32,928 bases of DNA, taken from IMG/VR virus record IMGVR_UViG_3300031785_000026, positions 1 through 32,928 of that record. One strand, given 5' to 3'. Both the position numbers and the translations under genes were made by a program. Positions 1 through 32,928 of the stretch are shown here, in pieces. Numbering within the stretch: position 1 is the first letter of the stretch; the number at the start of each line of letters is the position of its first letter. Source of the stretch: a virus. The notes under the pieces were generated by a model. The model was not told the DNA's origin and made no database searches. It was given only the letters and a program-made list of their open reading frames with translations.

Positions 1-9
1 CTCCTTTTG
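1..9 (-). promoter_or_regulatory. Ribosome-binding site of the next gene, off the left edge
   Basis: On the minus strand the window ends in CAAAAGGAG, 36 bases past the stop of the adenine/cytosine methyltransferase. It has the form of the AAGGAG sites used throughout this genome and probably serves a gene starting just outside the window. Nothing else is seen in bases 1-45 beyond an AT-rich TATATATATAG stretch. Confidence 0.5.
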
Positions 10-45
10 TTAAAATGTTATACTATATATATAAGCACTCATTAC

Positions 46-942
46 CTATATGTCAAACAATTTTAACTGTGGCTTTACGTTTTTTATCCTTGCTTTGGCA
101 ATTTCATAGTATTCTTCTTCTTTTTCTATGCCAACAAATCTAAAATCTTCTTCTCTTGCACCCATACCAGTCGATCCGCTGCCCATGAACGGATCTAGCA
201 CCAGTCCTCCTTTGGGCGTTACTAAGCGAACAAGGTATCGCATCAGCTCAACTGGTTTTACTGTTGGATGGGTGTTCGCTTTAATTTCACCTCCCAGTCC
301 AGATTTACGCTCATCTTTTGATGTCTTTGCACAATAGAAGTACCTAGACGCATTACCCTGGTCGCCATAAGCTGGCATGAATTGTTCGGTATCAGCAAGC
401 TCACCAGCAGTCCAGATGCCTTTGTGTGTTCGCTCTCTGCTGACATCCGTACTGGTTGTTTCTGGAAATATTTCTTGCACTTGTTCGCTACCATCGTGCA
501 TCACATTGCTTGGCCATCTACCTCTTTGGTTGTCGAGTAAATCCGAATCCGATAATTGTTTGCGTTTGGCGTTAGATGTCTGACCGAATGATAGCTTGTC
601 AACACCGATTGTAGCCTTACTTTGTTCGCCTTGATCACGGAAATCTGGCATTGTGTCTGGATGTTTGACCTCGCCCTCTATCCTACAAGCGTCAATATTA
701 ATTGCACCAGTACCGAACTTATCTACGTTTTGTGCCACCGACTTCTCCGACAAAGGCTTTCTTGCCAATACCATTGGTTCATGTGCAGGTTTTAACGCAG
801 TACCCCAACCATTACCAATATTGTGGCTTTTAGGAAATCCGCTGCCGTAAAGCCAAATACATTGATCTCTAATTTCAAACCCGGCTTCTTCAATAGCAAC
901 TGCCATTCTGTGGTATGTTCGTGATCCGCTAAACGCTATCAA
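46..942 (-). CDS. C-terminal piece of the split methyltransferase (FxGxG half)
   Basis: This open frame continues the methyltransferase in the same frame beyond the TAA. Its 298 residues begin at a TTG placed four bases after GGAGG, in the codons for the conserved LKPGGHL segment, so an internal restart is possible but may be chance. Visible family features are FSGSRTYHRM, the IWLYGSGFPKSHNIG region, a variable target-recognition stretch with WPSNVMHDG, then HPTVKPVELMRYLVRL and FMGSGST (about 252-258), which binds S-adenosylmethionine. The end (EEEYYEIAKARI) is the usual family C-terminus. Without the DPPY half it should not be catalytic. Confidence 0.65.
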   Translation of the reverse strand: MIAFSGSRTYHRMAVAIEEAGFEIRDQCIWLYGSGFPKSHNIGNGWGTALKPAHEPMVLARKPLSEKSVAQNVDKFGTGAINIDACRIEGEVKHPDTMPDFRDQGEQSKATIGVDKLSFGQTSNAKRKQLSDSDLLDNQRGRWPSNVMHDGSEQVQEIFPETTSTDVSRERTHKGIWTAGELADTEQFMPAYGDQGNASRYFYCAKTSKDERKSGLGGEIKANTHPTVKPVELMRYLVRLVTPKGGLVLDPFMGSGSTGMGAREEDFRFVGIEKEEEYYEIAKARIKNVKPQLKLFDI

Positions 943-990
943 ATGACCTCCAGGCTTTAATAACTCATAACATTTAAGCCATGTGTTCGC

Positions 991-1233
991 TTAGAAAGCT
1001 ATGTCACCTCCATCCCACTCCTTGCCCATAAAACCTTTGGAAGCTCTAGCAAAAGCTCCGTCTGTACCGAACTGAGCTGGTGCCGAGCCTTCTTTACCGA
1101 ACCTTTTGACTATTGATGTAAGGTGATACGGCGGGTCTGTCACCACGCTATCCACCGAACATTTATCTATTTTGTCCATGACTTCCAAACAGTCGCCATG
1201 ATAAACTGTGCTACCTTCAACAATGATTTCCAT
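991..1233 (-). CDS. N-terminal piece of the split methyltransferase (DPPY half)
   Basis: This 80-residue open frame starts at an ATG that overlaps the end of the upstream DUF7768 gene by 17 bases. It carries the catalytic DPPY motif at residues 33-36, preceded by a strand-turn pattern (VYHGDCLEVMDKI) typical of type II and phage amino-methyltransferases. It stops at TAA 991-993 straight after GGDIAF, in the middle of the conserved fold. Alone it lacks the methyl-donor-binding motif and cannot be a full enzyme. It could act only with the downstream piece as a two-subunit enzyme, or by readthrough. Confidence 0.6.
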   Translation of the reverse strand: MEIIVEGSTVYHGDCLEVMDKIDKCSVDSVVTDPPYHLTSIVKRFGKEGSAPAQFGTDGAFARASKGFMGKEWDGGDIAF

Positions 1234-1537
1234 CTAATTTCCTATATTCTATCTTAATTTTAAGCTGCTCTGCCACTTCCATCCCTTTTTGCATACCAGC
1301 TGAAATACCTTTGTCTGTATATACTGCCATTAAATCTGCGTGGCGATACCAGTTGAACGCTCTTGACATTCCAGTAAGACGTTCTATCTCTTTAGTATCA
1401 TCTAATACTTGTGTGTAGAGAAGATGCGAGGCAAAAGGGGATTCGCCTCGCAAGAGAGAATCGCTCATACACTTTCGTGCATATGCGACATTACTTTTAA
1501 CATTACCCATGTAGGGTGATTCTATTATAACTAACAT
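1217..1537 (-). CDS. DUF7768-family protein (nucleoside deoxyribosyltransferase-like fold)
   Basis: This 106-residue protein has the pattern of the phage DUF7768/DUF4406-like family: MLVIIESPYMGN at the start, NVAYARKCMSDSLLRGESPFASHLLYTQ, then ADLMAVYTDKGISAGM and EYRKLDG. From the family name and fold assignment as I recall them, it resembles nucleoside 2-deoxyribosyltransferase-type Rossmann proteins, but no reaction is established. The ATG at 1537 is chosen because it overlaps the TAA of the preceding gene by one base (TAATG), which implies coupled translation; an upstream in-frame ATG at 1555 would give a non-conserved six-residue extension. The end overlaps the methyltransferase start by 17 bases. 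Confidence 0.75.
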   Translation of the reverse strand: MLVIIESPYMGNVKSNVAYARKCMSDSLLRGESPFASHLLYTQVLDDTKEIERLTGMSRAFNWYRHADLMAVYTDKGISAGMQKGMEVAEQLKIKIEYRKLDGNHC

Positions 1538-1767
1538 TACGATGCTTTTAAACAAGAAGCTTGAACATCGTAACCATCTGGTTTATCTCCAAATTCTTTT
1601 CTTAGCCTAGCGAGTACAACTTTCTTGCTATGGTTAATATCACCCCAACAACTTTGTTCGGTGTAATACTTAACATGACTAACGTGCCATGTGCATTTTG
1701 TTTGTCCACCCATGTATCTAGGTCCCTCGACCCAAATAACACAGATCATTAGAAACATTTTAACCAT
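1537..1767 (-). CDS. Hypothetical 76-residue protein with hydrophobic N-terminus
   Basis: I do not recognise a family. The ATG at 1767 follows AGGAAGG at a normal distance, and the gene ends in a one-base TAATG overlap with the DUF7768 gene. The first 13 residues (MVKMFLMICVIWV) are hydrophobic, like a short signal anchor. The rest is polar, with two cysteines and several histidines (CTWHVSHVKYYTEQSCWGDINHSKK) that could bind metal, and a basic C-terminus. The N-terminal hydrophobic run is too short for a typical holin. It overlaps the small upstream frame at 1749-1859 by 19 bases. Confidence 0.6.
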   Translation of the reverse strand: MVKMFLMICVIWVEGPRYMGGQTKCTWHVSHVKYYTEQSCWGDINHSKKVVLARLRKEFGDKPDGYDVQASCLKAS

Positions 1768-1859
1768 TCAACTACCTTCCTATAATACCGAACAAAAATG
1801 TTAGGTTTTTTGTGAATTGTAGTAGCTTCGATATGTAACTTTAAATATTTGTGATTCAT
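1749..1859 (-). CDS. Small 36-residue basic protein
   Basis: This short frame fills what would otherwise be a 93-base gap. Its ATG at 1857-1859 lies one base after the TAA of the upstream gene, and GGAG sits six bases before it, within the last codons of that gene, so it looks translationally coupled. The product starts MNHKYLKLHIEATTIHKK and ends in YYRKVVEWLKCF. It is strongly basic, with aromatic residues near the end, and has no family I recognise. It ends at TAA 1749-1751, inside the next gene. The call rests on start context and spacing only. Confidence 0.45.
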   Translation of the reverse strand: MNHKYLKLHIEATTIHKKPNIFVRYYRKVVEWLKCF

Positions 1860-1860
1860 A

Positions 1861-2097
1861 TTACACTCCATTGATTGCTCCTAAATTATCCTTAAATTCA
1901 ACACCAAAATCAACAATAATGCCACTATCGAGCTGCTCTTGTTGTCTGATAAGGTCTTCAATATACTCATGTCCGTGTTCGCCATAAGTCTCTTTGACCT
2001 TGCCCAGTGCCTGTTGATTGGTTAATCCATCGTCATTAAGTAAAGAGCCATAATACTCTTCAATCTCAACTAAATGATTGTTCTGATACGCTGTCAT
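1861..2097 (-). CDS. Hypothetical acidic 78-residue phage protein
   Basis: The start ATG at 2097 follows AAGGAGAAT at good spacing, two bases after the upstream gene ends. The product is acidic and mostly predicted helical by eye (LVEIEEYYGSLLNDDGLTNQQALGKVKETYGEHGHEYIEDLIRQQ shortened here to its key parts EIEEYY, KVKETYGEHG and EDLIRQQEQL). I see no catalytic motif, cysteine cluster or membrane segment. It sits among small accessory genes between the large DUF-like gene and the modification genes. No function can be assigned. Confidence 0.65.
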   Translation of the reverse strand: MTAYQNNHLVEIEEYYGSLLNDDGLTNQQALGKVKETYGEHGHEYIEDLIRQQEQLDSGIIVDFGVEFKDNLGAINGV

Positions 2098-2099
2098 AA

Positions 2100-3470
2100 T
2101 TATTCTCCTTGTGCTTTATTAAGTTTGTATTCAGTTTGTTTTGTACCATAAGCCTTATTACCGACCTTTTTGGCTTTAATCCAAGTACGCTTGGTAACAT
2201 TGCCAAACCTATCTCGGTATCTTCTCCAATGACCACATCTCCAATGTTCGCACTTTGGCGAGCCATGACCAGTAAATTCACGCTCATATTTTTGCACGCC
2301 TCGTGGCTTTGGTAACTCAATCGTCATTAAAGAATATTCGTTAAATGGAATTCTTTGACCTCTGCTGATGTGTTGAACTTTTGTTGTTCCTCTTGTTTTT
2401 TTCTTGTAAACAATGTGATCAAAGTTAAACATAGCCAAAGCAGCAATCATAAGTTTAATCTCACCATTAAAAAATTGATAAGCAAGTTCAAATCCATCTG
2501 ACTCTAATTTATCACTATCCCTAACTTTGTTTTTAATATCTTGCTCTGGTGTTGACCAATCCCAAGCATAACTATTGCCATACGAAAGCTTTGAACAAAT
2601 AGATGCAAAATCACCTTGCGAAGCAACTCTATGACAAATGCTTTTATTATAACCTTTGCCAACTAATGAGTCTCTGCCATAAACAAAACCTTTTGGCTCC
2701 ATATTTTGGTAAAAGTTCATTTCAGAAATCTGTTCAGTTCTTTGCTCAATACCTTTTGCAAAACGCTCACTATAATAATGAAAATAATCCTCGCCAAAAA
2801 AAGAGATGCCTGGAATAGTAATAATATCAGTCCCATTAACTTGCCCTTGTTCATATCTATATTTATAAGTTTTAGTAAATCGATCTGCGTTATCTCTAAT
2901 ATCTTTTACTCTTTTTTCAAAATCCATCTCTTTGTCAGAAACATTCATAACATGAACAGATTTAGGCGAAGTAAACCATTTATCATTTTCTAATTGATTT
3001 GCTCGTGTGCCATCATCATTTTTATCAGTAAGAAGATACCAAGGCAAAAACTCAGTTGTGTCATCATTTGAAAGAATATGAAAACCTTTCCTTGTTTTTT
3101 CAGAAGTATTTCGATACCTTTTATCAACAAATGAAACTAAAGCTGGGTATTGTGTTGCATAAAATTTTTTGTACGCTCTAAACAAAGCTTTTTCACTAAA
3201 CTCAATAAACATATTAGGAAATGGTGGCTTTGCTAACTCAATGGCTTTTAAAAAAGCTTTTGGTTTAACCATAGACGCTTGCACTAAGTTGTATAATAAA
3301 GAATCATCAATAACAAATTTCTTTGATTGAACCAGTTGTACACGAAGCTTTTGCACCATGCCATTTGCATATTTATGATTTTGAAATGTACCTAAATTTC
3401 TTTTTGGATTCGATAATGCAGCAATAAGCTCACTTGCCATCATCGGTTTATCAACTGCTTGTTCTTCCAT
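2100..3470 (-). CDS. Conserved-looking phage protein of unknown function with H/C/W/R-rich C-terminus
   Basis: The 456-residue product starts at the ATG at 3470, five bases after GGAG; the upstream in-frame ATG at 3485 lies before this site and is rejected. No enzyme motif is clear. The C-terminal 70 residues stand out: KPRGVQKYEREFTGHGSPKCEHWRCGHWRRYRDRFG followed by TWIKAKKVG (key residues HG, CEHWRCGHWRRYRD). From memory, a similar GHWRRY-type tail ends several phage proteins of unknown role, and it could bind metal or nucleic acid. The gene is alone behind its own promoters at 3491-3531, directly after a strong terminator, so it starts a separate transcription unit that continues into the small genes and the split methyltransferase. 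Confidence 0.7.
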   Translation of the reverse strand: MEEQAVDKPMMASELIAALSNPKRNLGTFQNHKYANGMVQKLRVQLVQSKKFVIDDSLLYNLVQASMVKPKAFLKAIELAKPPFPNMFIEFSEKALFRAYKKFYATQYPALVSFVDKRYRNTSEKTRKGFHILSNDDTTEFLPWYLLTDKNDDGTRANQLENDKWFTSPKSVHVMNVSDKEMDFEKRVKDIRDNADRFTKTYKYRYEQGQVNGTDIITIPGISFFGEDYFHYYSERFAKGIEQRTEQISEMNFYQNMEPKGFVYGRDSLVGKGYNKSICHRVASQGDFASICSKLSYGNSYAWDWSTPEQDIKNKVRDSDKLESDGFELAYQFFNGEIKLMIAALAMFNFDHIVYKKKTRGTTKVQHISRGQRIPFNEYSLMTIELPKPRGVQKYEREFTGHGSPKCEHWRCGHWRRYRDRFGNVTKRTWIKAKKVGNKAYGTKQTEYKLNKAQGE

Positions 3471-3490
3471 ATTTTCTCCTTTCATATGCT

Positions 3491-3531
3491 AGTATAGGAT
3501 AGTTATATAGGAAGTCAATGCCAAATGTCAA
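3491..3531 (-). promoter_or_regulatory. Overlapping sigma70-type promoters for the 456-residue gene
   Basis: Two candidates overlap. The first is TTGACA (3526-3531) and TATATA (3504-3509), spacer 16. The second is TTGACT (3513-3518) and TATACT (3491-3496), spacer 16. They begin at the last T of the terminator tract and end about 20 bases before the start codon, as expected for a fresh start of transcription after termination. Confidence 0.65.
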
Positions 3532-3560
3532 ATAAAAAAAGACCCAGATTTCTCTGGGTC
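3531..3560 (-). terminator. Rho-independent terminator
   Basis: On the minus strand GACCCAGA and TCTGGGTC form a perfect 8-bp stem around a GAAA (GNRA-type) loop, followed by seven T residues and ATT. The other orientation has only three T residues after the stem, so it works mainly on minus-strand transcripts. It ends the short transcript that starts near 3664 and would also stop read-through from the modification and replication genes upstream. Confidence 0.85.
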
Positions 3561-3664
3561 TTTCACAAACATTTTTAAAACAAAAGGCGTAATCGGAGCG
3601 ATTACATTCTTTTATGTTGAAGTGAACGCCAGCACGTCACTGGTACTTTCCCCATTCACCTCAT
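3531..3664 (-). ncRNA. Candidate phage small RNA with own promoter and terminator
   Basis: Between the promoter at 3670-3698 and the terminator is a ~130-base stretch without a convincing gene, yet rich in self-complementarity. GAGGTGAA (3655-3662) pairs with TTCACTTC (3619-3626), one G-U. Inside it CCAG/CTGG (3640-3643 with 3629-3632) closes a 7-base loop. GTAATCG/CGATTAC (3599-3605 with 3589-3595) forms a perfect 7-bp stem with a 3-base loop. The terminator hairpin is the last stem. GGCGT (3626-3630) can alternatively pair with ACGCC (3586-3590), which would compete with the first stem. A 17-codon frame (MGKVPVTCWRSLQHKRM) starts at an ATG three bases after GAGG, so a leader-peptide role is an alternative. 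I recognise no known RNA family. Confidence 0.55.
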
Positions 3665-3669
3665 GTATA

Positions 3670-3698
3670 TATATAGGTTATAACTACCCTAGTGTCAA
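3670..3698 (-). promoter_or_regulatory. Consensus sigma70-type promoter of the candidate small RNA
   Basis: TTGACA at 3693-3698 and TATATA at 3670-3675 are separated by exactly 17 bases. The -35 box overlaps the stop codon of the zinc-ribbon gene (3695-3697). Start of transcription is expected near 3664. No start codon for a sizeable gene follows before the terminator. Confidence 0.75.
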
Positions 3699-3976
3699 GA
3701 CATATCATCAATAATGCTTGAAGAGTTAACATGAGTTGGGTTTCTGCGTACTCTGCCAACATCATTTTCTTTTAAAGCTCTTGGATCATCCTCAAAGAAA
3801 GCTTCCTCTTCTACATAAACTGATGGCTTCATGCCAGTTAATGTTTCTTTTTTTGGTGCAAACTTATTTGTCTCTGCTGTCTCGCATTTTTCACATAGGG
3901 GTTTTTTCTTATTTTTAATTTTATGTGCAAGTATAAGTCTTGGACATGAGCTGCATCTTTCATATTTTCCTATCAT
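3695..3976 (-). CDS. Small zinc-ribbon-like protein
   Basis: The ATG at 3976 is chosen over one at 4012 because it lies six bases after a perfect AGGAGG; the product is then 93 residues. Near its N-terminus are two CxxC pairs, CSSC and CEKC, about 18 residues apart and separated by a basic stretch (HKIKNKKKP), the layout of a zinc ribbon that could bind nucleic acid or a protein partner. The rest is acidic (YVEEEAFFEDDPRALKE) and ends in a polar tail. It overlaps the end of the cytosine methyltransferase by 17 bases and is the last gene before the small RNA promoter. The exact function is unknown. Confidence 0.65.
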   Translation of the reverse strand: MIGKYERCSSCPRLILAHKIKNKKKPLCEKCETAETNKFAPKKETLTGMKPSVYVEEEAFFEDDPRALKENDVGRVRRNPTHVNSSSIIDDMS

Positions 3977-5363
3977 TCTCTGCCTCCTTAATAGAGTAAA
4001 ATATTCTTGCAACTACTTGGGGCACAATACTATTCCCTAAACATCTAAGTCTGTGTACCCTGTTGGGTACCCCATTAGCCACTCTACCCACGTTGGGTTC
4101 AGCGTTCCAGAGGACTGGTCTCTCACGGAAGGATGATTGCCTAACATCTTTTGCATCTTCCCCCCTGGACGACCCGCTGCATCTTCGTTTGCCGATGGTG
4201 TAGGGAACATCTCCTTTTTGGGATAATTCCATTTCTCCATTCTTGGTGGTCTGAGCGTGCAACCCAGCATCTGTTCTGCTTGTTGTTCGGTCATCTCCCC
4301 GGCCTCTACTTTCTTTCTGAAGATCATTGTCTGACCCATTGATGCGTGTCCGTACCCCTTTGTTGTCGGTGTTGGCCACATTATTTCTTTCTCTGCTATG
4401 AATGTCCCTAGAGTGTGTGCTCTCGTTCCGTTCTTTACTGAGGGTGGTACTGTGTATCCGTCCTTCCAATCCCTTGCTCTTGGTGTTGGAAACATCTTCA
4501 CTTCGTCCACTAATGTTATCGCACTTGATCCGTCTTTCTTCACTTTCTCGTAAAGTTCCTTGCTCTTCGGACCTTGCTTGGCATTCGCTGCTGTTGGTGT
4601 CCTCCACATCTTCACGCTGTCTGCTAAGTTCAGACTGTGACTGCTCTTGCCGTCTTTGCTCAACCTCCTGTTGTTCGTTGTCAACTCCGCCTCTGGGTGT
4701 TCTATCTCCTGAGTTGTTGGCGTTGGCCATAAGGTCGAAGATGTCTGTTTGTATAAATCCATTGTCTTCTCGTCCACTTGTTCCCTCAAGTTCGCTGGCT
4801 TTGTTCTGCCCTTGCGATGACCCTCCATTAATTTGTTCGTTCCCTCTTCTGAACGTGGAGGCAGATGATCCATCGTGTTCGGAGTAGCCCACAATCCAGC
4901 ACCGCATTCGTCTATGTTTGGCATCGACGGCTGCAGCTGGAATAAGATATGGGATGGCTTTGTATCCGATACTTTCCAAGTCAATGAGACTTCTTCTGAG
5001 ACCCATTGGCATTGTAACAAAGCCTGACACATTTTCGCCAATGATCCATTTAGGCCGTATGTCTTCAATAACCCTAACCATTTCGTGCCAGAGGTCTCGG
5101 TCATCTTCGCTGCCTCTCTGAGCTCCTGCGACACTCCAAGGCTGACATGGGAATCCTCCAACAACGATGTCTGCATCTTTGTATTCTTTTCCATTAAAAC
5201 TCCTTATATCACTATATATTGGTACATCTGACCAATGTTTACGCAAGACTTTTTGACAATATTCATCTCTTTCAACAAAAGCTATTGTCTCAAAGCCACC
5301 TACTATTTGTTCTGCAGCATAGCTAAATCCACCTATACCACTAAATAAATCTACTATTTTCAT
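3960..5363 (-). CDS. dcm: DNA C5-cytosine methyltransferase
   Basis: This 467-residue enzyme transfers a methyl group to C5 of cytosine in DNA, most likely protecting phage DNA from host restriction. Motifs are in the canonical order: DLFSGIGGF (5-13, cofactor), GGFPCQPWS with catalytic Cys73, GENVSG (ENV at 110-112), HRRMRCWIVG (about 150-159), and the C-terminal VPNRVHRLRCLGNSIVPQ of motifs IX-X. The ~270-residue part between them is long, charged and low in complexity, with repeated (A/S)N(T/A)xxxG segments. This part is also coded in the +1 frame. The ATG at 5363 is chosen because it forms an ATGA overlap with the upstream PP-loop gene and starts right at motif I. G+C is clearly higher between about 4040 and 5130 than at the two ends of the gene. 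Confidence 0.93.
   Translation of the reverse strand: MKIVDLFSGIGGFSYAAEQIVGGFETIAFVERDEYCQKVLRKHWSDVPIYSDIRSFNGKEYKDADIVVGGFPCQPWSVAGAQRGSEDDRDLWHEMVRVIEDIRPKWIIGENVSGFVTMPMGLRRSLIDLESIGYKAIPYLIPAAAVDAKHRRMRCWIVGYSEHDGSSASTFRRGNEQINGGSSQGQNKASELEGTSGREDNGFIQTDIFDLMANANNSGDRTPRGGVDNEQQEVEQRRQEQSQSELSRQREDVEDTNSSECQARSEEQGTLRESEERRIKCDNISGRSEDVSNTKSKGLEGRIHSTTLSKERNESTHSRDIHSRERNNVANTDNKGVRTRINGSDNDLQKESRGRGDDRTTSRTDAGLHAQTTKNGEMELSQKGDVPYTIGKRRCSGSSRGEDAKDVRQSSFRERPVLWNAEPNVGRVANGVPNRVHRLRCLGNSIVPQVVARIFYSIKEAENDRKI
4037..5194 (-). CDS. Overlapping +1-frame gene inside the cytosine methyltransferase
   Basis: A 385-residue frame lies wholly inside the methyltransferase gene in its +1 frame. 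It is not an ordinary shadow: its ATG at 5194 has AAGGAG five bases ahead, and the product has the features of a phage protein family I recall as common and of unknown function. It has SLTWK and LLFQL-like (ILFQLQPSMP) segments, then repeated [WF]PTP/RTP units (LWATPNTMDHLP, LWPTPTTQE, MWRTPTAAN, MFPTPRARDWKDG, IMWPTPTTKG, MFPTPSANEDAAG), and the tail LNPTWVEWLMGYPTGYTDL. The repeats and tail fall over the target-recognition region and motifs IX-X of the methyltransferase. Either both frames are translated, or this family is a conserved by-product of dcm sequence. The start site argues for translation. Confidence 0.5.
   Translation of the reverse strand: MEKNTKMQTSLLEDSHVSLGVSQELREAAKMTETSGTKWLGLLKTYGLNGSLAKMCQALLQCQWVSEEVSLTWKVSDTKPSHILFQLQPSMPNIDECGAGLWATPNTMDHLPPRSEEGTNKLMEGHRKGRTKPANLREQVDEKTMDLYKQTSSTLWPTPTTQEIEHPEAELTTNNRRLSKDGKSSHSLNLADSVKMWRTPTAANAKQGPKSKELYEKVKKDGSSAITLVDEVKMFPTPRARDWKDGYTVPPSVKNGTRAHTLGTFIAEKEIMWPTPTTKGYGHASMGQTMIFRKKVEAGEMTEQQAEQMLGCTLRPPRMEKWNYPKKEMFPTPSANEDAAGRPGGKMQKMLGNHPSVRDQSSGTLNPTWVEWLMGYPTGYTDLDV
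5195..5203 (-). promoter_or_regulatory. Ribosome-binding site for the overlapping +1-frame gene
   Basis: On the minus strand GGAG (5200-5203, within AAGGAG) is followed by TTTTA and the ATG of the embedded frame. In the methyltransferase frame these bases encode IRSFNG, a position with no reason known to me to hold a Shine-Dalgarno site, so its presence supports internal initiation. Confidence 0.55.
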
Positions 5364-12533: not shown

Positions 12534-13398
12534 TTTTTGTCTCCTTTTCGCTAGATTTGATTGCATTTGGATCAACAAAATTTAAGTTTCCTTTCTCTGT
12601 TGATCGTCCACTAATTTTTGTCAAAAGTTTACCAAGATGTGGCTCTTCAACAATCTCAAGTTGACCAGACCTATCTTTGGCTGGATAACCCCACTGGTTT
12701 AATGTTTGACATACAAAGGCTCTGTAAGGACCATGCTCTTCACTCGGCATTACCGCCATAGTAATAACTTCATCAACAATGCCTGGAAGTTCACGCCCAG
12801 TCTTTGAGCCTTCAATTTGAAGTTCGTACATGGTTCTGCCATACTCATCTACTTTCTCATCAAGAATACCAACAAAAATTACATTCTTGTCTCTAATATG
12901 TTGCAAATGTGTAAGCCATGACATCATCTCACGACCTTGCATACCATATACTGCTCTTGTATCAATCTTGCCAGTTCTATCAGATTTGTTATCTGGATGA
13001 CCATAACAATATTGAAAACAAAGTCTGCCTGCTACTGTAATACTATCTACAAAAATAGAATCGTATTTCTGCATCATAGCAATTGCATCACCATACATCT
13101 GTGTAACCTTTTCATATTCTACAACGCTATATGGTTGATCAGGTGTTAAAGCTGGATTTGGTCCACCAAGAAAACAAGCAAAATCTCTGCACTCTTCCCA
13201 TGTTTGGGGTCGAATAACATCAATTGGCCATCTTTCAATAGCGGCATCACCAGCTTCTAAGTCCATAAATAAAGTAGTATCTGGATCAAGGGTACGAGCA
13301 AGAGTAGTCTTACCCACACCACTTTGACCACAAACTACAATTTTATGACCTCTTTTTTCCGCTAATCTTTCATCAGCTGAAATAATTTTAAGAGCCAT
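12526..13398 (-). CDS. Sak4-like single-strand annealing/RecA-type ATPase (AAA_24)
   Basis: A 290-residue P-loop ATPase with Walker A GQSGVGKT at residues 24-31, a following LFMDLEAGDAAIERW segment, and Walker B IFVDSI, followed by a TVAGR segment. The size and pattern fit the phage Sak4/AAA_24 group, which assists homologous recombination and strand annealing. It probably works with the Cas4-like nuclease and the DUF669-like protein. The ATG at 13398 is preceded by GGAGGG, while the upstream ATG at 13428 lacks such a site. It overlaps the first gene of the operon by 11 bases and the next by 8, giving coupled translation. Confidence 0.85.
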   Translation of the reverse strand: MALKIISADERLAEKRGHKIVVCGQSGVGKTTLARTLDPDTTLFMDLEAGDAAIERWPIDVIRPQTWEECRDFACFLGGPNPALTPDQPYSVVEYEKVTQMYGDAIAMMQKYDSIFVDSITVAGRLCFQYCYGHPDNKSDRTGKIDTRAVYGMQGREMMSWLTHLQHIRDKNVIFVGILDEKVDEYGRTMYELQIEGSKTGRELPGIVDEVITMAVMPSEEHGPYRAFVCQTLNQWGYPAKDRSGQLEIVEEPHLGKLLTKISGRSTEKGNLNFVDPNAIKSSEKETKND

Positions 13399-13822
13399 TT
13401 GTACCCTCCGTAATATCCACAGTTGCACCAGTAATCTCTACTGTTCTGTGGTCTTGTAGTTTTGACTTAATTGCAGGAGGTGCATTGTTATATTTACGCT
13501 CATCAATACCATAGGTAATCTTTGCGTAATGTCTTGCATCATCTTGACTCATGTTCATCAATGTTTGTGCAAGACCCTCTTGATCCCAAGACACTTTCTG
13601 CCTCAAAGTTACTTTAACTTTATAGCCCTCCTCATTTAATGTCACAGAGCCATAATCTTTGCCATCTTCACTTAATCTGTTTCTGGCAGTGTTACCAAAT
13701 CGCACTGCAAGATCATCATTGAGTACGGCTTGTTTATCCTTTAACGCTTGGATTTGGCTCTTCAAGTCTTCACGATACTTGAACAAATCCTGCAAAGGCA
13801 TACTTAAAAAATCTAAATCCAT
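13388..13822 (-). CDS. Hypothetical first gene of the recombination operon
   Basis: This 144-residue protein is the first gene after the promoter at 13864-13892, with AAAGGAA before its ATG. The N-terminal third is a charged coiled-coil-like helix (LFKYREDLKSQIQALKDKQAVL). It is followed by beta-like segments (GSVTLNEEGYKVKVTL) and a middle part with KVSWDQEGLAQTL and YAKITYGIDERKYN. From memory, proteins with a WD(Q)E.L pattern often sit next to Sak4-like genes in phages. A role in the recombination machinery is inferred from the neighbours only. Confidence 0.65.
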   Translation of the reverse strand: MDLDFLSMPLQDLFKYREDLKSQIQALKDKQAVLNDDLAVRFGNTARNRLSEDGKDYGSVTLNEEGYKVKVTLRQKVSWDQEGLAQTLMNMSQDDARHYAKITYGIDERKYNNAPPAIKSKLQDHRTVEITGATVDITEGTNGS

Positions 13823-13863
13823 AATTATTCCTTTCTCTTAAATAATAGACACTAGATACCTAC

Positions 13864-13892
13864 AAGATAGGCATACATAACCTACTTGTCAA
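13864..13892 (-). promoter_or_regulatory. Consensus promoter of the replication/recombination operon, with operator-like repeat
   Basis: TTGACA (13887-13892) and TATCTT (13864-13869) are 17 bases apart, a near-consensus sigma70 promoter about 35 bases upstream of the first gene. Within the spacer lies an inverted repeat TAGG-N9-CCTA (13868-13884), and a further CCTAC lies at 13859-13863, 22 bases from the second copy. This is a plausible repressor site; the nearby ribbon-helix-helix-like protein is a candidate binder, by inference. Confidence 0.75.
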
Positions 13893-13901
13893 CAATATAT
13901 A

Positions 13902-14276
13902 TTATTTTTTTTTATAAGATAGATGAATATCTATATTGTGTATGGCTTTCATCATCTTCTTTTTTAGCTTGAATTCTGGTGTTAACACGCCTTTTGCATC
14001 TTCAACAACCAGTTTTAAAAGACCATTTTCTTCCTCTAATAAATATCTAAAATCTGCTATATAATCACAAATTTTTACATCATTAACACTTAATTCATAT
14101 TTTATTTGACGTTCCAATTGAGTGACAATACCTGCTCTTTCCATTGCTTTAAGTTGACCCCAACGCTCTGCCTCCCATCTACTGTCAAACTTTAATCCCA
14201 TGGCCACAGTCTTTTTTGCAAAATACTTATTGGCTCTTCTAGTTTTTTTGGGTATAAATGGGTATGGATAGGTCAT
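13902..14276 (-). CDS. DUF1064 nuclease-like protein
   Basis: The 124-residue product shows the DUF1064 pattern: GLKFDSRWEAERWGQLKAMERAGIV (given here by its core FDSRWEAERW), then LERQIKYEL, ICDYIADFRYL and LVVEDAKGVLTPEFKLKKKMM. The family is assigned to the PD-(D/E)XK nuclease or Holliday-junction-resolvase-like fold, with E in FDSRWEAE, D in ADF and E-x-K in VEDAKG as probable catalytic residues. A DNA-branch-cutting role in recombination or packaging is plausible. The ATG at 14276 has no Shine-Dalgarno site, but a promoter -10 box ends six bases upstream of it, which fits a leaderless mRNA. Confidence 0.8.
   Translation of the reverse strand: MTYPYPFIPKKTRRANKYFAKKTVAMGLKFDSRWEAERWGQLKAMERAGIVTQLERQIKYELSVNDVKICDYIADFRYLLEEENGLLKLVVEDAKGVLTPEFKLKKKMMKAIHNIDIHLSYKKK
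14230..14258 (+). promoter_or_regulatory. Promoter for the plus-strand regulator
   Basis: TTGGCT (14230-14235) and TATAAA (14253-14258), spacer 17, lie inside the DUF1064 gene and point to the plus-strand gene at 14289. The expected transcript start leaves a leader of about 22 bases containing GGAGG seven bases before the ATG. A GATAGG (14267-14272) just downstream also occurs at the promoter near 13866. Confidence 0.5.
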
Positions 14277-14282
14277 GGAGGT

Positions 14283-14311
14283 AGTATAATGACAGATATT
14301 TCAAAATTCAA
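14283..14311 (-). promoter_or_regulatory. Promoter for the DUF1064 gene, giving a leaderless mRNA
   Basis: TTGAAT (14306-14311) and TATACT (14283-14288) are exactly 17 bases apart on the minus strand. Six bases (ACCTCC) separate the -10 box from the ATG at 14276, so transcription should begin at or next to the start codon. The promoter lies inside the first codons of the plus-strand regulator, so the two genes must interfere with each other. Confidence 0.6.
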
Positions 14312-14486
14312 GTCGGTAGCTGTTGATATCGATACTTACAATAAATTAGAACTAATTTGTAAAGAAGAGCGAAGAAACAAAAGACAGCAAATCGGTTTAA
14401 TGGTTGATAAAGAGTGTGAAAAATTAAATCTTAACACTGAAAATAAAGTGCTTGGTTTAGGTGGACTCAACCGATCTCATTCTTGA
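14289..14486 (+). CDS. Ribbon-helix-helix-like small DNA-binding protein (only plus-strand gene)
   Basis: The 65-residue product starts at ATG 14289, seven bases after GGAGG. A short strand (KFKSVAVDID) is followed by two helices (TYNKLELICKEERRNKRQQI and GLMVDKECEKL). This is the usual order of Arc/MetJ-type ribbon-helix-helix repressors, which bind DNA as dimers through the strand. It is the only plus-strand gene in the window, starts 12 bases from the divergent DUF1064 gene and ends in a 30-base tail-to-tail overlap with lysozyme. A regulatory switch between early and late or lytic and dormant states is inferred from this position. The identification rests on short similarity only. Confidence 0.65.
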   Translation: MTDISKFKSVAVDIDTYNKLELICKEERRNKRQQIGLMVDKECEKLNLNTENKVLGLGGLNRSHS

Positions 14487-14906
14487 AATTAAGCGATTCG
14501 CTCTTTTTGTTACCTGTTTGTGCCAACGGCTGTCTTCCATTTGCACTGCACATTCTTGCCAGTCGTTATTAAGTAAGGCGGCATGAAACTTTTTAAATTT
14601 TGAAAATCTTGGACGGCCAAGATTAAACATCATGTTTGCACATATTTTTTGTACTTCATCTGGTAAATTATTAAAGTTAGAAAATAGTTTTTCACATTCG
14701 CTTATAGTAACTTGTATGTCTTGCTCAAATAGTTCATTAACTCTTTCATCATCAATACGAGTTCCGACTGGCAATCCATACTCTGGGTCTGATTCTACCA
14801 CCAAGTGGCCTATCCCAATCGTGGGTAGCGATAAATGGTCTAAATACACGGCATTAACACGACCCTCGTCTCGTTCAATTTCTTGCCTTAATTCATCTAT
14901 GTTCAT
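14457..14906 (-). CDS. T4-type lysozyme (glycoside hydrolase family 24), endolysin
   Basis: The 149-residue enzyme cuts the glycan strands of host peptidoglycan at lysis. Its start closely follows T4 lysozyme: MNIDELRQEIERDEG, then YLDHLSLPTIGIGHL. The catalytic triad is visible as Glu14, Asp23 and Thr29, with the same 9- and 6-residue spacing as Glu11, Asp20 and Thr26 of T4. Later features are MMFNLG near the middle and WHKQVTKRANRLISRM. Without a signal peptide it needs a holin, which is not seen here. It is joined to the large virion gene by an ATGA overlap, so it is expressed late with the structural genes. Confidence 0.93.
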   Translation of the reverse strand: MNIDELRQEIERDEGRVNAVYLDHLSLPTIGIGHLVVESDPEYGLPVGTRIDDERVNELFEQDIQVTISECEKLFSNFNNLPDEVQKICANMMFNLGRPRFSKFKKFHAALLNNDWQECAVQMEDSRWHKQVTKRANRLISRMRSVEST

Positions 14907-17900
14907 TGAAAAATATCTCCAAATTGATTTACACTTGCAGTTAATAATGATTTAGGATCACGTTGTCTTGATGCTATGGCTTGATCTATTGGAGACAAAC
15001 CCAAAGCAGCACCTGTTCCAGGTTGAGTAACGTCAATTTTGCCTACATTTGCAATAGGACTTGCCGCTTGTATTCCACTTAATTGTCCAGTTGTATTTGA
15101 TGTTACATCACTAATTGCTTGATTAATACCAGTATTCTCTGCAACGGCTTTTATTTGATTTGAGGCCTCATTTACATTTTCTTGTGCTGATTGTGTAACA
15201 ACTTGGCCTGGACGAAATGCTTCAGATATAGATTGTAGAAACGCTCTTTGCTCTGCCACAGTCGGATTTGGATTTGCATCAAGTTTTTTTGATGCTTCAA
15301 CTATTTGCTTCATTGCTTTTCTACCAGTAAATAATTGACCTAACACAAACATTTTAGCTATTCTGCCTACATTATTAAATACATTAGCTAATATGCCTTG
15401 AGCAACTAAATCACCTTTTGGTATGTTATTTGAAGCACTATCTATAATTTTACCAAAATCTCTAATGTTACCTGCTATATCTTTTGTATCTCCAGCATTT
15501 GGAAAAATTATATCTAACTTATTGCTTTTATCTATTCGAGCTATGTTTCTAGCTAATTTTTTCATTGATTCAGCATTTGTTGCAGCACCAACATTATCAA
15601 CCATATTTTCTACAAAAGCACCTCTAATTGTTTTTAAGGCTTCGGGATTGTCTTTATAGAAATCCATCACAGCTCTTAAATCTCCACGAGTTGCACCAGG
15701 AGACATGACTAAATCTAAAGCTTCCTCTGGATCTAAAATATTCCTATCTATTTTTGCAAACACACTATTAGTTCTAAGTCTTGATGTTTCTTGAAGTTCT
15801 TTAACTGCACCATTCAAAGCTTGTGCCACAGAGCCTTGTGCATCTAGTCCTTGACTTACTAATCTTTCAATTGTTTCTTCATTAAGTTCAGTAATTTTTA
15901 AATCTTCAAATTGTTTAGCTACAGTTTTTAATCTGTTATATTCTGCTCTGCCATATAACTCTGCACCAGTTTCTCCTAAATCATCTAATGCTTTAATAAA
16001 CTCATTAGGTTTAAAGTTGCCTGGATTAATAGAGTCAAAACCAGTTTCTTTCAACGCCCCTCGCAACCAATCTTTACCTATTTCTGTTTTGATTTGACTG
16101 TATTTATCTGGCTCGGTTTTAAGAGCCTCTTTTAATCTATTAAGACCAGTTGGCTTACCACCACTTCCAATGATCTTTGATGCTAAACCACTCAATGATT
16201 CAGGTCTTGCTATATCAAAAGCACCACCTCTCATTTTATTAATTAATTCTTTCGATCCTAATGTTGTAGATATGTCATCATATAATTTTGTACCCTCTCT
16301 AAAGTGCTCTCTAGCTTTTGGCAAAAGTTGAGCCGCTTTTTGTATTTTAGTAAAAGCTTCAGACCCTAATTCATCTGTAATTTCTTTTGTTAGAGCGTCT
16401 ATATTAGAGCTGTTGAGCAACCCATCTACTTGACGAATTGCTTTATCCCACGATTTACTTAAATTAATTGATCCATTAATTAACTCTTGTTGAGCTACTT
16501 CGTCTGCATTTTTTGGTGCATTTTTTATATCCCATAGCTTTCTTCTAAGTTGATAAGCATCTGTAAAAGAAACTTTATCGCCTAACTCTCTTAATTCATC
16601 TGCCAAAGATAAACCAACTCGTCCTTCGTCAGTACTTAATCTACCAGTGCCTAATTTTTCAAATTTTCTTGAGATATTTTCTGCCAAGTCTTTTAGTCCA
16701 GCAGTCGGTATAATTCTAGCATCGCCAATAGCTTCTTCTATAACCTCATTAATTGTGCCCCATTGTGTGCTCATGGTATCTTCAAAAGTCTTCGCAGAGG
16801 TTTGAACTAAATTAAATATTTCATCATCAATAACTTGATTTCTTTGCAAACCACCAGCTAAATTATCCGCAGATTCTTTCAAGGCACTCATAATAGACGC
16901 ATAAGCAGCAGATTGTCTGCGTGCTAACTCTGGTCCAAATTGTTTATTAAAATCTAAAAACAATTGTCCAGCAGATTTGCCACTACCCTGTGTTTGTGCG
17001 TCAGCAATAATTTGATTTAATTTGCCAACTTGTTCTCTCATAGCTGTAGCTAACTTTTGTGTTCTTGGCGATCCACCTAAAACACTTTCTTGTAATTGTT
17101 GAAACTTAGCAGCAATAGGTCTAGCACCTATTTGTCCTAATGTAGGCTCAATGCCCATCTCAATACCTTTTGCAGTAAGTCTTAATTGTTCAGGACTTGA
17201 TTCTGCAATAAATTTTTTACCAGATGGTGCTATACCTCTCATAACTAACAAAGGCACACCAAACAACAACTCACCTGCGGCAGCTATCCCACCTTCAACG
17301 GCAGCGTCTGTCACTATCTCTCCAGCAGTTTGTTTTGATACACCAGCAACACCTTCAATTGCTTCTTCTACAAGTGATCCAGTACCCCCACCTATAAAAG
17401 CACCTATTGCACCACCTAATAACGTACCAAAGCCTGGAGCAACTCCAGTTCCTATGGTGGCACCTTTTATTGCACCAGTAATACCACCTGCTAATTCGGG
17501 GACTATTCCAACCAAATCAGAAAGGTCGTTTTTACTAAAACCTTCTTCATCAATCAAAGTATTTTTGTCTGTTTGAACACCTACTTTTGCAGCACCACTT
17601 GGTGTTAATGCCAATCTACCTCTATTATCTCTTATGTAATCTTTTTGAGAAAAGCCTTGTGCCGCTAGTATGCTTTCTTCTTCTGCATTATTTTCTGCAG
17701 CAGACAACGCTGCTCTTAATCCAAAATCTTGTATTCCACTTTTAGTGTCAAAGTTTGCTTGTTGTGGTTGACCTTGTGGTGTTGTTCTAGCTGATTTAGC
17801 TAGTAAATCTTCAAAGGTTTCTTCTGTCTTATCTGGCCTAGAAAAGAATTGTGAACGAATAGCATTTGCTTCTTGTTGTGTAGGTGTATCACCAGCAATT

Positions 17901-17947
17901 TCTACTTTAACAACGCCTTGTGGAGTTTCGACATTAATGATTGCCAT
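14903..17947 (-). CDS. Large internal/ejection virion protein with glycine zipper
   Basis: At 1014 residues this is the largest product in the window. It begins MAIINVETPQGVVKVEIAGD, with TPTQQEANAI after it, a start I associate with large phage internal proteins. Residues about 150-215 form a Gly/Ala-rich stretch with regular GxxxG spacing (GAIKGATIGTGVAPGFG, LLGGAIGAFIGGGTG), well suited to membrane insertion. Most of the rest is long alpha-helix rich in Lys, Glu and Ala, like the internal head proteins that form a channel through the cell envelope at DNA entry. It lies in a row with three other likely virion proteins, directly before lysozyme. It starts in a TAATG overlap. The role is inferred from position and composition. 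Confidence 0.7.
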   Translation of the reverse strand: MAIINVETPQGVVKVEIAGDTPTQQEANAIRSQFFSRPDKTEETFEDLLAKSARTTPQGQPQQANFDTKSGIQDFGLRAALSAAENNAEEESILAAQGFSQKDYIRDNRGRLALTPSGAAKVGVQTDKNTLIDEEGFSKNDLSDLVGIVPELAGGITGAIKGATIGTGVAPGFGTLLGGAIGAFIGGGTGSLVEEAIEGVAGVSKQTAGEIVTDAAVEGGIAAAGELLFGVPLLVMRGIAPSGKKFIAESSPEQLRLTAKGIEMGIEPTLGQIGARPIAAKFQQLQESVLGGSPRTQKLATAMREQVGKLNQIIADAQTQGSGKSAGQLFLDFNKQFGPELARRQSAAYASIMSALKESADNLAGGLQRNQVIDDEIFNLVQTSAKTFEDTMSTQWGTINEVIEEAIGDARIIPTAGLKDLAENISRKFEKLGTGRLSTDEGRVGLSLADELRELGDKVSFTDAYQLRRKLWDIKNAPKNADEVAQQELINGSINLSKSWDKAIRQVDGLLNSSNIDALTKEITDELGSEAFTKIQKAAQLLPKAREHFREGTKLYDDISTTLGSKELINKMRGGAFDIARPESLSGLASKIIGSGGKPTGLNRLKEALKTEPDKYSQIKTEIGKDWLRGALKETGFDSINPGNFKPNEFIKALDDLGETGAELYGRAEYNRLKTVAKQFEDLKITELNEETIERLVSQGLDAQGSVAQALNGAVKELQETSRLRTNSVFAKIDRNILDPEEALDLVMSPGATRGDLRAVMDFYKDNPEALKTIRGAFVENMVDNVGAATNAESMKKLARNIARIDKSNKLDIIFPNAGDTKDIAGNIRDFGKIIDSASNNIPKGDLVAQGILANVFNNVGRIAKMFVLGQLFTGRKAMKQIVEASKKLDANPNPTVAEQRAFLQSISEAFRPGQVVTQSAQENVNEASNQIKAVAENTGINQAISDVTSNTTGQLSGIQAASPIANVGKIDVTQPGTGAALGLSPIDQAIASRQRDPKSLLTASVNQFGDIFQ

Positions 17948-19860
17948 TATGTTGTGCCTTGTACTTTAAATCTAAATACACCATCTTCGCCTTGCACCAT
18001 ATCTGAATCTTTTGCCGTTATATTTTGATTATCAATATTAATTCCATGTATGGCTAAATTATTATAAGCATCTTTAATATTTTCTCTGCCTCTTTTAACG
18101 ATAACATTAAATAAATTGCTGAGTTTTGATCTAAGCACGGCTTCGTCACCCTCTAAAAAGTTAACATCACCAACAATTTCTCTTACAAATTTTCTGTCTG
18201 CATCTGATAATGTTTTTCCAGACTCTTGTAATATTTCTGCGGCATTTGTGGCTTGTAATCTTTGCATAATAACTTTGATTTGCTTTACTGGATCTGTATC
18301 ACCAACATTAATTCCAAAATTTCTCAATGTTTGCTTGATTACTGATCTGCCTTGATCCAATACAGTTACATCAGTCGTGTTTAATAATTTAGCTAATTTT
18401 TCAAATTCTTTAGCGTTATAATCAACTTTTCTTTCCATGTTTTGTATCATGCCAACAACTCTCTTGCCACTGTCTGCAAAATATGGAGTGGTGCCAGCAG
18501 GTGCAACATTGCCATCGGGTAGTTGTGCTTTAAAACTTAATCCTTTTGGTGCTCCAGCGTACAGAGGGACATCAACAGATTTACTCTGATAAATTTTATT
18601 TTTGCCCGCAGCATCAAGGGCGGCTTTTGCATAATCTTTATAATAGTCTGCATCAACTATATCAAATTGTTTTGCAAATTCAGGGTTAGTATCCAAGCTA
18701 TTTAATTCATAACTATTTAATCTAGCTAATCTGCCTTGACCACTTGCTATCGCACTAGATAATGAGTTTGCACTACCATCACCTTTTGGTATGACAAAAT
18801 AAGCTTTTCTGTTCATAGCCTCTTTTTTATCTTTTTCAGTTTTACCTAGTGCATATGCTCCAGCCTTGGCTCTTATCGCCTTTGCTTCTGCTACTGCTTT
18901 TCTAAAGTCTGGCATTGCCGCTTCTCCAGCTTCTCCAGTTGCTCTCAATATATTGCTTATATTAAAGCCTTTACCAGCTCTATTTTGCATTAACGCTAAT
19001 CCAAAAGACATTAAAGCTTGTTTAGTGTCTGCCTCACCCGATATGTCTAAACCAGTTGCTTCGCCAAACTCATTGATATATTCATCAAATGTTTTTGGCT
19101 TAACTTTATCTCCAGTTTTAATTTCTGACAAAAACGAATCTAAAGCTTGTACTGTAGCTTTTTTTGCTGGTGTATCTGCACCTTCTACTTGATCCTCTCC
19201 AGTTCCAGTATCTACAGCTGGAAATTCAGTGTCTGCATCAACACCACCTGCTCCCTCTTCTTCAAAAGGAACGCCTTGAAATTCTTTTGCTTGTTTCTCT
19301 ACCGCATCAATATCTGCTTGTGTTGTGGTTGTCATGCCGGGATCAAAAGCACCAAAGTCTGGTCGGCTCTTTCTGATTACATTACCTATAAGATTCTTTG
19401 CTTCAGCTTGTGCTTTGTCTAAAACATTTTTTCTGTCTTCTGGATCCATCGTAAAAATAGTTCCAGCGTCTACTTTTTTTGCATCAGCTGGCAACCCTAT
19501 TTCAAGTCCACCAGTTCTTCTAGCCATTTCTTCTGCTCTTCGCAATCTACCAAGTTCGCTTTCTTGATCTAAAACTTCATCAAGTGATTTGCCTGCAGAA
19601 CTTAAAACCCCACCTTTAGGTTTAAAAAAATCAAATATACCTTTTACTGGTGATGTCATTGTTCTTAAAATACTATCAGCTATTGTGCCACCTGTAAAAA
19701 TTCCTCTATCATCAAAAAATTCTTTGTCTGTTGTTGGTCTTCTTTTTTGAGAATAAAGTTGACCTAAACCTTGTGTTCTTGGAGTTGTTAATAAATTTAC
19801 CGCTCTTCTTCGAGCTTCAACGGGGTCAAAAGACAAAATACCTTGATTTTTAGGAGCCAT
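17947..19860 (-). CDS. Large virion-associated protein
   Basis: The 637-residue product starts at ATG 19860 behind AGAGGG and ends in a one-base TAATG overlap with the 1014-residue protein. It opens with a basic region (FDPVEARRRAVNLL, SQKRRP), contains an acidic linker around 200-225 (FEEEGAGGVDADTEF) and a long helical, Ala-rich centre (LRATGEAGEAAMPDFRKAV, AEAKAIRAKAGAYALGK). I see no enzyme motif. In size, order and composition it fits the second of the large ejection-type proteins found between the tail genes and lysozyme in short-tailed phages. Its exact place in the virion is unknown. Confidence 0.65.
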   Translation of the reverse strand: MAPKNQGILSFDPVEARRRAVNLLTTPRTQGLGQLYSQKRRPTTDKEFFDDRGIFTGGTIADSILRTMTSPVKGIFDFFKPKGGVLSSAGKSLDEVLDQESELGRLRRAEEMARRTGGLEIGLPADAKKVDAGTIFTMDPEDRKNVLDKAQAEAKNLIGNVIRKSRPDFGAFDPGMTTTTQADIDAVEKQAKEFQGVPFEEEGAGGVDADTEFPAVDTGTGEDQVEGADTPAKKATVQALDSFLSEIKTGDKVKPKTFDEYINEFGEATGLDISGEADTKQALMSFGLALMQNRAGKGFNISNILRATGEAGEAAMPDFRKAVAEAKAIRAKAGAYALGKTEKDKKEAMNRKAYFVIPKGDGSANSLSSAIASGQGRLARLNSYELNSLDTNPEFAKQFDIVDADYYKDYAKAALDAAGKNKIYQSKSVDVPLYAGAPKGLSFKAQLPDGNVAPAGTTPYFADSGKRVVGMIQNMERKVDYNAKEFEKLAKLLNTTDVTVLDQGRSVIKQTLRNFGINVGDTDPVKQIKVIMQRLQATNAAEILQESGKTLSDADRKFVREIVGDVNFLEGDEAVLRSKLSNLFNVIVKRGRENIKDAYNNLAIHGINIDNQNITAKDSDMVQGEDGVFRFKVQGTT

Positions 19861-19862
19861 AT

Positions 19863-20795
19863 TTACCCTCTATTTGCCGTAGGTCCACCACTAAAAGGTG
19901 CTATTTGTGATAATGTTGTATATGCACCAATACCTTGCAAAAATGGATTTGCAGCTGGTTGTGTGGCTTGTGTAAATGTTGATGGAATACTTGCACTTGG
20001 CATACCTTGAAGTAAGTTTTGACCTAGTTGTAACCTTGTAAAAGGCTCTTGTGCTTGTTGCAACAAATTAGCTCTGTTTGCATCTAGCTCTGCTTGTTGT
20101 TGTCTTTGTCTTAATGCACCTAATTGTGTTAATTGAGATATGTCTGCTTGACCCAATGCTTGTTGTAAACGTCCAATATCACTTGTTGTACCAGCTAAAG
20201 TGCCAAAAGCTTGTCCAAGACCACCAGATAGTCTTCCAGCCTCTTGTGAAGCTTTTAAAGCTTGTCCAAAGCCTTGTGATAACAACTTTGATAATGTATC
20301 AGACTTAACTTGTTGTAGTCCTCTATCCCTTTCAGACTCTAATACCGCTTGTCTTGAACCACCAAAGGCACCACGACTTGCGGCTTGAGCTGCATCTTGA
20401 TTTCTTGTTATATCAGCCTGCCTATCCAATTCACGCATTGCAACGTCAATAACTTGATCACGGAAAGGATCTTGAAATTTTTGTATAGAATCAGGTTGTA
20501 AAAAACCTAATCCACTTGTTAACGCTTGTTGTGCTGCTGTTGCTTGATCAGAAGCACCTTGTAAAAAGGGTTGAGAGCTACCAACCATTTGTTCGCCTAA
20601 TTCAGCTGCTTTCGTAGTAAGTGGATCAGCACCCGCAATTTGAATTGAAGGCAACCCTAATTGAGTGTCAAGAAGACCAGGGGTAGTCTGGTTTGCACCA
20701 TCAAATTCACCAAATGCAGTTTGTAACAATCTTTTTTGAAGACCTTCTAGAAAAGGAGGTAATCTTTGTATATTTTCATAAGTTTGAACTGCCAT
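19863..20795 (-). CDS. Internal virion-type protein, Gln/Ala-rich helical
   Basis: The 310-residue product is rich in Gln, Ala and Leu and mainly helical. A recognisable segment runs from FQDPFRDQVIDVAMRELDRQ to GAFGGSRQAVLESERDRGL (key parts DPF..QV, RELDRQ, RGAFGGSRQA). From memory this is widespread in marine short-tailed phages, where the gene sits with hub and ejection proteins. Helical repeats with LGQ/LRQRQQQAELDANRANLL suggest coiled-coil packing. A role in the internal core or tail needle assembly is inferred. The ATG overlaps the stop of the upstream gene as TAATG. Confidence 0.65.
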   Translation of the reverse strand: MAVQTYENIQRLPPFLEGLQKRLLQTAFGEFDGANQTTPGLLDTQLGLPSIQIAGADPLTTKAAELGEQMVGSSQPFLQGASDQATAAQQALTSGLGFLQPDSIQKFQDPFRDQVIDVAMRELDRQADITRNQDAAQAASRGAFGGSRQAVLESERDRGLQQVKSDTLSKLLSQGFGQALKASQEAGRLSGGLGQAFGTLAGTTSDIGRLQQALGQADISQLTQLGALRQRQQQAELDANRANLLQQAQEPFTRLQLGQNLLQGMPSASIPSTFTQATQPAANPFLQGIGAYTTLSQIAPFSGGPTANRG

Positions 20796-21613
20796 TATGC
20801 CCTCGCTTCTAATTTATCCATCATATCATAAGCTCTTTGTATGCCTTTTCTTGAATTACCATCGCCCAAACCTTTAACTGCATCTTTAGTTAAAACAAAC
20901 TCTCCAGCCATTAACATTGCTGGTACATCATCTTTTGTTCCAGACCCTTCAGATGGGTCTATACCACCATTACGTCTTGGAAAATTCATAGGGTCGCTTA
21001 ACCCACCATCAGCAGCAAATCTTATGCCACCAAGTTTACCTCCTGGCCCACCAAAACCAAAAGGTCTTTGTTCAAATTCTCTTGGTTGCTCTTCATCGTC
21101 ATCACCAGCGAGCAGTTGTGCAATTAATCCAGCAGTCAACCCTTCTCCCATTCTTGTGTTTAAAAGCCTTGCAAGTAAATTGTCATCTCCAATGCCTGCA
21201 GATTTTAATAATTCACCAGTAAATGTTCTGTTTTTTATACCTTCTATAGCGTCTTTTGTTTGCTCAATAGGTGGCTTTGACCCAACTTTTGATTCTGTTC
21301 CAGTAGGAACTAATTGATTTTTTTCAATTTCTGCTTTACTAAACTCTCCTGGCTTTAATGCTTGACCTTCTTGTGTAACCTGTTGTTGACCAGAAAAATT
21401 GTCAAAAGCCATACCTCCAATACCAGCAAGCAAAGCATCTCTAACAGCATCTTTGTTTTTTCTTCCACCTACTTTGCTTAGTGCAGCTGTTGTTAAAGTT
21501 CTTGCTAAAAAAGGATTCACTCCACCTTGCACTAATGATGCACCTATCGTTGGTCCTAAAGTAGAGCCAACTATTATTGGCAATGCTGATTTAAAAAACT
21601 TTCCTAGGCTCAT
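20795..21613 (-). CDS. Virion structural protein with conserved 'DDVPAMLMAGEFVLTK' region
   Basis: The 272-residue product has a Gly/Ala-rich N-terminal half (LPIIVGSTLGPTIGASLVQGG, ALLAGIGGMAF), a variable linker, and a distinct C-terminal block: GGIRFAADGGLSDPMNFPRRNG, then SGTKDDVPAMLMAGEFVLTK and DAVKGLGDGN. I recall this C-terminal block as common in marine phage structural gene clusters and in tail-tape-measure ends, where 'DDVPAMLSPGEFV' is frequent. The N-terminal hydrophobic segments could touch membranes during DNA entry. A weak AAGG lies upstream of ATG 21613. The exact function is unknown. Confidence 0.65.
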   Translation of the reverse strand: MSLGKFFKSALPIIVGSTLGPTIGASLVQGGVNPFLARTLTTAALSKVGGRKNKDAVRDALLAGIGGMAFDNFSGQQQVTQEGQALKPGEFSKAEIEKNQLVPTGTESKVGSKPPIEQTKDAIEGIKNRTFTGELLKSAGIGDDNLLARLLNTRMGEGLTAGLIAQLLAGDDDEEQPREFEQRPFGFGGPGGKLGGIRFAADGGLSDPMNFPRRNGGIDPSEGSGTKDDVPAMLMAGEFVLTKDAVKGLGDGNSRKGIQRAYDMMDKLEARA

Positions 21614-21645
21614 GCTATTAATATACCTTAATATTATATTTTAGT

Positions 21646-21876
21646 CTATGTAACAATTTTAATTGTCCCACTATCGTTAAATAATGCTCCAGTTTCTAAA
21701 CCACTAGAACTGGTTGGTAAATCAGTTAATGTAATTTTTGTTGCTCGTAATTCACCAGGATTTCTTTCTTGTGAAATAAATATCTCTAAAGAACGAACTA
21801 GATCCTCTACATATTGTCTAGTTATAACTTCAGGTGGTTCTGGTAACCTTGGTGGTGGTACGCCAACTAACGCCAT
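21646..21876 (-). CDS. Short structural-cluster protein, 76 residues
   Basis: This small product starts with a proline-rich segment (MALVGVPPPRLPEPPEVI), followed by a helix (RQYVEDLVRSLEIFISQE) and a polar end with LTDLPTSSSGLETGALFNDSG, a pattern common at the ends of phage fibre and neck proteins. It follows the gp10-like hub gene by a TAATG overlap and precedes the internal protein genes after a 32-base gap. Its place suggests a small tail or neck component; nothing more can be said. Confidence 0.6.
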   Translation of the reverse strand: MALVGVPPPRLPEPPEVITRQYVEDLVRSLEIFISQERNPGELRATKITLTDLPTSSSGLETGALFNDSGTIKIVT

Positions 21877-24017
21877 TATCTTCTTCCGTCTTCCCTAATA
21901 TCAACTCTAGGTGTTCCCATCTTAAATTTACACCCTAATGCACTAGAATCAAGTCTTATTGCAAAAGATCTGCCTCTAATTCTATAATCTAGTTTTTCTG
22001 TAAACTGTTCAACTGGACTTGTTGCGGTTCTTGATGTTGTGCCCGTGCCTGTTTGATCAAAGTCAGAACCAGGAAAATCTCTTGCTTTGACTGTAAATGT
22101 TGCGTTTGGAGAACTGCCTGTTACAGATCCAGTAAATGTTAAATCTGGTATGACTCTTTTAAGTGATACAAACTTATCTCCGTCCCCTATGTCCATAGGA
22201 GCAGTTTCTATAAACGCAGTCATAGCAGAGGTGTCATCATCAAATCCAGACTCATGATTAAATAAATGTGGTGTGCTTGCAGCAATAGGAAAATTTCTTA
22301 TGCCACGATCTAACCAAGCTGTTCTTGATAAAGTTCCAAAGTACCACACCTTTTCTACATAATTCCAGATAACATATTTATCATTCTCTGATGCACCCGC
22401 TGATGGATAGAACCACCACACCTCACCAAACTCAGAATTAATACCCGCAACAACTTTATCTTTTTCTTCTAGGTTAAAGTTTGTAAAAACTTCATCTTTG
22501 ACTGTGCAAGGCAATTGTGCAGTTTGTCCAGCGTGTACATAAAAGTTGTCAATGCCCATCCAATATACCACATCCTCTGTAGCAATAGCTGCACTTGGGG
22601 ACATAATAGTTATATTAGATGCAATTTGTGTAATACCAAAAGTAAATGGCGGACCTATAAATCTCATGGAATGTAAAGACTTATCGGTATAAACAAGTAT
22701 TTCTCTTTTTGTTTCAACGGCTTGTACAAAAGTAGAGCCTGCACCAAGTCTTAAATCACCTGCAGTATTTGTTGCAGTTGGAAACCAGTCTACTGGATTT
22801 TCTTGACTACTAAATCTTATAAGTAAGGGATCTTGTACACCATTTCCTTGTGCAGCACTACTACTAGAGTTTACTGCATCACAACCAAAAGCTATAACAT
22901 GACGATCAACATCAGATACTAAAACTTGTTTTGCTATGGTAGGCACACTTTTTTCTCCACTAAACGTAGAGGTTGCACTAAGTTCTATAGCTCTAGCACT
23001 TGTGCCTAATGTTTTATCCCAATAAAACAAACTACTATCTCTTGCATTTATAATTAAATCTTCACCAAAATTGTCGTGTGACCAAGTTCTAATTTGTGCA
23101 CCAGGCACTGTAACACTTGCAGCATCACCCCAACCTACAAAGTCATCATCAGATGAGGCATTACCTTCAATTAAAAATACAGTTGTTCCATCTGCATGAG
23201 TGGCAGCCGTGGTTCCGTTTTGTGCTCTTGTTACTGTTAGATCGTTAGTAGATACATTTGTTACTTTTAAAATTTCTTCATCAATTAATATAAAATCATT
23301 GTTTGCTATACCAGTGCCACTTGTTACTGTGAGTGTCGTGTCTGAATCACTAAACGTACCGCCTTCATTTATTGTTGTTGATAAAGCACCACTTGTTGTA
23401 CCGCTCCATTGACCTGCACCCCAACCTGTGCCACCAACTGTATTATCTAATCCTGTGTTTATTTGATATGTTCCCACTGTGCTACCACCACCATTACCAG
23501 AATCTGATGAAGTAGCTGCAACGGCAGAAGTTATTGTGTAAGTATTAGAATTTATAAAAGTTTGTATTTGATATTCTATGTTTAAAACATCAGCTGTGAT
23601 ATTACCACCTAAACTAGCCGCGTCAGAAAAAGTTACAAAATCACCTGCTATAGCTCCATGTGCTTGATCCGTTACAGTTATTGTTGTTGACCCATTTGTT
23701 GCAGCAAAGGTAACGTCACCAGCACTTGTTGTGCTTCTAATAGGTGTGATATCGTTAAAAGTTTGACCTTCTTCAATATAATATTTTAAATGTGATCCAA
23801 CACCCAAGAAGTCAGATCCATCAAGAGCAACCCAGTTATGTAATCTTCTTGCTGTGCCCTCATAAGAGTTCGGACTAAATTTAACCCAACCACCTATTTT
23901 TTCTGGAAAACCAAAACGAAAACGTATCTTGTCACCATCAACATACCCACCTTCGTTAGCATAAGATGTTGTGTCTTTGATAATACCAGGTTTAAATTTT
24001 AAAGTTTTTATTGGCAT
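21876..24017 (-). CDS. P22 gp10-like tail hub / packaged DNA stabilization protein with insert
   Basis: The N-terminus (FKPGIIKDTTSYANEGGYVDGDKIRFRFG, key parts KPGI, EGGY.DGDKIRFR and PEKIGGW) matches the P22 gp10 tail-hub family, which seals the portal after packaging and attaches the tail fibres. Typical later parts are DPLLIRFSSQENPVDWFPT, REILVYTDKSLHSMRF, YVIWNYVEKVWYFG and CKFKMGTPRVDIREDG. At 713 residues it is some 240 longer than P22 gp10. The surplus is a Ser/Thr/Gly-rich beta stretch at about residues 95-290 containing ILIDEEILKVTNVS and TRAQNGTTAATHADG, which looks like an added beta-sandwich module. The ATG overlaps the upstream stop (TAATG). Confidence 0.83.
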   Translation of the reverse strand: MPIKTLKFKPGIIKDTTSYANEGGYVDGDKIRFRFGFPEKIGGWVKFSPNSYEGTARRLHNWVALDGSDFLGVGSHLKYYIEEGQTFNDITPIRSTTSAGDVTFAATNGSTTITVTDQAHGAIAGDFVTFSDAASLGGNITADVLNIEYQIQTFINSNTYTITSAVAATSSDSGNGGGSTVGTYQINTGLDNTVGGTGWGAGQWSGTTSGALSTTINEGGTFSDSDTTLTVTSGTGIANNDFILIDEEILKVTNVSTNDLTVTRAQNGTTAATHADGTTVFLIEGNASSDDDFVGWGDAASVTVPGAQIRTWSHDNFGEDLIINARDSSLFYWDKTLGTSARAIELSATSTFSGEKSVPTIAKQVLVSDVDRHVIAFGCDAVNSSSSAAQGNGVQDPLLIRFSSQENPVDWFPTATNTAGDLRLGAGSTFVQAVETKREILVYTDKSLHSMRFIGPPFTFGITQIASNITIMSPSAAIATEDVVYWMGIDNFYVHAGQTAQLPCTVKDEVFTNFNLEEKDKVVAGINSEFGEVWWFYPSAGASENDKYVIWNYVEKVWYFGTLSRTAWLDRGIRNFPIAASTPHLFNHESGFDDDTSAMTAFIETAPMDIGDGDKFVSLKRVIPDLTFTGSVTGSSPNATFTVKARDFPGSDFDQTGTGTTSRTATSPVEQFTEKLDYRIRGRSFAIRLDSSALGCKFKMGTPRVDIREDGRR

Positions 24018-25111
24018 TATAGTGCACTCGCTGAAAAGGTTCCGCTATATCCGCTAGTATCAAGGCTACCTGTGCCATTGTTAACGACTGCTAAAGCAAA
24101 AGGCTGACTACTGCCATCACTACCAGATATTGTCATAGTAATATTAAATGATCCATCTGTCGAGTTTGTTGATGTAGAAGTTGCAGTTGAACCAGCACTC
24201 ACAGTGACCCCATCAAAAGGATCTGCACCAGACAACACGCATGATATAGCTAAATTATTAGTAAAAACAAAGCTTCTATCATTACCAGATCTTACATATC
24301 TAAACCATAATCTTCTTGTACCAGAAAAATTTAATTGATGATTAGTTGTGCCAGAATATCTGTTATGACCACTAACAGAACCACCCACTAAACTAGAATA
24401 TATTCCTATACTACCACTATAATTAGAATATTCATCCATTCGTAATTGACTTACTGTATTAGGCTGAATTGTAGCAACATATAGTTTATATCCTCCACTT
24501 GCAGGAGATGTAGTGGTGCTTGTACTTGTATCACCAACAAATTGAAAAGCAGTTGTTCCATCTGTAACATTCATCGAATATTGTGTACTAGCCCCGCTAT
24601 ATGATCCAGAGAATATATTAGCAGCATTTGGAGTGCTGCCTCCAACTGTTGTTACTCCACTTGAGTCTATTGACGATCCATTATAAGAGTAGCTACCACC
24701 TGCATCTACATATTTTTCTACAGTTGTGTCTGTGTCTACATTGGAAACAACAATAGTAGAGCTGTCTGAATTAGAGAATGTTGTAGTTCCCGTATGACTT
24801 GTAGATGATTCAGTAGCTGTAGATGTTTTTAAAGTAGACTGAATATTACCGCTACCTAATAATTCTAAAGTTGTGCTTGAATTTGTTGTTAATGGCGATC
24901 CATTTGGATTTAATATATTGTTACCATTCGTATCTAATATAATTTTTTTATGAGCAGAGTCATTATTCAATGTTAAATTACCAGATATATTATCTGTAAG
25001 TTTGAAAAACTGTATAGGTAATTTGCTTTTAGCTGTACCAGCTTTGTCATTTAAAGTGCCTGCTGAGTCAACCTCTGTGAAACCTATATTTGAAATTAAA
25101 GGTATTGCCAC
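24017..25111 (-). CDS. Ser/Thr/Gly-rich tail-fibre or decoration protein
   Basis: The 364-residue product starts with a GTG at 25111, placed five bases after AGGTG. It is very rich in Ser, Thr, Gly and Asn and almost devoid of charged residues in its centre, giving a beta-rich extended protein. The N-terminus (MAIPLISNIGFTEVDSAGTL) differs from the other fibre proteins. YKLYVATIQPNTVSQLRMDEY and RRLWFRYVRSGNDRS are the only distinctive parts, and the end resembles an Ig-like domain (GSDGSSQPFALAVVNNGTG). It is placed between hub and fibre genes. The function is inferred from composition and place. Confidence 0.6.
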   Translation of the reverse strand: MAIPLISNIGFTEVDSAGTLNDKAGTAKSKLPIQFFKLTDNISGNLTLNNDSAHKKIILDTNGNNILNPNGSPLTTNSSTTLELLGSGNIQSTLKTSTATESSTSHTGTTTFSNSDSSTIVVSNVDTDTTVEKYVDAGGSYSYNGSSIDSSGVTTVGGSTPNAANIFSGSYSGASTQYSMNVTDGTTAFQFVGDTSTSTTTSPASGGYKLYVATIQPNTVSQLRMDEYSNYSGSIGIYSSLVGGSVSGHNRYSGTTNHQLNFSGTRRLWFRYVRSGNDRSFVFTNNLAISCVLSGADPFDGVTVSAGSTATSTSTNSTDGSFNITMTISGSDGSSQPFALAVVNNGTGSLDTSGYSGTFSASAL

Positions 25112-25118
25112 TTGTCAC

Positions 25119-26003
25119 CTAAAATTTAATTGACTCTATAAAAGTAAATACAGAACCATTTTGATTTATTGCTATTGCAAAAGAAGCTGAACTACCAAGA
25201 CTTACACCTTGTGAGTTAGACGGATAGCTTATTGTAAGCGTGTTAGAAGAACTTGTTTTATCTACGATTATGTATTGTCCTATAGCTAAACTACCTATGG
25301 CTAATGTTAAAGCCACATTGTTACTAGAAGTATCGACCTTTTGATAAATTGATTGTGCAGCAGAAGGTGTAAGTGTAGCCGAAGAAGATGTTATAGCACT
25401 TGGAACTGTTACAAGATTTGCATTAAAGTAGGTAGAAAAAGTAGCGGCAGTTGTTTGCCTCATTGTACCACCATCATTTGTTACAATGCCATCACTAGCT
25501 GCAACAGCCGTGGTTCCAGCACTTGTACCACCATCCATAAGATTAAGTTCTGCTGCGGTAGATGTAACTTTTGTACCACCAAAAGCAAAACCATCAAGTA
25601 AATCAGTAACTTTAGCACCAGATCCTGCACCATCTGCAAAAATAAGACCTTTTGATCCGTCTGGAATAGATACATTGCCACCAGAACCTTGTGTAAAAGT
25701 TGCAGTCTGACCAGAGTTGTTATGTACAAAATACATTTTATCTTGATCGTTTGGTGATATTGTAATTGTGTTTGTACCAGATGGCGATCCACCTAATACA
25801 AGAACTTTATTACCACCCTCTGACAATGCTCCGTCAGTCGTGGTTAATGTATGTGATGTGCCAGATAGTGTGATAGCTCCTACACCATTTACGGCTCTGT
25901 CTATAATATCTAGATTTAAATTAGTCGTTGTCCCCCAAGTTCCAGCTTGTTCACCAGAACCTATTTTTTCTACTCCTAAATTTGCTGTATAAGAACTTGG
26001 CAT
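25119..26003 (-). CDS. Tail fibre protein
   Basis: The 294-residue product begins SSYTANLGVEKIGSGEQAGTWG, followed by TTTNLNLDIIDRAVNG, an N-terminus I recall from many marine phage tail-fibre proteins. The middle carries VTSTAAELNLMDGGTSAGTTAVA and DGIVTNDGGTMRQTTAATF, also typical of such fibres. The C-terminal domain is beta-rich and ends in GSVFTFIESIKF, probably the receptor-side tip. It follows AGGG at good spacing and lies 7 bases after the upstream gene. It should attach to the virion through its N-terminus and contact the host surface at its C-terminus. Confidence 0.8.
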   Translation of the reverse strand: MPSSYTANLGVEKIGSGEQAGTWGTTTNLNLDIIDRAVNGVGAITLSGTSHTLTTTDGALSEGGNKVLVLGGSPSGTNTITISPNDQDKMYFVHNNSGQTATFTQGSGGNVSIPDGSKGLIFADGAGSGAKVTDLLDGFAFGGTKVTSTAAELNLMDGGTSAGTTAVAASDGIVTNDGGTMRQTTAATFSTYFNANLVTVPSAITSSSATLTPSAAQSIYQKVDTSSNNVALTLAIGSLAIGQYIIVDKTSSSNTLTISYPSNSQGVSLGSSASFAIAINQNGSVFTFIESIKF

Positions 26004-26010
26004 ATATCCC

Positions 26011-26490
26011 TCATGCGTTTATTTCTGTGTATGTTTCTGTACCACTTGGCGTTATCTCCGTCCATGTCTCTGTGCCACTTGGCGTTATCTCAGTATAAGT
26101 CTCATTTGCGTCTGGCACAATAGCTACATACAGTATATCTCCAGAAGTTGTTTTTGTAAAATTTAAATCTTGTGAAGATACACCAGAAAGTATAGCCAAA
26201 GCGTTTGTTGTGTTAGTAAAGATGCTCGACATAGTAACATCTGTAAAGTTAACTATAGCTATGTTTTCTGTGGTTTGTGTAAAGAGAGAATTAAAATCTA
26301 TAACACCACTAGATATAGTGCTAATTTCAGCGGTCTGAGTAAATTTACCACTTAATGATGAAACACCAACAAGTGTTCCAGAGCCTATGCTTGAGCTAGT
26401 GCCAAGAGCACTCATCTCTGCTGTAGCAACTTGTAAAACGCCTCCTACATTTGCAAAGGCAGCTTCAGCAAAAGAGGAGTTACCAAACAT
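26011..26490 (-). CDS. Fibre-cluster protein with C-terminal TETWTEITPSG repeats
   Basis: The 159-residue product has an N-terminal helix (MFGNSSFAEAAFANVGG), a beta-rich centre with imperfect repeats of FTQTxExxxI/FTNTTN type, and an end in tandem 11-residue repeats (TYTEITPSGTETWTEITPSG). From memory, tails of the form 'W.EI.P...ETW.EI' occur in marine phage structural proteins. The repeats are also visible in the DNA. It joins the next small gene by TAATG overlap. A fibre or surface role is inferred from composition and place. Confidence 0.65.
   Translation of the reverse strand: MFGNSSFAEAAFANVGGVLQVATAEMSALGTSSSIGSGTLVGVSSLSGKFTQTAEISTISSGVIDFNSLFTQTTENIAIVNFTDVTMSSIFTNTTNALAILSGVSSQDLNFTKTTSGDILYVAIVPDANETYTEITPSGTETWTEITPSGTETYTEINA
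26042..26091 (-). repeat. Two direct 17-base repeats with 33-base period
   Basis: ccacttggcgttatctc (plus-strand reading) occurs at 26042-26058 and 26075-26091. The 33-base period corresponds to the 11-residue repeat at the end of the fibre-cluster protein, so the array could grow or shrink by slippage without a frameshift. Confidence 0.85.
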
Positions 26491-26675
26491 TAATCTGCAT
26501 CCTTGATAGTTAGTGTTCCTGCATCGATTCTCTTTTTTATTTCTATATAATCTTTATTAGCTATGTCTGTAGGCACACTATAGACAGTTTCATTATATAT
26601 TACTTTTAATGCTTTGGTTGAATTGCTACCATCATCTTCTTTGTAATATTTTACAGTTATATTGTCATAATCCAT
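26490..26675 (-). CDS. Small 61-residue protein of the fibre cluster
   Basis: The ATG at 26675 follows AAGGAT at good spacing and the gene ends in a TAATG overlap. The product is charged and begins MDYDNITVKYYKEDDGSN, with a beta-hairpin-like segment (KALKVIYNETVYSVPTD) and a helical end (YIEIKKRIDAGTLTIKDAD). From memory, similar short proteins lie between fibre genes in marine phages. A role as chaperone or small tail component is only a guess. Confidence 0.6.
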   Translation of the reverse strand: MDYDNITVKYYKEDDGSNSTKALKVIYNETVYSVPTDIANKDYIEIKKRIDAGTLTIKDAD

Positions 26676-26685
26676 ATTTTAATCC

Positions 26686-27741
26686 TTAAAGTTCAGCATC
26701 AGCAAGATATTGTGTTGGATAATGAGTACCAGTAGAGGTGCTTGCCATCTGTGCGACAAATCCAAAAGGTGTGCTTGATTGTCTATTAAGAGTACCACTA
26801 CTAATAGTAGTAGTCATTGTTGGTGATGCTCTCATAGTTACTGGAAATGTATGTGGAGATATTGCAGAACTGTTTGGTAAACCAGCACTTACTTGAGCAG
26901 GACTATATGGCGAATAAAAATTATACATATCATCTAATCCAGTGTTTGTCCATTTGTAAAAATATCTCTGACACAAACCAAGCTCTTCCCCAACTGACCT
27001 ATGCTCAAATGGTGTGGCTACTTCGCCTACTTCCATTTGCACTCCAGTTAGAAAAAACTCTCTATCTGTGCTATCATAAAACGAGGTTTGATTATCTCCA
27101 ATTCTTTGATTTCCTGTAGTATGCCAAACATTACTCGTGTGTGTTCCCCCTGTAAAATCACTACCTGCATGAAGCCAAAGAAATAAGTAAAGAGATAGAT
27201 TATTATCATTGTCTATTGCACCAGTTGTATCTCCATCATATGTAAGTGTAATTCTATTCCATGATGTTGTTACAGAAAACTCTTGCGAGTTAAATCTTGT
27301 GTTGTCATGGTCACGAAGTTCAGCAGTATATGTAGCATTTGCATTCCCTTTTACATAGAAAGATACAGTTACTTTTTCTGCATCACTTGTTCCCTTTTTT
27401 AGTTGTTGTAAATTCTGACCCTCTATAGGTTGACCAATTATTAATCCCTCACTTGAACCAATAGATGTATCTGCTGTAGTACAAGCTAACTTAACAGAGT
27501 TTGGAAATCCATTTGGTGTATCAGTGCTTTGTGTCATGGTAAGCCTACCTGCTGTGCTACCAAATCCATAAATTGCAAATCTATCTACAGTAGAAAAAGT
27601 TGCACTGCCACCTAAATCAGTAGCACTTGTTGCTCTCTGTGCCACTTGCATTGCACCATTTATAATTATATTTCTACGACCCCCAATCTGACTATTGGTT
27701 AGGACTTCACCCATCTTTGCTAATTCTGCGGCTTTACTCAT
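26686..27741 (-). CDS. Tail fibre / carbohydrate-binding-module protein
   Basis: The ATG at 27741 is chosen: it lies seven bases after GGAG in the GDLA-coding end of the previous gene and overlaps its stop (ATGA). The 351-residue product begins SKAAELAKMGEVLTNSQIGG, then RRNIIINGAMQVAQRATSATD, and VDRFAIYG, a start I recall from many cyanophage and other marine phage fibre proteins. The centre has a jelly-roll-like carbohydrate-binding module (VTVSFYVKGNANATYTAEL, WNRITLTYDG), and LTGVQMEVGEVATPFEHR followed by LCQRYFYKW is the typical end of such modules. It probably binds host surface sugars. Confidence 0.82.
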   Translation of the reverse strand: MSKAAELAKMGEVLTNSQIGGRRNIIINGAMQVAQRATSATDLGGSATFSTVDRFAIYGFGSTAGRLTMTQSTDTPNGFPNSVKLACTTADTSIGSSEGLIIGQPIEGQNLQQLKKGTSDAEKVTVSFYVKGNANATYTAELRDHDNTRFNSQEFSVTTSWNRITLTYDGDTTGAIDNDNNLSLYLFLWLHAGSDFTGGTHTSNVWHTTGNQRIGDNQTSFYDSTDREFFLTGVQMEVGEVATPFEHRSVGEELGLCQRYFYKWTNTGLDDMYNFYSPYSPAQVSAGLPNSSAISPHTFPVTMRASPTMTTTISSGTLNRQSSTPFGFVAQMASTSTGTHYPTQYLADAEL

Positions 27742-28145
27742 GCTAAGTCTCCGTGATATACTATACAAACAGGGTCATAATCTATGTTTTCATCATTGTC
27801 ATTTCTAATAGTAGTATGCCTATTTGATGAAGAAGTCATATTAGCCTTAGTGTCAATAGTAACAAGTCCTTCGTCTTCTCCAGAACCACCTCCTGATGGA
27901 TTGGATGTAGTCATGCCAGATGGAACATAAGTTGCATTTCCCATATTGCTTGATAAAGCTACACTTACATCACCTGTACCATTGTCTGTAATGCCGCTGC
28001 AATTTAAAGAATCAACTAATGCTGCTGTTCCTATTTGATCTATATTTGCCCACATTTTAGCACTACCACCTGCTACAAAACTCGTGGCAATACTATTATT
28101 ACTACTTGCATCTGTTAATGTGTTTACTCTTAATATACTAGCCAT
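27738..28145 (-). CDS. GDLA-family fibre paralogue 6 (135 residues)
   Basis: One of six related proteins. The shared core is readable: KMWANIDQIG..A..DSLNCSGITDNGTGD, followed by beta strands with LSSNMGNATYV, and the end CIVYHGDLA. This copy starts MASILRVNTLTDASSNN and is the third of the left module. Its centre (GMTTSNPSGGGSGEDEGLV) differs fully from the other copies, as expected for a variable tip. Its start overlaps the stop of the previous copy (TAATG), and its last codons hold the ribosome-binding site of the next gene. Confidence 0.72.
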   Translation of the reverse strand: MASILRVNTLTDASSNNSIATSFVAGGSAKMWANIDQIGTAALVDSLNCSGITDNGTGDVSVALSSNMGNATYVPSGMTTSNPSGGGSGEDEGLVTIDTKANMTSSSNRHTTIRNDNDENIDYDPVCIVYHGDLA

Positions 28146-28558
28146 TATGCTAAATCTCCAAATATTTGATGATAGACTTCAGTCCATTCATAGTTATGAG
28201 GTCCGTTAGCATCGTGATATCCGATGTCATATCTTATAGAACTTGTCGTTATTGTTTGAGTTAATCCACTAAAGAAAGAACCTGATGCACTTGCAGCGTA
28301 ACCACCACTGAGACTAACACTATAATTTGCATTTGCCATTAAGGTGGTAAAAGAAAAAGTATTATCCCCAGTTCCATGGTCTGTGGTATGGCTAGAATTA
28401 AATGAATCAGCTACAGTTCCACCCCCATTATGTTGAGACCATGCTTTACATAACCCTTGTTGCAGATTAGTTGTTGTACTATTGCCTTCACCTGTAACAA
28501 GTATAGAACCTGCTGTGGTTACACCAGTAAATTTATCTACTTTAAGTTCACTAGCCAT
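28145..28558 (-). CDS. GDLA-family fibre paralogue 5 (137 residues)
   Basis: This member starts MASELKVDKFTGVTTAGSIL and continues with VTGEGNSTTTNLQQGLCKAW. This N-terminal half is nearly the same as that of the copy at 31588-32001, which shows recent relationship between the two modules. The shared core is DSFNSSHTTDHGTGDNTF and LMANANYSVSLSGG, and the end is HQIFGDLA. The region between core and end is unrelated to that of its closest relative, so the tip varies faster than the base. It is coupled on both sides by TAATG overlaps. Confidence 0.72.
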   Translation of the reverse strand: MASELKVDKFTGVTTAGSILVTGEGNSTTTNLQQGLCKAWSQHNGGGTVADSFNSSHTTDHGTGDNTFSFTTLMANANYSVSLSGGYAASASGSFFSGLTQTITTSSIRYDIGYHDANGPHNYEWTEVYHQIFGDLA

Positions 28559-28983
28559 TATGCTAAGTCTCCGTTAACTTGTGTCATAGCAGGGTCTTGG
28601 TCTTCTAAATTTACACCACCATCTGAAACTAACAATCTGTATTTGTTTGTAGCAAGAGTTGCTGCTCCAAGCACCGAAGCATCACCAGGACCTGCAGGAC
28701 ACGCACCTGCAATCGAGTATACAGTATTGTTCATATTGTTAGTGAAAAAAGGGTCATAGTCACCTGTGCCATCGTCAGTAACTGAAGCACAGTTAAAACT
28801 GTCACTTATAGCAATAGTTCCTGTGCCATCTAAATTTAGCCAATGTTTAGCCAACCCTTGCACAGTATTTTGTGTAGCACTACCACCATCAGCCACATAG
28901 GTAGATGTATTACCTATCTTAACATTCGTGCCACCACTACCTGCTTTATCTACAATGGTGTCTACATTGAGTTGACTTGTCAT
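28558..28983 (-). CDS. GDLA-family fibre paralogue 4 (141 residues)
   Basis: The ATG at 28983 is taken because GGAG lies six bases upstream and it forms an ATGA overlap with the MPYIG gene; a TTG at 28995 is rejected. The product begins MTSQLNVDTIVDKAGSGG with TNVKIGNTSTYVADGGSATQ, and so is closest to the copy at 31998-32438, the first in the other module. The core reads VQGLAKHWLNLDGTGTIAIS and DSFNCASVTDDGTGDYDPFF, and it ends TQVNGDLA. The order of copy types thus starts in the same way in both modules. Confidence 0.72.
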   Translation of the reverse strand: MTSQLNVDTIVDKAGSGGTNVKIGNTSTYVADGGSATQNTVQGLAKHWLNLDGTGTIAISDSFNCASVTDDGTGDYDPFFTNNMNNTVYSIAGACPAGPGDASVLGAATLATNKYRLLVSDGGVNLEDQDPAMTQVNGDLA

Positions 28984-29438
28984 ACGATACTCCAATAACC
29001 ATTAACAGTAACTGTCGCTGATTGTGTTATAGGTCCAGCACTTACGCCATTTTCATCTGAGTCTATGGTTATGTCTGCACTAATAGTCTGACCATTTAAT
29101 CTTATTATACTATTGTTTCCCTTGAAAGGATACCTCGTATCTGACTCATTCTTTGTATAAGAGTTGGCAACTGTAAAAACATCATAAACAACCATTTCTA
29201 CGATATCATTTAAACTGGCTGCTTGAACTAATACAACTGTCGTACCAGTTGTTGCAGTATAGTCTGTTCCTGGAACAAGCAATACACCATTCTGATAGAC
29301 ATCCATGTACCTTGAGTCATTATAACTTAGAGATAAAGAGTTAGCATCTGACCCACTAAAGCTAGTCTGACTAGCCGTGGCTTGATACTGAAACCTACTT
29401 CTTACTCCAAAATTTTCTGATCTTCCTATATATGGCAT
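28980..29438 (-). CDS. MPYIG-type tail fibre protein (left module)
   Basis: The 152-residue product begins MPYIGRSENFGVRSRFQYQA, then SYNDSRYMDVYQNGVLLVPG and ATTGTTVVLVQAASLNDIVE. I recall this start and middle as very common in marine phage fibre proteins. It ends with AGPITQSATVTVNGYWSIV, a fibre-type beta end. It resembles the protein at 32435-32890 in layout (strand-rich domain with V..DG/NGV, then a repeat-like end), and each is followed by three GDLA paralogues. It probably forms the virion-bound base of a fibre, with the GDLA proteins as partners; this is inference. Confidence 0.78.
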   Translation of the reverse strand: MPYIGRSENFGVRSRFQYQATASQTSFSGSDANSLSLSYNDSRYMDVYQNGVLLVPGTDYTATTGTTVVLVQAASLNDIVEMVVYDVFTVANSYTKNESDTRYPFKGNNSIIRLNGQTISADITIDSDENGVSAGPITQSATVTVNGYWSIV

Positions 29439-29440
29439 AA

Positions 29441-29791
29441 CTAACCTTTCGGATACTTGTCTTTAATTGTTTTAATTGTGCTTTTCCAACCATCTATACC
29501 ATTGTGATATAAATCATCTAGTTGGTCTTCTATGGATGGATATTCTAATGCTCTTTTTCTTTGATATTCATTACTATTATAAGCAATTTGTAATTCTTGT
29601 TTTTTATCTGTTATTTGTTTCCAAGTAACACCAAATTTAGATTCATCATCACTTAATATGGCTGAACCACTTGAATCTTCACCAACTACTTTTTTAAAAT
29701 ACTTTTTAAATTCATCTTCTGTAGAAGGTATTTTTTCCAAAGCGTAATTAGATATTCCTAATTCTTTTAATACGTCTGCGATATGTATCAT
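29441..29791 (-). CDS. Phage accessory tail protein with 'YPSIEDQLDDLYHNGIDGWK' end
   Basis: The 116-residue product has an N-terminal helical part (MIHIADVLKELGISNYALEK, STEDEFKKYFKKVVGED) and ends in EYPSIEDQLDDLYHNGIDGW followed by KSTIKTIKDKYPK. This end is a pattern I recall from many phage tail-cluster proteins of unknown role, often near fibres and tail chaperones. AGGAT precedes ATG 29791. It is soluble and charged, unlike the neighbouring fibre proteins, so it may be an assembly factor rather than a virion part. Confidence 0.68.
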   Translation of the reverse strand: MIHIADVLKELGISNYALEKIPSTEDEFKKYFKKVVGEDSSGSAILSDDESKFGVTWKQITDKKQELQIAYNSNEYQRKRALEYPSIEDQLDDLYHNGIDGWKSTIKTIKDKYPKG

Positions 29792-29799
29792 ATTTTATC

Positions 29800-30285
29800 C
29801 TAAGTTAATATAGGTGAACCTATTTCCATTATTGTAAATGTAGAAAGATTATTATTAATTTGACTATAAACATTACCACTTACTTTTTTATGTTTAAGTT
29901 GATAAGTAATTGAACTTGTAGTGTTTGGATTATCTAATAAACAAGCACTAACACAGTTAGGATAAGGTCCATATACATATTGAGCACCATATTGTCCACC
30001 ACTACTTAAATCAGTTGAATCTCTAAACACAGTTAAAGCAGAAACAGCACTTGAAGCTGCATATAAATTAACATTATACATAATTAAAATTTTGTTTGAA
30101 GCTGAAGATGGTGTAATACTTAAACTTGAAACTCCATTTGCAACATAACTTGTGCTATCAGTTAAAGATTCACTTGAATTACTTGTGCCTTTTACTTGCA
30201 GAATAGAAGCACCAGTAACTGACCCAGTAAAAGCAAAAGCATCTGCTAAATTTATACCCTCTGCTTGTACTTTAGTTAAAGCCAT
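29800..30285 (-). CDS. Tail-fibre-type protein (MALTKVQAEG family)
   Basis: The 161-residue product starts MALTKVQAEGINLADAFAFT, then GSVTGAS, an N-terminus I recall from many marine phage fibre proteins. A beta-rich domain follows (SVLQVKG-like ILQVKGTSNSSE, SLSITPSSASNKILIMYNVN, LTVFRDSTDLSSGG) and closes with FTIMEIGSPI. The GGAG site seven to eight bases before ATG 30285 is part of a GCATAAGGAGTAA sequence also used before the gene at 30673. It probably forms a short fibre or a fibre head domain. Confidence 0.75.
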   Translation of the reverse strand: MALTKVQAEGINLADAFAFTGSVTGASILQVKGTSNSSESLTDSTSYVANGVSSLSITPSSASNKILIMYNVNLYAASSAVSALTVFRDSTDLSSGGQYGAQYVYGPYPNCVSACLLDNPNTTSSITYQLKHKKVSGNVYSQINNNLSTFTIMEIGSPILT

Positions 30286-30295
30286 AACTTACTCC

Positions 30296-30673
30296 TTATG
30301 CGTATGGACTATCGCCTAATACAGATGTATCCCATGCTGCTTTGAGCTTTGCAATAGTATCTGCATCAGATATGGCTTTAGCTGCTGGTGCATCTCTTAG
30401 TGCTTTCTTTTTAGCTACACTCGCAGTCTTTGCACTTGCGTCATCTGCTTCTAATGCTTTCATATACACAACATCTTCTGCTTCAAGCAAAGGCTTTCTT
30501 ACCTCTCTAATCTTATCTTGAAAGATCTTCTTAGCTTCTGTCATGTCTTCTGATATAACCTTCTTGTCTGAGTCTACGACCCAAGCACCTCTAAAGTGTC
30601 TATCAGATGGCTTAGTAACTGTAGAAGCATCTACAGTAACACCATTTTTATCTACTATATTTGTTGTCGGCAT
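30296..30673 (-). CDS. Phage tail-cluster protein, 125 residues
   Basis: The product opens with a short strand region (TTNIVDKNGVTVDASTVTKP), then HFRGAWVVDSDKKVI, and is then a long charged helix (MTEAKKIFQDKIREVRKPLL, EADDASAKTASVAKKKALRD) ending in AWDTSVLGDSPYA. The 'FRGAW...I..D...AK.I..DKIR..R.PLL' pattern is one I recall from phage tail-assembly proteins related in layout to DUF4376/XkdW-type accessory proteins. GGAG lies six bases before its ATG. A chaperone role for fibres is possible but not shown. Confidence 0.65.
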   Translation of the reverse strand: MPTTNIVDKNGVTVDASTVTKPSDRHFRGAWVVDSDKKVISEDMTEAKKIFQDKIREVRKPLLEAEDVVYMKALEADDASAKTASVAKKKALRDAPAAKAISDADTIAKLKAAWDTSVLGDSPYA

Positions 30674-30683
30674 TTTTTACTCC

Positions 30684-31169
30684 TTATGCTACTTCTTCTA
30701 AATTTACTACATTTTCATCAATCTTCCAAGCATTACGCCATTCTCTTGTGCTTGGTAGCTGATCTTTTTTACAAATCACTAATCTTGGTTTATTAGCTTT
30801 ATCATAATTTCTCCACACTCTTTGTGGTATGTCTTTCATAATTAAATATTCTATGGCTTGTTCTTCTGTCATTGCTTCAACTGGTTTTGTGTTATGGAGT
30901 AAATATCCTCTTGTATGTTTCTTAAAGTCTGGCTTTGCTTCATCTTCTGCTAACAGCCAATACACTTCTACTGGTGGCAGTATGCCGCCTTGTAAAGCAC
31001 AAGCCATCCAGTTTGGATCAGGCACAGTTATTTTTGCACATTCATCTGGTTTGTCTGGGTCTTCCCATACAATACGATAGTCTGATTGTTTGCCCTCTAA
31101 GTTTTCTTTTGCCCAACACAATCTATCCCATAAATGTGTGCCTTGAAACTTTGGTGTTTTTATTGTCAT
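30684..31169 (-). CDS. Phage protein of tail cluster with 'VPDPNWM...EVYW' region
   Basis: The 161-residue product is charged and has several distinctive parts: YRIVWEDPDKP, AKITVPDPNWMACALQGGIL, PPVEVYWLLAEDEAKP, EAMTEEQAIEYLIMKDIP and REWRNAWKIDENVV. From memory these occur together in a phage family of unknown function near tail fibres; the C-terminal 'R.WRNAW' also ends tail-assembly proteins. It starts at an ATGA overlap with the third GDLA copy of the right module, using the GGAG within the GDLA codons. It is probably an assembly protein rather than a fibre. Confidence 0.65.
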   Translation of the reverse strand: MTIKTPKFQGTHLWDRLCWAKENLEGKQSDYRIVWEDPDKPDECAKITVPDPNWMACALQGGILPPVEVYWLLAEDEAKPDFKKHTRGYLLHNTKPVEAMTEEQAIEYLIMKDIPQRVWRNYDKANKPRLVICKKDQLPSTREWRNAWKIDENVVNLEEVA

Positions 31170-31588
31170 GCTAAATCTCCTAATACAGTTGAACAGTTTA
31201 AGCCGCCATCTTGTTGTGTTCCACCATCTCCGATAGGTTGCACTCCATAAGAACCAGTTGCTTGTGCTCTTATTTGTGCAAACTGTCTGTCTCCACCTGT
31301 TGTAAATTCTTGTACCTCTTGAGCAGTAGCACCATTATTTGAATAAAGATAAGCATTATCGTCTGTGCTCATATTATTAGTGAGTGTAATTGTAAATTGT
31401 CCTGTTCCATTATCTGTAGCACTTGTAGTGTTAAAAGAATCACGAAAGGTTGTGCCACTACCTGCATAGTTTGACCATTGTTTAGGAATAGAATTAAAAA
31501 GGTAACTCGTATCAATAGACTTCTCTGTACCAGTGTTAACTGAATCAGATGTTGTTAATGTATCAAATGCTATTGTTCCGTTTGCCAT
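31166..31588 (-). CDS. GDLA-family fibre paralogue 3 (140 residues)
   Basis: This member begins MANGTIAFDTLTTSDSVNTG. The shared core reads KQWSNYAGSGTTFRDSFNTT and SATDNGTGQFTITLTNNMST, and it ends GGLNCSTVLGDLA. The core is present, but the N-terminal part is unlike that of the other copies. It takes the third position in the right module, as the copy at 27738-28145 does in the left one, and these two are the least like the others. It is coupled by TAATG at its start and ATGA at its end. Confidence 0.7.
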   Translation of the reverse strand: MANGTIAFDTLTTSDSVNTGTEKSIDTSYLFNSIPKQWSNYAGSGTTFRDSFNTTSATDNGTGQFTITLTNNMSTDDNAYLYSNNGATAQEVQEFTTGGDRQFAQIRAQATGSYGVQPIGDGGTQQDGGLNCSTVLGDLA

Positions 31589-32001
31589 TATGCTAAATCT
31601 CCGTGTACTGTTGCATAAACATAATCATTGTCATAAAAAGTACCATTTCCAAAAAATGTATCTTGTTTAAAAACTCCTGCACCAGTGACCCAAACTTCAT
31701 CACTACCTACATAATTATTCCCTGCTGTTGAATCATAAGATGAAGAGACTACTGGTGTGTATGTAGCATTTGCCATGTCTGAATTTATATTCCATGTACT
31801 TTGTCCTGTAGCATCATCAGACCAAGAACTTATATTAAAGCTGTCTTTGAGTTCTACTGTGGATGTTCTTTGTTGGGCATACCCATATGCTTTAGCCAAC
31901 CCTTGTTGTAAGTTCGTTGTAGTAGAACCACCCTCTCCTGTAACAAGAATGCTACCTGCTGAAGTTGTACCTGTTAAGGTGTTTGTCTTAATGGTACTCA
32001 T
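31588..32001 (-). CDS. GDLA-family fibre paralogue 2 (137 residues)
   Basis: This copy starts MSTIKTNTLTGTTSAGSILV with TGEGGSTTTNLQQGLAKAYG, almost the same N-terminal stretch as the copy at 28145-28558. The core reads ELKDSFNISSWSDDATGQST and NSDMANATYTPVVSSSYDS, and the end is VYATVHGDLA. The part between about residues 85 and 125 (VGSDEVWVTGAGVFKQDTFF) has no counterpart in its relative. It is a good example of a shared base with an exchanged tip. Overlaps are ATGA at its start and TAATG at its end. Confidence 0.72.
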   Translation of the reverse strand: MSTIKTNTLTGTTSAGSILVTGEGGSTTTNLQQGLAKAYGYAQQRTSTVELKDSFNISSWSDDATGQSTWNINSDMANATYTPVVSSSYDSTAGNNYVGSDEVWVTGAGVFKQDTFFGNGTFYDNDYVYATVHGDLA

Positions 32002-32438
32002 GCCAAGTCTCCTAATACACTCGCCATAGTATAAAGAGGGTCAAACTCACCTGTAATTCTTCCATCTGTAGTCACAATAAATGAGTCTGTAGCATTAGTT
32101 GTACCATTTCTAATACCTAACCACCCCCCATCGTGATTACTGTCGGCAGCACTATCTCCAAATGTTGCTACATAATTTGCATTATTCATAGCATTAGTTA
32201 AGGTAATTGTATAATGACCTGTTCCATTGTCCGTAAGAGAAGCATTATTTAAACTATCTCTAGCTGCTATTGTGCCAGTTCCATTAAAGTTTACCCATGA
32301 TTTAGCTAAACCTTGTACTAAATTCTGTGTAACACTTGTGCCACCATCAGACTCATACACAGATGTATTCTTAATTCTTATGTCTGTTCCTAGTGAACCA
32401 CCAGTCTTTCGTATTGTATCTACAAATATTTCACTCAC
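31998..32438 (-). CDS. GDLA-family fibre paralogue 1 (146 residues)
   Basis: It starts with a GTG in a GTGA overlap with the stop of the MPLIG gene. The product begins MSEIFVDTIRKTGGSLGTDI with RIKNTSVYESDGGTSVTQ, closest to the copy at 28558-28983. The core reads VQGLAKSWVNFNGTGTIAAR and DSLNNASLTDNGTGHYTITL, then MNNANYVATFGDSA, and it ends MASVLGDLA. It is the first of three copies in the right module. A fibre or adhesin role follows from beta-rich composition, position and the fibre-type neighbours. Confidence 0.72.
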   Translation of the reverse strand: MSEIFVDTIRKTGGSLGTDIRIKNTSVYESDGGTSVTQNLVQGLAKSWVNFNGTGTIAARDSLNNASLTDNGTGHYTITLTNAMNNANYVATFGDSAADSNHDGGWLGIRNGTTNATDSFIVTTDGRITGEFDPLYTMASVLGDLA

Positions 32439-32890
32439 GAAGTTACCAGCCTTCCACCACTTTCAACTGTAAGAGTTACACCAGATGCAACTGTAAGTGG
32501 ACCTGTAACTTGTGCATTCTCTGTAGCAAGTATTGTTATATTTGTACTAAGAGTTTGTGAGTTTGTTCTAAACATACCACCATTTTTAAAATTACCTTTG
32601 TTTTCTGCTGGAGGTGTAATTGTTCCAAAGGTTCTACCGAAGAACATAACAAAGATATTATTACCAGAGTTATTACTTGGTGCAGCAGTAAAAGTCAAAG
32701 TTGTGCCATCTGGCACTGTGTAAGCTCCAGTTGGCTCTTGCACAACACCATCTACAGATACAACGATATCTTGTTCTGAACTTACAGTTTGATTTAATGT
32801 AAAAGTTGTTGTACTGCCATCGCCACTAAACTCTTGTCTTGTTGGTAAGCTCTCAAAAGCTGGTGATATATCGTTACCAATCAAAGGCAT
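32435..32890 (-). CDS. MPLIG-type tail fibre protein (right module)
   Basis: The 151-residue product starts at ATG 32890 behind TAGGAG. It begins MPLIGNDISPAFESLPTRQE, then a beta domain with FSGDGSTTTFTLNQTVSSEQ, DIVVSVDGVVQEPTGAYTV and NIFVMFFGRTFGTITPP, and ends GPLTVASGVTLTVESGGRL. I recall this layout (T.F.L......I.V.V.GV.Q.P...Y.V) from many marine phage fibre proteins. It is the counterpart of the MPYIG protein at 28980-29438: both are followed at once by three GDLA paralogues. It probably forms the virion-side base of a fibre. Confidence 0.8.
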   Translation of the reverse strand: MPLIGNDISPAFESLPTRQEFSGDGSTTTFTLNQTVSSEQDIVVSVDGVVQEPTGAYTVPDGTTLTFTAAPSNNSGNNIFVMFFGRTFGTITPPAENKGNFKNGGMFRTNSQTLSTNITILATENAQVTGPLTVASGVTLTVESGGRLVTS

Positions 32891-32899
32891 GACTTACTC

Positions 32900-32928
32900 C
32901 TATTCACTAATTGTGTCTACAACTGACA
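32900..32928 (-). CDS. C-terminal end of a further gene, partial
   Basis: A reading frame running in from the right edge ends at TAG 32900-32902 with the residues SVVDTISE, nine bases before the MPLIG gene, and its last bases lead into the TAGGAG site. Tight spacing fits a preceding gene of the same operon. Only eight full codons are visible, so nothing can be said of its function. Confidence 0.35.

Follow-up and report, generated by a model that had tools for sequence, protein, structure and literature searches.

Several described RNAs resemble parts of the locus studied here. AgvB and AsxR, the anti-sRNAs of lambdoid prophages, are phage-encoded Hfq-type sRNAs (PMC4104026), the put RNA of phage HK022 binds the zinc-binding domain of the RNA polymerase β′ subunit (PMC9378689), and the manA and wcaG RNAs are located in the leaders of T4-like cyanophage genes (PMC2864571). 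The RNA described here was predicted in a 32.9-kb virus record, referred to as the window. Like AgvB and AsxR, it is a free-standing short phage transcript (a predicted one in this case) with a conserved 3′ part and a U-tailed terminator; however, its sequence and setting are different, and its length is ~85-129 nt as compared with 51-60 nt. Its 5′ hairpin shares with HK022 put RNA a promoter-proximal position in phages, conserved unpaired positions and, in L015 and L017, a tandem arrangement, but it is a single hairpin of ~46 nt with another sequence, for which binding to RNA polymerase is only hypothesized. As with the manA and wcaG motif RNAs, structured domains are found in marine phage gene leaders, including those of hsp20 (ibpA), whereas the present hairpin has no match in Rfam, starts at +1 and also occurs on a non-coding RNA. 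With the 5′ stem-loops of the ompA and papA mRNAs (works cited in PMC3997798), the hairpin shares a 5′ end that is paired from the transcription start, but it differs from them in its nearly invariant bulge and loop. What appears to be new is this portable 5′-terminal hairpin, and the sRNA family would join an already known kind of phage sRNA. The sRNA family and the structured RNA domain would both be uncatalogued additions to the RNAs of marine phages.

The predicted transcription unit and its sRNA body

The segment 3531-3698 (minus strand) is best explained as one transcription unit, predicted to yield an untranslated RNA of ~129 nt. It is flanked upstream by the gene P0002 (3695..4012, minus strand), encoding a 105-aa zinc-ribbon-like protein (CxxC..CxxC), and downstream by P0001 (2100..3485, minus strand), encoding a 461-aa protein with no function assigned. 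The window also encodes a DNA methyltransferase, a primase/helicase, a Cas4-like nuclease, a helicase and a Sak4-like protein, and the best phage matches of its structural protein include Roseobacter and Pelagibacter phages at ~30-42% identity. In a C-5 cytosine DNA methyltransferase encoded at 3960-5393 (minus strand), the catalytic motifs are separated by a long, polar insert of low complexity (residues ~170-400).

The promoter of the unit (3670..3698, minus strand), called by sequence and conserved in L039-L070, consists of TTGACA (3698-3693), a 17-nt spacer and TATATA (3675-3670). The zinc-ribbon-like ORF upstream ends with a stop codon that overlaps the −35 box, and the predicted +1 is near 3662 on the minus strand. 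The promoter scanner listed no promoter at 3698, as TATATA breaks its rule of T at position 6, and the call is therefore based on TTGACA, on the spacing of 17 nt and on its conservation among relatives. This promoter may resemble the alphaproteobacterial heat-shock promoters (CTTG-N18-CCTATAT). The intrinsic terminator GAAAGACCCAGA-GAAA-UCUGGGUCUUUU (minus strand; stem 3564-3537, or 3534..3564 with the U-tract) covaries in relatives. It is followed by the promoter region of the next gene (3491..3531, minus strand), with TTGACA at 3531-3526 and a scanned TTGACT-16-TATACT at 3518-3491, which is conserved in many relatives. One relative (L005) has a tRNA gene (5919-5989) between this downstream promoter and the P0001 gene. 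All three signals are present on the minus strand as the original prediction had described them, with no convincing gene between promoter and terminator, and the unit has, as would be expected of an sRNA gene, its own promoter, a U-tract intrinsic terminator and no conserved coding frame.

The RNA 3664-3531 folds at −47.4 kcal/mol, compared with −27.4 ± 3.55 for shuffled sequences (z −5.6, 0/200), and z drops to −3.0 when the terminator is removed. Instead of four independent hairpins, the fold comprises three domains, of which the first is a compound 5′ hairpin, the second hairpin 1 inside a short outer helix and the third the terminator. The Rfam scan proposed as a check was carried out on the unit and on the 5′ hairpin and matched no family at gathering or lax thresholds (manA and wcaG included), and BLAST of a longer window segment against 50,697 phage records returned short chance matches only.

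The 3′ part of the unit, an ~85-nt terminated RNA (about 3613-3534), was identified at the same location in 32 other viral contigs by a pattern scan for CCTTTTGTTTTAAAA..TGTTTG; in these contigs the unit follows an upstream gene end of the same type. Relatives were also collected via the downstream protein P0001 and the upstream zinc-ribbon-like P0002, and those with a complete intergenic region and the unit contain the promoter, a variable hairpin, the same CCTTTTGTTTTAAAA..TGTTTG pattern and the terminator, without the 5′ hairpin of the window. Hairpin 1 (UGUAAUCG-CUC-CGAUUACG, 3588..3606, minus strand), the perfect 7-bp stem with a 3-nt loop that had been pointed out from the start (GTAATCG CTC CGATTAC), is located within the short helix AUAAAAG/CUUUUGU. 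Its arms covary, with 76 of 76 cells paired in 11 sequence types, several double changes and no match among 10,000 re-deals of the right arms, the arm register having been set by eye because MAFFT misaligned some arms; the pairs include TGTAATC/GATTACG, AGAAATC/GATTTCT, GGTGATC/GATCACT, AATGGTG/CACCATT and CGGAATC/GATTTCG.

The linker CCUUUUGUUUUAAAAAUGUUUGU (3565..3587, minus strand), pattern-matched in the 32 contigs, is identical in the unit-bearing relatives of P0001 and P0002, which were not chosen by the linker. As CCUUUUGUUUUAAAA..UGUUUG it is invariant among the sRNA copies, and both linker and unit are retained even where identity of the P0001 protein falls to about 34-51%. The 3′ part of the linker, UUUUAAAAAUGUUUGU, is predicted to be single-stranded and is a candidate seed or chaperone-binding site. 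The terminator varies with its pairing intact (GACCCAGA/UCUGGGUC, GGCCUGGA/UCCAGGUC and, in L065, GGCGGGUU/AACCCGUC). Six sRNA members fold at z −4.1 to −6.4; in most of them, hairpin 1 is enclosed by the short outer helix AUAAAG/CUUUUGU and the terminator is preceded by an unpaired stretch, UUUUAAAA..UGUUUGU. Conserved structure is combined in the sRNA body with a conserved exposed stretch; on comparative grounds, such a profile is that of a functional RNA, and the body is on the same grounds an intergenic phage sRNA family. The best guess is that it would act as an Hfq-type trans-acting sRNA. Duplex energies of the linker, computed against the window's own translation starts only, were not in excess of those of shuffled linkers, and within the sequence of the window the linker had no outstanding target site.

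The 5′ hairpin module

The view of the segment as a self-contained regulatory-type RNA is supported, since 32 contigs share the promoter, the covarying hairpin, the invariant linker and the terminator, and the conservation does not follow codons, which would have refuted it. As the relatives share the body without the hairpin, the window unit is a composite of an sRNA body and an extra 5′ domain. The hairpin is missing from all 32 other sRNA copies and, as only 1/33 carries it, is dispensable for them; in an alignment with L050, L069 and L049, a block of ~49 nt is found only in the window. The parsimonious reading, drawn from this absence in 32 relatives, is that the hairpin of the window was gained by insertion and not lost in the relatives, all compared sequences being metagenomic contigs. 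A clean insertion of 54 nt is seen between the hsp20 leaders of L191 and L193, with one other mismatch over the aligned leader, and these near-identical leaders with and without the module make its function directly testable.

The inserted module (3618..3663, minus strand) consists of the outer stem P1 with 11 pairs (3663-3653 with 3628-3618), the 9-nt 5′ bulge GGGAAAGUA (3652-3644), the stem P2, CCAGU/GCUGG, with 5 pairs (3643-3639 with 3633-3629), and the pentaloop GACGU (3638-3634), which is GRCGU across the family. Among its members, the module is about 46-54 bases long and the bulge 9-10 nt. All 160 of 160 cells hold standard pairs on 10 distinct sequences, and 5 pairs show double-sided changes (14 cells), including a C-G to U-A double change within P2 of L135. 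The covariation score was reached by none of 500 shuffles, controls that leave the relatedness among the sequences in place, and slid structures pair 36-47% of cells. Several pairs are G-U, so that only 134/160 survive on the complementary strand; the structure is therefore one of the sense RNA. P1 is changed at 5 of its 11 pairs while the bulge and pentaloop are nearly invariant; the hairpin is an RNA element with double-sided compensatory changes around a fixed unpaired core. The invariance of the 27-nt core is partly built in, as the pattern scans demanded much of it, and may alternatively result from recent spread; the variant in L120 and L135, with one extra A in the bulge, indicates that some change in the core is tolerated.

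Two features had been read differently. An action of the purine-rich GAGGUGAAUGGGG on ribosomes or mRNAs is not supported: GAGGUGAAU forms the 5′ strand of the outer stem and varies in concert with its pairing partner (GGAAGUGAAU, GAGGGUAAAU, GAGAGUGAAU), only the bulge GGGAAAGUA being fixed. The complementarity of GGCGT and ACGCC, considered as an alternative pairing, is present, but a switch is not supported, as ACGCC is replaced by ACACC, ACUCC or other sequences in relatives. The occurrence of AACGCC in hsp20 leaders was discarded as evidence for such a switch, as L193 has it and lacks the hairpin. The covariation check in related phage contigs turned out positive for the stems of both the sRNA and the 5′ hairpin.

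In pattern scans, the exact 20-mer GTGAATGGGGAAAGTACCAG was identified in 8 viral contigs and the 27-nt core GGGGAAAGTACYARYGRCGTGYTGGCG in 16, those 8 included; with L120 and L135, found through the hsp20 protein, the hairpin is present in 18 contigs besides the window. A further contig added by the relaxed core (L029) lacks the stems and is not a real member. Four settings are represented, namely the sRNA of the window, the leader of hsp20 (Pfam HSP20; ibpA) in L013, L021-L028, L120 and L135, the head of an early operon encoding an ERF recombinase (L014-L018), and the junction of an ssb-like gene and a helicase gene in L019 and L020, two relatives of the window whose helicase is 78% identical. 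The early operon lies opposite an HTH-like ORF that was called from sequence and has no Pfam match. L020 encodes a distant P0001 homologue with no sRNA unit ahead of it. Among hsp20 loci, 11 of 80 carry the hairpin, and in L015 and L017 the element is preceded by a second hairpin, which shares its outer stem but has a different core.

The hairpin is oriented in sense with the downstream gene in every case. In three of the four settings (window, hsp20 and early operon), P1 begins exactly 7 nt past the −10 hexamer of promoters with 17-nt spacers, and the transcript is therefore predicted to begin with the hairpin there. No promoter is evident at the hairpin in L019 and L020; as this hairpin and the second one in L015 and L017 are off an evident transcription start, 5′-terminal placement is not obligatory. 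The strict core has no occurrence in 84,980 bacterial and archaeal genomes (GTDB), where the relaxed core gave 48 matches, five with at least 8 of 11 outer-stem pairs and none with the whole structure, and these are regarded as chance. The covariance model R2 matched neither of two single genomes, and neither the hairpin nor the L016 leader had a BLAST match in 50,697 phage records.

Candidate roles of the hairpin

On balance we favor a two-part RNA whose parts have separate histories, a trans-acting sRNA body and a transferable cis-acting 5′-terminal domain. The exposed linker and the U-tailed terminator of the body would bind an Hfq-type RNA chaperone and pair with target RNAs in trans. The 5′ domain would fold on leaving RNA polymerase, with its own 5′ end base-paired, and a protein would recognize the fixed bulge and pentaloop, which could be RNA polymerase itself, as for HK022 put RNA, or an RNA-binding factor; this recognition would then alter, in cis, the stability or elongation of the RNA behind it. 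The fixed start register, the sense orientation, the covarying stems and the near-fixed bulge and loop argue for an RNA domain that acts on its own transcript and is specifically recognized. By this analysis, a protein partner or RNA polymerase would come first among the candidates, followed by plain 5′-end protection and then by a ligand aptamer. The repeated exact placement at predicted starts of unrelated RNAs suggests that promoter-proximal RNA control modules are exchanged among phages as parts. A wider proposal, which we regard as possible but doubtful, is that marine phages place a portable +1-initiating hairpin on unrelated mRNAs and an sRNA and that its action on their fate, mediated by a dedicated partner such as RNA polymerase, represents a new class of promoter-proximal RNA regulators.

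The foremost alternative, still an unlikely one, is that the hairpin merely protects the 5′ end against RppH/RNase E-type 5′-end-dependent decay with no specific partner. P1 starts at the predicted +1 at three promoters, relatives lacking the hairpin start unpaired or with a weak helix, and 5′-terminal stem-loops stabilize mRNA according to works cited in PMC3997798. However, a stem alone would suffice for protection, yet it is the 9-nt bulge and the pentaloop that are nearly invariant while 5 of 11 P1 pairs changed, and two placements are not evidently 5′-terminal.

Somewhat less probable is a put-like antitermination or antipausing element, with which RNA polymerase would pass the 3564-3537 terminator into P0001 and the unit would be a leader and not an sRNA. 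HK022 putL sits just 3′ of PL (PMC9378689), and the hairpin is likewise promoter-proximal, heading the ERF recombinase operon opposite the HTH-like ORF in L014-L018 and standing in tandem in L015 and L017. Nevertheless, put membership failed the sequence and structure test, model R2 having no match in HK022 22000-32000, which should span the immunity region, and put RNA is ~70 nt long with two stem-loops. In addition, P0001 has promoters of its own, sRNA relatives retain the terminator without the hairpin, and the other hairpin leaders have no nearby terminator.

A small ligand-binding aptamer (riboswitch) similar to the manA or wcaG RNAs is less likely again. A conserved unpaired core between covarying stems would suit an aptamer, as would the presence in phage hsp20 (ibpA) leaders, ibpA chaperones having been reported behind manA RNAs (PMC2864571), but the copies share no expression platform, the hairpin is also found on a non-coding sRNA, manA and wcaG give no match even at E 10, and the strict core is absent from the 84,980 bacterial and archaeal genomes.

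A mobile DNA palindrome, inserted near promoters and without any RNA role, is an improbable reading of the hairpin. The clean insertion, the presence in four settings and the short matching flanks (ACAT/ACAT in the window) are compatible with such mobility; however, G-U pairs and substitutions leave the structure complete on the sense RNA only (160/160 versus 134/160), the orientation is always sense, and the start register is constant, 7 nt past the −10 hexamer. A leader peptide encoded by the 17-codon frame MGKVPVTCWRSLQHKRM (3655-3604) has an ATG after a purine-rich stretch and a frame open for 15-20 codons in several copies, but it is hardly credible and was rejected, as one additional base breaks the frame in L135, P-A-A stands against P-V-T and the C-termini differ elsewhere, changes track base pairs and not codons, and the segment is wholly missing from the sRNA relatives.

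Other structured elements in hsp20 leaders and in the window

Most phage hsp20 leaders (L119-L198) contain a conserved hairpin with a fixed AUGCCAUUAAGGGU-type loop and, behind it, UCUUGCUUUUAAAGGAG immediately ahead of the start codon; examples are L119:1445-1500 and L193:1440-1500, and it is also present in Pelagibacter phage Mosig (L200). This hairpin is possibly a thermosensor or a translational operator. Other inserted hairpin modules are found in the hsp20 leaders of L123, L126, L128, L139, L160, L174, L182 and L186, and those of L123, L139, L160, L174, L182 and L186 gave no match in Rfam. One such module has GACCAC..GUGGUC followed by AACACAAAA, a tail type shared with the 5′ hairpin studied here.

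A second structured RNA, also with no Rfam match for the window copy, is located at 11903-11818 (minus strand) of the window, between the ssb-like and helicase genes, and additionally at L049:355-442, L046:7321-7409 (minus strand) and L020:2384-2468. It contains a hairpin CUAGC..GCUAG, UCGG/CCGA and GGGUAG/CUACCC (pseudoknotted), and its long-range helix GCGGCA/UGCCGC is changed to GCGGUA/UACCGC in L046 and to AGGGC/GCCCU in L020.

Follow-up and report, generated by a model that had tools for sequence, protein, structure and literature searches.

Motif IX and probable target-recognition cassettes in a second reading frame nested within a phage cytosine-5 methyltransferase gene

The gene for the small subunit of the methyltransferase M.EcoHK31I is nested, in another frame, within that of the large one. 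The enzyme, which recognizes YGGCCR, comprises two polypeptides, the larger harboring motifs I-VIII and X and the smaller only motif IX, and a second enzyme, M.AquI (CYCGRG), is split between motif VIII and motifs IX-X (PMC3404938). The multispecific C5-methyltransferases of Bacillus phages (SPR, phi3T, SPbeta, H2 and phiBssHII) carry tandem recognition domains and have several targets (PMC8936443 and its references 45, 56-59). We have analyzed a stretch of viral DNA of 32,928 nucleotides (the window; IMG/VR record IMGVR_UViG_3300031785_000026), in which a long C5-cytosine methyltransferase frame, alpha, encloses a second gene, beta, in the +1 frame (Table 1). As in M.EcoHK31I, the gene of the putative small subunit lies within the large one in another frame, with motifs I-VIII and X in alpha and motif IX in beta. 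However, the predicted target-recognition domain of M.EcoHK31I belongs to the large subunit, whereas in the window the selected sequence between motifs VIII and IX lies in beta, as part of a family with 1-9 modular units, and the corresponding bridge in alpha is unconstrained; also unlike M.EcoHK31I, pairs of the window type are borne by phages or prophages. The motif division of M.AquI is seen in five split loci (L044, L078, L121, L136 and L149), but the window differs from M.AquI in having motif X in alpha and fully nested genes. The tandem units occupy the place that corresponds to that of the recognition domains in the Bacillus phage enzymes, between VIII and IX; those enzymes, in contrast, are single chains read in one frame, whereas the units of the window reside in a second subunit encoded by an overlapping frame, and we detected no sequence family in common between the two. 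We propose that the locus very probably encodes a two-subunit DNA-(cytosine-5) methyltransferase in two frames, with probable recognition cassettes in beta.

Table 1. Features of the nested pair (positions in the window)
Feature	Position	Strand	Remark
alpha, C5-cytosine methyltransferase frame, with motifs I-VIII and X joined by a long bridge of low complexity	3960..5363	-	PF00145/TIGR00675/phrog_363
alpha motifs I-VIII (aN profile), codon-phase pattern of coding alpha frame	4893..5363	-	
alpha bridge, VANT/VSNT peptides, shadow of beta WPTP units	4109..4892	-	alpha dN/dS 0.97; stop-free
alpha RVANGVPNRVHRLRCLGN, superimposed on beta motif IX, running into motif X	4032..4085	-	
alpha motif X (..RLRCLGNSIVPQVVARIF..)	3969..4061	-	aX profile; alpha dN/dS 0.11 past beta stop
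ribosome-binding site of beta, AAGGAG, 5 nt before ATG	5200..5205	-	sequence
beta, 385-aa gene nested in the +1 frame, comprising an N-domain, six units of the WPTP type and motif IX	4037..5194	-	phrog_1008; dN/dS 0.17-0.48
N-domain of beta (residues 1-101; region of SLTWK), overlapping alpha motifs IV-VIII	4892..5194	-	both frames constrained (R2)
unit 1, WATPNTMDHLPPRSEE..NLREQV.., 54 aa	4730..4891	-	cluster of 116 units, 115 loci
unit 2, WPTPTTQEIEHPE..SLNLADSVKM, 41 aa	4607..4729	-	23 loci
unit 3, WRTPTAANAKQGPKS.., 38 aa	4493..4606	-	8 loci
unit 4, FPTPRARDWKDGYTVPPS.., 38 aa	4379..4492	-	20 loci
unit 5, WPTPTTKGYGHASMGQT.., 57 aa	4208..4378	-	32 loci
unit 6, FPTPSANEDAAGRPGG.., 34 aa	4106..4207	-	17 loci
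motif IX in beta: LNPTWVEWLMGYPTGYTDL	4046..4102	-	position and sequence match to M.HhaI 272-314 through L197

The open reading frame of alpha spans 3960-5393 on the minus strand, with a methionine start at 5363, and matches PF00145 (E 7.7e-47), TIGR00675 (E 1.6e-42) and phrog_363 (E 2.3e-70). Motifs I, IV (PCQ), VI (ENV), VIII and X, as expected of PF00145 members, are present, and in 27 alphas PCQ and ENV are invariant while motif VIII and LGN are conserved. Over motifs I-VI, the best solved relative is M.HhaI, to which the bridge yielded no match; the 'VANT' peptides of the bridge are the 'LWPTP' of beta read in the other frame. A preliminary description of this DNA had assigned motifs VI, VIII and IX-X to the methyltransferase frame, and this holds for VI, VIII and X (alpha has IV-VIII and X) but not for IX: a canonical motif IX is absent from the alpha chain, where RVANGVPNRV occupies that place, and the canonical motif is instead the beta peptide LNPxWVEWLMG(Y/F)P. 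Among the pairs analyzed, a set defined by having both ORFs, 188 of 188 harbor exactly one motif IX, in beta only, and one motif X, in alpha only. Because motif IX is found only in beta in every one of these pairs, alpha is, as judged by its motif content, the predicted catalytic subunit of a split enzyme and not a complete C5-methyltransferase.

The nested frame itself is as the preliminary description had it, comprising 385 codons from an ATG that stay open within the methyltransferase ORF, shifted to +1 with respect to alpha, with AAGGAG five bases ahead of the ATG and with SLTWK, the WATP/WPTP/WRTP/FPTP units and LNPTWVEWLMGYPTGYTDL all present; the bases behind 'VGRVANGVPNRVHRLR' also read as 'WVEWLMGYPTGYTDL' in the other frame. 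Its placement in a family of unknown function stood in part, as Pfam and NCBIfam recognize no family in beta, but PHROGs contains phrog_1008, labeled 'DNA methyltransferase', with a match of E 1.9e-31. A profile search of beta against the PDB gave no match, and the IX-X piece gave weak PDB matches only, one of these being a plant DNA methyltransferase that shares the motif. AlphaFold models of beta alone were of low confidence (pLDDT 42 for the beta of the window and 54 for a short two-unit beta from L167) and did not support a recognition-domain fold. By virtue of the same frame, position and motif IX, we recognize as betas the members of phrog_1008, the 'g55 internal gene' of Paenibacillus phage Shelly and the 'Mte8-like' ORF30 of Escherichia phage K1G, which have been annotated as separate or internal genes with no account of what they do; the internal gene is not discussed in two Paenibacillus phage genome papers. 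Over 188 loci, a Shine-Dalgarno sequence of at least 4 nt precedes 81% of the presumed beta ATGs vs. 23.5% of other ATGs internal to alpha, and the presumed ATG lies most often 160-180 nt past the start of motif I. The presence of this conserved start with its Shine-Dalgarno sequence, together with the two shifts per molecule that frameshifting would need, favors separate initiation of beta.

To gauge openness by chance, we shuffled synonymous codons in one frame and counted stops in the other. Shuffling of alpha codons in the window predicted 2.2 stops in the beta frame over the motif IV-VIII part and 3.6 over the WPTP part, with none observed; the reverse shuffle of beta codons in the WPTP part predicted 9.2 stops in the alpha frame, again with none observed, and no shuffle had zero. 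For the codons of the window, chance thus does not account for the openness of either frame; the totals of expected stops summed over 187 loci are illustrative, given that the set was chosen for having both ORFs. Selection was examined in 35 disjoint pairs of homologues (70-97% identical), in which differences were classified by their codon position and by what they change in each of the two frames, the alpha ratio being dNN/dSN and the beta ratio dNN/dNS. Before the overlap, alpha dN/dS is 0.14, with changes falling at alpha position 3 (0.29 per site vs. 0.09 and 0.04). Under the N-domain of beta (R2), the alpha ratio is 0.23 and the beta ratio 0.48, as compared with 0.80 for the same frame outside beta, with no reversal in the bootstrap; the beta-frame ratios in the non-beta controls are 0.80 and 0.73. 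Under the WPTP units (R3), changes shift to position 3 of beta codons, corresponding to alpha position 1 (0.25 vs. 0.07 at alpha position 3), with alpha neutral at 0.97 (0.82-1.17) and beta constrained at 0.17 (0.14-0.20). Both frames are constrained at motif IX (alpha 0.46, beta 0.17), and past the beta stop, where alpha is alone again, its dN/dS is 0.11. Purifying selection is thus seen on both frames in R2 and R4 and on beta only in R3, with alpha there selected only for openness. Because the substitution pattern flips frame under the WPTP units, beta is, by this measure, the strongly selected protein in the middle of the gene and alpha the passive one, and dual coding is near certain to be real.

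We searched with beta in IMG/VR, GTDB genomes and annotated phages and plasmids, and recovered nested pairs in phages or genomes of Bacillota, Pseudomonadota, Bacteroidota, Treponema, Acidobacteria and others, with the bacterial genomes probably representing prophages. In a count that did not require an open alpha, 189 of the 199 loci in which motifs I-VIII, IX and X could be placed keep both frames open and carry IX in +1 and X in frame 0, the loci having been collected through beta, with alpha-only relatives uncounted and some loci being near copies. Stops in the +1 frame are not frequent among these homologues. The remaining ten comprise five loci with both IX and X in the +1 frame, two with one or two stops in alpha and three other cases. 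No stand-alone beta was found among the 199 loci with landmarks, and a single-chain form, in which one frame would hold everything from I-VIII through the units to IX and X, was not found. Two arrangements are of note for their duplications: at L089 (120-2200) the pair is duplicated in tandem, the second alpha being devoid of the N-terminal motifs and the second beta intact with its own ATG, and at L221 (1380-2990, Paenibacillus polymyxa plasmid pAP1) there are two copies of motif IX in the beta frame with stops between them, which suggests that the end of beta has been duplicated in part.

The exceptional loci serve as natural experiments. In L044, L078, L121, L136 and L149, motif X lies in beta, which thus comprises units, IX and X in one frame, and the alpha frame ends right after motif VIII, beyond which stops occur at about the chance level in four of the loci and are fewer in L078. 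At L044, 'LNPDWVEWLMGYDRGWTDL' and 'RVAKGKKNRAKRLKGLGNAVLPQ' are arranged in tandem in one frame; their counterparts in the window share one set of bases, each read in its own frame. The beta of L064 runs on for ~690 nt once alpha has ended and gains five further WPTP units there, in a region where frame 0 has stops. In L197 and L214 (Rhodococcus phage ReT1v-1), IX and X are both in the alpha frame and the units in +1. The L197 chain, with IX and X in one piece, aligns without gaps to M.HhaI 272-314 (motifs IX-X), an alignment that is short and of weak score (-1 bit) and convincing mainly by position. The methyltransferase of L214 (1400-2520), an actinophage, has been annotated in pieces, and its units are of the LPTP type. 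Based on these split and exceptional loci, we suggest that what keeps the alpha frame open may be solely the need to link motif X with the catalytic part. The preliminary description had also proposed a search for relatives of the +1 frame outside a dcm gene; the units past the end of alpha in L064 answer this in part, but a beta devoid of any alpha partner was not found among the 199 loci with landmarks.

In 193 betas we counted 688 WPTP units, defined as beginning with W/F-x-T-P or a close variant, with 1-9 per beta and a median length of 41 aa. These sort into recurring discrete types that are found across phyla, and units shared between betas can be 80-98% identical even where the N-domains are only 11-32% identical (98% in a case with N-domains at 32%). 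Close relatives show insertion and replacement of whole units, as exemplified by the beta of L007, which is 97% identical to that of the window and has one whole unit inserted. The order of shared units is mostly kept (2451 pairs in the same order, 154 inverted), and the exchange of units is therefore not free shuffling. By these patterns the units are modular, and, in common with tandem recognition domains, they are variable stretches of ~40 aa lying in tandem between VIII and IX and exchanged between enzymes. Comparison with characterized target-recognition domains in Pfam, NCBIfam and the PDB disclosed no homology. We surmise that the WPTP units are probably exchangeable target-recognition cassettes.

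The preliminary description had left two readings side by side, a true long dual-coding pair, with a possible part for the second product in target recognition or antirestriction, or a conserved shadow frame misannotated as a gene. That the +1 frame is a shadow, open and family-like only through conservation of alpha, might be argued from the N-terminal third of beta, which lies over the conserved alpha motifs IV-VIII, shows moderate constraint (0.48) and has its 'TSG' and 'LTWK' coinciding with conserved alpha codons. However, this reading is next to impossible and is refuted by the flip in codon phase and the split loci: in the WPTP part alpha is neutral and beta under purifying selection, beta continues where alpha is dead (five loci) or has ended (L064), and Shine-Dalgarno sequences are enriched at its start. 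The dual-coding pair is borne out by the same data, with a +1 frame that has a dN/dS of 0.17 in the WPTP part, persists without an open alpha and carries motif IX. A different way to use both frames would be programmed frameshifting into one chain, with I-VIII in frame 0, units and IX in +1 and a return to frame 0 for X. The frames do join exactly past motif VIII, and single-chain C5-methyltransferases share this motif order, but inclusion of X would require two shifts per molecule, and frameshifting would leave unexplained the Shine-Dalgarno start of beta, the selection on its N-domain and an alpha bridge that is stop-free only when X is in frame 0; we consider it highly improbable.

Granted that beta is a real nested protein, it might still serve other than as a recognition subunit, e.g. 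in antirestriction or regulation, and overlap with alpha by chance. The WPTP units have neither a structural nor a sequence link to known recognition domains, and their function is read from their arrangement, which would fit such a role; on the other hand, motif IX resides in beta alone, each pair has a single IX and a single X, in the split loci X too is carried by beta, and no beta lacks alpha among the 199 loci with landmarks. We therefore deem a beta unconnected with recognition improbable, and a role of beta in the methyltransferase likely. An alternative of more weight, albeit an unlikely one, is that the units are not separate cassettes, with the array forming one scaffold or the units acting as spacers and specificity lying elsewhere. 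Some betas with one or two units still look complete, and the largely conserved order of shared units would agree with a scaffold, but the discrete unit types recur across phyla decoupled from the N-domain, and whole units are inserted or replaced among close relatives, as in the multispecific Bacillus phage enzymes.

Returning to the two-subunit methyltransferase, the motif placements and substitution patterns show that both frames are real, with motif IX in beta and motif X in alpha. Alpha, translated from the long frame, would supply cofactor binding and catalysis (motifs I-VIII) plus motif X, with its VIII-X bridge kept stop-free but with amino acids that are not selected, and beta would initiate inside alpha at its own Shine-Dalgarno sequence and ATG, contributing motif IX and six WPTP units of ~40 aa in place of the usual target-recognition region between VIII and IX. 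We infer that the two chains associate physically, with beta as the small, DNA-recognizing domain, and that the units, each or in combination, most likely set a target sequence; the enzyme may then methylate phage DNA at several sites, shielding it from host restriction. If so, exchange of cassettes would alter the methylated sites of a phage while the two frames stay in phase. Going beyond this locus, we lean towards the view that it typifies a widespread class of phage enzymes, in which a recombining array of cassettes, read in a second frame, holds the methylation specificity, while the part of the catalytic gene beneath it stays open solely so that the last motif can be reached. Related phage and prophage sequences with the nested pair number about 190 and, with 1-9 cassettes each, constitute a large natural dataset on variation in phage methylation specificity and on selection shared by overlapping frames. 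That the WPTP or 'LNPxWVEWLMG' proteins are real bears on many annotations: the VANT-rich middle of many 'Dcm-like' proteins is a passive bridge and not a recognition domain, target specificity predicted from the annotated methyltransferase chain alone would make use of the wrong reading frame, and alpha cloned or recoded alone is expected to yield an incomplete enzyme.

Several other genes of the window merit mention. Two very large ORFs on the minus strand (14903-17947 and 17947-19860, 1014 and 637 aa), with no PHROGs match at 1e-5, have as neighbors a DNA-ejection-like protein (19863-20795) and a virion structural gene (21876-24017). Directly upstream of alpha and overlapping its start is a phosphoadenosine phosphosulfate reductase-like gene (5360-6205, minus strand; phrog_424, E 1.5e-46), and the annotation of Phage C72C1 (L006) places such a gene immediately downstream of its methyltransferase. 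The stop codon of alpha is overlapped by a small ORF (3695-4012, minus strand) that follows in the same direction and contains paired cysteines (..CSSCPRL..CEKCE..), and an ORF of similar size begins at the same place in several relatives (L007-L010).
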